NCBI RefSeq assembly: GCF_004404055.1 | Contig: NZ_SOHK01000007.1 | Coordinates: 124,001 to 188,000, forward strand | Origin: Cryobacterium ruanii | GTDB taxonomy: Bacteria; Actinomycetota; Actinomycetes; Actinomycetales; Microbacteriaceae | Reading direction: 5' to 3' | DNA length: 64,000 bases | In this document: positions 1-64,000 of the stretch, piece by piece | How the letters are laid out: each line of letters begins with the position of its first letter | How positions within the stretch are numbered: the first letter of the stretch is position 1 | The notes under the pieces: model-generated | Database searches by the model: none | Seen by the model: only the letters and a program-made list of their open reading frames with translations | What the model was told of the DNA's origin: nothing | Translations under genes and position numbers: made by a program

Positions 1-163
1 GCGCGATACGGATGCTGCACCGCGGCATCCGCTGGGGAAGTCGTCTGCTCGGGCCCGGGGGCTGTCAACTCTGGCATGCGACAAGTGTAGTCAGGCAAGT
101 AATCAAGCCGGGAGCCAGTAGCCTAGAGCTACGTACCTGTTGGAGCAATCAGAGAGAGCGTGA

Positions 164-1501
164 ATGGACAAGCAGCGCGACTTCGTTCTTCGGACCATCG
201 AGGAACGGGGAATCAAGTTCGTTCGACTCTGGTTCACCGACGTCGTCGGCACACTGAAATCAGTCGCCATTGCACCCGCCGAGGTGGAGGGCGCGTTCAA
301 CGAAGGCCTCGGTTTCGACGGCTCCGCCATAGAGGGCCTCACCCGTTCATTCGAAGCGGATGTTCTCGCTCACCCGGATCCCACCACCTTCCAGATTCTG
401 CCCTGGCGCGGTGAAGTCGATCCGACCGCCCGCATGTTCTGCGACATCACCACGCCCGACGGCCAGCCGGCCGTGGCCGACCCTCGCAACGTGCTCAAGC
501 GCACCCTGGCCAAGGCGGCCGAACGCGGCTTCACTTTCTACACCCACCCCGAGGTGGAGTTCTACCTGCTCAAGTCGTCGAAATACGGCAAGAACGGACC
601 GATTCCGGTCGATTCGGCCGGCTACTTCGACAACGTCCCCGGCGGAACCGCCCACGATTTCCGTCGTCGCTCCGTGCGCATGCTCGAAGACCTCGGAATC
701 TCCGTGGAATTCAGCCACCATGAGGCCGGACCGGGCCAGAACGAGATCGACCTGCGGTACGCCGACGCGCTCACCACCGCCGACAACATCATGACGTTCC
801 GCACGGTAGTCAAAGAAGTCGCGATCGAGCAGGGCGTTTACGCGACGTTCATGCCCAAGCCGATGTCGGAGCACCCGGGATCCGGCATGCACACGCACAT
901 GTCGCTGTTCGAGGGCGACGCGAACGCCTTCTACGAGGCCGGCGCAAAGTACCAGCTCTCCAAAATCGGCCGCCAGTTCATCGCCGGGCTGCTCAAGCAC
1001 GCCCCGGAAATCACCGCCGTGACCAACCAGTTCGTCAACTCGTATAAACGGTTGTGGGGCGGCGACGAAGCCCCAAGCTTCGTCTGCTGGGGCCACAACA
1101 ACCGTTCAGCCCTCGTACGCGTGCCGCTGTACAAGCCCAACAAGGGCCAGAGCGCCCGGGTGGAGTACCGCGCTATCGACTCGGCAGCCAACCCTTACCT
1201 TGCATACTCGCTCATGCTGGCCGCCGGTCTCAAGGGCATCGAAGAGGGTTACGAATTGCCCCCGGAGGCCGAAGACAACGTGTGGAGCCTCAGTGACACG
1301 GAACGTCGTGCGCTCGGCTACACGCAGCTGCCGGCCAGTCTCGACCACGCCATCCAGTTCATGGAGGAGTCCGAGCTTGTCGCTGAGACCCTCGGCGAAC
1401 AGGTCTTCAACTATGTACTGCTAAACAAGCGGCAGGAATGGCGTGACTACCGGTCACAGGTCACTCCGTTTGAACTGCAGAAAAACCTGGAGATGCTCTA
1501 G
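164..1501 (+). CDS. glnA2: Glutamine synthetase, GlnA2-type (GSI-alpha-like)
   Basis: Type I glutamine synthetase of 445 residues; the family makes glutamine from glutamate, ammonia and ATP in the cytoplasm. The N-terminal beta-grasp domain includes GFDGSAIEG; the catalytic domain shows the metal-binding segments EVEFYL and HHEAGPGQNEID, then GSGMHTHMS and NRSALVRVP. The region that carries the adenylylation tyrosine in GlnA1 reads EDNVWSLSD here, with tryptophan instead, so control by GlnE is unlikely. This and the short length fit the actinobacterial GlnA2 group. The ATG follows a purine-rich AGAGAGAG stretch. glnE follows 38 bases later on the same strand, probably in one transcript. Some GlnA2 relatives are gamma-glutamylpolyamine synthetases, so the substrate is not certain. 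Confidence 0.93.
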   Translation: MDKQRDFVLRTIEERGIKFVRLWFTDVVGTLKSVAIAPAEVEGAFNEGLGFDGSAIEGLTRSFEADVLAHPDPTTFQILPWRGEVDPTARMFCDITTPDGQPAVADPRNVLKRTLAKAAERGFTFYTHPEVEFYLLKSSKYGKNGPIPVDSAGYFDNVPGGTAHDFRRRSVRMLEDLGISVEFSHHEAGPGQNEIDLRYADALTTADNIMTFRTVVKEVAIEQGVYATFMPKPMSEHPGSGMHTHMSLFEGDANAFYEAGAKYQLSKIGRQFIAGLLKHAPEITAVTNQFVNSYKRLWGGDEAPSFVCWGHNNRSALVRVPLYKPNKGQSARVEYRAIDSAANPYLAYSLMLAAGLKGIEEGYELPPEAEDNVWSLSDTERRALGYTQLPASLDHAIQFMEESELVAETLGEQVFNYVLLNKRQEWRDYRSQVTPFELQKNLEML

Positions 1502-1539
1502 CTCCTCACCGGTGTCGATGATCAAAGGAATCACCCGCG

Positions 1540-4500
1540 ATGGAGCGTTTGAAATTGACCCTGACCGAACTCGTTCGGGTCGGCTTCGTCGACCTCGCCG
1601 AGGTGCGTGTGCGCCTCGACGAGGTCGCCCTACTCGGTGCTGCCAGCCCCCACAGCGATTCCGGGGGTTCCGACCGTTTGACCGACACGCGGATGTTGTT
1701 GCCGCTGCTCACGGCAACAGCCAGCCCGGATGCCGCGCTCGTCGCCCTGGTCGCCCTGCTGCGTCAGGGTTCAGTTGAATTGTTCGACCTCCTCCAGTCA
1801 GATGCGGCGGCCGGGCGTCTCCTGAAAGTCCTCGGGGCGTCGAGCGGGCTGGCCGAATTCTTTCTGCGACACCCGGAAGAATTGCCAGTGCTGTCGACTC
1901 CGCTGGTCGTGCTGCCGAACGTCGATGCTCTGGTACACGACCTGCTCGACGCCGTTGGCGCCGTCGACGGATTCTCAGTACTGATCGATGATGAGGCGTG
2001 GGTCGCGTTGCGGGTACGTTATCGCCGACGGCTGGCGCAGCTCGCGGCCTTCGACCTCGAACAAGCCGACCCCGTGGCCGGACTCGACGGCGTAGCACGC
2101 ACCCTGTCGGATCTCGCCACCGCGGCGCTCGAGGCCGCCCTCGCGGTGGCCCGCACAATGATCAGCGGAGACACTGCCGGGCGCGGCGTTTTTTCGACCG
2201 ACCAGGTGGGCGCCACGCGCCTGGCCATCATCGGTATGGGCAAGGCCGGTGCGAGCGAGCTCAACTATGTGAGCGACGTCGACGTGATTTTCGTCGCCGA
2301 CGGCGACGAGACGGTCGGTCTGGAAAGCTCCCGCGCCGTCGAGATCGCCACCCGGCTTGCGGTGCTGATCATGCGCGGCCTCAATGAATCGGCCCTGGAG
2401 CCCGAGCTATGGGAGGTCGACCCCAACCTGCGCCCGGAGGGCAAGAGCGGCGCGCTCGTACGATCGATCGAATCCCACCTGGCCTACTACGACCGATGGG
2501 CGAAGAGTTGGGAGTTCCAGGCGCTGCTCAAGGCCCGCCCACTGGCCGGTGACCGTGAGCTCGGCGCGCGCTACATCGACGCCGTCACGCCGAAAGTCTG
2601 GAACAGCGCCAGCCGGGAAAATTTCGTCGAATCTGTACAGCGGATGCGGGAGCGGGTCACCGACAATATCCCCGATGACGAGGTCGATGTGCAGCTCAAA
2701 CTCGGTCCGGGCGGACTGCGCGACATCGAGTTCACGGTGCAACTGCTCCAGCTCGTGCACGGCCAGACCGACCCCGATGTTCGCCAGGCCGGCACGCTCC
2801 CGGCGCTGACCGCGTTGGCCACCGCCGGGTATGTCGGTCGCGCAGAAGCCACTGAATTCGCCCAGGACTATCGCATGCTTCGCCTGATGGAACACCGGCT
2901 GCAGCTGCAGAAGCTGCGCCGCACCCACCTGGTACCGCGCGACGAAGCACAGTTGCGGGTGCTCGCCCGGTCGACCGGGCTGGCCACGAGCGCTGCCGGG
3001 CTGACCATCCGCTGGTCTGAGACGAAGCAACGGGTGCGCGGCCTGCACGAGCGGCTGTTCTACCGCCCATTGCTGTCGGCGGTGGCGTCACTGCCGGCGG
3101 AAGGCCTGAACCTGACGAGTGCGCAGGCCGAGGCCCGCCTGGCGGCGATCGGTTTTCTCAATACCAAGGGGGCGCTCGCGCACATCGGAGCCCTCTCCGG
3201 CGGGGTGTCCAGGCGTGCGGCAATCCAGCGGCACCTGCTTCCGGTGCTGTTGCAGTGGCTATCGCAGGGGGCAGACCCCGACTATGGATTCCTGGCCTTT
3301 CGACGGCTGAGCGACAACCTCGGCTCGACCTACTGGTTCCTGCGCATGCTGCGCGATTCCTCGGGGGCCGCTGAACGCCTCACCCGGGTGCTGTCGGGGA
3401 GCAGGTACATCGGTGAGTTACTGGAGAAGATCCCCGAAGCGGTGGCCTGGCTCGAAGATGAAGCTGACCTGCAGCCCCGGCCGCTTAAGGCGCTGCAGGA
3501 CGAAGCACGGGCGGTGCTGGGCCGGCATGAGAGCGCGGATGCCGCCGCGACGATCCTGCGCGCAGCCCGCCGCCGAGAAATGCTTCGGCTGGCCTTCGCC
3601 TCCCTGCTCGGCCAGATCGATCTCGACCAGCTCGGTCAGGGCCTGACCGATGTCAACGCGACCTACATCCAGGGTGTTATCGCCGCCATCCGTGGGGGAG
3701 ACCTGTTAATCCAGGGTGATCCCAGGGCGGACCAGAGCGGCGCCGCTGGTCCCGACAGGCCCGACGGTGACGGAATCGAATTCGGCGTGATCGGTATGGG
3801 CCGGTTCGGAGGAGCCGAGCTCGGTTTTGGCTCCGACGCCGACGTCATGTACGTTTTTCGCGCTGGCATCCTCGAGGGTGAAGCGGCCAACGAACGGGCC
3901 CGCTACATCGTGCGCGAGCTCAACCGACTCACCGAAGATGGGCGGTTGCCGCTCGACCTGGACATCGGGCTGCGGCCCGAGGGCAGTAACGGCCCGGTCG
4001 TGCGGTCGCTGGACTCTTACCAGGCTTACTACCGCCGCTGGTCGCTGACCTGGGAGGCCCAGGCGCTCCTCCGCGGACGCGGGGTGGCTGGCGACGCTGC
4101 ATTGTTGCGCGACTTCGAAGCTGTTGCCGACGACGTGCGGTACCCGGTCGCGATCAGCGAGCAGGCCGTGCGGGAGGTTCGCCGCATCAAGGCCCGTGTG
4201 GAGAACGAGCGTCTGCCGCAAGCCGCCGACCCGAACCGGCACCTCAAGCTGGGGCGCGGCTCACTCAGCGACGTGGAGTGGCTGGTCCAGCTCCTGCAGC
4301 TGCAGCACGCGGCGGCGATTCCGGCGCTGCGTACGACTTCGACTCTGTCGGCGTTGACGGAGGCGGTCAACGCCGGCTTGATACCGACAGCGGATGCCGC
4401 GGTGTTGCGCAGCGCCTGGATTTTCGCATCCCGCGCCCGCTCGGCGATCACACTGTGGACGAACCACACTTCGAACGTGTTGCCTACCGATCGTGCCGCC

Positions 4501-4650
4501 CTCGAGGGCATCGCCCGGGTCATGGAATACCCGCCTGGGTCGGGGAACCAGCTCGAGGACGACTACCTCGCCATGACCCGACGCTCCCGGGCCGTGTTTG
4601 AGCGCCTGTTCTACGGCCCCGTGGAACGTCCGGGGCCCAACGTCGGCTGA
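1540..4650 (+). CDS. glnE: Bifunctional glutamine synthetase adenylyltransferase/deadenylase
   Basis: GlnE of 1036 residues, near the usual family length. It adds and removes AMP on the regulatory tyrosine of GlnA1, switching glutamine synthetase activity with nitrogen status. Two nucleotidyltransferase halves are visible: the N-terminal one has GMGKAGASELNYVSDVDV (about residue 229) and the C-terminal one GMGRFGGAELGFGSDADV (about residue 750), each with the SDxD metal-binding motif; the N-terminal half is normally deadenylating and the C-terminal adenylating. The ATG at 1540 follows AAAGGA. The gene lies between glnA2 and a convergent glnA whose product carries the target tyrosine, the standard actinobacterial arrangement. 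Confidence 0.97.
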   Translation: MERLKLTLTELVRVGFVDLAEVRVRLDEVALLGAASPHSDSGGSDRLTDTRMLLPLLTATASPDAALVALVALLRQGSVELFDLLQSDAAAGRLLKVLGASSGLAEFFLRHPEELPVLSTPLVVLPNVDALVHDLLDAVGAVDGFSVLIDDEAWVALRVRYRRRLAQLAAFDLEQADPVAGLDGVARTLSDLATAALEAALAVARTMISGDTAGRGVFSTDQVGATRLAIIGMGKAGASELNYVSDVDVIFVADGDETVGLESSRAVEIATRLAVLIMRGLNESALEPELWEVDPNLRPEGKSGALVRSIESHLAYYDRWAKSWEFQALLKARPLAGDRELGARYIDAVTPKVWNSASRENFVESVQRMRERVTDNIPDDEVDVQLKLGPGGLRDIEFTVQLLQLVHGQTDPDVRQAGTLPALTALATAGYVGRAEATEFAQDYRMLRLMEHRLQLQKLRRTHLVPRDEAQLRVLARSTGLATSAAGLTIRWSETKQRVRGLHERLFYRPLLSAVASLPAEGLNLTSAQAEARLAAIGFLNTKGALAHIGALSGGVSRRAAIQRHLLPVLLQWLSQGADPDYGFLAFRRLSDNLGSTYWFLRMLRDSSGAAERLTRVLSGSRYIGELLEKIPEAVAWLEDEADLQPRPLKALQDEARAVLGRHESADAAATILRAARRREMLRLAFASLLGQIDLDQLGQGLTDVNATYIQGVIAAIRGGDLLIQGDPRADQSGAAGPDRPDGDGIEFGVIGMGRFGGAELGFGSDADVMYVFRAGILEGEAANERARYIVRELNRLTEDGRLPLDLDIGLRPEGSNGPVVRSLDSYQAYYRRWSLTWEAQALLRGRGVAGDAALLRDFEAVADDVRYPVAISEQAVREVRRIKARVENERLPQAADPNRHLKLGRGSLSDVEWLVQLLQLQHAAAIPALRTTSTLSALTEAVNAGLIPTADAAVLRSAWIFASRARSAITLWTNHTSNVLPTDRAALEGIARVMEYPPGSGNQLEDDYLAMTRRSRAVFERLFYGPVERPGPNVG

Positions 4651-4670
4651 CCGCGCGGCGGGCGCGGCGG

Positions 4671-4722
4671 CGAACACAGGAAAGGGACCGCATCCGAAGA
4701 TGCGGTCCCTTTCCTGTGTTCG
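4671..4722. terminator. 24-bp perfect hairpin between convergent glnE and glnA
   Basis: A perfect inverted repeat: 4671-4694 pairs with 4699-4722 around a CGAA loop, which reads as a UUCG tetraloop closed by a C-G pair in the minus-strand transcript. It lies between the glnE stop and the glnA stop and can terminate both. No separate U-tract follows; the run CCCTTTCC lies inside the stem. Confidence 0.88.
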
Positions 4723-4729
4723 CTATGGC

Positions 4730-6154
4730 CTAGACGCCGTAGTAGAGCTCGAACTCGAACGGGTGCGGACGCTGGGCGAGCGGCTTGATCTCGTTTTCGC
4801 GCTTGTACTCGATCCAGGTCTCGATCAGCTCGGGTGTGAACACGTTTCCGGCAAGCAGGAAGTCGTGGTCGGCTTCGAGGGCCTGCAGGGCCTCCTCGAG
4901 TGACGCGGGAACCTGGGGGATGTTCTTGGCTTCTTCCGGCGGCAACTCGTAGAGGTCCTTGTCGATGGGCTCGTGCGGCTCAATGCGGTTCTTGATACCG
5001 TCGAGGCCGGCCATGAGCTGCGCGGCGAACGCGAGATACGGGTTACCGGACGCGTCGGGAGCGCGGAACTCGAGGCGCTTTGCCTTCGGATTGGTTCCCG
5101 TGATCGGGATGCGAATCGAGGCCGAGCGGTTACCGGCCGAGTAGACCAGGTTGACCGGGGCTTCGAAACCGGGAACGAGACGGTGGTACGAGTTGACCGT
5201 GGGGTTCGTGAAAGCGAGAACGGCCGGGGCATGCTTCAGCAGGCCTCCGATGTACCAACGGGCCACGTCCGAGAGTCCGCCATAGCCGGCCTCGTCGTAG
5301 AACAACGGCTTGCCGTCGGCCCACAGGGACTGGTGTGTGTGCATACCGGAACCGTTGTCGCCGAACAGGGGCTTGGGCATGAAGGTCGCGGTCTTGCCCC
5401 AATCGTGGGCCGTGTTTTTGACGATGTACTTGAATTTCAGCAGGTCGTCGGCCGCGTGCACCATGGTATCGAACTTGTAGTTGATCTCACCCTGGCCGCC
5501 GGTACCTACCTCGTGGTGACTGCGTTCGAGGATGAGGCCCGCTTCGATGAGTTTGAGGCAGATGTCGTCGCGCATGTCGACGTGCTGGTCGACCGGGCTA
5601 ACCGGAAAGTAGCCGCCCTTGAACGGCGTCTTGTTGGCGAGGTTTCCACCCTCTTCTTTCTTGCCGGAGTTCCAGGCGCCTTCACTGGAGTCCACAGAGT
5701 AGAAGCTCGTGTGCTGGTTCACTTCGTAGCGTACATCGTCGAAGATATAGAATTCGGCTTCGGAACCGAAGAACGCGGTGTCGCCGATGCCGGTGGAGGC
5801 GAGGTACTTTTCGGCCTTCTTGGCTACCTGGCGCGGGTCCTTGGAGTAGATCTCGCCGTTGCGCGGGTTGTAAATGTCGAACAGCATGATCAGGGTGCGC
5901 TCGGTGCGGAAGGCATCGATGTACGCCGTGGAGACGTCGGGGATGAGCTGCATGTCGGATTCGTGGATCGACGCGAAACCGCGGATCGAGGAACCATCAA
6001 ACATTTGGCCAACGGTGAAGAACTCTTCGTCGACGGTGGATGCCGGAATGTTGAAGTGCTGCTGCACACCGGGGAGATCGGTGAAACGGATGTCAAGAAA
6101 CTTGACGTCTGTGTCTTTGATGAATTTGAGCACTTCGGACGAATCGCGGAACAT
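4730..6154 (-). CDS. glnA: Glutamine synthetase type I (GlnA1, GSI-beta)
   Basis: Main ammonia-assimilating glutamine synthetase, 474 residues from the chosen start. The N-terminus [14 protein letters not shown] matches the family; the catalytic domain shows [36 protein letters not shown] and NRSASIRIP. The adenylylation loop [10 protein letters not shown] keeps the tyrosine that GlnE modifies. I prefer the ATG at 6154 over an upstream in-frame ATG at 6214 because CTGGAG lies about 12 bases ahead of it and the extra 20 residues are not family-like. A GlnR-type box at 6233-6270 overlaps the predicted minus-35 region, so expression is probably nitrogen-controlled in addition to adenylylation. 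Confidence 0.97.
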
Positions 6155-6232
6155 GCGGAATAACTCCAGACGACGAGGGCGTGAAAACGGCCGAATCGGA
6201 CACATCGGCTTCATTGAGATTAGTAGCGCTGC

Positions 6233-6270
6233 GTTACTTGTCCGTGACGCTTATGTTTCGCCCATGTTAC
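6233..6270 (-). promoter_or_regulatory. GlnR-type binding box and promoter of glnA
   Basis: Read on the minus strand: GTAAC (6270-6266), six bases, GAAAC (6259-6255), six bases, GTCAC (6248-6244), six bases, GTAAC (6237-6233). This matches the GlnR pattern of alternating gTnAc and GaAAc half-sites with exact 6-base spacing; only the last half-site departs. A minus-10-like TAATCT lies at 6223-6218, putting the box centre near -40, where an activator would bind. The box also lies upstream of the divergent RDD gene. Confidence 0.78.
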
Positions 6271-6286
6271 AGGGAGGCCCCATCGG

Positions 6287-6292
6287 TAGACT
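6287..6292 (+). promoter_or_regulatory. Minus-10 element of the RDD gene (leaderless)
   Basis: TAGACT ends six bases before the GTG at 6299, so transcription would start at or next to the start codon. No Shine-Dalgarno sequence is needed. The GlnR-type box ends 17 bases upstream of this element. Confidence 0.5.
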
Positions 6293-6298
6293 CATCGG

Positions 6299-6727
6299 GT
6301 GCCAGACTCCAACTCCCGCCCGAACACTTTTGGTCAGCTTCCTCCCAGTAAATGGCCGGGGGAGCGCCTCGGCTTGCCCCGGTTCGGGCCCAGTTCCATC
6401 GGCCGGCCTGGGCGACGACTGCTCGGCTTCGCCATCGACTGGGCGATCGCCATCGGAGTCTCGGCGATCTTCTTCAACTACGATCCGGCCGCCAACCTGA
6501 TCATTTTCGTCATACTGCAGATCGTCTTCATTCCCACGATCGGAGCAAGTCTGGGCCATCGGCTGGTCGGACTGCGGGTTATCTCCATCCACGGCGGGTG
6601 GATCGGACCGTGGCGTCCGATCGTACGCTCGGTTCTCCTGGGGATTGCGCTTCCCGCACTGGTCTGGGACTCCGACCAACGCGGCTTCCATGACAAGGTC
6701 GCGGGTACGGCCCTCATCCGCCGATAG
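6299..6727 (+). CDS. RDD family membrane protein
   Basis: Small membrane protein of 142 residues. The RDD pattern is visible: RPGRRLLGFAIDW with the first helix (about residues 38-60), a second helix (about 62-85), GLRVISIHGG, and a C-terminal helix followed by the family ending RGFHDKVAGTALI. RDD proteins are integral membrane proteins, mostly of unknown or transport-related role. The GTG at 6299 is divergent from glnA and shares its upstream region, which suggests coordinated nitrogen control; that is inference. It converges on the DUF4191 gene with a bidirectional terminator between. Confidence 0.88.
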   Translation: MPDSNSRPNTFGQLPPSKWPGERLGLPRFGPSSIGRPGRRLLGFAIDWAIAIGVSAIFFNYDPAANLIIFVILQIVFIPTIGASLGHRLVGLRVISIHGGWIGPWRPIVRSVLLGIALPALVWDSDQRGFHDKVAGTALIRR

Positions 6728-6747
6728 CCTCCTGCAAGAACGAGATA

Positions 6748-6774
6748 GGGCCGAAACGCTGTGAGTTTCGGCCC
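6748..6774. terminator. Bidirectional terminator hairpin
   Basis: GGGCCGAAAC (6748-6757) pairs with GTTTCGGCCC (6765-6774) around a 7-base loop, between the convergent RDD and DUF4191 genes. The minus-strand transcript has few uridines after the stem, so the hairpin probably acts by its stability. Confidence 0.75.
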
Positions 6775-6795
6775 TTCATCTCCCCCTGCTTTTGG

Positions 6796-7503
6796 TCAGC
6801 CGCGCTGCGGCCGCGCTTTCATCGGGTCGACGCCCTTGGGAATGGGGAGTTTCGTGCCCATGGAGTTGAGGCGGTTGTTCACAGCGAGCACCTCGGCCTT
6901 GGTGAGCGTCGGCTTGATCCTAGTCAGGCGGCGTGCCAGCTTGTGCAGTGGTACGGCGTCGTCGTCCGGTCCGACCGAGATGACCGTCACGCCGACGTTT
7001 CCGCCGATGCGCACAATTTTGCGCTTTTCTTCGTCGAGCATACGGGTCGTGCGCGTCTTGGGACCCTCGCTGATCAGCACGACACCGCCGCGGCCGACAG
7101 CACGGTAAACCGCATCCTGCGTCTTGCCGTTGACGGCCACCGGCATTTCACTGCCCACCCAGCCCCGTTTGAGCGAGCTGCGCAAGACTGCACCGACGGC
7201 TCCGGGCTGGCCCTCGATCTGCGAATAGGCAGCCTTCTCGGCGCGACGGCCGAGGATGATGAGCATCGCCAGGATACCGGCGAGTACGCCGGCGACGATC
7301 CAGAGCACCATCGTAAAAACGTTGCTGCCTGGTATCAGCAGGGCCAGTGCCAGGCTGATCAGAACGGGTATGAGGAAGGCCAAAACCAGGATCCAGACGA
7401 TGTTCGAGTCGTAGCGTCTCGTCATCTGGAAAACCTGCCACATTTGCTTCAAGCGGCCGGGCTGTTTTGGTTTTTTGGGGGTCTTTTCCTTGCTGCGTGC
7501 CAT
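6796..7503 (-). CDS. DUF4191 domain membrane protein
   Basis: Protein of 235 residues matching the actinobacterial DUF4191 family. It has a lysine-rich N-terminus (MARSKEKTPKKPKQ), two adjacent transmembrane helices (about residues 36-58 and 64-86), then a cytoplasmic basic domain with GRRAEKAAYSQIEGQPGAVG and GRGGVVLISEGP. Its function is not known. In actinobacteria it typically follows lipA, as here. A minus-10-like TAGTCT (7516-7511) lies seven bases before the ATG, so it may have its own leaderless promoter as well as readthrough from lipBA. Confidence 0.88.
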   Translation of the reverse strand: MARSKEKTPKKPKQPGRLKQMWQVFQMTRRYDSNIVWILVLAFLIPVLISLALALLIPGSNVFTMVLWIVAGVLAGILAMLIILGRRAEKAAYSQIEGQPGAVGAVLRSSLKRGWVGSEMPVAVNGKTQDAVYRAVGRGGVVLISEGPKTRTTRMLDEEKRKIVRIGGNVGVTVISVGPDDDAVPLHKLARRLTRIKPTLTKAEVLAVNNRLNSMGTKLPIPKGVDPMKARPQRG

Positions 7504-7551
7504 GGGTACAAGACTACCCAGTCACTCGAATGCCGCGTGACCGAATTCGCA

Positions 7552-8541
7552 TTACGAGGCGGCCTGCGCGAACCCGAGCTGGGCATCCGCCAACTGGCGC
7601 AATTCGGCGGGGATTTCCCGTCCGGTCGCGACCATCGACTGGGCCCACAGCCGACCCGCACGATAGGACGAGCGCACGAGCGGTCCGGACAGCACGCCGA
7701 GAAAGCCGATCTCCTTCGCTTCCTCGTTGAGCTCGACGAATTCTTCCGGACGTACCCAACGGGCCACCGGCAGATGACGGGCGCTCGGGCGCAGGTACTG
7801 CGTGATCGTGATGATGTCGGTGCCAGCCTCGTGCAGGTCGTGCAGCGCCTGGGTGATCTCGGCGCGTTCCTCACCCATACCAAGGATCAGGTTGGACTTC
7901 GTTATCATTCCGGCCTTGCGGCCCTGGGTGAGCACGTCGAGTGACCGGTCATACCGAAATGCCGGGCGGATGCGCTTGAAGATGCGTGGAACGGTTTCCA
8001 CATTGTGAGCGAAAACCTCCGGTCTGGCATCGAAGACCTGGGCGAGGTGCTCCGGGTTGCCGGAGAAGTCCGGCACGAGAATCTCCACGCCGGTTCCGGG
8101 GCTCTGCTGATGGATCTGGCGGATCGTTTCCGCGTAGAGCCAGGCGCCCTCATCGGGCAGGTCATCGCGGGCGACACCGGTCACGGTGGCATAGCGCAGG
8201 TTCATGGACACAACGGATTCGCCGACGCGACGCGGTTCATCCGTGTCATAGTCGGCTGGCTTTCCGGTGTCGATCTGACAGAAGTCGCACCGTCTGGTGC
8301 ACTGCGAGCCACCGATCAGGAAGGTCGCTTCGCGGTCTTCCCAGCATTCGAAAATGTTCGGACAGCCCGCCTCCTGGCAGACGGTGTGCAAATTTTCGCT
8401 CTTGACCAGGCTCTGCAGTTTTTGATATTCCGGACCCATCCGGGCGACCGTCTTGATCCAGGACGGCTTGCGTTCGATCGGGGTTTCCGCGTTGCGGATT
8501 TCCAGGCGCAGGAGTTTGCGGCCTTCGGGTACTGCGCTCAT
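7552..8541 (-). CDS. lipA: Lipoyl synthase (radical SAM)
   Basis: LipA of 329 residues inserts two sulfurs into octanoyl groups on lipoyl domains, using SAM and two 4Fe-4S clusters. The radical SAM motif CTRRCDFCQ and the auxiliary-cluster motif [12 protein letters not shown] are both present, along with PDFSGN and EELRQLAD-type C-terminal residues. The ATG at 8541 (MSAVPEGRK) overlaps the lipB stop by four bases (ATGA), so the two are translationally coupled; the longer open frame upstream is only a shadow of lipB. Its targets include the sucB lipoyl domain encoded nearby. Confidence 0.97.
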
Positions 8542-9233
8542 GAGTTTGTCCTGACGGTGTCGAGGCTGGCCTGGGTGGTGTTGGCCGAAGGCCTGCTCAC
8601 GGGGTTCAGATTCGTGGAGCGACGAAAGGCCGCCGTAATGGGTTCGATCAATTCGTTCGGGTCGACGGTGCGCCCGAGCACGCGGGACATTGTGGTCACC
8701 CCGGCGTCGCGGATTCCGCAGGCGATGATGCGGGAATAGGGTTCGAGAGAGTTGCTGCAATTGAGGGCAAAACCGTGCATGGTCACACCTTGGGCGACCC
8801 GAATGCCAATGGCGGCGATCTTGTCTTCGTGACCGGCCTCCCCAACCCACACCCCGGAGCGTCCGGCCACTCGCACGGCATCGATCCCGAATTCAATCAG
8901 AACCTCGATCAGGATGCCTTCGAGGGATCGAACGTAGCCGACGACGTCGACGGGTTCCTGCAGGTGCAAGATCGGATAGCCGACAAGCTGGCCGGGGCCG
9001 TGCCAGGTGATTTTGCCACCTCGGTCGACGTCGATGACCGGCGTGTCGTCAATCGGGCGTTCCTCGGGCAGGGTGCGCTTTCCGGCGGTGTACACGGCCG
9101 GATGCTCCAGCAGGAGGACGGTGTCTGGGCGCTCTCGGGCGACGACGGAACGATGGACTGCGCGTTGGAGCTCAAGGCCCTCAACATACGGCACGGGGTT
9201 GGCGCTTAGCCCCGCGACGACAAAGTCGAGCAT
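8538..9233 (-). CDS. lipB: Octanoyltransferase
   Basis: LipB of 231 residues moves octanoyl from acyl carrier protein to lipoyl domains, the first step of lipoate assembly. Visible motifs: [17 protein letters not shown] with the conserved substrate-binding region, [15 protein letters not shown](V) with the catalytic-lysine segment, and HGFALNC. The start is placed at ATG 9233 ([10 protein letters not shown]). A minus-10 TATACT ends six bases upstream, pointing to a leaderless message; the further upstream in-frame extension is arginine-rich and not family-like. It forms an operon with lipA and is divergent from the pseudokinase gene. Confidence 0.96.
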
Positions 9234-9239
9234 CTGCAC

Positions 9240-9245
9240 AGTATA
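9240..9245 (-). promoter_or_regulatory. Minus-10 element of lipB (leaderless)
   Basis: TATACT on the minus strand (9245-9240) is six bases from the lipB ATG at 9233. No convincing minus-35 at 17-base spacing is visible, as is common in actinobacteria. Confidence 0.5.
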
Positions 9246-9435
9246 GGGGCAGGGTAGGTCCAATGGGCGCAGTGGGCACGGGGCGGCCCGAGCGCGCATG
9301 CGTCGGCTCCTCCACCGCAGCGCGTCGCTCTTGCTCTGCACGAACGCGGCGTCCGCGGCTCGGCCCACGGGGCTACTGCCTGATCATGGTCGAGTGAGAA
9401 GACGCGCTGAACGACCCCTGGTTTCGGTCGACGAT

Positions 9436-11286
9436 ATGGCCTGGCTACGTCCTCGCCGCAGCGAGCACGCCCCGCCACGCAGCGAAGCTGCGGCTGCGGG
9501 TGCGATGCACACAGATGGCGTCGTCGCCGGACACCGTGTGATCCGGTTACTCGGTTTGGGGGCTCGAGCAGCGGTGTACCTGGGTCATTCGGGTGACGGG
9601 AGCACGGTGGCGCTGAAAGTGTTTAAAGCCGACACCGAGCCGGCGAGCATCGAGCTTGATATCGCCGTGCTGACGTCGGCGGCAGCGTCGGGGCTCGTGC
9701 GTTTGCTCGACGTCGCGCAGCTTGGCGATGGTCGCATCTGCCTGGTCATGGAACGACTCACCGGGGGGTCCCTCGCCGGATACCTCGTCAACCACCCCCG
9801 CCTGTCACCCGGGGAGATCGTGACACTTTTGGCGCCAATCACCGTTGCACTGCACGCCATGCACACGGGCGGGTTCACACATGGCGGCGTGAGTCAGGCC
9901 ACCATTCTGCTCGACGCGAACGGCCGTGCCGTGCTGACCGGTTTCGGTGCCGTTTCGCATGTCAGCAATCTGCCCCGCGAACGGCTCGGGCAGCTCCGAG
10001 ACGATTACGAACGACTGGGCACCGTGCTGGCAACCCTGTGTGACTTTCTAGACCCATCGGATTCGCATTGTGCCAGCGCGGCAGTGCTCCTCAGACGGTT
10101 CCAGGGCGCCATACACCCGCATCAAAATCCACCCGGGGCAGAGCGAGCCGACGGCGGTGCGTCCATCGGTTCGGTCCTGGAGGTGTTCGAGCACGATCTT
10201 TTCGACTGGGCCGACGCCGAACCTCTTCGAGGTTTTCAACACGCTACCCGGGCCGCGGTGAACGCGCTGCTCCACGAGGACACCGCAATGGAAACGGCTG
10301 CCCCGCAGTTTGACGGTGGCCGGCGCTGGCGTACCCTGCTCATCTCGCATGGTGTTGACCCAATTGTGACAGCCGGTGACAACGGATTCGCTGACGATGT
10401 CACCGCCAACACCACCGACGATTTTGATAGATCCGGCTTCGACAGCGAATCCGACGGCGAATTCGACCGTGCGCTGCCGCGCGGGCGTGGCGGTCAAGTC
10501 GGCACAGCTCTCCGCGCGCTTTCCGGGCGGGGCAGGGATGTCCTGCAGGACCTGCAGCGGAAGGCGCGGCGCGGTCGCGCGTTCGCGACCGCGGTGGACT
10601 CGGTCGCCGGTTCGGTGGCCGACTCCCATCCGCTCAAAGCCGCCGGACACGCGCTGCGTAAGCGACTCCACGGTCACCAACGGCCCCTGCTGGTGGCGGC
10701 TCTCGTCGGCGCCGGATTGCTGGTGCTCGCCCTGTCCCTGTTTCCGGTGCCGGGGCGTGCCGGTGAAGCCGGGACGGCCCGGACTGCAGGTGCCGATGGC
10801 ACGGCTGGGACCGCTGAGATACCAATAGCTCAAATGTCGCCATCAGCCGATCTCGCAACGGATGTCGCTGGCGCGGACGACACCTCCACTGACCCGGGTG
10901 ACGAGCCCCCAGTCCCGCATCAATCTGATACTGAGACCCAGGCGGCGATTGCGGGCGATGACCCGGTAGCGGCGGTCGTGGCACTCCTTGGCCGTCGGTC
11001 CTCCTGCCTGGCGGCGGCCTCCCTGATCTGTCTCATTGGTGTGGATCAGACCGGTTCGGCCATGCTGACGCTAGACAGCTACGACGCACGCGAACGTCAG
11101 CAGGGCGGATCCGGCCGAGACCTAGCTGACTACGTGGGATATCTGCCGGCGTTGGCGGAACGAACCGGCGACCTTGCCGTCGTCGTGTTGGCCCCGATAC
11201 CGGGTAAAGAAAAAGGCCAGCCGGCCTCGGTCCTTGTGGTCAAGGGCGAGGGCGGCTGGCGTCTCCGTGAGATTTTCGACTACTGA
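9436..11286 (+). CDS. Membrane-anchored protein kinase-like protein, predicted pseudokinase
   Basis: About 616 residues from ATG 9436; ATG 9505 (MHTDGVVAGHRVI) is an equally plausible start and an open frame reaches back to 9298. The N-terminal third resembles a Hanks-type kinase: glycine-loop-like LGLGARAAVYLG, VALKVFK with the ATP lysine, and a hinge-like LVMERLTGGSLAGYL. The catalytic HRD motif is replaced by HGGVSQATI and DFG by GFG, so both catalytic aspartates are missing. A long low-complexity linker follows, then one membrane helix near 10687-10745, and an outer domain ending in ASVLVVKGEGGWRLREIFDY, which resembles a small ligand-sensing fold but which I cannot assign. It stands alone on the plus strand inside the minus-strand lipoate cluster. 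Function unknown; a scaffold or sensor role is inference. Confidence 0.72.
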   Translation: MAWLRPRRSEHAPPRSEAAAAGAMHTDGVVAGHRVIRLLGLGARAAVYLGHSGDGSTVALKVFKADTEPASIELDIAVLTSAAASGLVRLLDVAQLGDGRICLVMERLTGGSLAGYLVNHPRLSPGEIVTLLAPITVALHAMHTGGFTHGGVSQATILLDANGRAVLTGFGAVSHVSNLPRERLGQLRDDYERLGTVLATLCDFLDPSDSHCASAAVLLRRFQGAIHPHQNPPGAERADGGASIGSVLEVFEHDLFDWADAEPLRGFQHATRAAVNALLHEDTAMETAAPQFDGGRRWRTLLISHGVDPIVTAGDNGFADDVTANTTDDFDRSGFDSESDGEFDRALPRGRGGQVGTALRALSGRGRDVLQDLQRKARRGRAFATAVDSVAGSVADSHPLKAAGHALRKRLHGHQRPLLVAALVGAGLLVLALSLFPVPGRAGEAGTARTAGADGTAGTAEIPIAQMSPSADLATDVAGADDTSTDPGDEPPVPHQSDTETQAAIAGDDPVAAVVALLGRRSSCLAAASLICLIGVDQTGSAMLTLDSYDARERQQGGSGRDLADYVGYLPALAERTGDLAVVVLAPIPGKEKGQPASVLVVKGEGGWRLREIFDY

Positions 11287-11329
11287 ACTGCCGCAGAGTC
11301 GACTACGCACGACCGATCAAGTGGAGCTG

Positions 11330-12733
11330 TCAGATGCCGAGGTTGCCCTCGAACGCTCCGGCTTCAAGACGTGCCTTCATCGTCGTGAGGAAGCGGGCTG
11401 CGTCCGCGCCGTCGATGATGCGGTGGTCGTAGGACAGCGCGAGATACACGCTCGACCGGATAGCGATGGAGTCCAGACCGTCGGTGGTGACGACGAGCGG
11501 CTTCTTGTACACGATCCCAGTGCCGAGAATGGCACTCTGCGGTAGAAAGACGACGGGCGTGTCGAACAGCGCGCCGCGCGAACCAGTGTTGGTCAGCGTG
11601 AACGTTCCACCACTGAGTTCGTCAGGCTTGAGCTTGTTGTCCCGGGTGCGAGCGGCGAGGTCGGCAATCTGGGCGGCAAAGCCAGCCAGGTTGAGTTCCC
11701 CGGCATTGCGCACGACCGGGGTCAGTAGGCCACGCTCGGTGTCGACGGCAATGCTGATGTTCTCTTGGGCCGGGTACACGATGGTGTCGCCCTCGATCGT
11801 GGCGTTCACGATCGGGACGGCACGAAGAGCCTCAGCGGCAGCGAGAGCAAAAAATGGCAGGAACGAGAGCTTGTTGCCGGTCTTCTCAGCGAACACACCC
11901 TTGACCCGGTCGCGCAGCATGGCAACGCGGGTGACGTCGACCTCGACCACGGTGGTGAGCTGAGCGGATGACTGCATCGAGATGACGGCCCGCTCCGCGA
12001 CGACCTTGCGCAAACGCGACATCGGCTGGGTGGTGCCGCGCAGCGGCGACACCTCGACCACCGGTGCGGCTGCGGCCGTGCCGACAGCCGAGGCGGCCTG
12101 CACGATATCTTCCTTGCGGATGCGTCCGCCCACTCCGGTGCCGCTGATCGTCGACAGGTCGACGCCGGCCTCGTTTGCGAGCTTGCGCACGATCGGTGTG
12201 ACATATCCACTAGTACCGGCGTGGGAGCCACGAGCTGCGGGAACGGCCGCAGCCGGTGACGGTGCCGCGACGGGCGCAGCGGGCGCGGGGGCAGGGGCGA
12301 CGGGAGCTGGTGCTGCGACGGGTGCGGGGGCTGCAACCGGTGCTGCGACGGGTGCGGGGGCTGCAACCGGTGCTGCGACGGGTGCGGGGGCTGCAACCGG
12401 TGCTGCGACGGGTGCGGGGGCTGCAACCGGTGCCGGCGCCTCGGCGACGGGTGTCTCAGCGACCGGCGCCTCGGCGACGGGTGCGGCAGCGCCGGATCCA
12501 TCGCCGATGGTGACGAGCGGGGTGCCGACCTCGACGGTCTCGTCTTCCTGCACCAGGATGGCCTCGATGATGCCGGCGACCGGGGACGGGATTTCCGTGT
12601 CCACCTTGTCGGTCGATACCTCGAGCAATGGCTCGTCGACCTCCACGCGGTCGCCCACGTTCTTGAGCCAGCGGGTGACCGTGCCCTCTGTGACACTCTC
12701 TCCGAGTGCCGGGAGGCTGACGGATTCGCTCAT
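11330..12733 (-). CDS. sucB: Dihydrolipoamide acyltransferase, E2 of 2-oxoacid dehydrogenase complexes
   Basis: E2 core of pyruvate or 2-oxoglutarate dehydrogenase, 467 residues. Domains in order: one lipoyl domain (residues 1-76) with the modified lysine in STDKVDTE; a long Ala-Pro-Val linker (about 80-165) built on 30-bp DNA repeats; an E3-binding domain YVTPIVRKLANEAGVDLS; and the catalytic acyltransferase domain with DHRIIDGAD near the C-terminus. Actinobacterial E2 proteins often have two or three lipoyl domains; here there is one. GGAGA precedes the ATG. lpdA lies just upstream, and lipB/lipA, which modify this protein, lie downstream. Whether it serves one or both complexes cannot be told from this window. 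Confidence 0.94.
   Translation of the reverse strand: MSESVSLPALGESVTEGTVTRWLKNVGDRVEVDEPLLEVSTDKVDTEIPSPVAGIIEAILVQEDETVEVGTPLVTIGDGSGAAAPVAEAPVAETPVAEAPAPVAAPAPVAAPVAAPAPVAAPVAAPAPVAAPVAAPAPVAAPAPVAPAPAPAAPVAAPSPAAAVPAARGSHAGTSGYVTPIVRKLANEAGVDLSTISGTGVGGRIRKEDIVQAASAVGTAAAAPVVEVSPLRGTTQPMSRLRKVVAERAVISMQSSAQLTTVVEVDVTRVAMLRDRVKGVFAEKTGNKLSFLPFFALAAAEALRAVPIVNATIEGDTIVYPAQENISIAVDTERGLLTPVVRNAGELNLAGFAAQIADLAARTRDNKLKPDELSGGTFTLTNTGSRGALFDTPVVFLPQSAILGTGIVYKKPLVVTTDGLDSIAIRSSVYLALSYDHRIIDGADAARFLTTMKARLEAGAFEGNLGI
12311..12430. repeat. Four perfect 30-bp tandem repeats in the sucB linker
   Basis: Four identical 30-bp units start at 12311, 12341, 12371 and 12401. They encode a ten-residue Ala/Pro/Val repeat in the flexible arm of the E2 protein. 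The 30-bp period continues in a degenerate pair at 12433-12453 and 12463-12483. The repeats are coding and have no spacers, so this is not a CRISPR array. Confidence 0.95.
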
Positions 12734-12795
12734 GCGTATGTCTCCTTCAAAACCGTTTGCTTATCTGAAAATTGGATGAAAATGGTGGGATCCGG

Positions 12796-14169
12796 CTACA
12801 TCGCGTGAAGCGGTTTGCCGGCGAGAGCCAGGAAAGCCTCACCCATCGCTTCATTCTGCGTCGGGTGCGCGTGCAGGAACGGAGTGATGTCCTCCGGGTA
12901 CGCTTCCCAGTTCACCACAAGCTGGCCTTCGCCGATGAGCTCGCCAACACGGGCGCCGATCATGTGGATTCCCACGATGGGGCCGTCCTTGACCCGCACG
13001 AGCTTGACCGAACCGGCGGTGCCGAGAATGGAACTCTTGCCGTTTCCGCCGAGGTTGTACTCATAGGTGGAAATCTGGTCAGCACCGAACTTGTCGGCGG
13101 CTTTGGCTTCGCTGTAACCGACGGAGGCGACTTCGGGGTCAGAGTAGGTGACCTTGGGGATGTTCAAGTCCTCGACGATGATCGGGTTCAGCCCGGCGAT
13201 TTCTTCGGCGACGAAGATGCCCTGCTGAAAACCGCGGTGCGCGAGCTGAAGTCCGGGAACGATGTCGCCCACGGCGTAGACGCCAGGGAGGTTCGTGGCG
13301 AGGCGCTCGTCGGTAATGACGAACCCGCGGTCCATGGTGACGCCGACCTCGTCGTAACCGAGACCCGCGGTGACCGGGCCGCGGCCGACGGCCACGAGCA
13401 GAATATCGGCCTCAACGGTCGTACCGTTCTCCAGGGTGACGACAACGCCCGAGTCGGACTGCGTGACACTCTGAAAGCGGATGCCGAGGGAGAACTCGAT
13501 ACCGCGCTTGCGGAACGCCCGCTCGAACTGCTTGGAGATCGACTCCTCCTCGTTGGGCACGAGGTGCGGGAGTGCTTCGATGATCGTGACATCGGCGCCG
13601 AAGGACTTCCAGACGCTGGCGAACTCGACGCCGATGACGCCGCCGCCGAGCACTGCAACCTTCTTCGGAACGTAGTCCAAGGCGAGTGCGGTCTCACTCG
13701 TGATGACGCGCCCGCCGATCTCGAGCCCGGGGAGCGAGCGTGAGTAGGAACCCGTGGCAAGGATCACGTTCTTGCCGACGATCAGGTCTTCGCCAACTCG
13801 AACGGTGGTGGGGGAGATCAAATGGCCTTCGCCCTCGATCACGGTGATCCCGCGAGCCTTGATCAGGCCCTGCAGTCCCTTGTACTTGCTCGCTACGATA
13901 CCCTCGCGGAACGCAGTGACGGCGGCCATATCGATGCCATCGAACGCGGTCTTGACGCCGTATTTGGCGGCTTCACGGCTGACGTCCGCGACCTCGGCCG
14001 AGTGCAGGAGGGCCTTGGTCGGAATGCAACCGACGTGCAGGCAGGTGCCGCCGAGTTTGCCCTTCTCGATCAGACCAACGGTGAATCCCAGCTGCACGGC
14101 CCGCAGCGCTGCTGCGTATCCACCGCTTCCGCCACCGAGAACGACAATGTCAAAATTCTGTTCCGACAC
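12796..14169 (-). CDS. lpdA: Dihydrolipoyl dehydrogenase (E3)
   Basis: FAD enzyme of 457 residues that reoxidises dihydrolipoyl groups with NAD. Features: N-terminal FAD-binding GGGSGGYAAALRA, the redox-active pair in GGTCLHVGCIPTK, the NAD-binding GGGVIGVEFASVW (about residues 176-188), ADILLVAVGRGP and GVYAVGDI, and the C-terminal HAHPTQNEAMGEAF with the catalytic His-Glu pair. The GTG at 14169 follows GAGGGAG. It is the middle gene of a pepA-lpdA-sucB run on the minus strand and is the partner of the E2 protein. Confidence 0.97.
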   Translation of the reverse strand: MSEQNFDIVVLGGGSGGYAAALRAVQLGFTVGLIEKGKLGGTCLHVGCIPTKALLHSAEVADVSREAAKYGVKTAFDGIDMAAVTAFREGIVASKYKGLQGLIKARGITVIEGEGHLISPTTVRVGEDLIVGKNVILATGSYSRSLPGLEIGGRVITSETALALDYVPKKVAVLGGGVIGVEFASVWKSFGADVTIIEALPHLVPNEEESISKQFERAFRKRGIEFSLGIRFQSVTQSDSGVVVTLENGTTVEADILLVAVGRGPVTAGLGYDEVGVTMDRGFVITDERLATNLPGVYAVGDIVPGLQLAHRGFQQGIFVAEEIAGLNPIIVEDLNIPKVTYSDPEVASVGYSEAKAADKFGADQISTYEYNLGGNGKSSILGTAGSVKLVRVKDGPIVGIHMIGARVGELIGEGQLVVNWEAYPEDITPFLHAHPTQNEAMGEAFLALAGKPLHAM

Positions 14170-14269
14170 TCAGCTACTCCCTCGCGCATTACCCTTTGTC
14201 ACGACGACTGACATATTGTGCTGATCGGCCGCGTGGTTTGACAAGCTTTTTCTTGCCTCTCCGACTGTA

Positions 14270-15763
14270 CTACGGGCGTGAAAAGTCCTCGGCCAGTCGA
14301 AGGAGTGACCGAACGGACACGCCGGTCGGTCCGGCAGCGGTGAATCCCCAGCCGGCTCCGGAGTTCTGGGCCGGCCCGGCAATGTCGAGGTGAGCCCACG
14401 GAATCGTCCGGCCCGCGGTATCCGTTCCGATGAACTCCCGCAGAAAGATCCCAGCCAGGAGCATTCCGCCGGCCGTGCTGCCGATTTTTGCGTTGGCGAT
14501 GTCGGCGACATCGGAATTGAGAGTGACGCGCAACTCGTCCGGGAACGGCATCGGCCAGGCGGCCTCGCCGACCGCGGCGCTGGCCGCGAGCACCTGTTGA
14601 ACGAGAGCGTCATCGCCCATGGTGGCAAAATACCGGGTGCCCAAGGCAACCACGGCGGCGCCGGTCAGGGTGGCAACGTCGATGATGGCGTCTGGGTGTT
14701 CCTCAGCGGCAGCGACGAGGCCGTCGGCGAGCACGAGGCGACCCTCGGCATCCGTGTTGAGCACCTCGACAGTGCGTCCTCCGCGCATTCGCAGCACGTC
14801 ATTGGGGCGAATGGCCGAACCCGACGGCATGTTCTCGGCGATGCACATCCATGCGGTGATGCGCACCGGCAGCTGAAGCCTTGCGGCAGCCACCACCACG
14901 GCGAGCACCGTGGCGGCACCGGTCATGTCGTATTTCATGCCGACCATCGATGCCGGTGGTTTAAGCGAAAGTCCACCGGTGTCGAACGTGATGCCCTTAC
15001 CGACGAGGGCGAGGTGCTTACCGGCTCCGGTCGGGGTGTAGCTGAGCTTGACCAGGCGCGGCGGTCGGGTCGATCCGGCTCCGACCCCAGCGATGCCGCC
15101 GAACCCGTCGGCGGCGAGCTGATGTTCGTCCCAGACGGTCACATCTATCGGCAGGTCTCGCGCAGCCTCGACCGCGAGATTGGCGAGCGACGCCGGGTAG
15201 AGGTCGAGTGGTGGCATATTCACGAGGTCCTTCACCAGGCGGATCGCCTCCGCGCTGACTAGGGCGCGCTCCACAGCGGATGCCGCAGGGGTTGTGGTGT
15301 GCACGACGACGCTCCGGGCCGGCAGCTTCGCATCGGCCAGCGAGCTGTGCCGGTAGGTCGAGTACGAGTAGCCGCCGAGAGCAGCGCCTTCGAGTACGGC
15401 CTCCACCTGCTCGGCGCTGGTCAGTGGAACCGCGAAAGCGACCGAGGCTGCACCGGTTAGCTGGCGAACGGCTGAACCGGCCGCGCGGCGGAGGGTATCG
15501 GTGCTGATCTGGCGTCCGAGCCCGACCACGGCGATGCTGCGCGGGGTGCCGATCGTGGTCACGAGGCGCACCACCTCATCACGTGCGCCGGTCACGTCCA
15601 GCAGCGGCAGTTGGGCCGCCACCGACGCGAAGAGGGCCTCACCGAGCGTGACGTCGGCGAGCAGCCGCGCCCCGTCATCCGTTTGAAGTGACGCGAGGAT
15701 GAGAATGTCCGCGGCTGAGTCACCCGCGGACTCGGTGGACAGGGACAGTGTGGGAACGGTCAT
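14270..15763 (-). CDS. pepA: Leucyl aminopeptidase (M17 family)
   Basis: Cytosolic two-metal aminopeptidase of 497 residues. The C-terminal catalytic domain shows VGKGITFDTGGLSLKP (metal lysine and aspartate), KYDMTGAATVL, the signature NTDAEGRLVLADGL, and a conserved ending with LDIAGPAQNSGAGWGFTAAGPTGVSVRSLL. The N-terminal half is the usual variable domain. A minus-10-like TAGCAT (15775-15770) lies six bases before the ATG at 15763, so the message is probably leaderless. It precedes lpdA by about 100 bases; cotranscription is possible but there is no functional link. Confidence 0.96.
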   Translation of the reverse strand: MTVPTLSLSTESAGDSAADILILASLQTDDGARLLADVTLGEALFASVAAQLPLLDVTGARDEVVRLVTTIGTPRSIAVVGLGRQISTDTLRRAAGSAVRQLTGAASVAFAVPLTSAEQVEAVLEGAALGGYSYSTYRHSSLADAKLPARSVVVHTTTPAASAVERALVSAEAIRLVKDLVNMPPLDLYPASLANLAVEAARDLPIDVTVWDEHQLAADGFGGIAGVGAGSTRPPRLVKLSYTPTGAGKHLALVGKGITFDTGGLSLKPPASMVGMKYDMTGAATVLAVVVAAARLQLPVRITAWMCIAENMPSGSAIRPNDVLRMRGGRTVEVLNTDAEGRLVLADGLVAAAEEHPDAIIDVATLTGAAVVALGTRYFATMGDDALVQQVLAASAAVGEAAWPMPFPDELRVTLNSDVADIANAKIGSTAGGMLLAGIFLREFIGTDTAGRTIPWAHLDIAGPAQNSGAGWGFTAAGPTGVSVRSLLRLAEDFSRP

Positions 15764-15769
15764 AAAACG

Positions 15770-15775
15770 ATGCTA
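15770..15775 (-). promoter_or_regulatory. Minus-10 element of pepA (leaderless)
   Basis: TAGCAT on the minus strand lies six bases before the pepA ATG; there is no Shine-Dalgarno sequence between them. Confidence 0.45.
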
Positions 15776-15864
15776 GCCGTGGCTGCGTTTGCGCTGTTCG
15801 CGCCTGTTCGCTCTGGGCGCGAAGCTGAAAGCTCGTAAACACAACACGATCGGGGCCTCCGGAT

Positions 15865-15870
15865 TAGAGT
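15865..15870 (+). promoter_or_regulatory. Minus-10 element of the PAC2 gene (leaderless)
   Basis: TAGAGT is six bases before the ATG at 15877. A GAGGA directly touching the start codon is too close to act as a ribosome-binding site, supporting leaderless initiation. Confidence 0.4.
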
Positions 15871-15876
15871 TGAGGA

Positions 15877-16800
15877 ATGCTGGACCCCACGGAGTTGTAC
15901 GAACTTACCCCTGACGCCGATGGCGTTCCGGAAGGATTGCATCTCGTCATGGGCCTGACCGGCTTCGCGGATGCCGGCGGTGCGGTCGCGCAATTCACCG
16001 ACTACCTCCTGACCACGCTGGATCACACAGAGGTGGCGTCGTTCGACACCGACGCCCTGCTCGATTACCGGGCCAGGCGCCCGATCATCTACTTCGATCA
16101 GGATCACCTCACCAACTACCAACCTCCATCGCTACGCCTGTACCTCGCCCGCGACGAGATTGGGCAGCCGTTTCTGTTCCTGACCGGCTTCGAGCCTGAC
16201 TTTCGCTGGGAGCAGTTCACTGCTGCCATGCTGCAGCTTGTCGATCGATTCACCGTCGCCTCGACGACCTGGGTGCATGCCATCCCGATGCCGGTGCCAC
16301 ACACGCGTCCGGTCGGCGTGACGGTCAGCGGCAATCGTTCCGACCTCATCGAGAATCGGTCGGTGTGGCGGCCGCACACGCAGGTGGCGGCCAACATACT
16401 GCACCTTCTGGAATTCCGTCTGCAGGAACGAGGCGCATCGACCGTCGGATACGTGTTGCTCATTCCGCACTATCTGGGCGACACCGAGTTTCCTGCGGCC
16501 GCCCTGGCCGCCCTCGAGAGTACGAGCGCGTCGACCGGCTTGATCTTTCCGACCGATCGCTTGCGTGAGGCCAATCGCGAATTCGTTGCACGAATCGATG
16601 ACCAGGTACAGAGCAACCCCGAACTGGCCAAGCTCGTTGGCACCCTGGAGCAGCGATACGACGCCTATATGGAGGGCAGCCCACTGCGGTCGCCACTCAC
16701 CGACGAAGACGGTGAACTGCCATCGGCTGATGAAATCGCCGCCGAACTCGAGAATTTCCTTGCTTTGCGTCGCAGTCGTGACGACGGGGCCGCCCATTAG
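15877..16800 (+). CDS. PAC2 (proteasome assembly chaperone-like) family protein
   Basis: Protein of 307 residues of the PAC2 fold. The N-terminal segment VMGLTGFADAGGAVAQFTDYLL and the acidic FDTDALLDYRARRPIIYFD are characteristic of the actinobacterial family; VLLIPHYLGDTEFPAAALAALE follows in the middle. The bacterial proteins share a fold with eukaryotic proteasome-assembly chaperones, but their role is not established. It is divergent from pepA and followed by an MFS carrier. No proteasome genes lie in this window, so a proteasome role here is doubtful. Confidence 0.85.
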   Translation: MLDPTELYELTPDADGVPEGLHLVMGLTGFADAGGAVAQFTDYLLTTLDHTEVASFDTDALLDYRARRPIIYFDQDHLTNYQPPSLRLYLARDEIGQPFLFLTGFEPDFRWEQFTAAMLQLVDRFTVASTTWVHAIPMPVPHTRPVGVTVSGNRSDLIENRSVWRPHTQVAANILHLLEFRLQERGASTVGYVLLIPHYLGDTEFPAAALAALESTSASTGLIFPTDRLREANREFVARIDDQVQSNPELAKLVGTLEQRYDAYMEGSPLRSPLTDEDGELPSADEIAAELENFLALRRSRDDGAAH

Positions 16801-16861
16801 CACCAGTGCGGCGTAGCAGAGCGCTGTTGAACGGCTTGAGCCATCGGTGAAGAGAGCGCGA

Positions 16862-16867
16862 TAGATT
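16862..16867 (+). promoter_or_regulatory. Minus-10 element of the MFS gene (leaderless)
   Basis: TAGATT is seven bases before GTG 16875. This favours that GTG as the start over the TTG at 16866, which overlaps the element. Confidence 0.42.
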
Positions 16868-16874
16868 GGATCGA

Positions 16875-18203
16875 GTGAACTCTCGTCGATCCACCCTGAT
16901 CTTTATCATTGGGTCGTTCGCGTACCTGTCGGCCGTCTTGCAGCGCACCTCAATGGGGATCGCCGGGGTGGCAGCCGCGGAAAGATTCGGAGGGTCAGCC
17001 GCCATTCTCTCCAGTCTGGCCGTCGTTCAACTCATCGTGTACGCCGCCGCGCAGATTCCGGTCGGAGTGTTGGTCGACCGCTACGGTCCGCGGGTGCTCA
17101 TGATCACCGGTACTGCGCTTATGATCATTGGCCAAATCACTCTGGCCCTTGCACCGGATATCACGATCGCCGTCATCGGACGCATTCTCGTTGGCGCGGG
17201 CGATGCGACGATCTTCATCTCAATGATCCGCCTCATCAGCTCCTGGTTCAGCGGTCGCATCGTTCCGCTGTTGTCCCAGTGGATGGGCAACATCGGGCAA
17301 CTCGGCCAGGTTCTCTCCGCGGTGCCCCTGGCCTGGTTGCTGCATGCGAGCGGCTGGACGCCAGCTTTTCTGTCGGCCGCATCCGTGGCAGTTATCGCCC
17401 TTATCGTGGTCACTATTTTCGTGCAGGACCGGCCAAGGGACGTCATCGAGCACGCACGCACCAACAGCCTCGGCATGGCACTGACCCAGCTGCGACACAG
17501 CTTTCGACGCCCAGGAACCCAGCTCGGATTCTGGTCACACTACGTGACACAGTCGTCCGGAACGGTCTTCAGCTTGCTCTGGGGCTATCCGTTCATGGTC
17601 TTCGGCCTCGGCTACGAACCAGCGTTCGCCGCGGGGATGCTCACCGTGCTGGTCGGCACCGGACTCGTTTTCGGCCCGATCCTCGGCCTGCTGACGGCAC
17701 GCCACCCCCTGCGCCGGAGCAACATCGTGCTCGGCATTGTGACAGGAATCGGTGCCGCCTGGGCTATCGTGTTGCTCTGGCCTGGTGTTCCACCGCTTTG
17801 GACGATCGTGCTGTTGCTGGTGGTGCTCGGCATTGGCGGGCCCGGCTCCCTCATCGGTTTCGACTTCGCGCGCACGTTCAACCCGCAGCGCAGCCTGGGG
17901 TCGGCAAACGGCGTCGTCAACGTGGGTGGCTTCACGGCGAGCTTCGTCATGATGTACCTGATCGGGTTACTGCTCGATCTGCAAAACGGTTGGCGTGTGG
18001 CCGGAGGGGCGACCAGCGACCTGTATGCGCTCGACGCCTTCCGAGCGGCGTTCGCGGTGCAATACGTCATCGTCGGCATCGGCGTTGGCTTTCTGGTGCA
18101 CGCCAGGCGGCGAACTCGGCGCCAGCTCTCCCGCGATGAGGGAATAGAAGTCGCACCGATCTGGGTTGCACTATCACGCGCTTGGAAAAAGCGTGACCAC
18201 TGA
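16875..18203 (+). CDS. MFS transporter
   Basis: Major facilitator carrier of about 442 residues with some twelve hydrophobic segments. The loop between helices 2 and 3 reads GVLVDRYGPRVLM, the canonical MFS motif A region, and the N-terminal helix keeps RTSMGIAG. A long basic cytoplasmic loop (DRPRDVIEHARTN) separates the two six-helix halves. The C-terminus is basic and cytoplasmic. Substrate cannot be inferred; the neighbours (PAC2, sigA) give no clue. Start chosen at GTG 16875 because of the minus-10 element at 16862; TTG 16866 is the alternative. Confidence 0.85.
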   Translation: MNSRRSTLIFIIGSFAYLSAVLQRTSMGIAGVAAAERFGGSAAILSSLAVVQLIVYAAAQIPVGVLVDRYGPRVLMITGTALMIIGQITLALAPDITIAVIGRILVGAGDATIFISMIRLISSWFSGRIVPLLSQWMGNIGQLGQVLSAVPLAWLLHASGWTPAFLSAASVAVIALIVVTIFVQDRPRDVIEHARTNSLGMALTQLRHSFRRPGTQLGFWSHYVTQSSGTVFSLLWGYPFMVFGLGYEPAFAAGMLTVLVGTGLVFGPILGLLTARHPLRRSNIVLGIVTGIGAAWAIVLLWPGVPPLWTIVLLLVVLGIGGPGSLIGFDFARTFNPQRSLGSANGVVNVGGFTASFVMMYLIGLLLDLQNGWRVAGGATSDLYALDAFRAAFAVQYVIVGIGVGFLVHARRRTRRQLSRDEGIEVAPIWVALSRAWKKRDH

Positions 18204-18222
18204 GGGTAGTACGGGCCGTGGC

Positions 18223-18250
18223 TTGTCGTGCAGACAAACCGTGCAATAAT
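18223..18250 (+). promoter_or_regulatory. Likely housekeeping promoter of sigA
   Basis: TTGTCG (18223-18228) and AATAAT (18245-18250) are 16 bases apart, about 155 bases before the sigA start. This gives a long untranslated leader with no obvious riboswitch fold. Confidence 0.42.
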
Positions 18251-18403
18251 TGAACTTAGGACCCGTTCTGGTCCGGGGCATGCCGAATTCAATTTGGTGT
18301 GGACATCCCGGGACTTGACATGGGTCCAAGTTCTGCCCAAAAACGCTTCTGGCTCCGTTCTGGCTCCCAAAAGCAGGTAAGACTCCGCATGAGAGGTGTT
18401 CGA

Positions 18404-19672
18404 ATGGTAACCACCGCCAAGACCGAGGTGACCGACGAGTCTGTCACGACTCCCGCAGTACCGGCGGTCAAAAAGATTGTCACAAAGGCCACAGCCGCTA
18501 AAGCTGCCGCAGCGACGAAGAAGTCCGCAGCTGCTGTCGAGAAGCCGGCCCCGAAGAAACGTGTCACGAAGGCAAAGGTCGTCAAGAAAGATGACGACGC
18601 CGACGTGGACGCCGGTTCTGAAGCCGACGAGGACGACTTGGACGACGACAGCACCAAGCGCACGACCTCGACGGAACCGCTCCCCAGCGGAGCACTCGTG
18701 CTCTCGCTCGTCGACGACGACGACGAGGTTCCGGTCTACTCCAGCGCCATCACCGGCGCCACGGCCGACCCGGTCAAGGATTACCTTAAACAGATCGGCA
18801 AGGTCGCACTGCTGAATGCGGCCGAAGAGGTCGAACTGGCGATGCGCATCGAGGCCGGCCTGTTCGCCGAAGACAAGCTCTCGGAGATGACCGACGTCGA
18901 GAAGAAGAATCCCCTTGGCCGTGAGCTGCAGTGGGTCGCGAAAGACGGTGCCAGGGCCAAAAGTCACCTCCTCGGTGCAAACCTGCGCCTCGTCGTGTCT
19001 CTCGCCAAGCGGTACACCGGCCGTGGAATGCAGTTCCTCGACTTGATTCAGGAGGGTAACCTCGGCCTCATTCGTGCCGTCGAAAAGTTCGACTACACGA
19101 AGGGCTTTAAGTTCAGCACGTACGCCACCTGGTGGATTCGCCAAGCCATCACCCGAGCCATGGCCGATCAGGCCCGCACCATTCGTATTCCCGTGCATAT
19201 GGTCGAGGTCATCAACAAGCTCGCCCGCGTGCAGCGCCAGATGCTGCAGGATCTCGGTCGCGAACCCACGCCGGAAGAACTCAGCCGCGAACTCGACATG
19301 ACGCCAGAGAAGGTCGTCGAAGTACAGAAGTACGGGCGCGAACCGATCTCGCTGCACACGCCGCTCGGTGAAGACGGTGACAGCGAATTCGGCGACCTCA
19401 TTGAAGACACGGAAGCCGTCGTCCCGGCGGATGCGGTGGGCTTCACCATGCTGCAGAAGCAGTTGGAAAGCCTGCTCGACTCGCTCTCGGAGCGGGAAGC
19501 CGGCGTGATTCGCATGCGCTTTGGCCTCGGTGACGGTATGCCGAAAACACTGGACCAGATCGGAGACACCTTCGGCGTAACGCGCGAGCGCATCCGCCAG
19601 ATTGAGTCCAAGACGATGGCCAAGCTTCGTCACCCGTCCCGGTCGCAGTCCCTGCGCGACTACCTCGAGTAA
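18404..19672 (+). CDS. sigA: Primary sigma factor (RpoD/SigA)
   Basis: Housekeeping sigma-70 of 422 residues. The N-terminus is Lys/Ala-rich, then strongly acidic (region 1.1-like, about residues 25-90). Region 1.2 begins near [16 protein letters not shown]; region 2 shows [26 protein letters not shown] and [13 protein letters not shown]; region 3 has [13 protein letters not shown]; region 4 has [25 protein letters not shown] place the start at ATG 18404 because GAGAGG lies seven bases ahead; in-frame ATGs at 18389 and 18299 are less likely. murT begins two bases after the stop. RbpA, a partner of primary sigma factors, is encoded at 54.1 kb. Confidence 0.97.
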
Positions 19673-19674
19673 AC

Positions 19675-20994
19675 GTGGCAGTGACAGAACCCGCTCGGCT
19701 TTCGAAGCGCGGTTTCGTGACTTCCGTCCGGTACGCTCCGGCGATTCTCCTCGGGCGGGCCGTTCGGGTACTGGCGCGTTGGCGTAAGCCCGGAGGTGGC
19801 TCTGCCATCCCCGGGGTTGTGGTCAACCGCATCGCCCCTGGCTTTCTCGCAACGACCCTCAACGGGTTTCCCCTCGGGCTCGTCATCGTCACGGGATCCA
19901 GCGGTAAATCTACGACGACCAAGATGCTCGTCGCCGTGTTGCGCGCTCACGGCCTGACCGTGTTTACCAACCAGTCGACGGCGAACATCAGCCAGGGGCT
20001 GACCAGCGCTCTGCTGGAACGGGTCAGCTTGTCCGGGCAGATCGCTGGTGATGTTGCTGTGCTCGAAATGGACGAAGGACATGGCGCGTTCATCGCAGGG
20101 TCGCTGACTCCGCGAGTCGTCGCCCTCACCAACGTCATGGTCGACCAGATCGACAGGTTCCACGATTCGGAAATGGTCGCCGTCCTGCTCGGAAAGATCG
20201 CCGCGCGCGCGACGGAGACGGTAGTACTCAACGCCGATGACCGTTACCTCACCGATCTCGGCTCCAGCCTTGACAGCACGGTGGGTGTCGCCCGCTACGG
20301 AGTGACCGCCGAAGTGCTGGGCCAGTATCCCCGCGGACTCGGTTACGCCGAAACCGCAGCGAATAGGCTGCCGACCGGCACCGGCCTTCAGCTCACCCGC
20401 GTGGTCGGCCGTGACGCCACGGTGGAATTTGGCGCGGACAGCCACAGCATTCGGCTGCCGGCGCGCGGCATCCACTATGCCGTCGACGCTTTGACCGCGT
20501 TGAGTACGGCCCAGGCGACTCTCGGCGACGGCTTCGATCCCACCATCGCCTGTGCGGCGCTGTCGGCTATGCCGGCCGTTTTCGGTCGCGGTGAGGTCGT
20601 CACAGTTGGCGGTAAGACCATCGAGTTCGTGCTGGTCCAAAACCCGTCGAGTTTCCAGCTCAACGTCGACAGCCTGGAAGACGGCACGGAGCAAATCCTG
20701 GTGATCATCGGCTCCGACGTTCGAGACCCGTCTTACTTCTGGCCGGTGGACACCTCCCGCCTGGACCACGTACTCATCGCCTCGGGCCTGAAGGCGCACG
20801 ATATCGCCCTGCAGCTCGCCTACGACAACGTTCGAGTGGATTGCATCGAACCCGATGTGCCGACGGCCCTCGACGCATTCCTGGCCTTGCCAGATCCCAC
20901 GTCCGGGGTGAAGACCATCATCTTCTCGGCCGACGGCATGCGTCGCACTCGCGCACATCTCCGCCTCGTCTCCAACGCTGAGGATCCGGTATGA
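19675..20994 (+). CDS. murT: MurT-like Mur ligase (lipid II isoglutaminyl synthase family), atypical
   Basis: Protein of 439 residues with Mur ligase central and DUF1727 C-terminal domains. In the canonical MurT/GatD enzyme, MurT activates the alpha-carboxyl of lipid II D-Glu with ATP and transfers ammonia supplied by GatD. Here the P-loop GSSGKSTTT and VLEMDEGH are present, and NVMVDQIDRF corresponds to the usual RDQLDRY region. The four-cysteine zinc ribbon expected in the middle domain is missing: the segment GQYPRGLGYAETAANR has none, and only two isolated cysteines occur in the whole protein. The C-terminal region normally reading DGRDVSWIWD is GSDVRDPSYFWPVD. It overlaps gatD by four bases (ATGA). 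Family membership is clear; the reaction is in doubt. Confidence 0.88.
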   Translation: MAVTEPARLSKRGFVTSVRYAPAILLGRAVRVLARWRKPGGGSAIPGVVVNRIAPGFLATTLNGFPLGLVIVTGSSGKSTTTKMLVAVLRAHGLTVFTNQSTANISQGLTSALLERVSLSGQIAGDVAVLEMDEGHGAFIAGSLTPRVVALTNVMVDQIDRFHDSEMVAVLLGKIAARATETVVLNADDRYLTDLGSSLDSTVGVARYGVTAEVLGQYPRGLGYAETAANRLPTGTGLQLTRVVGRDATVEFGADSHSIRLPARGIHYAVDALTALSTAQATLGDGFDPTIACAALSAMPAVFGRGEVVTVGGKTIEFVLVQNPSSFQLNVDSLEDGTEQILVIIGSDVRDPSYFWPVDTSRLDHVLIASGLKAHDIALQLAYDNVRVDCIEPDVPTALDAFLALPDPTSGVKTIIFSADGMRRTRAHLRLVSNAEDPV

Positions 20995-21749
20995 CCGCCA
21001 CTTTACCGGGGCGGCCGTTCACAGTCATCTCGCTGCTGCCCCGCCTGCTCAATACGAACGGAGATGCCGGCAACGCCCGGGTACTCGCCCAGCGCATTCG
21101 CTGGAGCGGTCACGACGCCCAAGTCGTCGACGTGCACTCCCGCGCGGACCTTCCCGAGCAGGTCGACGCCGTATCCATCGGTTCAGGAACGGACGCTGCG
21201 CTCATCCCGGCCCGGGATGCGCTGCGCACCCTGGTCGAGGAATTGCGCGTCTGGTCCAACTCCGGCGTTCCCATCCTGGCGGTTGGTACCGGCTGGGAAT
21301 TGTTGAGCTGGGGCATCGACCTTTCCGACGGCACCGTGCTCGAGGGTCTCGGCCTCGTTGCCGGCCAGGCCGTGCCTCGAAAGACCCGCGCTACCGACGA
21401 CATCATCATTATCTCGAAATATGGCCGGCTTATCGGCTTCGAGAACCACGCGCGTGACTATGTCGGCGCCGAAGCCAGCCCGCTCGGACGGGTGCTCTAT
21501 GGCAGTGGAAACGGTACGCGATCATCCGGCCCGCAGATCGAGGGGCTGATCATGGGGGAGGTGTTTTGCACGCACCTGCACGGACCCGTGCTCGCGCGCA
21601 ATCCCGCGCTCGCGGATCACCTGCTGCGGGCGGCGTTCAGCCGCCATGGACTCGAGTATGCTCGCGGCGTCCGGGCGGACAGCGCCGATGCGACAGCACA
21701 GGCCGCGCGCAACGAAGTCGCCGTTCGCTTGGGCCAGAACGCCGAATAG
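20991..21749 (+). CDS. gatD: GatD-like class I glutamine amidotransferase lacking the catalytic cysteine
   Basis: Protein of 252 residues, the partner of MurT. GatD normally hydrolyses glutamine with a Cys-His pair and feeds ammonia to MurT. The N-terminus ISLLPRLLNTNGDAGNARVL and the His region THLHGPVLARNPALADHLL (His about residue 197) are typical. At the nucleophile elbow, where the family has a Cys-Gly-Gly-Tyr-Gln type motif, this protein reads AVGTGWELLS, with Gly at about residue 99. The frame is intact and neighbouring residues also differ, so this is not a single sequencing error. Glutaminase activity is therefore unlikely. It is translationally coupled to murT and ends at a strong hairpin. 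Confidence 0.88.
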   Translation: MTATLPGRPFTVISLLPRLLNTNGDAGNARVLAQRIRWSGHDAQVVDVHSRADLPEQVDAVSIGSGTDAALIPARDALRTLVEELRVWSNSGVPILAVGTGWELLSWGIDLSDGTVLEGLGLVAGQAVPRKTRATDDIIIISKYGRLIGFENHARDYVGAEASPLGRVLYGSGNGTRSSGPQIEGLIMGEVFCTHLHGPVLARNPALADHLLRAAFSRHGLEYARGVRADSADATAQAARNEVAVRLGQNAE

Positions 21750-21771
21750 CATGAGCTGCTTAACAAAAGTG

Positions 21772-21795
21772 GGCGGCTGGCCGAAGCCAGCCGCC
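21772..21795. terminator. Terminator hairpin between convergent gatD and DUF7455 gene
   Basis: GGCGGCTGGC (21772-21781) pairs with GCCAGCCGCC (21786-21795) across a CGAA loop. Read on the minus strand the loop is C(UUCG)G and the stem is followed by CACTTTTGTT, so it is a good intrinsic terminator for the minus-strand gene and a possible one for gatD. Confidence 0.85.
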
Positions 21796-21822
21796 TACCA
21801 GCGCCCTCAACTCGAACAGCAG

Positions 21823-22074
21823 CTAGGAGCGCTGGTCTTCCAGCAGTCGACTTGACTCGTCGTGCCAGCTCTCGGCGATGCTCGCGAGCTTTTCTTGGTG
21901 CTTTCGACCGTGGTGGGCGCAGAACAACAGTTCGCTGTTCTTGACGACAACACGAATGTAGGCCTGGGCGCCGCAAGCGTCGCAGCGGTCGGCTGCGGTG
22001 AGCTGGTGGGGGGCGCCCTGCTTGTTTCCAGCACCGTTGTCTACAGCACCATTTTCGGTGGCGATCTGGGACAT
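21823..22074 (-). CDS. DUF7455-type small zinc-ribbon-like protein
   Basis: Protein of 83 residues. A conserved core reads LTAADRCDACGAQAYIRVVV then ELLFCAHHGRKHQEKL, giving a CxxC plus CxxH set that could bind zinc. This small family is common in actinobacteria close to the primary sigma factor gene; its function is not known. ATG 22074 (MSQIATENG) follows GAGGAGGAGAAT, a strong ribosome-binding site, which decides the start. It converges on gatD and is divergent from parE. Confidence 0.85.
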   Translation of the reverse strand: MSQIATENGAVDNGAGNKQGAPHQLTAADRCDACGAQAYIRVVVKNSELLFCAHHGRKHQEKLASIAESWHDESSRLLEDQRS

Positions 22075-22244
22075 ATTCTCCTCCTCCAGACTGAATTTCA
22101 ATTTCCCGTTGACTCAATGTAAACACGCCGGGGGACCATTGACGAGATGAACGGCCGGTATTTCGCTTACCGCGTAGCCGCGTCATGCCGTACGTCGACT
22201 CGCGACTAGTCGGGCTGGCGCGAAGGATCGCCGGTCGGGGCCGG

Positions 22245-22250
22245 TATTCT
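22245..22250 (+). promoter_or_regulatory. Minus-10 element of parE (leaderless or very short leader)
   Basis: TATTCT lies eight bases before GTG 22259, and no Shine-Dalgarno sequence is present between them. It supports the GTG start over TTG 22250. Confidence 0.42.
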
Positions 22251-22258
22251 TGATCGTT

Positions 22259-24337
22259 GTGAGCTCTGACTATTCCGCACGCCACCTGTCAGTCCTTGAG
22301 GGACTGGAGGCAGTGCGCAAACGCCCCGGCATGTACATCGGTTCCACCGACTCGCGCGGCCTGATGCACTGCCTCTGGGAGATCATCGACAACTCCGTCG
22401 ACGAGGCTCTCGGTGGGCACGGCGCGAGTATCCACATCGAGCTGCATCCCGATCAGAGCGTCGAAGTGCGCGACACCGCCCGCGGAATCCCGGTCGACAT
22501 CGAACCCAAGACCGGCCTGACCGGCGTTGAGGTCGTGTTCACCAAGCTGCACGCCGGCGGAAAGTTCGGCAGCGGATCCTACGCCGTGTCGGGCGGGCTG
22601 CACGGAGTGGGAGCATCCGTCGTCAACGCCCTCTCCGAGCGGCTCGACGTCGAGGTCGACCGCGACGGTAAGACCTGGGCCATGTCCTTCCACCGCGGCG
22701 AACCTGGCCTGTTCGCTGATTCGGGAGACAAGAGCCCCGATGCCCCGTTCACCCCCTTCGAGAACCAGAGCGAGTTGCGGGTGATCGGCAAGGTGAAACG
22801 CGGCCTAACCGGAACCCGCATCCGCTACTGGGCCGACCGCCAAATCTTCACCAAGGGCGCAACTTTCCAAACCGACGAGGTGCTGAACCGCGCCCGCCAG
22901 ACGGCCTTCCTCGTGCCGGGGCTCGCCATCGAGGTCGCCGATCGACGCACCGACGAGCCGGTGACCAACCTGTTCCAGTTCGACGGCGGCATCTCCGAGT
23001 TCGTCGAACACCTAGCCACGGATGCCCCGATCACCGATACCTGGCGACTGACCGGCAGCGGTACCTTCAGCGAGACCGTGCCCGTGCTCACCGACAAGGG
23101 CGCCATGGTGCCGACCGAGCTCGTGCGCGACTGCCAGGTGGACATCGCCCTGCGCTGGGGCACTGGCTACGACACAATCGTGCAAAGCTTCGTCAACATC
23201 ATCGCCACTCCCAAGGGCGGCACCCACCAGGCCGGCTTCGATGCCGGACTGCTGAAATTCCTGCGCGGCCAGGTCGACCTCAACGCCCGTCGACTCAAGG
23301 TGGGCAGCGACAAACTCGACAAGGACGATGTGATGGCCGGGCTCACCGCGGTGCTCACCGTGCGCCTGCCCGAACCGCAGTTCGAGGGTCAGACCAAGGA
23401 GGTGCTCGGAACCCCGGCGGTGCGCGCAATCGTCGCGAATGTTGTCGCCACGGCCATGGCTGATCGGTACGCCTCGCCGAAACGGGACGATAAGACGCAG
23501 TCGGCGCTGCTGCTCGACAAGATCGTCGCCGAGATGAAGTCCCGAATTTCCGCTCGGGCGCATAAGGAAACCCAGCGACGCAAGAACGCTCTGGAAAGTT
23601 CGTCCCTGCCGGCGAAGCTGGTCGACTGTCGCAGCAACGATGTGTCAACGAGCGAGCTGTTCATCGTCGAGGGGGACTCGGCCCTCGGCACGGCCAAACT
23701 CGCCCGCGACAGCGAGCACCAGGCGCTGCTGCCGATTCGTGGCAAGATCCTCAACGTGCAGAAGGCATCCGTTTCGGACATGCTATCCAACACGGAGTGT
23801 GCCTCGATCATCCAGGTGATCGGGGCCGGCTCCGGGCGCAGCTTCGACCTTTCGGCGGCTCGCTACGGCAAGGTCATCATCATGAGCGACGCCGATGTGG
23901 ACGGTGCTCACATTCGCACCCTGCTCCTCACGCTGTTCTTCCGGTACATGCGTCCGATGATCACCGAGGGTCGCGTGTTCGCCGCCGTGCCGCCCCTGCA
24001 CCGGGTCATCGTCATGAACCCGGGCAGTAAACCCAACGAGACCATCTACACCTACTCGGAAACCGAACTGCACTCGGTCCTGAGTGCGCTTGAGAAGAAG
24101 AACCGCCGTTATCAGGACCCGATTCAGCGGTACAAGGGCCTCGGTGAAATGGATGCCGACCAGCTCGCGACCACGACCATGGAACGAGCCCACCGCACCC
24201 TGCGGCGGGTGCGGGTCGACGATGCCGAGTCTGCCGGGAAGGTGTTCGAGTTGCTGATGGGCAACGACGTTGCCCCGCGCAAGGAGTTCATCATCGACAG
24301 CTCCGACAAGCTGTCCCGCGACCGCATAGACGTCTAG
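22259..24337 (+). CDS. parE: DNA topoisomerase IV subunit B
   Basis: Type IIA topoisomerase ATPase subunit, 692 residues from GTG 22259 ([15 protein letters not shown]). The GHKL ATPase domain shows [40 protein letters not shown]; the transducer has [19 protein letters not shown]; the TOPRIM domain shows [14 protein letters not shown] and [21 protein letters not shown] with the metal-binding DxD. It pairs with the ParC-like subunit encoded convergently. It is called ParE rather than GyrB by its place near sigA and by pairing with parC; a second gyrase pair would be expected near dnaA, outside this window. Confidence 0.93.
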
Positions 24338-24378
24338 ATGGACTGCCTTCCGGGTGGGCGGTTGAGAGGCCGGTCGCC

Positions 24379-24395
24379 AGCCCCGCAGCGGGGCT
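24379..24395. terminator. Short hairpin between convergent parE and parC
   Basis: AGCCCCG (24379-24385) pairs with CGGGGCT (24389-24395). It could end the parE transcript, but no U-tract follows. It sits beside one arm of a longer-range inverted repeat (24392-24401 with 24474-24483). Confidence 0.45.
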
Positions 24396-24524
24396 GATTC
24401 AGGATATGCGTATCGGTGACGCTGCCGTTCCGCCTTGTTTACGTACCCGGAGAGACGCATCCATAGTTTTTCGTGAATCAGCCACGAGTCGGGGCGGTTC
24501 CGGCCTACAGGTACTCCCGACGTA

Positions 24525-27017
<2,493 letters not shown>

Positions 27018-27134
27018 GAATTCTGCTTCAAGCGTGCGGCAATAACCGATCGAACCGGTCACGCTGCACTACGTAGGGAGCGCCTGCGGAGCGCTGGAGG
27101 GCTCGGGTTCCGCCCTGTGAAAGAATGAGACCCG

Positions 27135-28295
27135 ATGCCCACCATGCTACCGGCCCGCCAATTCAGTGCCCTGCGCCTTGCCGATGTTCTCACCAGTTCC
27201 CTCGATGCCGTTTGCGCCCGGCCGAATCCGCTGGGGCTCCCTGCCGTGCGCAAAGCGGTCGTGATTCTGGCCGATGGGCTCGGCGTCAGCTCGATCCGGG
27301 CCAGGGCCGGGCACGCCCGATTCTTGTCGTCCCGCCTGAACAAATCCAGCATCATCGACGGTGTATTCCCCGCCACGACGGCCGCAGGAATCGCTACCCT
27401 GACCACCGGAGTCGAACCGGGCCAGCACGGCCTGGTCGGCTACCAGGTGCTCGACCGTGCCCATGACAGGGTGGTGAACCAACTCACCGGCTGGGACGAC
27501 GGTATGCAGCCAGCAACCTGGCAGCGGTCCCGCACCGTCTTCGACCGTGCCGGCGACGAGAACGTGCCGAGTTTTGCCATCGGTCCCAAACGGTTCATTG
27601 GCTCTGGCTTCACCCAGGCCGTCCTGCGCGGGGCCCAGTATGTGCCGGCCGAGAAGGTGGCGGAGCGATTCGCGGCCGCGCGCAGCATTCTCTCGGAAAA
27701 CCCGTCGGCTTTGATCTACCTTTACGTGGCCGAGCTCGACGTCGCCGCGCACGCGCACGGGTGGGAATCCGACCGGTGGCTGGCCCAACTCGAAAGCCTT
27801 GACTCCGAACTGACCCGCTTTGCCTCCACCCTGCGCTCCGACGAGGGACTCCTGCTCACCGCAGATCACGGTGTCATCGATGTGCCGAGCACCAGACACG
27901 TTTTGTTCGATACCGAACCCGCGCTCGTTACCGGAGTGCGCCACATAGCGGGGGACCCGCGCTGCGTGCAGCTGTATCTGGATTCGCAGCAGGCCGAGGC
28001 CGGGTCTGACTCGAGCGCCGCCGACACGCTGGCGGATGCCTGGCGTACGTCCCAGGGGGACCGCGCCTGGGTCTACACCCGTGCCGAAGCTGTCGCCGCC
28101 GGCCTGTACGGCCGGGTGGCCGCCGAGGTCCTGCCGCGCATCGGCGACGTGCTCATCGCTGCCCGCAAGTCCATCGCCTATTACGATTCCCGGCCGGCAA
28201 ACCAGAAAGCCCGCGGCATGATCGGACAGCACGGCTCCCTTACCGATGAGGAAGTGCGTGTACCGCTGATCCGCGCAGGCGCCTTCGAGAGATGA
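27135..28295 (+). CDS. Alkaline phosphatase superfamily nucleotide pyrophosphatase/phosphodiesterase
   Basis: Protein of 386 residues of the type I phosphodiesterase/nucleotide pyrophosphatase fold. Metal-binding and nucleophile segments are visible: VVILADGLGVSS, FPATTAAGIATLTTGVEPGQHGLVGY (nucleophile threonine), VAELDVAAHAHG and LLTADHGVIDV. No signal peptide is apparent, so it is probably cytoplasmic. Substrate unknown; actinobacterial homologues are commonly annotated only by superfamily. It is convergent with the DUF3043 gene, separated by a hairpin. Confidence 0.9.
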   Translation: MPTMLPARQFSALRLADVLTSSLDAVCARPNPLGLPAVRKAVVILADGLGVSSIRARAGHARFLSSRLNKSSIIDGVFPATTAAGIATLTTGVEPGQHGLVGYQVLDRAHDRVVNQLTGWDDGMQPATWQRSRTVFDRAGDENVPSFAIGPKRFIGSGFTQAVLRGAQYVPAEKVAERFAAARSILSENPSALIYLYVAELDVAAHAHGWESDRWLAQLESLDSELTRFASTLRSDEGLLLTADHGVIDVPSTRHVLFDTEPALVTGVRHIAGDPRCVQLYLDSQQAEAGSDSSAADTLADAWRTSQGDRAWVYTRAEAVAAGLYGRVAAEVLPRIGDVLIAARKSIAYYDSRPANQKARGMIGQHGSLTDEEVRVPLIRAGAFER

Positions 28296-28307
28296 CAGGC
28301 TGGCGCT

Positions 28308-28342
28308 GATCGTTCCGGCGCTGGAACAGCAGCGGAACGATC
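28308..28342. terminator. Bidirectional hairpin
   Basis: GATCGTTCCG (28308-28317) pairs with CGGAACGATC (28333-28342) with a 15-base loop, between the convergent phosphodiesterase and DUF3043 genes. Confidence 0.65.
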
Positions 28343-28360
28343 GGAACGGCCCTTGCGGCC

Positions 28361-28954
28361 CTAGACCGGGTACTGCCGGCGCTTCACCTGCGGCTTGGGC
28401 AGGCGCATCGGACGAAGCTGCAGCGCGCGCATGGCCGCATACCAGCGGATGCGTTCGGCCTTATCGGCGCCGAACTTCGCCTCGATCTTTTTGGTGAGGA
28501 TGAAGCCGAGCACGACGCAGTCGATGACAGCGAGGATGAAGAAGGCCCAGAGCGCGAAAATCGCGTAGACGTCAATGCTCGGAATCGTGGTGAGAAGAAT
28601 GACCAGGAACATGATTGGAATCATCAGCTCGCCGACGTTGAATCGAGCGTCGACATAGTCACGTGCGTAGCGTTTCTGCAGGCCGCGTTCACGCAGCGGC
28701 AGATACTTGTCGATTCCGGCGGCCATGCCGGCGCGGGCGACGTCGCGCGCAGCCGTTGACTTCGCGCGCGCCTGCTTTGCGGCGAGCTTACGATCATCCG
28801 GAACGAGCGGGCGCTTGTTGGCCGCTTCCTGCTTCTTCCGGGTGGGGGTCGCCTGACCCTTACCCACGTTGTGCGTGAGGCCGAGGCGTGCTGCGGTCTC
28901 GTCGGAACTTTCTATCGACGGCTGGGCGTCGGGGTTTACGGGAGGCTTGGCCAC
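28361..28954 (-). CDS. DUF3043 membrane protein
   Basis: Protein of 197 residues of the actinobacterial DUF3043 family. A charged N-terminal half (GKGQATPTRKKQEAANKRPLVPDDRK) is followed by a basic segment, then two membrane helices (about residues 103-122 and 126-148) and a basic C-terminal tail (RPMRLPKPQVKRR). Function unknown. GTG 28954 is chosen because AAGGA lies about eight bases upstream; a TTG five codons earlier is possible. It is divergent from the dipeptidase gene. Confidence 0.86.
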   Translation of the reverse strand: MAKPPVNPDAQPSIESSDETAARLGLTHNVGKGQATPTRKKQEAANKRPLVPDDRKLAAKQARAKSTAARDVARAGMAAGIDKYLPLRERGLQKRYARDYVDARFNVGELMIPIMFLVILLTTIPSIDVYAIFALWAFFILAVIDCVVLGFILTKKIEAKFGADKAERIRWYAAMRALQLRPMRLPKPQVKRRQYPV

Positions 28955-28979
28955 ATCAAATCCTTGCAATTGGGTGCCT

Positions 28980-28985
28980 TAAGAT
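28980..28985 (+). promoter_or_regulatory. Minus-10 element of the dipeptidase gene (leaderless)
   Basis: TAAGAT lies seven bases before ATG 28993, with no ribosome-binding site in between. Confidence 0.42.
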
Positions 28986-28992
28986 TACCCGT

Positions 28993-30456
28993 ATGACTGG
29001 TAACCCACAGACAAATTCACGTTCCGACGGCCCTACGCTTCGCTCCGACACCGGTTCAGAGGCCCGGGCAGCCCTCCGCGCCGCAGTCGAATTGGGCTTC
29101 CCCACCACCATCGCCGACCTGTGTGCACTGGTGCGTATCCCCTCGGTGTCGTGGGCGGCGTTCGACCCGGCGCAGGTTGCCGTGAGCGCAGAGGCCGTCG
29201 CCGCGCTGGTGCGAGAGCTCGACGTGTTTGAATCGGTCGAGATCGTGCAAGCGAGCATCGTGCCGGCCAGCGCTGGCGGCGACCCCGAGCTGGGCCAGCC
29301 AGCGGTCCTGGCCTCGCGCCCGGCGCGCAACGGCCGCCCGACCGTTCTGCTCTACGCCCACCACGACGTGCAGCCCCCCGGCAGAGACGACGATTGGGAA
29401 TCCGATCCCTTTACCCCGACCGTGCGCGGTGACCGACTCTACGGGCGCGGCGCGGCCGACGACAAGGCTGGCGTCATGGCGCACGTCGCCTCAATCCGCG
29501 CCCTCGTTGCGGCCGTCGGTGCTGACTTTGATTTGGGGATCGCCCTGTTCATCGAGGGGGAGGAAGAATTCGGCAGCCGCTCCTTTGCGACCTTCCTGGA
29601 CGAAAACCGGGAGGCCCTGCGTGGCGACGTGATCGTCGTGGCCGATTCGAACAACTGGGACATCAACACGCCCGCCATCACCACGGCGCTGCGCGGCAAT
29701 GTCACCCTGCGTTTGACGGTGCGCACCCTGGCTCACGCCTCGCACTCCGGAATGTACGGGGGAGCGGTACCCGATGCCATGCTCGTCACCATCAAGCTGT
29801 TGGCCACGCTCTACCACGCGGACGGCTCAATCGCTGTGGCGGGCCTGACCAGCATGGAGATGCCCACCCCCGACTATTCCGAACAGCAACTGCGTGCGGA
29901 AACTGGTCTGCTGCCGGGAGTCACTCCGATCGGCCACGGTTCTATCCTGAGCCGGATCTGGTACCAGCCGGCGCTGACCGTGACCGGCATCGACGCGCCG
30001 ACCGTCGACACCGCCTCCAACACACTCACCCCGACGGTGACCGTTCGGATCAGTACGCGCATCGCCCCCGGCCAATCCGCCATCGAGGCTGCCGCAGCGA
30101 TAGAGGCGCACCTGCTGCAAAATGCGCCATTCGGCGCGGTTGTCGAGATCGACGACGTGGATACCGGAGAGCCCTTTCTGGTTGACACCAGCGGGTGGGC
30201 CGTGGCCGAAGCGCGCTCCGCCATGACGGATGCCTGGGGCGTGCCGCCGGTCGATATCGGTGTCGGTGGATCCATCCCCTTCATCGCCGACCTCGTGCGC
30301 ACCTTCCCGGCAGCACAGATCCTGGTCACTGGAGTGGAGGATCCAGATTCCCGGGCGCACAGTCCGAACGAATCCCTGCACCTGGGCGTCTTCAAACGCG
30401 CCGTTCTTAGCGAGGCTTTCCTGCTCGGCAGACTGAACGGGCGCACCACCCACTGA
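28993..30456 (+). CDS. M20 family dipeptidase
   Basis: Zinc dipeptidase of 487 residues. Motifs: VLLYAHHDVQPPG (first metal histidine and aspartate), LYGRGAADDKAG (bridging aspartate), LFIEGEEEFGS (general base and metal glutamates), and a C-terminal PNESLHLGVFKRAV with the last metal histidine region; GGSIPFIADL is also typical. The dimerisation domain lies at about residues 225-370. No signal peptide, so cytoplasmic peptide turnover is likely. The ATG at 28993 is preferred because of the minus-10 element seven bases ahead; upstream open frame overlaps the divergent DUF3043 gene. Confidence 0.94.
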   Translation: MTGNPQTNSRSDGPTLRSDTGSEARAALRAAVELGFPTTIADLCALVRIPSVSWAAFDPAQVAVSAEAVAALVRELDVFESVEIVQASIVPASAGGDPELGQPAVLASRPARNGRPTVLLYAHHDVQPPGRDDDWESDPFTPTVRGDRLYGRGAADDKAGVMAHVASIRALVAAVGADFDLGIALFIEGEEEFGSRSFATFLDENREALRGDVIVVADSNNWDINTPAITTALRGNVTLRLTVRTLAHASHSGMYGGAVPDAMLVTIKLLATLYHADGSIAVAGLTSMEMPTPDYSEQQLRAETGLLPGVTPIGHGSILSRIWYQPALTVTGIDAPTVDTASNTLTPTVTVRISTRIAPGQSAIEAAAAIEAHLLQNAPFGAVVEIDDVDTGEPFLVDTSGWAVAEARSAMTDAWGVPPVDIGVGGSIPFIADLVRTFPAAQILVTGVEDPDSRAHSPNESLHLGVFKRAVLSEAFLLGRLNGRTTH

Positions 30457-30510
30457 CCCGCCCAGGTACCCACTCGACAGCCAACCCTCAGGTGCAATGT
30501 GACACGTTGG

Positions 30511-30549
30511 GAATGTCCATGTCGACATTCGGGTTGTCGAAGGTAGAAT
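30511..30549 (+). promoter_or_regulatory. Inverted repeat and promoter upstream of the Fe-S carrier gene
   Basis: GAATGTC (30511-30517) and GACATTC (30524-30530) form a perfect inverted repeat, and the inner ATGTCGACAT (30519-30528) is itself a 10-bp palindrome. A minus-10-like TAGAAT follows at 30544-30549. The palindrome covers the expected minus-35 position and could be an operator; the regulator is unknown. Confidence 0.5.
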
Positions 30550-30610
30550 TAGTAGAGACCGCAATGCATGAGATCGCAACCGTGCGTAATTGCGTGAACC
30601 GAGGAGAAGC

Positions 30611-30997
30611 ATGACCGACACCATGACCGAAACCGTCAGCACTGCTGACGCCGTGCACGCCCCGGCTACCGCCCATGGCGTCGGACTCACGGAGGCTGCC
30701 GCCCTCAAGGTGCGCAGCCTGCTAACCCAGGAAGGCCGTGAGGACCTCCGCCTTCGCGTCGCCGTGCAGCCCGGCGGTTGCTCCGGCCTGATCTACCAGC
30801 TCTACTTCGACGAGCGCGTTCTCGACGGCGACGCCCTCGTCGATTTCGATGGCGTCGGGGTCGTCGTCGACAAGATGAGTGTCCCCTACCTCGACGGTGC
30901 CTCGATCAACTTCGAGGACACGATCGAGAAGCAGGGCTTTACCATCGACAACCCCAACGCCGGCGGCAGCTGCGCCTGTGGTGATTCATTCCACTAG
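30611..30997 (+). CDS. erpA: IscA/ErpA-type iron-sulfur cluster carrier
   Basis: A-type Fe-S carrier of 128 residues. The three conserved cysteines are in PGGCSGLIYQ and the C-terminal GGSCACGDSFH. A-type proteins receive clusters from the assembly machinery and pass them to target enzymes. ATG 30611 follows GAGGAGAAG. The gene precedes the cytochrome oxidase operon, a usual actinobacterial arrangement; the window also encodes likely clients, the Rieske protein and LipA. A strong terminator separates it from ctaC. Confidence 0.94.
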   Translation: MTDTMTETVSTADAVHAPATAHGVGLTEAAALKVRSLLTQEGREDLRLRVAVQPGGCSGLIYQLYFDERVLDGDALVDFDGVGVVVDKMSVPYLDGASINFEDTIEKQGFTIDNPNAGGSCACGDSFH

Positions 30998-31035
30998 CAC
31001 CGGTTAGCGGCCGCATTGGTTGGTTAGAAACACCC

Positions 31036-31076
31036 GGCAGGGGCATCATCACTTCGATGGTGTCTCTGCCTTTTTT
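31036..31076 (+). terminator. Intrinsic terminator after erpA
   Basis: A 15-bp stem (31036-31050 with 31056-31070, including three G-U pairs) with a 5-base loop is followed directly by TTTTTT. This is the best textbook terminator in the window. Confidence 0.93.
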
Positions 31077-31248
31077 CTGCCGCATTGTTCTCGAATTGCC
31101 CGTATTTCTGCCGACGACAGAGGGACCACGGAACAATACATCTACGACCCGACCGCGAGTGCACTTCAGGCGTGCTCTCGCGGAGTAAGCTAGAAATCGA
31201 TCAAAACACTTACTGAAAAGTGTCCTCGAATCTCCCGAAAGGTACCCG

Positions 31249-32139
31249 GTGCGCAATAACCACCGCCTTCGTTGGGCTGCTATCCCGCTTGCCGCGACGC
31301 TCGCCGTTGTACTGGCCGGATGCACGCAAGCCCAGCTCCACGGTTTCTTGCCCGGTTTCGAAGAAGAGGGCGAAACGGCGGTGACCAACCAGACCGACCG
31401 CATTGCCGGCCTCTGGACCACCTCCTGGATCGTGCTCCTCATCGTGGGCCTCATCACCTGGGGCCTGATCATCTGGACCATTGTCGTGTACCGCCGCCGT
31501 AAGGGCCAGACCGGCCTCCCGGTGCAGCTGAGATACAACATGCCGATCGAGATCTTCTACACGGTCGTGCCGCTCATCCTGGTCGTCGGCTTCTTCGCGT
31601 TTACCGTGCGCGATCAGATCGCCCTCGAGACTCGCTACGAAAATCCCGATGTGACGATTGAAGTTCAGGCCAAGCAATGGGCTTGGGACTTCAATTACGT
31701 TGACGAAGACGTGTACTCGCCCGGAATCCAGGGACAGCCGGACCCTGCTGGTGAGCGTGGCTCGTTGATCGAGTCCGAACTGCCCGTACTCGTTCTTCCA
31801 GTCGACAAGACCATTGAAATCGCATTGGAATCTCGAGACGTCATCCACTCGTTCTGGGTCATCGACTTCCTCTACAAGAAAGACGTCATTCCGGGCAAGA
31901 CCAACTTCATGTCGGTCACCCCGGAGCGCATCGGAACCTACGCGGGCAAATGTGCCGAACTCTGCGGTGAGTATCACTCCCTCATGCTCTTCAATGTCCA
32001 GGTCGTCTCCCAGGCCGACTATGACACGTACATCCAGTCCCTGCGCAGTGCGGGCAACGTCGGTCAGCTCGACAACGAATTCGACCGCAATCAGAATCAG
32101 CCGGGCACGAGTGCACCGACGGCTCCGGAGGGCAACTAA
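31249..32139 (+). CDS. ctaC: Cytochrome c oxidase subunit II (lipoprotein)
   Basis: Subunit II of the aa3-type oxidase, 296 residues. A signal peptide with lipobox LAGC (Cys at about residue 24) is followed by two membrane helices and a periplasm-facing cupredoxin domain. The CuA centre is complete: CAELCGEYHSLM near residue 230 plus the earlier His in SRDVIHSFW. It accepts electrons from the diheme cytochrome QcrC. GTG 31249 follows GAAAGG. First gene of ctaC-ctaD-ctaF; the gap to ctaD is three bases. Lnt, encoded at 54.6 kb, could acylate its lipid anchor. Confidence 0.96.
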   Translation: MRNNHRLRWAAIPLAATLAVVLAGCTQAQLHGFLPGFEEEGETAVTNQTDRIAGLWTTSWIVLLIVGLITWGLIIWTIVVYRRRKGQTGLPVQLRYNMPIEIFYTVVPLILVVGFFAFTVRDQIALETRYENPDVTIEVQAKQWAWDFNYVDEDVYSPGIQGQPDPAGERGSLIESELPVLVLPVDKTIEIALESRDVIHSFWVIDFLYKKDVIPGKTNFMSVTPERIGTYAGKCAELCGEYHSLMLFNVQVVSQADYDTYIQSLRSAGNVGQLDNEFDRNQNQPGTSAPTAPEGN

Positions 32140-32142
32140 GCC

Positions 32143-33873
32143 ATGACCACGTCCATCGCACCTGCCCAGTCACGCCCGGCAGCACCAGTCTCCACGTCGG
32201 CGGAACGCAAGGGCAACACGCTTGTCCGGTGGATCACCTCCACCGATCACAAGGTCATCGGGTACATGTACCTGATCACCTCGTTCATCTACTTCTGCCT
32301 CGGCGGCGTCATGGCGTTGATCATTCGTGCCCAGCTGTTCGCCCCGGGGCTCGACGTGGTGCAGACCAAGGAGCAGTACAACCAGCTCTTCACGATGCAC
32401 GGCACGATCATGCTGTTGATGTTCGCCACGCCGCTGTTCTTCGGCTTCGCCAACTTTCTGGTTCCACTCCAGATCGGTGCGCCCGACGTTGCATTTCCTC
32501 GGCTGAACGCACTCGCATACTGGTTCTTCAACTTCGGCAGTCTCATTGCCGTCGCGGGGTTCCTCACCCCGCAGGGCGCGGCATCCTTCGGCTGGTTCGC
32601 GTACCAGCCGCTGGCCAGCACAACCTTCTCACCGGGAGTCGGCGGCAACCTCTGGATGGTCGGTCTCGGTCTGTCCGGCTTTGGTACCATCCTCGGTTCC
32701 GTGAACTTCATCACGACAATCATCACCATGCGCGCCCCGGGCATGACGATGTGGCGTATGCCGGTCTTCACCTGGAACTCACTCGTCACGGCTCTGCTCG
32801 CACTCATGGTCTTCCCGGTGCTAGCTGCAGCCATGCTCGCCGCAGCATCGGATCGCATCTTCGGTTCGCACATCTACGACCCGGCCAACGGTGGTGCCAT
32901 CCTGTGGCAACACCTGTTCTGGTTCTTCGGCCACCCCGAGGTGTACATCATCGCCTTGCCGTTCTTCGGCATCGTCTCCGAGGTGTTCCCGGTCTTCAGC
33001 CGCAAGCCGATGTTCGGTTACAAGACCCTGATCTACGCGACCATCTCGATCGCCGCGCTATCCGTCTCGGTCTGGGCGCATCACATGTACGTCACTGGAT
33101 CGGTACTGTTGCCGTTCTTCTCACTCATGACCATGCTGATCGCAGTACCAACTGGCGTGAAGATCTTCAACTGGATCGGCACCATGTGGCGAGGGTCCAT
33201 CACCTTTGAAACCCCCATGATCTGGGCCATCGGCTTCCTCGTCACCTTCACCTTCGGTGGCTTGACCGGAGTGATTCTGGCCTCACCGCCGCTCGACTTC
33301 CACGTGTCTGACACCTATTTCGTCGTGGCGCACTTCCACTATGTGGTCTTCGGCACCGTCGTCTTCGCGATGTTCAGCGGGTTCTACTTCTGGTGGCCCA
33401 AGTGGACCGGCAAGATGCTCAACGAGAGCCTCGGCAAGTGGCACTTCTGGCTTCTATTCATCGGTTTCCACACCACCTTCCTGATCCAGCACTGGCTGGG
33501 AGTGATGGGCATGCCGCGTCGGTACGCCACCTACTCTCCGGAGGACGGTTTCACCTGGATGAACCAGGTGTCGACGATCGGCGCAATGGTTCTAGCGGTG
33601 TCGATGATTCCGTTCTTCCTGAACGTATACATCACGGCCCGCAAGGCTCCGCTGGTGACCGTGAACGACCCATGGGGTTATGGCTCCTCGCTCGAGTGGG
33701 CAACGTCCTGCCCGCCCCCTCGTCACAACTTCACCTCCATCCCGCGAATCCGCTCCGAGCGCCCTGCCTTCGACCTGAACCACCCTGAGGCTGGCCTGCC
33801 CGTCGGTATCGGCCCGGGCAAGGATGCGCCAGACGTTGCGGTCTACGACATCGATTCGAACCAGGTTAAGTAA
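32143..33873 (+). CDS. ctaD: Cytochrome c oxidase subunit I
   Basis: Catalytic subunit of 576 residues with about twelve membrane helices. The heme and CuB ligands are visible: MHGTIMLL (low-spin heme a), [11 protein letters not shown] (CuB His and the cross-linked Tyr), HHMYVTGS (CuB His pair) and [15 protein letters not shown] (heme a3 and heme a). It reduces oxygen to water and pumps protons. Cotranscribed with ctaC and ctaF, with no gap to ctaF. Confidence 0.97.
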
Positions 33874-34296
33874 ATGAAGACGAACGTAAACATTCTCTGG
33901 GTCCTCACCGCGTTCTTCGGAATCGTGACCGTCGCCTACGTTGTCTGGAGCCTGCTCGATCCCGCCCACGGGACCGTAGAGTGGGCCGGCACGTTCATGC
34001 TCGGACTGTCTGCGCTGCTTGTGGCATTCATCGCCTTCTATCTCGACAAGGTACACGGAGCACAGGCCGGCGAGCTGCCCGAAGACCGCCTCGACGGCAA
34101 CATCGACGATGGAGATCCCGAAATGGGCTTCTTCAGTCCGTGGAGCTGGTGGCCGATCTTCCTGGCCGCATCCGCTGCCTTGCTGTTCCTCGGCCTGGCC
34201 GTGGGTATCTGGATCTGCTTCATCGGCTTGGGGCTCGGCCTCGTGGCCCTCACCGGCTGGGTTTACGAGTACTATAGGGGCTTGTTCGCCCGCTAG
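33874..34296 (+). CDS. ctaF: Cytochrome c oxidase subunit IV (actinobacterial type)
   Basis: Protein of 140 residues with four predicted helices, the actinobacterial CtaF family of the QcrCAB-CtaCDEF supercomplex. The central loop GNIDDGDPEMGFFSPWSWWP is characteristic. It starts directly at the base after the ctaD stop, so the two are tightly coupled. Terminated by the hairpin at 34311. Confidence 0.93.
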   Translation: MKTNVNILWVLTAFFGIVTVAYVVWSLLDPAHGTVEWAGTFMLGLSALLVAFIAFYLDKVHGAQAGELPEDRLDGNIDDGDPEMGFFSPWSWWPIFLAASAALLFLGLAVGIWICFIGLGLGLVALTGWVYEYYRGLFAR

Positions 34297-34310
34297 GCGC
34301 ACTAAACGTT

Positions 34311-34346
34311 CGATACCGACCTCGCCCCCATGGAAGGTCGGTATCG
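34311..34346. terminator. Terminator between ctaF and the methyltransferase gene
   Basis: CGATACCGACCT (34311-34322) pairs with AGGTCGGTATCG (34335-34346); flanking AAACG and CGTTT can extend the stem. The plus-strand transcript continues with TCGTTTAA. Confidence 0.82.
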
Positions 34347-34438
34347 TCGTTTAACCGGCACAGCACCGTTGATACACCGCCACCGCGGGCACGCTGGTGC
34401 CGCGGCACTACAGCACGGCTACCGGGTTAGTCCAGCCG

Positions 34439-35266
34439 TCAGCGCCGTCGAAACTGGAAGATGTCGAAAGCGAGTGTGACGTCGCGATTCATTGTCGCGC
34501 TGGCCTCGACTGTTTTAGGGTCGGTATGGTGCGCGGACGGGCCCATTCCGATGAGCGACATTACTTCCGACGGTGACAACTCCACGGTGCGGTCCAGCTG
34601 GTCGTGTGACTCGAGGCGGAACCACGCAGCAAGACTCGTGGTCAAGTGTGCGGCCTTGTCGGCCTGCATTTCCACGACAAGTCCCGACTTTCGAAGCTGA
34701 CGAAGGTGAGTTGATTGCGGCACGACGACGAGCAGCAAGCCGTCCGGTCGGAGGACACGATGGAATTCAGCAGCGTTCCGCGGTGCGAAAATGTTCAGAA
34801 TGATATCGGCGACGCCATCACGGACGGGGAGGGGCGACCAGACATCTGCTACTAGCCCGTCAGCACGATCGTGCGCGCGGATTGCGCGCCCGACGGCAGT
34901 GGGGGACAGGTCCATTCCCAGCGCCCGCACGCCGTCGTCTCCTGGCGGCAACGCTGCCCCCAAGTAGTAGCCGGTGCCGCAGCCGACGTCGAGGATACGC
35001 CGGGGTGACTCGCCGGTGACACGGGTGCGGATCGCATTCCAAAGCGGTTCGTACCACCCTGCGTCGAGAAACCTATCCCGGGCGTCGAGCATCGCCGCGC
35101 TGTCGCCGATGAACTTGCGCGGACCGGTGAGCAGATTGACGAAGCCCCGCTTGTTGACGTCGAAGGAATGCCCGCGCTCACACCCGAGCACCAAGTCAGC
35201 ACTGCGGTATAGGGGGAGACAGCAGTTCGGGCACCGAAGCCACTCCGATAACGTCTGGAGTGACAT
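34439..35266 (-). CDS. RlmA-like 23S rRNA (guanine) methyltransferase
   Basis: SAM-dependent methyltransferase of 275 residues. The N-terminal zinc ribbon reads CPNCCLPLYRSADLVLGC followed by ERGHSF; FDVNKRGFVNLL is a hallmark of the RlmA family. The Rossmann SAM site is ILDVGCGTGYYLG, with DIILNIFAPRNAAEF as motif IV. RlmA(I)/RlmA(II) proteins modify G745 or G748 in hairpin 35 of 23S rRNA; the latter type (TlrB) gives tylosin resistance. Which base is modified here cannot be told. ATG 35266 is chosen; an earlier in-frame start at 35323 would overlap qcrB. It sits alone between the two respiratory operons. Confidence 0.87.
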   Translation of the reverse strand: MSLQTLSEWLRCPNCCLPLYRSADLVLGCERGHSFDVNKRGFVNLLTGPRKFIGDSAAMLDARDRFLDAGWYEPLWNAIRTRVTGESPRRILDVGCGTGYYLGAALPPGDDGVRALGMDLSPTAVGRAIRAHDRADGLVADVWSPLPVRDGVADIILNIFAPRNAAEFHRVLRPDGLLLVVVPQSTHLRQLRKSGLVVEMQADKAAHLTTSLAAWFRLESHDQLDRTVELSPSEVMSLIGMGPSAHHTDPKTVEASATMNRDVTLAFDIFQFRRR

Positions 35267-35288
35267 CGATGCCCGTTCTCTTGATGTG

Positions 35289-36938
35289 CTACTTGTTCGT
35301 GATCTCCGCTGGGTGATCGCCATGAGCCTGGTTCACTTCAGTCTGCGACACCGGTGTGATCCGGTCCTCAAAGAACCACCGTGACAGACCGGCGCGAACC
35401 TTCTCAGCAGGGCCGATCTTCCCTTGGGCGTTTGGGCGTAGCATGAGCGGCTTGAAGTCGTTATAGCTGACCAACTTCCAGCGCTCGTACTCATCGACGG
35501 GCTGATGCACTTCAACGAATTCTCCGCCGGGAAGACGGACGATACGGCCGGACTCGTAGCCGTGTAGGACAATCTCACGGTCCTTCTTCTGCAAGGCCAG
35601 ACAGACACGCTTGGCAATGAAGAATGCGAGGAACGGACCGAGCAACGTGGTCACCTGAAGCGTGTGAATGACGCCTTCCATAGTGAGGTGGAAATGCGTC
35701 GCCATGATGTCGGACGATGCTGCTGACCAGAGCGAGGCGTAAAACGTGACACCGGCTGCGCCAATAGCGGTGCGGGTCGGCGCGTTGCGTGGACGGTCGA
35801 GGACGTGATGCTCACGCTTGTCGCCGGTGATCCACGCTTCAATGAACGGGTAGATCATGACGGTTACGATGAACAATCCCACCACGACCAGCACCACCAG
35901 GATGTTGAGCGAGTACGTGTGGTCCAGCCAGACAAATTCCCACCCGCTCGGAATCAAGCGCATGGCGCCGTCGGCGAAGCCGATGTACCAGTCTGGCTGG
36001 GTGCCGGCTGAGACCGGTGAGGGATCGTAGGGCCCGTAGTTCCAGATCGGGTTGATCGTGAACAGCGACGCGATGAGCATGACCACACCGAAGACGATGA
36101 AGAAGAATCCGCCGGCCTTGGCAGCGTAGACCGGGAGAACCGGATAGCCGACGACGTTCTGGTTGGTGTGTCCTGCAGCCGGATACTGAGTGTGCTTGTG
36201 CACAACGACGAACAGGAGATGCATGGCTATCAAGGCGACGATGATGGCGGGAAGCAGAAGGATGTGCAGGGAATACAGCCGGCCGACGATGTCCGTTCCG
36301 GGGAACTCACCACCGAAGAGCAGGAAAGAAATCCAGGTGCCAACGACCGGTATGCCCTTGATCAGGCCGTCGATGATGCGCAGCCCGTTACCGGAGAGCA
36401 GGTCATCGGGGAGGGAGTAGCCGGTAAAGCCTTCAGCCATTGCGAGGATGAACAGGATGAAACCGATAACCCAGTTCAGCTCTCGCGGCTTGCGGAACGC
36501 ACCCGTGAAGTAGATGCGCAGCATGTGCAGACCGATGGCCGCCACGAACAGCAAAGCCGCCCAGTGGTGAACCTGACGCATGAGAAGTCCACCGCGAATA
36601 TCGAACGAGATGTCCATGGTGGAGGACATCGCCACAGACATCGGGATGCCCTTCAGCGGCGCGTAGGACCCCTCGTAAATAACTTCAGCCATCGACGCCT
36701 GATAGAAGAACGTCAGGAATGATCCTGACAGCAGAATGATGACGAAGCTGTACAACGCCACCTCGCCGAGGAGGAACGACCAGTGGTCGGGGAAGATCTT
36801 ACGACCAAGCTCCTTGACGGCGCCCGAAATGCTCGTGCGTTCGTCAATGTAGTTGGCGGCGGAAGCGGTGAAGCCACCGGATTTCTTCGCCCCGACGGCT
36901 TGGTCATCAACGGGTTCGCGGGTGGTTATCGTTGTCAT
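35289..36938 (-). CDS. qcrB: Cytochrome bc1 complex cytochrome b subunit
   Basis: Menaquinol-oxidising cytochrome b of 549 residues. N-terminal helices carry the heme b histidines (for example VHHWAALLFVAAIGLHMLRI and LHILLLPAIIVALIAMHLLF); GNGLRIIDGLIKGIPVVGTW and the Qo-site region NPIWNYGPYDP (a PDWY segment follows) are present. The long hydrophilic C-terminal tail is usual in actinobacteria. The ATG overlaps the qcrA stop by four bases. Last gene of ctaE-qcrC-qcrA-qcrB. Confidence 0.97.
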   Translation of the reverse strand: MTTITTREPVDDQAVGAKKSGGFTASAANYIDERTSISGAVKELGRKIFPDHWSFLLGEVALYSFVIILLSGSFLTFFYQASMAEVIYEGSYAPLKGIPMSVAMSSTMDISFDIRGGLLMRQVHHWAALLFVAAIGLHMLRIYFTGAFRKPRELNWVIGFILFILAMAEGFTGYSLPDDLLSGNGLRIIDGLIKGIPVVGTWISFLLFGGEFPGTDIVGRLYSLHILLLPAIIVALIAMHLLFVVVHKHTQYPAAGHTNQNVVGYPVLPVYAAKAGGFFFIVFGVVMLIASLFTINPIWNYGPYDPSPVSAGTQPDWYIGFADGAMRLIPSGWEFVWLDHTYSLNILVVLVVVGLFIVTVMIYPFIEAWITGDKREHHVLDRPRNAPTRTAIGAAGVTFYASLWSAASSDIMATHFHLTMEGVIHTLQVTTLLGPFLAFFIAKRVCLALQKKDREIVLHGYESGRIVRLPGGEFVEVHQPVDEYERWKLVSYNDFKPLMLRPNAQGKIGPAEKVRAGLSRWFFEDRITPVSQTEVNQAHGDHPAEITNK

Positions 36939-38008
36939 GCTCGCTCCCAGAAACTTGGGCCGACTGGTTCAGTGAAATCGCTCTGCGCGATCAGGTAGCC
37001 CTCAGCGTCCACGGCGATGGGGAGCTGGGGTAGTGCCCGTTTGGCCGGACCGAAGATGACCTTGCAATGGTTCTCAACGTCGAACTGCGACTGGTGGCAC
37101 GGGCAAAGCAGGTGGTGCGTTTGCTGTTCATAGAGCGCGACCGGGCAGCCGACGTGGGTACAAATTTTAGAGTACGCCACGATTCCGTCATACGACCAGG
37201 ACTTGCGATCCTCTGCTTCGGTTAGATCACGAGGATCCATTCGAATGAGCAGAACAGCGGCCTTTGCCTTCTCTTCTAGACGGCCATGACCCATTTCGGA
37301 CAGGCCCTCAGGAATGACGTGAAAGGAGGATCCGAGCGTGACGTCTGCTGCTTTGATCGGGGTTCCGCTCGGGTCCATGGTGAGGCGGACGCCCTTTTTC
37401 CACAAGGTCTCATGAAGCAGGGCGACGGGGTCCTCATCCATCGGGCCGAGCCCACGAAACAAGACGACGGCTGGCAGTGGGAAGACGACCAGCGCACCAA
37501 TCAGACTGTTGCGAATGAGCGTACGGCGGCCAAAGCCAGACTCTTCATTCGCCTGCTGAAAGATTTCAACGGCGCGCGCCCGAACTGGTTCAGTTCCCCG
37601 TACGGGGTGGCGTTCGTCAACGCCCTCATGATCGCTCATAAGGGCCTTGCCCCAGTGCACAGCTCCGATACCGATCGCGAGGAGGGCGAGACTGAGGCCG
37701 AGGCCGATGAACAGATTGTTCAATCGAACCGAACCGGGATCTTCGGCAACGATCGGAAAGGCCATATATGCGGCGATTGCGAAAACACTACCCACGATGG
37801 ATACGTAGAACAACGTGTAAACAGCACGCTCGGCCTTGCGCTCTTCCTTGCGGTCAAGGTCGGTGATGCGCGGACGGTGCGGCGGGAATCCTGGGTTGAC
37901 CAGGCCGTCCCTTGTAACGACGGCTGTGCTTGCGGCGGATGTCGCGAGCTGCGCGCCAGGCGAGTCGGCGGCGGTTACGTCTTCCGCGCCGTTATCGTCC
38001 TTGGCCAT
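36935..38008 (-). CDS. qcrA: Rieske iron-sulfur subunit of the bc1 complex
   Basis: Rieske protein of 357 residues. It has the extended N-terminus with three membrane helices typical of actinobacteria (about residues 60-80, 95-115 and 165-185) instead of one. The 2Fe-2S ligands are in CTHVGCPVALYEQ and CPCHQSQFD. It passes electrons from menaquinol to the QcrC hemes. Operon position between qcrC (95 bases upstream) and qcrB (4-base overlap). Confidence 0.97.
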   Translation of the reverse strand: MAKDDNGAEDVTAADSPGAQLATSAASTAVVTRDGLVNPGFPPHRPRITDLDRKEERKAERAVYTLFYVSIVGSVFAIAAYMAFPIVAEDPGSVRLNNLFIGLGLSLALLAIGIGAVHWGKALMSDHEGVDERHPVRGTEPVRARAVEIFQQANEESGFGRRTLIRNSLIGALVVFPLPAVVLFRGLGPMDEDPVALLHETLWKKGVRLTMDPSGTPIKAADVTLGSSFHVIPEGLSEMGHGRLEEKAKAAVLLIRMDPRDLTEAEDRKSWSYDGIVAYSKICTHVGCPVALYEQQTHHLLCPCHQSQFDVENHCKVIFGPAKRALPQLPIAVDAEGYLIAQSDFTEPVGPSFWERA

Positions 38009-38103
38009 TGTTCTCCTTTGTGAGCTGTGTTAGTACTCTGCACTGCGGTGCTGCGCGGCGCTGGATCGAGACGGAATGTCGTGTCACGACCGGCAACCGG
38101 CGC

Positions 38104-38916
38104 TCAGTTCGATTTTGCGGTGATCCACACGGTGAGGGCCACGATTGCACCCAATCCGAAGATCCAAATAAACAAGCCTTCCGCTACCGGCCCCAGCGAA
38201 CCGAGAGCCAAACCGCCCGGAGACGGGTTGTCCTCGACGTACTTGAGATACGTGATGATGTCCCGCTTGTCTTCAGGCGAGATGTTCATGTCGTTGAAAA
38301 CGGGCATGTTCTGCGGGCCGGTGAGCATGGCCTCGTAGATGTGCTGGGCGGACACGTTCTCGATCGCGGGCGCGAACTTGCCCTCGGTTAGCGCGCCGCC
38401 CGCACCGGCGACGTTGTGGCACATGGCGCAGTTGATGCGGAACAACTCGGCACCGGCCGAAGCATCGCCGCTGGCATTGAGCAACTCGGCGGCGGGAATG
38501 GCGGGGCCGGGAGCGAGCGAAGCGACGTAGGCGGCCAGTGCGGCAGTCTGCTCAACCGTGAACTGCACCGGCTTCTTCTGTGCTTGCGGACCTTGCATCT
38601 GCAACGGCATGCGACCGGTGCCCACCTGGAAGTCGACCGAGGCAGCGCCGACTCCAATCAAGCTGGGCCCTTCCGACGAGCCCTGGGCGCTGAGCCCGTG
38701 GCAGGTGGCGCAGTTCGCTGCGAAGAGTTTCTCACCCTGAGCGATGGTCTGCTGCGAGGACGCATCCGTTGTTGCAAGAGCTGTGCCCGTGCTAAAGGCC
38801 GCGTAAGCACCTCCGGTGAAGAGCAACCCGATAGCAATGAGAGCGACACTGGCGAGGGGATGGCGACGTCCAGCTTTGCGTGGGCGGCGTGCGCGAGGAG
38901 TTTTGATCGTGGTCAT
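38104..38916 (-). CDS. qcrC: Diheme cytochrome c subunit of the bc1 complex
   Basis: Membrane-bound cytochrome of 270 residues. An N-terminal hydrophobic segment (VALIAIGLLFTGGAYAAF) leads to two cytochrome c domains with heme motifs CATCHG and CAMCHN, and a C-terminal membrane helix (GLFIWIFGLGAIVALTVWI). The two hemes relay electrons directly to the CuA site of CtaC, replacing a soluble cytochrome c, which defines the actinobacterial supercomplex. It follows ctaE by 23 bases. Confidence 0.97.
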   Translation of the reverse strand: MTTIKTPRARRPRKAGRRHPLASVALIAIGLLFTGGAYAAFSTGTALATTDASSQQTIAQGEKLFAANCATCHGLSAQGSSEGPSLIGVGAASVDFQVGTGRMPLQMQGPQAQKKPVQFTVEQTAALAAYVASLAPGPAIPAAELLNASGDASAGAELFRINCAMCHNVAGAGGALTEGKFAPAIENVSAQHIYEAMLTGPQNMPVFNDMNISPEDKRDIITYLKYVEDNPSPGGLALGSLGPVAEGLFIWIFGLGAIVALTVWITAKSN

Positions 38917-38939
38917 GCTGAAGTAATCCGCTCCTGTTT

Positions 38940-39569
38940 CTATTTGAGAACGTAGATGACCAGGAAGAGCCCGATCCAGACGACGTCGACGAAGTGCCAG
39001 TAGTAGGAAACCACAATGGCGCTGGTGGCTTCCTTATGGCCGAAGTTCTTGACCGCGAATCCGCGCCCAATCACGAGAAGAAAGGCGAGCAGGCCAGCGG
39101 TCACGTGAATGCCGTGGAAGCCGGTCGTGATGTAGAACGCGGAACCGTACGCGTTGGATGAGAGCGAAACCCCCTCCGACACCAGAGTCGCGTACTCAAA
39201 CACCTGGCCGGTGACGAAAATCGCGCCGAGGGCGTAGGTGAGGAAGAACCACTCAACCATGCCCCACTCACTCGGCTTCCAGCCGGTCGAGCGCGCTTGC
39301 AGCCGTTCGGCGGCAAACACTCCAAACTGGCACGTCACCGAGGACGACACCAGGATTAGCGTATTGATCAGAGCGAAGGTGAAATTATGCTTGTCGGCCT
39401 CGAAGAGCCACAGCTCTGGGGAGGTTGAACGAAGCGTGAAGTAGATTGCGAAGAGCCCCGCGAAGAACATCACCTCGCTGCCCAACCACACAATGGTGCC
39501 CACAGCCACGCTGTTGGGCCGGTTCACGACGGGTGCACTCGCCGTCTGAGTAATTGAGGTGCTGGTCAC
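38940..39569 (-). CDS. ctaE: Cytochrome c oxidase subunit III
   Basis: Five-helix subunit III of 209 residues. Family features: [33 protein letters not shown] (HG-HV segment) and the C-terminal [16 protein letters not shown] place the start at GTG 39569 because a minus-10-like CATAAT lies six bases upstream; the open frame extends to a TTG at 39608, giving a non-conserved leader. First gene of the ctaE-qcrC-qcrA-qcrB operon, divergent from trpD. Confidence 0.95.
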
Positions 39570-39575
39570 CCCTCT

Positions 39576-39581
39576 ATTATG
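39576..39581 (-). promoter_or_regulatory. Minus-10 element of the ctaE-qcrCAB operon (leaderless)
   Basis: CATAAT on the minus strand (39581-39576) is six bases from GTG 39569. Confidence 0.45.
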
Positions 39582-39699
39582 GCCGATATTCCCACACGTT
39601 TTTCTCAATCAGACGTGTGAGTGAGAGTTATTTCCTAGTTAGATGGTTCAATTTTCGCGCTCGAATGCCGTGAATTCGGGGGAGTTGGGCCCGTTCTCG

Positions 39700-39705
39700 T
39701 ATGAT
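39700..39705 (+). promoter_or_regulatory. Minus-10 element of trpD (leaderless)
   Basis: TATGAT lies seven bases before ATG 39713. The ATG at 39701 is inside this element, so 39713 is the likelier start. Confidence 0.48.
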
Positions 39706-39712
39706 CGGAACC

Positions 39713-40765
39713 ATGCTTGAATCGCAGTCCTGGCCGAACATATTAAATTCCCTTCTCGATGGACGGGATCTGAGTGTGGCGGATGCCGCGTGGAGCATGG
39801 AACGGATAATGCTCGGCGAGGCCTCCCCGTCCCAGCTCGCGGCTTTTTTGGTGGCGCTTCGCGCCAAGGGCGAGACCGTCGACGAGATTGTCGGATTCCG
39901 GGACGCAATCCTAGAGCAAGCCATTGCGCTGCCGGTCGATCCCATGGCCCTCGACATCGTCGGGACCGGTGGTGACCAGTTCGGCACGGTGAATATTTCG
40001 ACGATGGCGTCAATCGTGTGCGCGGCGGCGGGTGTGCCGGTCGTCAAGCACGGTAACCGCGCTGCCAGCTCAGCCTCGGGATCATCGGACGTGCTCGGTG
40101 AATTGGGCATCGACCTGTCGCGGGATGCGACGCGTGTGGCTCAGGTATTCAAAGAAATCGGTATTACCTTTGCGTATGCGGCCGCATTTCATCCCGGATT
40201 CCGGCATTCGGCGCTCACCCGCAAAGAGTTGGGGATTCCCACCGTGTTCAACTACCTTGGACCGCTGTGCAATCCGGCGCGGCCGGAGGCATCCGCTGTC
40301 GGTGTCGCCAACCTCGACCGGGTATCGCTGTTTGTGGGTGTGTTCCAGACTCGCGGCGCGACGGCCCTGGTCTTTCGCGGCGACGACGGGCTCGACGAAT
40401 TGACAACCACCGGGCACAGTCACGTCTGGGAGGTGTCCCGCGGTCTGGTGACCGAACACGACATCGACCCACGAGAACTCGGCATCAACCGTGCGCAGAT
40501 CAGCGATCTGGTGGGCGGCACGCCGCAACACAATGCCAAGGTCGTGCACTCGGTGCTCGCCGGCGAGCACGGTCCGATCCGCGACATCGTACTGCTCAAC
40601 GCCGCTGCCGGGCTGGTCGCCTTCGACCTGGCCAACGACGCCTCACAGGTCCAGGTGGCCATCCTCGACCGTTTTCGCGCCAAATTGGCCGTGGCCGCCC
40701 ATACAATTGACTCCGGTGCGGCCACGGCCAAGTTGTCAGCGTGGATTACGGCGACCCAGATCTGA
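39713..40765 (+). CDS. trpD: Anthranilate phosphoribosyltransferase
   Basis: Tryptophan-pathway enzyme of 350 residues that joins anthranilate and PRPP. Motifs: DIVGTGGDQFGTVNISTMA (PRPP binding), KHGNRAASSASGSSDVLGELG and the anthranilate-binding HPGFRHSALTRKELGIPTVFNYLGPLCNPA. No other trp genes lie in this window; a lone trpD beside ctaE is a known actinobacterial arrangement. An alternative start at ATG 39701 adds four residues. Confidence 0.96.
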   Translation: MLESQSWPNILNSLLDGRDLSVADAAWSMERIMLGEASPSQLAAFLVALRAKGETVDEIVGFRDAILEQAIALPVDPMALDIVGTGGDQFGTVNISTMASIVCAAAGVPVVKHGNRAASSASGSSDVLGELGIDLSRDATRVAQVFKEIGITFAYAAAFHPGFRHSALTRKELGIPTVFNYLGPLCNPARPEASAVGVANLDRVSLFVGVFQTRGATALVFRGDDGLDELTTTGHSHVWEVSRGLVTEHDIDPRELGINRAQISDLVGGTPQHNAKVVHSVLAGEHGPIRDIVLLNAAAGLVAFDLANDASQVQVAILDRFRAKLAVAAHTIDSGAATAKLSAWITATQI

Positions 40766-40791
40766 GTCTGGGTTGCCGCACCCAACGTTCA

Positions 40792-42306
40792 CTAGAGAAC
40801 GTCGTCATCGACCCAACCAAAACTTTTTGTGACCGCCTTCTTCCAGTTGCGCAGCTGGCGGCTGCGTTCAGGTACGTCCATTTGCGGCGTCCACCGGCTG
40901 TCTTCCTGCCAATTCGTGCGTAGTTCGTCGAGACCGCTCCAGAAGCCGACCGCGAGGCCGGCGGCATATGCGGCGCCCAGGGCGGTCGTCTCGGCCACTA
41001 CCGGTCGAACCACGGGAACACCGAGGATATCGGCCTGAAATTGCATGAGCAGGTTATTGGCGATCATGCCGCCGTCGACCTTAATTTCGGTGAGGGGCAC
41101 GCCCGAATCGGCGTTGACCGCATCGATGACTTCTCGAGTCTGGAACGCCGTCGCTTCCAGTGCCGCGCGGGCGATGTGGCCCTTGTTCACGAACCGGGTC
41201 AACCCGACGAGCGCACCACGAGCGTCGGAACGCCAGTACGGTGCGAACAAGCCCGAGAATGCCGGCACAAAGTAGGCTCCACCGTTGTCATCGACGGTCT
41301 TTGCCAGGCCTTCAATCTCGGAGGCCGAGTTGATCATGCCTAGGTTGTCGCGCATCCACTGCACCAGGGCGCCGGTCACGGCGATGGAACCTTCCAGGGC
41401 GTAGTGCGGAGCATCATCGCCGAGCTTGTACCCCAGGGTGGTCAGCAGACCGTTCTTGGAGTGCACAATCTCGGTTCCGGTGTTGAAAATAAGAAAGTTT
41501 CCAGTGCCGTAGGTGTTCTTGGCTTCGCCCTTGTCGAAGGCAGCCTGCCCGAACGTCGCTGCTTGCTGGTCGCCAAGGATGCCTGCGACCGGCACCTCAT
41601 GCAACAGGCTTGACGCGTGTGCGGTGCCATAGACCTCCGACGACGACCGGATCGACGGCAGCATTGACTTGGGTACATCGAAAATTGCGAGGATCTCGTC
41701 GTCCCATTGCAGGGTCTCGAGGTCCATGAACAGCGTACGGCTCGCGTTGGTGACGTCGGTGGCGTGCACCCCGCCGTCCACTCCGCCAGTCAGGTTCCAG
41801 AGCACCCAAGAGTCGGTGGTGCCGAAGAGCAGGTCACCGGCATCCGCTTTAGCCCGAGCCCCTTCGACGTTCTCGAGGATCCAGACGATCTTGGTTCCGG
41901 AGAAGTAGGTGGCGAGGGGGAGGCCCACCTTCTTCTTGAACCGCTCAACACCTCCGTCGGCGGCGAGGCGATCGACGATGGGTTGGGTGCGGGTGTCCTG
42001 CCAGACGATGGCGTTATAGACCGGCACACCGGTCGTCTTATCCCAAACCACAGCTGTTTCCCGCTGGTTGGTGATTCCGATGGCCTGGATATCGTGTCGG
42101 GTGAGGTTGGCCTTAGAGAGAGCCTGCCCGACCACTTCACGGGTGTTGTCCCAGATTTCTTTCGGGTCGTGCTCGACCCAGCCCGCCTGAGGAAAGATCT
42201 GCTCGTGCTCGAGCTGCCCGGTTGAGACGATCGACCCGGCCTTGTCGAAGATGATGGCGCGAGAACTGGTCGTGCCCTGGTCAATCGCGAGAATGTAATC
42301 AGCCAT
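40792..42306 (-). CDS. glpK: Glycerol kinase
   Basis: FGGY kinase of 504 residues that phosphorylates glycerol to glycerol 3-phosphate. Motifs: [37 protein letters not shown], and the C-terminal [20 protein letters not shown] with GLAVGFW. glpF lies 92 bases upstream on the same strand. No glpD is seen here. The divergent dhaKLM operon provides an alternative entry for oxidised glycerol. Confidence 0.97.
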
Positions 42307-42398
42307 TGTTGCGTGTCCTCCTGTTGAGTGTTCGTGACATACGGGTGCGGTCGCACGACGACGGGCCAGTCCGCTCGGGGACCGGCCCGTTCCTGCGG

Positions 42399-43166
42399 TC
42401 AGGTAGTGAGCAGAGGCAGCAGGGGCAGCGCGGCCCAGCCGGCAAGCAGGCCACCGATGACGGGGCCCACGACGGGAACCCAGGAATAGGCCCAGTCGGA
42501 ACTGCCCTTGCCCTTGATTGGCAGGATGAAGTGAGCGATGCGCGGACCCAGGTCGCGAGCGGGGTTAATGGCGTAGCCCGTCGGGCCACCGAGCGAGGCG
42601 CCGATAACGATCACGAGCAGTGCCACGGGGAGGGCGCCGAGTGAGGCCAACCCGCCCGTGTCGCCCTGCCGGTTGCCGCCGAACGCGATGACGACGAACA
42701 CCAGCACGAAAGTTCCGATGATTTCGGTGACGAGATTCCAGCCATACGAGCGGATGGCCGGTCCGGTGGAGAAGACACCGAGTTTGTTGGCCGGGTCGGG
42801 TTCGGCGTCGAAGTGCTGCTTATAGGTAAGCCAGCACGCGACTGCGCCGAGAATAGCTCCGAGTATCTGCGCACCGATATAAGCGAGCACCGATATGGCG
42901 TTGACGGGAACGTTCATTCCGAATTCCTCGGAACCGTTGGCGACGAGGCCGAGGGTGACGGCCGGATTGAGGTGGGCCCCCGAACGGTACGCAACAATTA
43001 CGCCGGCAAACACCGCGAAACCCCAGCCGATGGTTACCATGAGGAATCCACCCCCAAGCCCCTTGTTCTTGGCCAGGGCTACGTTGGCTACCACCCCGGT
43101 TCCCAGGAGAACCAACATGGCAGTACCCACGACTTCCGAGACAAATACAGCTCCGATATTTTCCAC
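42399..43166 (-). CDS. glpF: Glycerol uptake facilitator (aquaglyceroporin)
   Basis: MIP channel of 255 residues with six helices and two NPA half-helices, HLNPAVTLG and AINPARDLG; the Asp after the second NPA-R is the aquaglyceroporin signature, consistent with glycerol. GTG 43166 ([18 protein letters not shown]) follows AGAAAGG; a longer open frame to 43373 has no family-like N-terminus. It forms an operon with glpK and is divergent from dhaK. The 241-base intergenic region to dhaK holds no operator I can recognise. Confidence 0.94.
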
Positions 43167-43407
43167 GAGAACCTTTCTGGTCAGGCCGGGGATGGCGAAG
43201 CTATCCCTCTGCGGTGAGCGGACGGCAACAACATAGCGCGGGGTGCCTCCGAGGGGAATAGTCGGGCGCACTTCGTTACCGGCCTTTACTGCGGGCGGTG
43301 CCAGCGCGTAAGTTGACCGTGGGAAGCTGGCGGCTGTGGGCGATGCCACGTCAGTCTCGTGCCTCAGTTTCAAGCCGTGGAATCACCGAATGAACGAATG
43401 GATGGTC

Positions 43408-44409
43408 ATGAAGAAGCTCATCAACGATCCCAAGAACGTTGTCAACGAAGCCGTTGCGGGCTTTGAGGTGGCGCACGGTGATATCGTGCGGGTCTCGCAC
43501 GATCCGATTTTCATCGTGCGAAGCGATGCCCCCATTCGCGGCAAGGTGGGACTTGTCAGCGGTGGCGGAAGTGGTCATGAACCGCTTCACGGCGGGTTTG
43601 TCGGGTACGGCATGCTGGATGCCGCGGTACCGGGAGCAGTATTCACCTCCCCAACTCCAGATCCCATTCTGGCGGCTACCCAGGCCGTGGATGGTGGCGC
43701 GGGCGTTTTGCATATCGTAAAGAACTACACCGGCGACGTCTTGAACTTTGAGACTGCGGCCGATCTGGCGTCCGCTGAAGGCATCGACGTGCGCGCTGTC
43801 ATCATCAACGACGATGTGGCCGTCAAGGACTCCCTCTACACTGCGGGACGACGAGGTGTGGCCGGAACGGTACTGGTGGAAAAGATCACCGGGGCGGCTG
43901 CCGAACGTGGCGATGATCTGGACGCCGTCGTCGCCGTGGCCGAGAAGGTGAACTCCCGAGTGCGCACGATGGGCGTCGCACTGACACCGTGTGTCGTGCC
44001 GCACGCGGGGGAGCCCAGCTTCGTCCTCGCGGATGATGAGATCGAGATTGGCATTGGAATTCATGGTGAGCCGGGGCGCGAGCGCATCAAGCTCGAACCC
44101 GCCGATGCCATCGTCGACCGGCTGCTCGCTGCTATCCTCGACGACCTGCCCTTTGTCCGTGGCGACAATGCGCTCCTGTTCGTGAATGGAATGGGAGGAA
44201 CACCGCAGGTTGAGTTGTATATTGCATTCCGTCGCGCCGCTGAAGTGCTCGAAGAAAAGGGCATAGCGGTTACCCGCAGCCTGATCGGTAATTACACGAC
44301 AAGCCTTGAAATGGCGGGAATATCCATTTCGGTGCTCAAGCTCGATGAGGAACTCATGAGCCTGTGGGACGCCCCGGTGCAGACGGCAGCGCTACGGTGG
44401 GGTCGGTAG
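43408..44409 (+). CDS. dhaK: Dihydroxyacetone kinase subunit DhaK
   Basis: Substrate-binding subunit of 333 residues. The conserved start [15 protein letters not shown] sets the start at ATG 43408; further in-frame ATGs at 43390 and 43402 and an open frame to 43336 exist. Motifs: [22 protein letters not shown], and [11 protein letters not shown] with the histidine that covalently binds dihydroxyacetone. The stop codon lies inside a short direct repeat (44388-44421). First gene of dhaK-dhaL-dhaM. Confidence 0.95.
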
Positions 44410-44421
44410 CGCTACGGTGGG
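44388..44421. repeat. 14-bp direct repeat across the dhaK stop codon
   Basis: AGCGCTACGGTGGG occurs at 44388-44401 and 44408-44421, a 20-base period. The TAG stop of dhaK (44407-44409) is at the start of the second copy. The second copy precedes the dhaL ribosome-binding site. Confidence 0.9.
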
Positions 44422-44439
44422 ACGAAAGAAGGAGATTTG

Positions 44440-45156
44440 ATGACCTCTAATGACCATCCCGAGGTCGCCCGAGCCGACGAAGTCCTGAGCGACGCAGCGC
44501 ACGATGATGCGGCGCTCACGCTCGACACAACCTGGACCGTACGCTGGATTCGGCGAAGCGCAGAGGTGCTCGCCGCCAGCCGCGCCGCGCTCAATACCCT
44601 CGACCGGGATATCGGCGACGGTGACCACGGTGAAAACATGGATCGAGGTTTTCAGGCGATCCTGCCCAAACTCGAGAACCTGGCCATTGAGACAACCCCC
44701 GGCACGGTGCTCAAGCTGGTCGCGACCACTCTCATCTCCACCGTGGGAGGCGCCGCCGGGCCGCTCTATGGCACCGCGTTTCTTAAAGCCGCCGGCGCCG
44801 TTGGAACCGCGCAGTCGCTGGATGCGGCCGCTCTCGTCGCATTGGTGACGGCCGCCCGAGACGGCATCGTACTGCGGGGCAAGGCCGAGGAGGGTGATAA
44901 GACCATGATCGACGCTTGGACTCCGGCGGTCAATGCGGCGGCAGCAGCGCAGGCGGCCGGTTCGGGTGTCGGGGCTCTCTTGCTGGCCGCAGCGGATGCG
45001 GCAGCATCCGGCGCGCAGGCCACGGAACCGCTGGTGGCACGCAAGGGCAGGGCGAGCTACCTGGGTGAGCGAGCGATCGGCCACCGAGACCCCGGTTCCC
45101 AGTCGACCTCGCTGCTGTTGCGCGCCGCCGCCGACGTAGTCCTGGCGACTCCGTGA
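44440..45156 (+). CDS. dhaL: Dihydroxyacetone kinase subunit DhaL
   Basis: ADP-binding subunit of 238 residues, which phosphorylates the sugar held by DhaK. The nucleotide and Mg-binding pattern LDRDIGDGDHGENMDRGF is present, with GGAAGPLYGTAF, GDKTMIDAWTPA and GRASYLGERAIGHRDPGS. ATG 44440 follows AAGGAG at good spacing. DhaM follows after a 10-base gap. Confidence 0.95.
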   Translation: MTSNDHPEVARADEVLSDAAHDDAALTLDTTWTVRWIRRSAEVLAASRAALNTLDRDIGDGDHGENMDRGFQAILPKLENLAIETTPGTVLKLVATTLISTVGGAAGPLYGTAFLKAAGAVGTAQSLDAAALVALVTAARDGIVLRGKAEEGDKTMIDAWTPAVNAAAAAQAAGSGVGALLLAAADAAASGAQATEPLVARKGRASYLGERAIGHRDPGSQSTSLLLRAAADVVLATP

Positions 45157-45166
45157 TGGTGCGCGC

Positions 45167-45919
45167 GTGATGGTCGTGGTACCTGTTCGCCAGGTCGGAA
45201 TCGTGTTCGTTTCGCACAGCGAGAAGATCGCGACGGGACTGGTCGAATTGGCTCGACAGATGGCGCCGACCGCGCGTCTCATCGCCGCGGGGGGAACGGA
45301 TTCCGGCGGGATCGGGACCAGCTTTGTGAAAATCAGTGACGGAATCGCAGCAGCAAATACGGGCGGTGGCGTGGTGATTCTCTGCGATCTCGGTTCGGCA
45401 ATTCTGACGGCGGAAACTGCACGCGATGTACTTGATGAGTCCGAACAGAACCGCGTGCGGATTGTTGACGCTCCCCTCGTCGAGGGCGGGGTAGCCGCAG
45501 CGGTGGCTGCAGAAATCGGGGGAGACCTGGACGCGGTCGTGACAGCCGCGCAGACAGCGCTGCAGCTGACCAGACTCACGATATCTCCAGTACGCGATGA
45601 CGAAACAACCGTCAGGACACCACGCGGCGACGCCCAGCTAGGCGCTCACTCGTCGGTGTCGGGCGCAATCTCACGCACAGTGGTACTCACCAACAAGGAT
45701 GGCCTTCACGCACGTCCAGCCGCAGAATTCGTCAACCTGGCGAGCACTTTTTCCGTTCCAGTTACCGTGAACGGAACGGATGCGACCAGCCTGCTGAGCA
45801 TTATGTCTCTCGGGCTGGCCCGGGGGAGTAACGTGCAGCTTTCCTCGACCGACCCGTCGGCCGGGCCAGCGATCAAGGCTCTCGCAGATCTGCTGGAGTC
45901 AGGCTTCGGCGAGGACTAA
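45167..45919 (+). CDS. dhaM: PTS-dependent dihydroxyacetone kinase phosphotransfer subunit DhaM fused to HPr
   Basis: Protein of about 250 residues with two domains. The N-terminal EIIA-mannose-like domain (residues 8-130) has the active histidine in VFVSHSEKIA and AGGTDSGGIGTS. After a linker, an HPr domain (about 167-250) carries NKDGLHARPAAEFV with its phosphorylatable histidine and SIMSLG. It rephosphorylates ADP on DhaL from PEP through the PTS. No EI domain is present, so enzyme I must come from elsewhere. GTG 45167 and ATG 45170 are adjacent possible starts. Confidence 0.93.
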   Translation: MMVVVPVRQVGIVFVSHSEKIATGLVELARQMAPTARLIAAGGTDSGGIGTSFVKISDGIAAANTGGGVVILCDLGSAILTAETARDVLDESEQNRVRIVDAPLVEGGVAAAVAAEIGGDLDAVVTAAQTALQLTRLTISPVRDDETTVRTPRGDAQLGAHSSVSGAISRTVVLTNKDGLHARPAAEFVNLASTFSVPVTVNGTDATSLLSIMSLGLARGSNVQLSSTDPSAGPAIKALADLLESGFGED

Positions 45920-45984
45920 CCGCTTCGATCACCTCGCTCGCACAAAGTGCCTAGCAGACGCGTGCCTTTTTGTCTAATCCGGCG

Positions 45985-45990
45985 TATCGT
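45985..45990 (+). promoter_or_regulatory. Minus-10 element of the small Cys/His gene (leaderless)
   Basis: TATCGT lies six bases before ATG 45997; weaker than the other leaderless elements in the window. Confidence 0.3.
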
Positions 45991-45996
45991 GATGAC

Positions 45997-46218
45997 ATGA
46001 TTCAGGACAGGAACCCCTCGAACGGTCCGGAAGAGCGGCGCGCGACTGACTCGCAGGCATGCCCGATCTGCGCTCATGCGATGCGCGAACACAGTATCGA
46101 TCACTCGACCCGAAACACCGTGGTCAACTGTCCGGTTCCGCACCCCGGGGCTTGGGACCGTGACGCCTTCGAACCGGTCAATGAGTTCGGCATGGTGATT
46201 CACCGCACCCAGGCCTGA
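45997..46218 (+). CDS. Small Cys/His-rich protein of unknown function
   Basis: Open frame of 73 residues: MIQDRNPSNG at the start, then a cluster ACPICAHAMREH and VVNCPVPHPGAW, which could form one metal site. Composition is hydrophilic and coding-like, and a minus-10-like element lies directly ahead. A conserved-looking end (FGMVIHRTQA) suggests a real gene. I do not recognise a named family. It lies between dhaM and the convergent UvrA-like gene. Confidence 0.5.
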   Translation: MIQDRNPSNGPEERRATDSQACPICAHAMREHSIDHSTRNTVVNCPVPHPGAWDRDAFEPVNEFGMVIHRTQA

Positions 46219-46366
46219 CACGTCGGCGGCCTGACATGTCGGCGGGTTGACTGTATAAAGCGCCCCTGACAGCACTTTGTTGACATAATGCGCATTATCG
46301 GTCATGTTTATGGCCGCCCTGAACGGGGCCGAGGACGGTTGATTGCCGGCGAGATCTCCCGAGCGG
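46219..46366. other. Intergenic region with direct repeat and AT-rich palindrome
   Basis: Convergent intergenic stretch. Two imperfect 15-base copies of CTGACAyGTCGGCGG lie back to back near 46217-46247. TTGACA (46280-46285) overlaps the perfect palindrome ATAATGCGCATTAT (46285-46298). No coding region is supported. The palindrome could be an operator or part of a short RNA promoter. Confidence 0.5.
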
Positions 46367-48769
46367 TCAGGCGCTGGCCCCGACACCGACGTAGGCCGCG
46401 AGATGTTCGCCGGTGAGAGTCGTCCGAGCGGCGACGAGGTCTGCGGGTGTGCCCTCAAAGACGATTTGACCGCCGTCGTGGCCGGCTCCCGGTCCGAGGT
46501 CGATGATCCAGTCGGCGTGTGCCATGACGGCCTGGTGGTGCTCGATGACAATGACCGATTTGCCGGAGTCGACGAGGCGGTCCAGCAGCCCGAGCAGTTT
46601 CTCGACGTCTGCCAGGTGAAGACCGGCGGTCGGTTCGTCCAGAATGTACACCTCCCCCTTTTCGGCCATGTTGGTAGCGAGCTTCAGTCTCTGCCGTTCG
46701 CCGCCGGATAGTGTCGGCAGCGGCTGGCCGAGGCTGAGGTACCCGAGCCCTACGTCGGCGAGCCGGCCCAGGATTGCGTGGGCGGCCGGAAGGCGTGCCT
46801 CCCCCACATCGAAGAATTCATTGGCCTCCGTCACCGACATCGCCAGCACTTCGCTGATGTCACGACCACCAAGGCGATACTCCAAAACGGATGCCTGGAA
46901 CCGCTTTCCCTCGCACACCTCGCAGGGTATGGCGACGCCCGCCATCATTCCCAGATCGGTATAGATGACTCCGGCACCGTTGCAGTTGGGGCACGCACCT
47001 TCGGAGTTGGAGCTGAACAGCGCGGGTTTGACGCCGTTAGCCTTGGCAAAGGCCTTACGAACCGGCTCGAGCATTCCCGTATAGGTCGCCGGGTTGCTGC
47101 GTCTGGACCCCTTGATCGCGCCCTGGTCTACGGTCACGACCCCGGCGCGGCCCGAGACTGAGCCGTGGATCAGCGAGCTCTTTCCCGAACCGGCCACGCC
47201 GGTCAGCACTGCCAGCACACCGAGCGGAATGTCGACGTCGACGCTTTTTAGGTTGTGGGCGCTGGCACCGCGCACCCGAAGGGTACCCACCGGAGTGCGC
47301 ACCGACGGCTTAACTGCGGCCCGGTCGTCCAAGTGCCGCCCGGTCAACGTCCCGCTGGATCGGAGTCCGGCGAGAGAACCCTCGAACACAACGGTGCCAC
47401 CGTCCGTGCCGGCGCCAGGGCCGAGGTCGATGACGTGGTCGGCGATCATGATCATCTCCGGCTTGTGCTCCACGACGAGCACCGTATTGCCCTTGTCACG
47501 AAGCTGTAGCAGCAGGGTGTTCATTCGCTGAATGTCGTGAGGATGCAGACCAATCGTCGGCTCGTCGAAGACGTAGGTGACGTCGGTGAGCGAAGAACCG
47601 AGGTGCCGGATCATCTTGGTGCGCTGCGACTCCCCACCGGACAGTGTTCCGGAGGAGCGATCGAGGGACAGATAACCTAGTCCGATCTCGACGAAGGAGT
47701 TCAACAGTTGCTGCAGCGATCCGAGCAGCGGCGCGACGGATGGTTCGACGAGCCCCTGCGCCCAGGCGGCGAGGTCGCTGATCTGCATTGCGCAGGCATC
47801 CGCGATACTGATCTCGTTGATTTTCGATGACCGCGCCCCCGCACTGAGTCGGGTTCCATTGCAGTCGGGGCAAACGGTGAAGGTGACCGCCCGCTCCACA
47901 AACGCGCGAATGTGGGGCTGAAGCGAGTCGATGTCTTTGGAGAGCATCGATTTCTGGATCTTCGGGATCAGTCCCTCATATGTGAGGTTGATACCCTCGA
48001 CTTTGATCCTGGTCGGCTCTTTGTGAAGCAGGTCGCCGAGCTCCGTCTTGGTGAAATCGGCAATCGGTTTGTTCGGGTCGAAGAATCCGCAGCCGTTGAA
48101 GATGCGCCCAAACCAGCCGTCCATGCCGTACCCCGGGATGGTGAGCGCTCCGCCGTTGAGGGACTTGGCATCGTCGTACAACGCCGTCAGCTCGATGTCG
48201 GTGACGGAGCCCCGCCCCTCACAGCGGGCGCACATGCCGCCGGTGATGCTAAAACTGCGACGCTCCTTGACGGTTTCCCCGCCGCGTTCGATCGAGACGG
48301 CACCGGCACCGCTGATCGAGGCGACGTTGAACGAGTAGGCCTGTGGGGAGCCGATGTGCGGCTGGCCCAGCCGGCTGAAGAGGATGCGAAGAAGCGCGTT
48401 GGCGTCGGTTGCGGTACCGACGGTGGAGCGCGCGTTGGCACCCATGCGTTCCTGGTCGACGATAATGGCGGTCGTCAATCCGTCCAGTACATCGACGTCC
48501 GGCCGCGCAAGGCTCGGCATGAAACCCTGCACGAAGGTGCTGTAAGTTTCGTTGATCATGCGCTGCGACTCGGCGGCGATGGTGCCGAACACGAGCGAGC
48601 TCTTGCCGGACCCGGACACGCCCGTGAACACCGTCAGCCGCCGCTTCGGAATCTCCACGTTGACGTCTTTGAGATTGTTCTCCCGGGCGCCCTGCACCCG
48701 GATCAGGTCGTGGCTGTCAGCGACCTGGAGTTCAGCTGACGGGGTAGCCATCTTCGACGTTCTGCTCAT
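46367..48769 (-). CDS. UvrA-like tandem ABC ATPase (short UvrA paralogue)
   Basis: Protein of 800 residues with two UvrA-type ABC modules. Module 1: Walker A TGVSGSGKSSLVF, signature LSGGESQR and Walker B VFDEPTIGLHP. Module 2: TGVAGSGKSSLIH, LSGGERQRLKLA and ILDEPTAGLHLAD. CARCEGRG, CPDCNGTRLS, CPNCNGAG and CEVCEGKR are scattered zinc-finger-like pairs. At 800 residues it is shorter than true UvrA (about 950), matching the subgroup that includes DrrC, linked to resistance to DNA-binding drugs; that role is inferred. ATG 48769 follows AGGAGA; the open frame upstream lies over the S9 peptidase. It overlaps that gene by 38 bases. Confidence 0.88.
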   Translation of the reverse strand: MSRTSKMATPSAELQVADSHDLIRVQGARENNLKDVNVEIPKRRLTVFTGVSGSGKSSLVFGTIAAESQRMINETYSTFVQGFMPSLARPDVDVLDGLTTAIIVDQERMGANARSTVGTATDANALLRILFSRLGQPHIGSPQAYSFNVASISGAGAVSIERGGETVKERRSFSITGGMCARCEGRGSVTDIELTALYDDAKSLNGGALTIPGYGMDGWFGRIFNGCGFFDPNKPIADFTKTELGDLLHKEPTRIKVEGINLTYEGLIPKIQKSMLSKDIDSLQPHIRAFVERAVTFTVCPDCNGTRLSAGARSSKINEISIADACAMQISDLAAWAQGLVEPSVAPLLGSLQQLLNSFVEIGLGYLSLDRSSGTLSGGESQRTKMIRHLGSSLTDVTYVFDEPTIGLHPHDIQRMNTLLLQLRDKGNTVLVVEHKPEMIMIADHVIDLGPGAGTDGGTVVFEGSLAGLRSSGTLTGRHLDDRAAVKPSVRTPVGTLRVRGASAHNLKSVDVDIPLGVLAVLTGVAGSGKSSLIHGSVSGRAGVVTVDQGAIKGSRRSNPATYTGMLEPVRKAFAKANGVKPALFSSNSEGACPNCNGAGVIYTDLGMMAGVAIPCEVCEGKRFQASVLEYRLGGRDISEVLAMSVTEANEFFDVGEARLPAAHAILGRLADVGLGYLSLGQPLPTLSGGERQRLKLATNMAEKGEVYILDEPTAGLHLADVEKLLGLLDRLVDSGKSVIVIEHHQAVMAHADWIIDLGPGAGHDGGQIVFEGTPADLVAARTTLTGEHLAAYVGVGASA

Positions 48770-50861
48770 CGGTTCTCCTGTGCTTTGTTTCGACCGGCAG
48801 GAATCTGTCCCACCAGTCCAAAATAATCTCGAACCGTTGCACACGATGCCGTGGGCGACCGGTTCGGCTGAGCTCGTGGTTCTCCCCCGGAAAAATGACC
48901 AGTTCGGTCGGAACTCCCCCGCGTTTGAGAGCAGCGTAGTACCGCTCGCCCTGAGCGAGCGGGCATCGGAAGTCCTGTTCTGAGTGCAGCACGAGCGTCG
49001 GGGTGACCACCTCGCCGACCAGGAACTGTGGGCTTTGGGACCGCAACAGGTCAGCATCCGTCCCCGCATATTCGTCGCCGAAGAAGTCACCGATATCACT
49101 GGTGCCGACGAACCCTTCGGGATCGAGAAAACCGCGTTCTACGATGGCTGCGGCGAATCGATGGTCATGCGCGATCGTCCAGGCGGTCAGGTAGCCGCCG
49201 TAGGACCCGCCCATAATGCCGATTCGTTCTGAGTCGAGAACGGGATCGGCCCGCAGCGCGCCATCGAGAAAATCCAGTACATCGGCCAGGTCGAGTGTGC
49301 CCATGCGCTGGCGGATGGCCCGCCCGTGGGCCTGGCCGTAACCGGAAGAACCGCGCGGGTTGCACAGCACCACCGCATACCCAGCGTCTACGTAGACCTG
49401 GGTCTCATCAAGCAGCGCACCGGTGTACTGCGCGAACGGGCCGCCGTGAATGGTCAGCAGCACCGGGTGCGGGCCCGGACCCGGCGGGGTGTGCACCCAG
49501 CCGTGCACCGGGTAGCCGTCTCGTCCGGTGACTATGAGCTCGATACCGGTTACCAGACCGGTGGCTCGAAGCGCCACGGAGAAGTCGGTGAGGTGCTGAG
49601 GTCCGGCGTCCTGCGGTCCGGTATCCTGGCGGTCGAAGCGCACGAGTACGAGGTCACCGGACGTGCCGGCGGACTGCACGGCGACAACGGCCGTCGTCTC
49701 ACGGGCAGCTACCGCGGTGACCACGGCCGCGCCACAATCGACGACCTCGACCTCTCCCTGTCCGTGCACCCGAAGCAGCTCGACCCGGCCACGGCTTCCG
49801 CGAAGTACCAGCACCGAGCCGTCTGGCAGCGGCGTGATTCCACCGGTCGCGTCCAGATCTACGCCGTCCCGATCGTCCTGCTTCGGGTCGGTCACCCGGA
49901 TCGGAGCCGAGCCGTCGAGCAGGGTGCTGCGGTACAGGGCGGTCACGCGTCCAACGAAATCTCGGCCGGTCATGCCCAGGTCGGTGGCAAGCAACCAGAG
50001 GGTGCCATCATCGGCGCAGGCAAGCCCCGCGATGCCCAGGTTCTGCTTCGACCCTACGATGGTGCGTACCAAACGAACCGCCTCGGCACCATCGATGTCG
50101 TCGATTTTCTCGAGGTCGACTTCGATGATTTCGCTGCGCAGGTCGCCATCACGCCCGGCGTGACGCGCCGAGACGGTGAGAAGGCGGGATCCATCCGGAG
50201 AGAACGCCAACCCGGAATGATCGAAGTCCCCGTCGGTCAACGGGCGTGCGACGGCGAGGCCGGCGGCGTCGGCGCCGGACTCAGTGCGCTTCACATCAGA
50301 TATGGACGGCGCAGGAGTAGGCATCGGTTCATCCCAGACGTTCGGAACCGCGACCAGGAATACGTGGACGCGGCGATCGGTGGTGTAGCCGACTCCGTTT
50401 GACCGATACCGCAGCGTGAGGATGCGGCGGGCCGGCTCGGACTCTGCGGACAGACCGGCTGCGGTGCCGTACCGGCCGAGTGCGGGAACCCGGGCAAGGA
50501 AGGCGATGCGATTGCCGCTCGGATGCCACCGAAAGTCCGTCACGCCGAGTGTGGCGTCGGTCATCGCAACGGGTTCGCCCCCGGCCGCGTCGACAACGTA
50601 CAGTTGGGCGGTACCACCGGCCTGCGTTCGGAGGAATCCGATCAGGCTGCCGTCCGGGGAGAACCGTGGCGCCGAATCCCGAAAGCCGCGGGTCACACGG
50701 CGCGGAGCCGGCTCCCCCACCAACGCGACGGTCCAGAGCTGGCCGACATAGTCATCGGCTGCAAAATCTGCACGCGCCCGCGCGAACACGGCCCGCGAGC
50801 CGTCGGGATGAATCGTCGGGCGCGACACCGACCCGAGCAGCAGAAGATCGGCGGGCTTCAT
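48732..50861 (-). CDS. S9 family prolyl oligopeptidase-type peptidase
   Basis: Serine peptidase of 709 residues. The N-terminal half is a beta-propeller of repeated blades (for example DGSLIGFLRTQAGGTAQLYVVD). The C-terminal alpha/beta-hydrolase domain has the nucleophile in GIMGGSYGGYLTAW, the acid in SEQDFRCPLAQGE and the histidine in GENHELSRTGRP. No signal peptide, so it is probably cytoplasmic acylaminoacyl-peptidase or dipeptidase activity. Its stop lies 38 bases inside the UvrA-like gene, coupling the two. Confidence 0.92.
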   Translation of the reverse strand: MKPADLLLLGSVSRPTIHPDGSRAVFARARADFAADDYVGQLWTVALVGEPAPRRVTRGFRDSAPRFSPDGSLIGFLRTQAGGTAQLYVVDAAGGEPVAMTDATLGVTDFRWHPSGNRIAFLARVPALGRYGTAAGLSAESEPARRILTLRYRSNGVGYTTDRRVHVFLVAVPNVWDEPMPTPAPSISDVKRTESGADAAGLAVARPLTDGDFDHSGLAFSPDGSRLLTVSARHAGRDGDLRSEIIEVDLEKIDDIDGAEAVRLVRTIVGSKQNLGIAGLACADDGTLWLLATDLGMTGRDFVGRVTALYRSTLLDGSAPIRVTDPKQDDRDGVDLDATGGITPLPDGSVLVLRGSRGRVELLRVHGQGEVEVVDCGAAVVTAVAARETTAVVAVQSAGTSGDLVLVRFDRQDTGPQDAGPQHLTDFSVALRATGLVTGIELIVTGRDGYPVHGWVHTPPGPGPHPVLLTIHGGPFAQYTGALLDETQVYVDAGYAVVLCNPRGSSGYGQAHGRAIRQRMGTLDLADVLDFLDGALRADPVLDSERIGIMGGSYGGYLTAWTIAHDHRFAAAIVERGFLDPEGFVGTSDIGDFFGDEYAGTDADLLRSQSPQFLVGEVVTPTLVLHSEQDFRCPLAQGERYYAALKRGGVPTELVIFPGENHELSRTGRPRHRVQRFEIILDWWDRFLPVETKHRRTDEQNVEDGYPVS

Positions 50862-50892
50862 CGGCTATTCGTCCCGCTCTTCGCCGATAGTC

Positions 50893-51657
50893 CTACTGGC
50901 CGACGAAACCGGTCGTGTCACCAACGAGACGGGTGTTGCCGACCGGAACCGGCTCGACCGCTGCTGTGACGATCTCTGCCGCGAATTCACTTACGTTGTA
51001 CAGGCGGCCAGCCGCCTCCTTGCGGGCGCTGAGGGCGCCGGGGTTTGACCGTTCGAGCAGGGTCGCCGTGATGGTGCCTTCGATCATGTCACCCGAGACG
51101 ACGACGAATCCGATCCCGGCCTCTTCAAGCTGGGGTATGACGGCGCGAAGGGCATCTTCGCCGGCGCGCTTGCTGCGGGCGACTGGCTCATATTCAGGCA
51201 TGGTGGGTGTGGTCTCGATGAAGTGGGCCTGGTGGCTGGTGACGTAGACGATTCGGGACTCGTCGCCGAGCACCGGGATGGCCTCGTTCAGCAGGTTGAC
51301 CTGGGCATCGCGGTTGAGGGTCATGGCGTAGTCCTCAGCCATGCCGCTTTCCATGCCGCCGGACGCATTCATCACAAGGATGTCGAGGCCGCCGAATTCG
51401 GACCGAATAGTCTGGAACATCGTGGCGACCGAGGCCGGGTCGGTCAGGTCGGCACCGACCGTGATGGCTTGTCCACCGGCGGCGCGAATGGCGTTGGCGA
51501 GTTTGTTCGCGCGGCCCTCTTTATTGCGGTAGTTGATGACAACGCGCGCTCCGGCTTCGGCAAAATAGCCCACCGTGTCGGCGCCGATACCGCGAGACGA
51601 GCCGGTGACGAGTACACGCTTGCCCTCAAGTGATCCTGCTGCAAGTGGATTGGTCAC
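50893..51657 (-). CDS. SDR family oxidoreductase with atypical active site
   Basis: Rossmann-fold protein of 254 residues. NAD(P) binding: VLVTGSSRGIGADT; later INYRN, ADLTD and MNASGG. The active-site serine is likely in VTSHQAHF, but the tyrosine is displaced: YEPVARSKRAGE puts lysine seven residues after tyrosine, with Val at the usual Tyr position. GTG 51657 follows GAGGAG at five bases, which decides the start over upstream ATGs. Substrate unknown; a single gene 31 bases upstream of the S9 peptidase. Confidence 0.87.
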   Translation of the reverse strand: MTNPLAAGSLEGKRVLVTGSSRGIGADTVGYFAEAGARVVINYRNKEGRANKLANAIRAAGGQAITVGADLTDPASVATMFQTIRSEFGGLDILVMNASGGMESGMAEDYAMTLNRDAQVNLLNEAIPVLGDESRIVYVTSHQAHFIETTPTMPEYEPVARSKRAGEDALRAVIPQLEEAGIGFVVVSGDMIEGTITATLLERSNPGALSARKEAAGRLYNVSEFAAEIVTAAVEPVPVGNTRLVGDTTGFVGQ

Positions 51658-51822
51658 GGGTGCTCCTCTAAATTCAATCATCGATTTTCCGTGGCGAAGT
51701 GTGGCCTGATCGGTCATCCTCTACCCATTCGACCTTATCAAAAAGCCTCCGCCGCTCCCCCGGCGTGTTGTCCCCGGCACCTGCTAGTTTCGAGGGGAAA
51801 CGCAATGTGGAAGGCATCACCC

Positions 51823-52293
51823 ATGGTCGACCTGACCGACTATCTCTGGATTTTGTGGCTCGTGCTCATTTTTGTGGCCATCACGATCGAACTGCTGAGC
51901 CTCGAGTTCACCTTTCTCATGATCTCCATCGGCAGTCTCGGGGGTCTGGCCGCCGACCTTCTCGGCCTGGACTGGTGGCTGCAGATCGTCGTTGCCGCCG
52001 GCCTGTCGGTGCTGCTGCTGCTGACTATCCGGCCCTTTCTTCTGCGGGCCCTGCGCAATGGCGGTGATCCTGCGCTTAGCAACATCGACGCCCTGATCGG
52101 GATGACCGGCCGGGTCGTCTCGACGGTCACCGAAACTGGCGGGCTGGTCAAACTGGCCAACGGCGAAACCTGGACGGCTCGCCTGCTGGTGGCCGGGGCG
52201 AGCATCGAGCCTGGCCAGCCGGTAAACGTCCATCGCATAGAGGGCTCAACCGCCGTCGTCATCCTCGCTGAAAGGACCCAGAACAATGCTTGA
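51823..52293 (+). CDS. NfeD-like membrane protein
   Basis: Protein of 156 residues: two or three membrane helices (about residues 6-28, 31-48 and 48-70), then a C-terminal OB-like domain with ALIGMTGRVVSTV, GLVKLANGETWTARLLV and GQPVNVHRIEGSTAVV, the NfeD pattern. NfeD proteins act with SPFH/stomatin proteins; the SPFH gene overlaps its end by eight bases. ATG 51823 chosen by family; ATG 51805 is also usable. Confidence 0.88.
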   Translation: MVDLTDYLWILWLVLIFVAITIELLSLEFTFLMISIGSLGGLAADLLGLDWWLQIVVAAGLSVLLLLTIRPFLLRALRNGGDPALSNIDALIGMTGRVVSTVTETGGLVKLANGETWTARLLVAGASIEPGQPVNVHRIEGSTAVVILAERTQNNA

Positions 52294-53251
52294 CCCCACA
52301 GCCTTCATCGGGCAGATCTTCGTGATCGCCCTGCTCGCCGTCCTGACGGTGTTCGTCATCGTCATTCTTGTGCGCGCCATTCGCATCATTCCGCAGGGAA
52401 ATGCCGGGGTGGTGGAACGCCTCGGTAAGTACCACAAGACGCTGCTGCCCGGCCTGAACGTGCTCGTGCCGTTTGTCGACCGAGTGCGGCCGCTCCTGGA
52501 CATTCGGGAGCAGGTCGTCTCGTTCCCGCCGCAGCCCGTAATTACCGAGGACAACCTCGTCGTCTCCATTGACACCGTCGTCTACTTCCAGGTGACGGAT
52601 GCCCGCGCAGCGACCTACGAGATCAATAACTACCTTGGTGCGGTCGAACAACTCACTACGACAACCCTGCGCAACGTGGTCGGTGGTTTGAACCTCGAAG
52701 AGGCGCTGACCAGCCGAGACAACATCAACAGCCAGTTGCGCATCGTCCTGGATGAAGCCACCGGCAAATGGGGTATCCGCGTGGGCAGGGTCGAGCTCAA
52801 GGCGATCGAACCGCCCCACTCCATCCAGGATTCAATGGAGAAGCAGATGCGTGCCGAACGAGACCGTCGCGCGCTCATCCTGACCGCTGAGGGTACCAAG
52901 CAGTCGGCCATCCTCACTGCTGAGGGGGCACGCCAGGCGGCGATCCTCGAGGCGGAGGGCGATGCCAAAGCTGCCGTCCTGCGCGCCCAGGGCGAGGCCG
53001 AAGCCATCACCACCGTATTCAAGGCCATCCACGACGGAGATCCCGACCCGAAGTTGCTCGCCTACCAGTACCTGCTCACCCTGCCCAAGCTCGCCGAGGG
53101 CAGCGCCAACAAACTTTGGATCGTACCGAGTGAACTGACCGAGGCGATGAAGGGCATCGGCAGTGCGTTCGGTGCGTATGCCGCCCAGTCTCCCGGGACG
53201 GCACCGTCTGCCACAGCCGCACCGGTGGCATCCGCTTCACCTGAGGTCTAG
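52286..53251 (+). CDS. SPFH/Band 7 (stomatin-like) protein
   Basis: Protein of 321 residues with an N-terminal helix (about residues 8-28) and the SPFH domain (GNAGVVERLGKYHKTLLPGLNVLVPF, LVVSIDTVVYFQVTDA). A C-terminal coiled coil carries repeated ILTAEG/QAAILEAEG units, typical of stomatins that oligomerise on membranes. With the overlapping NfeD gene it forms the usual membrane-microdomain pair. The GDPD gene follows after three bases. Confidence 0.92.
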   Translation: MLDPTAFIGQIFVIALLAVLTVFVIVILVRAIRIIPQGNAGVVERLGKYHKTLLPGLNVLVPFVDRVRPLLDIREQVVSFPPQPVITEDNLVVSIDTVVYFQVTDARAATYEINNYLGAVEQLTTTTLRNVVGGLNLEEALTSRDNINSQLRIVLDEATGKWGIRVGRVELKAIEPPHSIQDSMEKQMRAERDRRALILTAEGTKQSAILTAEGARQAAILEAEGDAKAAVLRAQGEAEAITTVFKAIHDGDPDPKLLAYQYLLTLPKLAEGSANKLWIVPSELTEAMKGIGSAFGAYAAQSPGTAPSATAAPVASASPEV

Positions 53252-53254
53252 GCG

Positions 53255-54019
53255 GTGACGGGCACTGCACAGTCGGAGTTCTTGGCCGCACCGCCACCCC
53301 GGGTCTTCGCCCACCGCGGGCTGGCACAGGATGCTCCGGAGAATACGCTGCTCGCTTTCGTGAAGGCGCTCGCGGGCGGCGCCACCCACCTCGAGACCGA
53401 CGTACACGTGTCGCTTGACGGCGTGGCCGTCATCAGCCACGATCCGGACTTGGCCATCCTCGGGCGGGACGTGCGTATCGAGCAGCTGACCCTGGCCGAG
53501 TTGAGACGCGTCAATCTGGGCTTCGGCCAGACGTTCACGTCCCTGGCGGATGCGCTCGAGGCGTTTCCCCGGGCGCTATTCAATATCGATATCAAAACCG
53601 ATGCCGCCGCCGAGCCGACCGCCCGAGCAATTCGGGACCAGCGGGCCACCGCTCGTGTCCTCGTGACCTCGTTCAACGAACAACGCCGCCGACACGTGGT
53701 CGGTTTGCTCCCCGGGGTGGTCTCGTCGGCCTCCGCACCGCTCGTGGCCCGGGCCGTAGCGGCAACGAATCTGGGGCTCACCTCGCAGGTACGACGTGCC
53801 CTCGAGGGCTGTGTCGCGGTGCAGGTTCCCGAATGTGCCGGGCCGGTGCGCATCGTCACTCCCCGTTTCGTTGCAATGATGCACAGAGCAGGGGTCGAGG
53901 TGCACGTGTGGACTATCAACGCCCCTCTCGACATGATTCGCCTCCTTGACCTCGGTGTCGACGGACTGGTCACAGACCGCACGGACCTGGCCGTGTCTGT
54001 CATTACTCGCCAAACCTGA
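53255..54019 (+). CDS. Glycerophosphodiester phosphodiesterase
   Basis: TIM-barrel GDPD of 254 residues. Catalytic motifs: FAHRGLAQDAPENTLLAF, ETDVHVSLDGVAVISHDPDL, and NIDIKTD. It cleaves glycerophosphodiesters to glycerol 3-phosphate and an alcohol. No signal peptide, so probably intracellular. GTG 53255 is three bases after the SPFH stop, so the two are coupled. Its product feeds into the same pool as GlpK. Confidence 0.93.
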   Translation: MTGTAQSEFLAAPPPRVFAHRGLAQDAPENTLLAFVKALAGGATHLETDVHVSLDGVAVISHDPDLAILGRDVRIEQLTLAELRRVNLGFGQTFTSLADALEAFPRALFNIDIKTDAAAEPTARAIRDQRATARVLVTSFNEQRRRHVVGLLPGVVSSASAPLVARAVAATNLGLTSQVRRALEGCVAVQVPECAGPVRIVTPRFVAMMHRAGVEVHVWTINAPLDMIRLLDLGVDGLVTDRTDLAVSVITRQT

Positions 54020-54046
54020 GAATTACCTCCCAGAATGGGGGGTCTG

Positions 54047-54073
54047 GGAAGGTTAATACCCAGCTTGATGGTT
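54047..54073 (+). promoter_or_regulatory. Sigma-R/SigH-like promoter upstream of rbpA
   Basis: GGAAG (54047-54051) and GTT (54071-54073) are 19 bases apart, close to the sigma-R consensus GGAAT-N18/19-GTT. Transcription of rbpA is sigma-R-dependent in Streptomyces. The fit is to a short consensus with one mismatch. Confidence 0.45.
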
Positions 54074-54130
54074 TAAACATGGGAGAGCGTCGCGATCGAT
54101 TTGTGATTGCGAGCGAGAGGAGACCACACC

Positions 54131-54499
54131 ATGGCTGACCGTAGTTTGCGTGGCATGAGATTAGGCGCACAAAGCCTGCAGAGCGAAGAAGGCGTCACCT
54201 TCTCCCCCCGGGTTACGCACACCTACCGGTGTGAGACTTGCGGGCGCGAGACGGTAATGATTTTTTCGGCCGAAGCTGAGGCTCCGGACGAATGGGAATG
54301 CAAATACTGCGCACGGACGGCGACCCGCCTCGTCGACTCACTGCCGGTGATCGTTGACCACTCCGACGAGAAGATACCTCGGACCCATTGGGACATGTTG
54401 TTGGAACGCCGCACCAGAGACGAACTCGAAGAGCTGCTCGAAGAGCGCCTCACCGTGTTGCGCCTGCGACGTGGCGGGCAGCAGAAGATCGGCGCCTGA
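54131..54499 (+). CDS. rbpA: RNA polymerase-binding protein RbpA
   Basis: RbpA of 122 residues. Domains: N-terminal tail (MADRSLRGMRLGAQSLQSEEGV), a zinc core with CETCGRE and CKYCART, and a C-terminal sigma-interaction domain rich in Arg/Glu (THWDMLLERRTRDELEELLEERL). It stabilises the open complex with the primary sigma factor. ATG 54131 follows GAGAGGAGA. The gene is convergent with lnt. Confidence 0.95.
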   Translation: MADRSLRGMRLGAQSLQSEEGVTFSPRVTHTYRCETCGRETVMIFSAEAEAPDEWECKYCARTATRLVDSLPVIVDHSDEKIPRTHWDMLLERRTRDELEELLEERLTVLRLRRGGQQKIGA

Positions 54500-54563
54500 C
54501 AGCCGATTGAACCCCGCACGACCCGCCTCTTGCGGCAGAGCCGCTGTCGTTCGATCGGGCTCG

Positions 54564-56108
54564 CTAAATAACCGGATGGAACGACCGGCGTCGCTGGCGC
54601 TGAGTGGAAACGACACACATCACCAGCCCGGCCAAGCCCAGCCCAGAGACGAGCCATTCAAGCCCGCGGCCAACCAGCATCGCCGGCGTGGTGGCGTCGC
54701 TCAGCGGCACAGTCTGCACCATGGCACCCGCGGTGAAAGTCGGCAGGCTGTCGAGCGTCTGCCCGTCGGGCGTGATTATGGCACTCGACCCTACCGTGGA
54801 GATGTTCACCACCGTACGTGACGTCTCCAGTGCGCGGAGCCGGGCAATGGCGAGTTGTTGCACGCTCTCATCAGTACGACCAAAGTCGGCGTTGTTGGTC
54901 TGCGCGAGAATGATCTGGGCGTTCCCGTCGATCATCTCGTGTACGAGCTGATCGTCGGCGATGTCGAAGCAGATCGCGATGCCAGCGAGGACGCCGTCGA
55001 TGTCGAAGATGTTGTCGCGGGTGCCGATGCCGTAGTCCCGGCCGATGAGGTCAATCAGGTCCGGGGCGAATGGTCGCCAGAAAGCCCTATCCGGCATGTA
55101 TTCCGCGAAGGGCACCGGATGAATCTTGTCGTAGACGTCGACGGCTCCCCTGCCGGCCTTCCAGAGCAACGAGCTGTTGTAGTAAGTGTCCTCAGGCCTG
55201 GTAATGGTGCCGGTGATGAGGGGGGCATCCATTTCGGTGCTGACGTAGTCGAGTACCTGAGCGGCGGCTTTCGACCGGGTGGGGTCGATATCGCTCGCGT
55301 TCTCGGGCCAAACCACGAAATCCACCGTCTCGCCGATCAGCGGCAGAGTGGCCGAGGTATGGTCTTGCAGAATTTGCCCGGGATCATATTCGGCGAACAG
55401 CCCCGCATCCGCGTTGCCTTGCACAGCGGCCAGGCGGGTCGTGCCGCTCTGGATGGTCGGCCAGGCCGGTATGGCGAGGACGAGCGCGACGGCACCGACG
55501 CCAACACCCACGCGCAGCGTGCGTGCCAGTTCAGGCTCGCGGAACAGCTGCACGGTGAGGGCACTCAACCAGACCAGGATGAAACTCAGGCCGGACAAAC
55601 CCACCCAGGCGACAAGCGGTCCGAATGGGCTCTCCGACTGCGAGAGGGCGACCCGGCCCCAGGCAAAGCCACCGTAGGGCCACACCGCGCTGATGGCCTC
55701 ACGCGCTGTCCACAGGCCGGCCACAATGACCGGCAGGAGACCGAGACGGCCCCACACACTCGGCCAGACGCGCGGACCATGCCGCAGCACGACGGCGGTG
55801 ACGCCGAGCCCGGCGGCGAAGAACAGGCTCTGCAGCCCGCCGAGAGCGAACCACGGCACGAGGCCCAGGTAGAGGGTGATCCAGAAGATGTGGATCAGCC
55901 AAAACGACAACCCGGCGACCAGCCCCACGAGCAGACCGGCGCCCAGGCTGCGTCCGAGTAGGGCGAGGAGCATGAGCGCGACCCCCACGGGTGCGAGAAA
56001 CCACCAGTCCCGGTCGGGAAAACCGGCATCGAGAATCGCCCCGGCACCCGCTGCGACGAGAACGGATGCCCACAACGGCAAACTGAACACGCGCTCACGC
56101 CCCGGCAC
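54564..56108 (-). CDS. lnt: Apolipoprotein N-acyltransferase
   Basis: Membrane enzyme of 514 residues that adds the third acyl chain to lipoproteins. Several N-terminal membrane helices precede a nitrilase-fold domain. The catalytic triad is visible: Glu in VVWPENASD, Lys in YDKIHPVPFAEYMP and Cys in IAICFDIADD. GTG 56108 is six bases after the helY stop. In actinobacteria Lnt is often linked to Ppm1; here no Ppm1 gene is adjacent, and rbpA follows on the opposite strand. Its substrates could include CtaC and the FKBP lipoprotein. Confidence 0.94.
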   Translation of the reverse strand: MPGRERVFSLPLWASVLVAAGAGAILDAGFPDRDWWFLAPVGVALMLLALLGRSLGAGLLVGLVAGLSFWLIHIFWITLYLGLVPWFALGGLQSLFFAAGLGVTAVVLRHGPRVWPSVWGRLGLLPVIVAGLWTAREAISAVWPYGGFAWGRVALSQSESPFGPLVAWVGLSGLSFILVWLSALTVQLFREPELARTLRVGVGVGAVALVLAIPAWPTIQSGTTRLAAVQGNADAGLFAEYDPGQILQDHTSATLPLIGETVDFVVWPENASDIDPTRSKAAAQVLDYVSTEMDAPLITGTITRPEDTYYNSSLLWKAGRGAVDVYDKIHPVPFAEYMPDRAFWRPFAPDLIDLIGRDYGIGTRDNIFDIDGVLAGIAICFDIADDQLVHEMIDGNAQIILAQTNNADFGRTDESVQQLAIARLRALETSRTVVNISTVGSSAIITPDGQTLDSLPTFTAGAMVQTVPLSDATTPAMLVGRGLEWLVSGLGLAGLVMCVVSTQRQRRRSFHPVI

Positions 56109-56114
56109 GTGAAT

Positions 56115-58568
56115 TCAGGCCACCGATGAGTACGCGACGATGCCGCGGCGGATAGCGTCTATGGCTGAACGGGCGATCGGACCGACTTGGGCGTCGCCGG
56201 CGATCGACAGCTGATCGAGCAGGTCGATGGTCTGTTTGGTCCAGCGCACAAAATCGCCGGCGGCCATCTCCGCTTCGTAGAGCACGTCGCTCAGGGACGA
56301 GCCGCGAGCCCACTTCCACATGGCCAGGCTGAGGCCTACCGCGAGTGGGTTGCTGCCGGGCAGTTTGTGGTCGCGTTCCAGGTCGTCGATGCGGCTCCAC
56401 AGGTCTTGCGTTTCGTCGAGGGCCGGTCGGAATGGGCCCTTCGGCAGGTAGCGGGCGTCGATAAGTCCCTCTTCCCTGCGCGGCTCGAAAACGAGCGCGC
56501 AGGCCATCGCCGCGAGGCTCGCAGCATCGAGTTCCCTCCACAGGCCCCGGCGTAGGGACTCCGCGACGAGCAGATCCCGTTCGGCGTAGATGCGGCGCAG
56601 GATGCGTCCGCTCTCACTGAGCGTGACGGTACCGCTCGCATCGGACTCGAGGTAACCGTAGCCGAGGAGAACGTCGGTCACGCGGTCGAAAACGCGAGCG
56701 ACGGCTCCGGTGCGCTGGGCGATTTGCTGGTTGAGGGCATCAGTTTGCCGCTTTAGTTTAAACCAGCGTTCAGCCCACCGGGAGTGTGCCTCCCGGTCGG
56801 GGCAGTGGTGGCAGCCGTGTGCCCGCATCTGCTTACGCAGGCCGGCCACCTCACGCTGGCGTTTGTCGTGCCCGCCGCGCAGGGAATTGTCGGCCTTGGT
56901 TCCCTCGCGTTCCACCTCGGTCAGACGCCGACGAATCGACGAGTAGTACTCGAAATCGCCGAGGTGGCAGGTCATGCTGGTCTTGAAGCCGGCCAGGGAT
57001 TCCTCTTGCTGACGCACCGAGCGGGCCAGGTCGACGACGGCGCGATCGGCCTGGAATTGAGCGAAAGAGGATTCGAGGACCCCCCGGGTGCGGGCAACGC
57101 CGAACTGGTCTATGAGGTTAACGGCCATGTTGTAGGTCGGCTTGAAACTCGAATTCAACGGATAGGTGCGCCGCGAAGCGAGCGATGCCACGGCCTGGGG
57201 GTCGAGTCCCTGCGCCCACTGAATCACCGAATGGCCGAGGGTGTCGATTCCGCGGCGACCGGCCCGACCGGTCAGCTGGGTGTACTCCCCCGGTGTGATC
57301 GGTACACGAGCTTCCCCGTTGAACTTCTCGAGTTTGTCCAGAACGACGGTGCGGGCCGGCATGTTTATGCCGAGAGCGAGCGTTTCGGTGGCGAAGACGG
57401 CTTTGACGAGCTTCTTCTGGAACAGTTCTTCGACGACCTCTTTGAACGCGGGTAGAAGGCCGGCATGATGGGCTGCGACGCCACGTTCGAGCCCATCGAG
57501 CCATTCGAAGTAGCCGAGCACACCGAGGTCTTCGTCGAGCAGGGTGCGGCAACGATCGTCGACGATCTGACGAATTTCATCCCGCTCGTCTTGCTGCGTC
57601 AGACGAACCCCAGAGCGGAGTACCTGCCGCACAGCCTGATCGCAACCGACCCGGCTGAAGATAAAGAAGATGGCCGGAAGCAGATGCTTGCCGTCGAGCA
57701 TGCGCACGATGTCGCCACGATCCATCCGGCCGGCGTCGAACTGTGGCCGTTGTTTGTCATGCCCCCGAAAACCGCCGGAACCGCCCCGCCGACGGCCGGA
57801 ACCGCGGCCGCTTGCCGAGCGCCCGCCGGCGTGGGCCAGGCGAACGAGCTCTGGATTCACCCGATGCGTTCCAATCAGGCCGGTCGAATCGAACAGGTCG
57901 AGCATGTTGTTCTTGACGAGCACGTGTTGCTCGAGCGGGACGGGGCGCTCTTCGGACACGATCACATCGGTTTCACCGCGAACTGCCTGTAACCAGTCTC
58001 CGAATTCTTCCGCGTTCGATACCGTCGCGCTGAGCGACACCATGCGCACCGGCTGCGGCAAATGGATAATCACTTCTTCCCACACGGCTCCGCGAAAACG
58101 GTCGGCGAGGTAGTGCACCTCATCCATCACCACAAAGGCGAGTTCGGTCAGCAAATCGGAATTGGCGTACAGCATATTCCGGAGCACTTCGGTCGTCATG
58201 ACCACGATGCGTGCTCCCGGGTTGATGTTGCTGTCACCGGTGAGCAACCCCACTTGTTCCGCACCATACTCGGCAACGAATTCCTGGAACTTCTGGTTAG
58301 AGAGCGCCTTCATGGGGGCGGTGTAAAAAACTTTCGCGCGGGATTGTTGCATCGCCAGGTAGATGGCGAATTCAGCCACAATCGTCTTGCCGGCACCGGT
58401 CGGTGCGGCCACGAGCACACTGTTGCCGGCCTCCAGACAGGCGCAGGCCTCACGCTGGAAGGGATCGAGGTCGAATCGGAGGTCGTTTTCAAATGCGCGC
58501 AGCCGTGGCTGACCAGCTCGGGTGCGGGCGGCCGAATACCGTTCAGCCGCCGATTGCGTGTGCGTCAC
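56115..58568 (-). CDS. helY: HelY-type DEVH superfamily 2 helicase
   Basis: Ski2/Mtr4-type RNA helicase of 817 residues. Motifs: AAPTGAGKT (I), VVMDEVHYLADRFRG (II), SLSATVSN (III) and QLTGRAGRRGID (VI). The C-terminal region has the DSH-like domain (SSIRRRLTEVEREG and DVLYEAEMAAGDFVRWTKQTIDLLDQL). GTG 58568 follows AAGGAT; the longer open frame runs antisense over tatC and is rejected. It is in the conserved tatA-tatC-helY order. Confidence 0.93.
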   Translation of the reverse strand: MTHTQSAAERYSAARTRAGQPRLRAFENDLRFDLDPFQREACACLEAGNSVLVAAPTGAGKTIVAEFAIYLAMQQSRAKVFYTAPMKALSNQKFQEFVAEYGAEQVGLLTGDSNINPGARIVVMTTEVLRNMLYANSDLLTELAFVVMDEVHYLADRFRGAVWEEVIIHLPQPVRMVSLSATVSNAEEFGDWLQAVRGETDVIVSEERPVPLEQHVLVKNNMLDLFDSTGLIGTHRVNPELVRLAHAGGRSASGRGSGRRRGGSGGFRGHDKQRPQFDAGRMDRGDIVRMLDGKHLLPAIFFIFSRVGCDQAVRQVLRSGVRLTQQDERDEIRQIVDDRCRTLLDEDLGVLGYFEWLDGLERGVAAHHAGLLPAFKEVVEELFQKKLVKAVFATETLALGINMPARTVVLDKLEKFNGEARVPITPGEYTQLTGRAGRRGIDTLGHSVIQWAQGLDPQAVASLASRRTYPLNSSFKPTYNMAVNLIDQFGVARTRGVLESSFAQFQADRAVVDLARSVRQQEESLAGFKTSMTCHLGDFEYYSSIRRRLTEVEREGTKADNSLRGGHDKRQREVAGLRKQMRAHGCHHCPDREAHSRWAERWFKLKRQTDALNQQIAQRTGAVARVFDRVTDVLLGYGYLESDASGTVTLSESGRILRRIYAERDLLVAESLRRGLWRELDAASLAAMACALVFEPRREEGLIDARYLPKGPFRPALDETQDLWSRIDDLERDHKLPGSNPLAVGLSLAMWKWARGSSLSDVLYEAEMAAGDFVRWTKQTIDLLDQLSIAGDAQVGPIARSAIDAIRRGIVAYSSVA

Positions 58569-58608
58569 GTGATCCTTAACAGTTACTACATTCGGGTCGC
58601 AGTTCAGA

Positions 58609-59403
58609 CTAGAGCGAGAGTTCCTTCTCGAACGCGAGCACTTTCTTAGCCGCTCGGCGATCGTGCAGCCACGCGATGCCGTAAGCGGCAAAGTACAACA
58701 TGACCATGGGAATGGCCAGCAGGAACATAGACACGACGTCCGCGGCGGGGGTGGCGATCGCCGTGAAAAGCACGATGACGAGAATTGCGATCCGCCACGA
58801 CTTAATGATCGACGCCGCGCTGATGACACCGGCGAAATTGAGCAGCACGATGAAAACCGGCAGGACGAAAGCGATACCGATCGCCACGACGAGCTTGAGC
58901 ACGAAGTCAAAATAGCCCTGAGCGTTGATGAACGCCGAATCCTCGGTCGGGGCAAATCCCGTCATGAGCTCGACGACGTGCGGCAGAACGATCCAACCGG
59001 CTGCGCAGCCAGCAAGAAATAAGGGAATGGCGGTGAAGAGAAACCCGAAGGTGTATTTCTTCTCGGTGCGGGTGAGCCCGGGAACAAGGAAGGCGAAGAC
59101 CTGATACAGCCACACCGGGCTGGAAACTATCAAACCCACGTAGAGCGAGATCTTTAGTTTGAGGTCGAAAGCGCTCGTGATGTCGGGATAGTTGATCTGG
59201 GCGTTGCGATGCTGCGCGTTGATGATGGCGTAGATCGGTTCGCGCAGCTGATCCCAGACGAAATCTGACAGGAACCAACCGGCAATAGCACCGATGAGCA
59301 GACCCGCGGCAGCTAGATACAGACGTTTGCGCAGTTCGATCAGATGCTGCCCGAGCGACATCTTTCCTGCTTCGGTCGCACTTCGTCGGGCGCGGACCGC
59401 CAC
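58609..59403 (-). CDS. tatC: Sec-independent translocase subunit TatC
   Basis: Six-helix TatC of 264 residues. LGQHLIELRKRLYLAAAGLLIG near the N-terminus and the conserved SSPVWLYQVFAFLVPGLTRTEKKY are visible. It recognises twin-arginine signal peptides. GTG 59403 gives an extended N-terminus; ATG 59361 (MSLGQHLIELRKRL) follows AGGAAAG and may be the true start. tatA is four bases upstream. Confidence 0.95.
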   Translation of the reverse strand: MAVRARRSATEAGKMSLGQHLIELRKRLYLAAAGLLIGAIAGWFLSDFVWDQLREPIYAIINAQHRNAQINYPDITSAFDLKLKISLYVGLIVSSPVWLYQVFAFLVPGLTRTEKKYTFGFLFTAIPLFLAGCAAGWIVLPHVVELMTGFAPTEDSAFINAQGYFDFVLKLVVAIGIAFVLPVFIVLLNFAGVISAASIIKSWRIAILVIVLFTAIATPAADVVSMFLLAIPMVMLYFAAYGIAWLHDRRAAKKVLAFEKELSL

Positions 59404-59407
59404 GAGG

Positions 59408-59665
59408 CTAGGGCTTTACGGCGGGGTCAGCTGGACCGGTCGCCGACGGGCCGGACGGCTTTGGTACGTCGTCGTCCTTGGGACTCGTGGACCGGGCCGG
59501 TGCGTTGGGATCCGGATCGACGGAATCGTTCTTGATCTCGCTCTTGAAGATCTTCATAGACTGTCCCAAACTTCGAGCGAGTCCGGGAAGCTTGGGCGCA
59601 CCAAAAAGAAGCAGGACGACGACGAGGATGATGAGGAAATGCCATCCGGTCAGGTTTTGCAGCAT
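59408..59665 (-). CDS. tatA: Sec-independent translocase subunit TatA
   Basis: Protein of 85 residues: one N-terminal membrane helix (WHFLIILVVVLLLFGAPKLP), the hinge FGAPKLPGLARSLGQSMKIFKSEIK with an amphipathic helix, and a Pro/Asp-rich tail. It forms the pore part of the Tat pathway. No TatB-like gene is seen in the window. Confidence 0.94.
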   Translation of the reverse strand: MLQNLTGWHFLIILVVVLLLFGAPKLPGLARSLGQSMKIFKSEIKNDSVDPDPNAPARSTSPKDDDVPKPSGPSATGPADPAVKP

Positions 59666-59683
59666 GAGGGTGAGTCCTCTGTG

Positions 59684-60010
59684 TTAGCGGGTGTCGTAGC
59701 GAGCGGTTCGCATCAGTTTACCCCGCACGATCAGCCTATCGCGACGCAGTTGGCGCCGATGGGTTCGTTCCGCTCGATGCTGCTCGACATTGTGCAGCAG
59801 CACCGCCGAATCAGCGAACACGGCCGAGCCGAACGAAGACGTGGCGGTCGACAGATCGAAATCGATTGCGGAGACCTGATCACTCAGGAATTCCAGGGCC
59901 TGCAGGGTGCCACGAGCCTTACGATACAGTGCAACGGCAAACCAGCCGAGAACGGCGCACAGGCCGAGCGTCAAAACGCACCAGATGAGCAGCCACGACC
60001 ACCACGGCAT
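59684..60010 (-). CDS. Small single-pass membrane protein, unknown
   Basis: Protein of 108 residues with one membrane helix (about residues 5-28), an acidic-neutral middle and an Arg-rich C-terminus (ERTHRRQLRRDRL). It has no family I recognise. It lies three bases after pafBC and 18 before tatA, so it is probably in that operon. A role linked to the Tat or PafBC systems is only inference. Confidence 0.7.
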   Translation of the reverse strand: MPWWSWLLIWCVLTLGLCAVLGWFAVALYRKARGTLQALEFLSDQVSAIDFDLSTATSSFGSAVFADSAVLLHNVEQHRAERTHRRQLRRDRLIVRGKLMRTARYDTR

Positions 60011-60013
60011 TCG

Positions 60014-62167
60014 CTAGTCCTTGCCCGGCATTGGCTCGGCAGCGGCGTACTGCGCGAGTCCGGCTGCGGCCCAATCGGCCACAACCTGCCTCGCTTCGGC
60101 CGGTTCGAGAACGGTGACGATTCCGGCGAGGCCGGTGACGAGGCGTTTGAGTGCGTGGGTATGAGCGACGCGCAGGGTGGTGCGGGTGCGGACACCCGAG
60201 CCGACGGGCTCGGATCGTTCGGGTCGATAGTCGGACAGCAGCGGCAAGGCGGCGGTCGCGAGCTCAAGTCGAACGTCGATATCGTCGGTTGATGCCTGGA
60301 ACAGGGTGTCGGGCAGCAGCAAGTCGGCGGGGTGTGTGCTGCGCGGCGCTGCCGTGACTAGTGGGTTGCTCATGCGGTCCAGACGGAAGGTACGTACGGC
60401 CTCACGGAGGTGACACCACCCGCGCAGATACCAATCGCTGTCAACGGATTCAATGCGCAACGGGTCGACAAGTCGGTGTTCCTGGCAACCGCGAGCATTG
60501 AGATAGTCGAACTCGACCTGCATCCCCGTGGTGAGAGCCGTCTGCACGACTTCGCGGGTTGCATCGGCATCGCGCTGCGCAACGGCGACCTGCGTGGGCG
60601 GCGCCGATGCGCCGCGGGTCAACTTGGCCATGAGCGATGCGATGGCGTCGGTGTCGGCGTTGTTGGGCAGCGCGGACAAGTACTGCAGGCCGGCGATGAG
60701 CGCCGCGGCTTCGCGGGCCGAAAATCGTGGTGAATCGTCGATGGCGACCTGATGCGTGAGGACGATCCGATCGTTAGTCTCGAATTCGTCCCACAAAATA
60801 TCGAACAGGTCGCCGTGCAGGTACTGGCGCGTTTCCCCGGGAATGCCGGACAAGGCGATCAAGTTGACCAGGCCACGTACCCGCTCCGGAGACAGTCCGA
60901 AGTGCACGGCTACCTCGGAGACAGTGACCCGCCCCTGATCGATGAGGTACGGAACGAGAGAGAGCAGGAGGGTGAGCTGGTCACCGGCCACCCGCGGCTG
61001 GGTATCCGGTTTGGTCTTCGCTTCTCGCAACGGGGGTGTTCGCCGGCGCATTGTGCGCCCCGGCGAGGTGACCGGAAGCGCGTTGGCGTGAGCGTCCCGG
61101 GCTGCGACGAGTCGATCTCGCACCGCGCTGCGCAAGGCTAGCGGGCTGTCGACGAACACTTCCGGACCGAATCCGGCCAACTCGTCGGCGAGGATGTTCA
61201 GGTCGGTGAAGTGCAGGGTACGCTCAAACTCAGTCGACTCGTCGGCCCTAAGGTTGGCCGTTCCTTGCCTGGCGCCGAGGCGCACGGCAGCGTCGGAGCC
61301 TGGCTGTACGACAACGCGCGCAGCATTGCCGACCCACAGGGTATCTAGCTCGGCGAGAGCCCGCACGCTGTCGGTCGTGCCGTTGACACGGCTGATCATT
61401 TCGTCGGTAGCGCCGTCACTGACCGGAGCCGGAATCGGATGGGGCACGACCGCGATAGTGCCGACGATGCGTGCCAGGAGGAACGTGCGCGGCGCGTGAA
61501 CGGCCTCATCCATGGCGTACAAGTGCCAGCGGCCGTCATGTTGCACGATCGCGCGCGGAGCAACCACCCGACGTGCCGGTTTGGTCTCCCCCGGCTTGAG
61601 GTATAGGAAAGCGACAACCTGCGCCCGGTCCAGGGCTTTGCTCAGTGGTTCGAAGCTCTGGTCTTTGGTACGAAGCAAGGGTGCATAGCCGAGAACCGGT
61701 TCGCTCGATTCAACTCCGAGAGAGTTCAACTTCATCAGGGCTCGGCGGGATTCACCCGACAACGATCCTTCCCGCCAGACCGTTCCGGCCAGTTTGAGCA
61801 GGGACACCTCGTCGGGAGTAAAGGTCACATCGGACGGCAGATCGTAAAGTCCCTTCGGGATTCGATACCGCAGGAAGTGATTGCTGCCCGGATCGTCCGG
61901 GGGCTCGATGGTCTCCAGCGGAATGCCCAGCTCGCGGATATCGTCCTTGTCGCGCTCAAATTGGCGTTCCAGGCTCTCGTTGGAGCCGCCCGACGCGTAC
62001 CGCTGGCGATACCCCTGTACGTTCGCCAGGATGTCGGCCTTGGTCAGCCCCGATTCCGTGGCGACAAGGGCCAGCACCAGATTGAAGAGCCGCTCGGGCG
62101 CGGTGACCGGCGTCGGCTTGCTCTCGCTCGGGCGTTCCACGGGTGCAGGCCCCGGCTGGCTTGGCAT
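60014..62167 (-). CDS. pafBC: Fused PafB-PafC WYL-domain transcription regulator
   Basis: Protein of 717 residues in which PafB and PafC, separate in mycobacteria, are joined. Each half has a winged helix-turn-helix (about residues 25-90 and 405-475), a WYL domain (about 165-250 and 545-610) and a WCX extension. The second WYL domain reads SDWYLRGWCHLREA; the first has GRWHLYAMDEA. PafBC activates LexA/RecA-independent DNA-damage genes. It is upstream of the small membrane gene and tatA, and 15 bases from the FKBP gene. Confidence 0.94.
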   Translation of the reverse strand: MPSQPGPAPVERPSESKPTPVTAPERLFNLVLALVATESGLTKADILANVQGYRQRYASGGSNESLERQFERDKDDIRELGIPLETIEPPDDPGSNHFLRYRIPKGLYDLPSDVTFTPDEVSLLKLAGTVWREGSLSGESRRALMKLNSLGVESSEPVLGYAPLLRTKDQSFEPLSKALDRAQVVAFLYLKPGETKPARRVVAPRAIVQHDGRWHLYAMDEAVHAPRTFLLARIVGTIAVVPHPIPAPVSDGATDEMISRVNGTTDSVRALAELDTLWVGNAARVVVQPGSDAAVRLGARQGTANLRADESTEFERTLHFTDLNILADELAGFGPEVFVDSPLALRSAVRDRLVAARDAHANALPVTSPGRTMRRRTPPLREAKTKPDTQPRVAGDQLTLLLSLVPYLIDQGRVTVSEVAVHFGLSPERVRGLVNLIALSGIPGETRQYLHGDLFDILWDEFETNDRIVLTHQVAIDDSPRFSAREAAALIAGLQYLSALPNNADTDAIASLMAKLTRGASAPPTQVAVAQRDADATREVVQTALTTGMQVEFDYLNARGCQEHRLVDPLRIESVDSDWYLRGWCHLREAVRTFRLDRMSNPLVTAAPRSTHPADLLLPDTLFQASTDDIDVRLELATAALPLLSDYRPERSEPVGSGVRTRTTLRVAHTHALKRLVTGLAGIVTVLEPAEARQVVADWAAAGLAQYAAAEPMPGKD

Positions 62168-62182
62168 CGAGGTGCGGCCGAT

Positions 62183-63127
62183 TCAGTTGACGCCGAGAAT
62201 ATCGACGACGAAGATGAGCGTGGAACCGGCCGGGATGGAAGCCGTTGCAGTGTCTCGGTAGCCCTGGTCGGGCGGAATAACGGCGACGATCTGCGAGCCG
62301 ACCGTCTGTCCGATGAGTGATGTCGCCAGACCGGTGATGACTCCGTTGGGAACGATTTGGGTGGGCGCGCCGTCGGTCCAGGTCGATGACACAACCTTTT
62401 TGTCTTTCCAGAGCACGCCGATGAGGTTCACCACGACGTTCGAATCCTCCACGACCTTTTGTCCGGCGCCCTTTTTCAACACACCGACTTCGAGGGTGGT
62501 CGGTGCGTCACCGCTGGGCACGACAACGCCCGGAACGCCGTTTTCGTCGAGCACCACAGCGGGTAGGCCATTTGCGACCGTCTGGTCCACACCGTCTGCG
62601 CGGGGTAGAAAGGCCTTGACGACGTCGACGACGACGACGAGGGTGTCCGTGGCTGCAATACCCGCGGGTTGAGTGTCTGCACCCGCGAACCCATCGTCGG
62701 GCGCTACGACGATCACGACGCGCTCACCGACGCGGGCGCAGAGGAGCCCGTCCGTAATCCCGGTGATATCGGCGCCATTCAGCAGGAACAAGGGCACATT
62801 GGCTTCATCGTAGGCCCCCTGCGCGATGACATTGCCGTTTGTTCCGTTGTAAATATTGATCTCGGCAGAGATCAACTGGCCGGCCACGAGATTGTCCCCC
62901 GAACCCGCGATGATTTCGCTGCGCTGGGTGGTGGCTGACTTCAGCGGCGTCGGAAAGTTCACGTCGGGGGCGGTACCGAAGTCACCCGTGGCCGAGACCA
63001 GTTCTGATGCTGCACCCGACGTGGTCGTCGTCTCGCAGGACGCTTGGGCGGTGCCGGGGCTGGCACAGGCCGTCAGTGCCGTCATCACGAGGCCGGCGGT
63101 GATGATCAGCGCGGATGCTTTGCGCAC
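62183..63127 (-). CDS. FKBP-type peptidyl-prolyl isomerase, two-domain lipoprotein
   Basis: Secreted lipoprotein of about 314 residues. Signal peptide ends in LTAC (lipobox), then a Thr/Ser-rich spacer. Two FKBP-like halves are visible: one ends in TDTLVVVVDVV (about residue 190), and the C-terminal one shows VVVNLIGVLW, GAPTQIVPNGVITGLATSLIGQTVGSQIVAVIPPDQGYRD-type sequence and STLIFVVDILGV. The C-terminal half keeps more conserved pocket residues and is the likelier active domain. GTG 63127 follows AAGGA closely; a TTG at 63142 is the alternative. It lies upstream of pafBC. Confidence 0.88.
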   Translation of the reverse strand: MRKASALIITAGLVMTALTACASPGTAQASCETTTTSGAASELVSATGDFGTAPDVNFPTPLKSATTQRSEIIAGSGDNLVAGQLISAEINIYNGTNGNVIAQGAYDEANVPLFLLNGADITGITDGLLCARVGERVVIVVAPDDGFAGADTQPAGIAATDTLVVVVDVVKAFLPRADGVDQTVANGLPAVVLDENGVPGVVVPSGDAPTTLEVGVLKKGAGQKVVEDSNVVVNLIGVLWKDKKVVSSTWTDGAPTQIVPNGVITGLATSLIGQTVGSQIVAVIPPDQGYRDTATASIPAGSTLIFVVDILGVN

Positions 63128-63245
63128 GAGTCCTTCTTTCAATACGGGGTTGCTGCAGTACAGGTCTGCTGCGCGGGGTGAGGAGTGTGGGGTGCCCGCA
63201 TGGTTGCGAGTTCGGCCTACTACAACCGAGGGGCCGGAGCCTATC

Positions 63246-64000
63246 CTAACCGGCGTCGAAGTCTCGAGCCTTGGAAAGCCCTGCGCTCGTTCCGGCCGCC
63301 CGCACGCGTTTGCGCATGACCTTCGCGCTCACATTGCGCTCGCCGAGCGCTCCGGGGGTCCAGGCTTCGACATCGGCGTCGCTGAAGTCTGTCTTCGACG
63401 GGCGTCGCTTCAGCTCGGGAAGAATCGTGTCTGGGGCCAATCGGCGCGCAGTGATGAGGAAGCCGGTATGGCCGATCATGCGGTGGTCCGGCCGCACGGC
63501 CAGTCCCTCCACGTGCCAGCCACGGATCATCGTTTCGTTGGAATCCGGATTGGTGTAAGAACCGGTACCGCGGATAGCCTCGGCCACGCGGGACAGCTGG
63601 GTGACCGTGGCCACGTAGCACAGCAGCACTCCGCCAGGCTTGAGCGCATCGGAGACCGCACTGAGGCATTCCCACGGCGCCAGCATGTCGAGAACGACCC
63701 GGTCGACGCTCTGCGCCGGCAGCGTATCAGGCAGCGTCTCGGCGAGGTCACCGAGCGTGATCGTCCAGTTCTGTGGGTCGCTTCCAAGGAAAGTGGCGAT
63801 ATTGTCACGCGCGACATCGGCGAATTCCTCGCGCCGTTCGAAGGATGCGAGGCGGCCGGCCGGCCCGATCGCGCGCAGCAGCCAGAGCGACAGCGCCCCC
63901 GAACCGACGCCGGCTTCGACAACCGTTGCACCGGGGAAAATATCGGCCTGGGCGAGAATCTGCGCAGCGTCCTTGGGATAGATGATGGCGGCCCCGCGCG
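63246..64000 (-). CDS. trmI: tRNA (adenine-58-N1)-methyltransferase TrmI, truncated at window edge
   Basis: The C-terminal ~250 residues of a SAM methyltransferase running off the right edge; the N-terminus is outside. Motifs: YPKDAAQILAQADIFPGATVVEAGVGSGALSLW-type SAM site (EAGVGSGALS), DRVVLDMLAPWE, and LLCYVATVTQL. TrmI makes m1A at position 58 of tRNA. It ends 118 bases before the FKBP gene on the same strand. The frame is open to base 64000. Confidence 0.9.
   Translation of the reverse strand, partial: RGAAIIYPKDAAQILAQADIFPGATVVEAGVGSGALSLWLLRAIGPAGRLASFERREEFADVARDNIATFLGSDPQNWTITLGDLAETLPDTLPAQSVDRVVLDMLAPWECLSAVSDALKPGGVLLCYVATVTQLSRVAEAIRGTGSYTNPDSNETMIRGWHVEGLAVRPDHRMIGHTGFLITARRLAPDTILPELKRRPSKTDFSDADVEAWTPGALGERNVSAKVMRKRVRAAGTSAGLSKARDFDAG

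Follow-up and report, generated by a model that had tools for sequence, protein, structure and literature searches.

The locus

The window, the whole stretch of 64,000 nucleotides of Cryobacterium ruanii DNA analysed here, carries a murT-like and a gatD-like gene immediately after sigA. The features of this locus are given below; S. aureus MurT numbering was counted from the alignment with the solved S. aureus relative.

18299..19672, plus strand: sigA, primary sigma factor gene with sigma-70 domains; fixed landmark upstream of the Cys-less murT/gatD slot
19675..20994, plus strand: murT-like ligase gene (type II), 439 aa, with Mur_ligase_M and MurT_C domains (Pfam)
19894..19914, plus strand: P-loop of MurT, GSSGKST in place of the canonical GTNGKT
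20704..20742, plus strand: MurT segment IIGSDVRDPSYFW, in which the D349 equivalent is kept (D351) and the DNAAD motif is short of three residues
20991..21749, plus strand: gatD-like gene, 252 aa, glutaminase-dead by sequence; GATase_3 domain, S. aureus GatD at E 4e-23, structure model
21057..21059, plus strand: Asn23, replacing the channel-plug Tyr of GatD (from the alignment; role of the Tyr as reported in PMC6085368)
21276..21305, plus strand: GatD elbow LAVGTGWELL, with Gly99 (codon 21285-21287) replacing the nucleophile Cys
21579..21581, plus strand: His197 of GatD, equivalent of the catalytic His189

The gatD start overlaps the last codons of the murT-like ORF, and the closest solved relatives of the pair are the MurT/GatD complexes of S. 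aureus, S. pyogenes and S. pneumoniae. In the window genome, MurT_C and GatD were each matched once; a second gatD had been named as a possible refutation in the preliminary description of this locus. Between gatD and a parE-like gene lies a gene for a small Cys-rich protein (RCDACGAQAYIRV...LLFCAHHGRKH; window 21826-22074, minus strand); a similar protein is found near parE in L295.

Loss of the glutaminase residues in GatD

The preliminary description had proposed a GatD that lacks the catalytic cysteine and keeps the partner histidine. Alignment to S. aureus GatD bears this out: C94 aligns with Gly99, and the catalytic His of the HGP motif is present as His197. Arg133 is also kept, and with His197 it indicates that the GatD pocket is not wholly erased. 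The channel-plug Tyr is absent, its place being taken by Asn23; in S. pneumoniae GatD, the Tyr of the stretch Asn28-Thr29-Tyr30 is described as plugging the ammonia channel (PMC6085368). A cysteine displaced to another position of the elbow, which had been set as a refuting test, occurs in none of the rows of a 28-row alignment.

The same losses mark the whole lineage of the window pair, here called type II. Both the Cys and the channel Tyr are missing in 89 of 89 type II GatD rows and the His in 21 of the 89, and the elbow residue varies among G, A, S, T and N. The Cys is absent at 80/90 Microbacteriaceae loci read, at 0/21 loci from other families of the order and at 0/22 loci from other orders of the phylum. 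The ORFs are intact in many genera with gatD conserved next to murT, dN/dS values of 0.10-0.25 indicate purifying selection on both genes, and the predicted fold of GatD is of high confidence. The loss of the Cys in the window GatD is thus no accident; a point error, which the preliminary description had already discounted, and a pseudogene are both ruled out by the relatives that share the loss, the dN/dS values and the fold.

The ligase half

The MurT-like protein belongs to the Mur ligase superfamily by its GSSGKSTT P-loop, its E131/D133/E134 residues, matches to PF08245 and PF08353 above cut-off, and its fold; K78, E131, D133, E134 and D351 are invariant among 22 aligned type II MurTs. Asp349 of the inter-subunit triad is present as D351. 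We considered and rejected a loss of this Asp with the MurT deletion, because the D349 equivalent is kept and the shortening is confined to the DNAAD part. With only two Cys, a Cys4 zinc ribbon is impossible in the window MurT. The pair differs from the lipid II isoglutaminyl synthase of S. aureus, S. pneumoniae and S. pyogenes in lacking the Cys nucleophile and the channel Tyr, in a MurT whose DNAAD motif is three residues shorter and which has two Cys, and in its location after sigA. Against the NCBIfam equivalog cut-offs it scores 87.8 of 800 bits for MurT and 102.1 of 450 bits for GatD, a weak test in either case, canonical actinobacterial pairs having stood outside the scan.

The importance of these residues has been reported for the S. 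aureus complex, in which MurT D349N severely reduces or abolishes activity and GatD C94S abolishes it (PMC6113224). The GatD C94G enzyme, which has the substitution seen at Gly99 of the window GatD, is reported to lose glutamine-dependent amidation, with NH3-dependent activity unaffected at pH 8.5 and zero use of NH3 at pH 7.5; in the same report MurT alone was inactive with any donor tried and neither subunit was active singly (PMC3266927). S. aureus MurT is also stated there, as data not shown, to have replaced MurE in vitro to give UDP-MurNAc-Ala-Glu-Lys, implying that the fold can accept an amino acid.

Two Cys-less lineages

A second Cys-less group, comprising types III and IV, became apparent alongside type II. 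In a MurT tree of 93 rows, built by a quick method with SH-aLRT support only and leaving out L246, type II forms a single branch (support 100) within the Cys-containing actinobacterial MurTs, and types III and IV group together (support 92) within those Bacillota MurTs whose GatD has the Cys. Two losses of the Cys are enough to explain this tree, one in Microbacteriaceae and one in Bacillota. The type III copies of Microbacteriaceae form one group nested among Bacillota rows, a placement which suggests that these pairs were acquired by transfer.

Type III was found in Clostridia MAGs and in Vescimonas fastidiosa, whose Cys-less, His-less pair (L271:5986-8039) includes a GatD annotated as a hypothetical protein. 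In the order of Merdibacter (148 genomes searched), 23 of 76 MurT-bearing genomes were type III by MurT score; the Cys was missing in 22 of the 23 GatDs read and the HGP His in all 23. Canonical-scoring loci of that order kept both residues (6/6), and no genome there had both canonical and type III MurT by score. One Bacillota type III GatD (L246:731-1474) retains the elbow Cys (FLVCGNG) and has lost the HGP His. The type III pairs of Clostridia and Erysipelotrichales resemble the window pair in having a dead glutaminase beside an intact-looking MurT; they differ in their separate origin in the tree, a zinc-ribbon MurT, a channel Tyr or Phe that is kept in the Bacillota rows, and the missing His. 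A type III pair on a 38% GC contig inside the family MAG G005 (L135) is probably contamination; it was set aside as family evidence, yet retained as a row in two alignments and the tree. Several fragmented family MAGs hold both Cys-containing and Cys-less pairs, and in G163 (10 contigs) the co-occurrence of the two looks real.

The chromosomal slot after sigA

Among the type II loci, 83 of 89 have sigA upstream, and in all but one of these 83 it is the immediate neighbour of MurT (82 loci); of the six loci without it, four have less than 230 bases of flank and two (L041, L089) are real misses. It is likewise upstream of, and directly adjoining, MurT at 9/9 Microbacteriaceae type III loci. sigA is present in the flank of 0/32 Cys-containing loci (12 from Microbacteriaceae, 20 from other families), and in a further set it was found upstream in 17/18 Cys-less versus 0/10 Cys-containing loci, giving 0/42 Cys-containing loci for the sets combined; Fisher values for these counts are nominal, since the genomes are related, and are not true probabilities.

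The type II MurT profile matched 241 of 299 Microbacteriaceae genomes at E<=1e-18; the family genomes were drawn by a tool and then partly chosen by hand, so that this and the following fractions are not family-wide rates. Forty low- or nil-scoring genomes were searched again, and 26 were without MurT, their matches (E>=1e-16) being no better than those of other Mur ligases. Directly after sigA, 19 of the 26 have a gene for a distant relative of CofE, the F420-0:glutamyl ligase (L272-L283, L285, L287-L290, L292, L297), and a CofE-like gene was present somewhere in 20 of the 26. The assignment rests on PF01996 (E 3e-12 to 4e-15 in three copies scanned); the scanned copies pass the Pfam cut-off and fall below the CofE equivalog cut-off. 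CofE is unrelated to MurT, which it resembles in its nucleotide-driven amide ligase chemistry. In six of the 26 genomes both the pair and a CofE-like gene (E<=1e-10) are missing; if these organisms are of group B, the step must fall to some other enzyme.

A CofE profile was then run against 80 chosen Microbacteriaceae genomes, whose types were assigned from the MurT score, except that G013 was reassigned to type II. Strong matches (E<=1e-100) occurred in 4/10 MurT-less genomes versus 0/51 type II, 0/9 type III and 0/8 canonical-only genomes. More distant copies were found in both type IV genomes and in one type II genome, G147. At the type IV locus of G123 the CofE-like gene (L306:1489-2205) stands side by side with the Cys-less MurT/GatD pair; in type IV it lies between sigA and the pair (695 bases). 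Nine genera (g7, g9, g58, g59, g75, g79, g82, g84, g85) include both species with Cys-less MurT/GatD and species with the CofE-like gene. No CofE-like gene was matched on plasmids. Three of the canonical-only genomes were viewed (G014, G016, G070), and in each a parE-like gene comes next after sigA. Types II and III and the CofE-like ligase thus replace one another in the slot after sigA, and type IV shares the slot with the CofE-like gene.

Neighbouring genes also give the slot links to the cell wall. An ATPgrasp_ST-like protein (PF14397 in the three scanned) adjoins the CofE-like gene in 15 of the 26 MurT-less genomes. Among the 80 genomes, a strong gene of this ATP-grasp family occurs in 11, weak matches being seen in G014 and G051; its neighbour is the CofE-like gene in G001, G215 and G020, it was not found in G058, and it stands beside the pair in 6/9 type III and 2/51 type II genomes. 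MurJ, the lipid II flippase, adjoins two CofE-like genes, and an alanine-racemase-like gene adjoins in G058 and G036 (Pfam was run on the G058 copy only). In G020 a diaminobutyrate--2-oxoglutarate transaminase gene (ectB-type, TIGR02407, above cut-off; L298:2558-3883) lies between sigA and the CofE-like gene.

Wall chemistry and proposed function

Taxonomists have long used group-B peptidoglycan as a marker; its bridge is carried on the alpha-carboxyl of D-Glu. The peptidoglycan of Rhodoluna lacicola is reported to be of type B2beta and to contain D-Dab, with Gly-D-Glu and D-Ala-D-Dab as peptides (PMC4156110). G010, putatively this species, is the one family genome of known wall type; its single MurT match at E<=1e-30 lies downstream of sigA, and its GatD is about 30 residues shorter than that of the window, with Ala replacing the Cys (MAVATGHE) and HGP kept. 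In Clavibacter michiganensis D-Dab is described as bridging D-Glu to D-Ala, amidated D-Glu muropeptides being reported as well (PMC9603630), and according to a review, some bacteria at times carry Gly or D-Ser on the alpha-carboxylate of D-Glu (PMC11555704). In the open-licence literature we found no paper that identifies the enzyme attaching the bridge residue to D-Glu, and none on MurT/GatD with Microbacteriaceae, on MurT with type B peptidoglycan or pseudoenzyme, or on isoglutaminyl synthase with Erysipelothrix.

We propose, at somewhat better than an even chance, that MurT and the glutaminase-dead GatD join the group-B bridge amino acid to D-Glu. Because the S. aureus C94G enzyme loses glutamine use, the natural Gly99 enzyme should, by analogy, be unable to use glutamine, and activation of D-Glu by its ligase half is expected to be intact. 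The Cys loss is common to many Microbacteriaceae and the activating half is kept; therefore the pair probably attaches a cross-linking amino acid instead of forming a simple amide. MurT would phosphorylate the alpha-carboxyl of D-Glu in the lipid-linked wall precursor, as in amidation, and the amine of an amino acid would attack the activated D-Glu instead of ammonia. The likely donor would be the first group-B bridge residue, such as D-diaminobutyrate, D-ornithine or glycine. GatD may be retained because MurT needs it structurally, and its altered pocket may admit or position the donor; both the identity of the donor and the need for GatD are conjecture, as is the suggestion that the ATP-grasp protein perhaps adds a second bridge residue.

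Linking an amino acid, through its amine, to the D-Glu carboxyl is proposed as the simplest task that MurT with a dead GatD and the CofE-like replacement could have in common. A wider reading, on which we would lay even odds, makes the slot after sigA in Microbacteriaceae the place of a group-B bridge enzyme acting on D-Glu, with the MurT/dead-GatD lineages and the CofE-like ligase interchangeable and at times sharing the same ATP-grasp partner, and with GatD turned twice independently into the partner subunit of an amino acid ligase. Several observations sit uneasily with the proposal: eight of the 80 genomes carry the canonical Cys pair only and G163 carries both kinds; six MurT-less genomes have neither candidate, and G147 combines type II with a distant CofE-like copy; the type III GatD of L246 still has its elbow Cys; amidated D-Glu is reported in Clavibacter michiganensis; and the DNAAD motif of S. 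aureus, likened to the lysine site of MurE, is the very stretch shortened in the window MurT.

The preliminary description had likewise suggested a retooled pair. Its core survives and gains strength: the pair is retained, the glutaminase is dead, the family is one of group B, and the pair probably joins some other amine to D-Glu. The accompanying prediction, that Gly would replace the Cys throughout the group-B genera and nowhere else, does not hold in detail, since the replacement residue varies, 58 of the 299 genomes have no MurT match at E<=1e-18, the eight canonical-only genomes exist, and a second Cys-less lineage is found in Bacillota. If the proposal is true, a glutamine amidotransferase complex can, once its glutaminase is lost, exchange ammonia for an amino acid as donor; the gene pair, its place on the chromosome and the enzymes that replace it are in any case now available as candidates for the group-B bridge step.

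Other explanations were weighed against this one. Loss of catalytic residues is what decay would be expected to produce, but a decaying or mis-sequenced functionless gene is hardly credible, being already contradicted by the intact ORFs, selection, fold and murT adjacency described above. Hydrolysis of glutamine by another GatD residue, or by a separate glutaminase feeding MurT, would fit the retention of His197 and Arg133; it is very improbable given that the variable elbow residue offers no conserved replacement nucleophile and that the channel Tyr is missing from all 89 type II rows and the His from 21 of them. The slot enzymes might instead act on another carboxylate, in a cofactor or a secondary polymer, the link to peptidoglycan being incidental. 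CofE proper acts on coenzyme F420, and the window proteins fall below the MurT and GatD equivalog cut-offs; we nevertheless judge this improbable, as MurJ, a racemase and a diaminobutyrate transaminase are among the neighbours and the Cys loss is absent from the other Actinomycetota loci read.

That the complex still amidates D-Glu to isoglutamine with free ammonia rather than glutamine is unlikely, though it deserves some weight. The C94G enzyme of S. aureus retains activity with NH3 at pH 8.5, and Clavibacter, with its amidated muropeptides, is a group-B genus. At pH 7.5, however, this C94G enzyme made no use of NH3, amidation would block the carboxyl needed for group-B cross-links, and the loss of the glutaminase would bring no evident benefit; nor does free ammonia explain the CofE-like replacement with its ATP-grasp neighbour.

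Two further loci of the family deserve mention. A plasmid of Leifsonia shinshuensis INR9 (L268:6004-8953) bears a canonical MurT/GatD pair with the Cys present and, after it, an M15 peptidase gene predicted to be vanY-like (38% identity); an amidating pair can belong to the accessory genes of Microbacteriaceae. The single-contig genome G015 (L345; 927,303 bases), putatively Tropheryma whipplei Twist, has a Cys-less pair after sigA, with Ser at the elbow.
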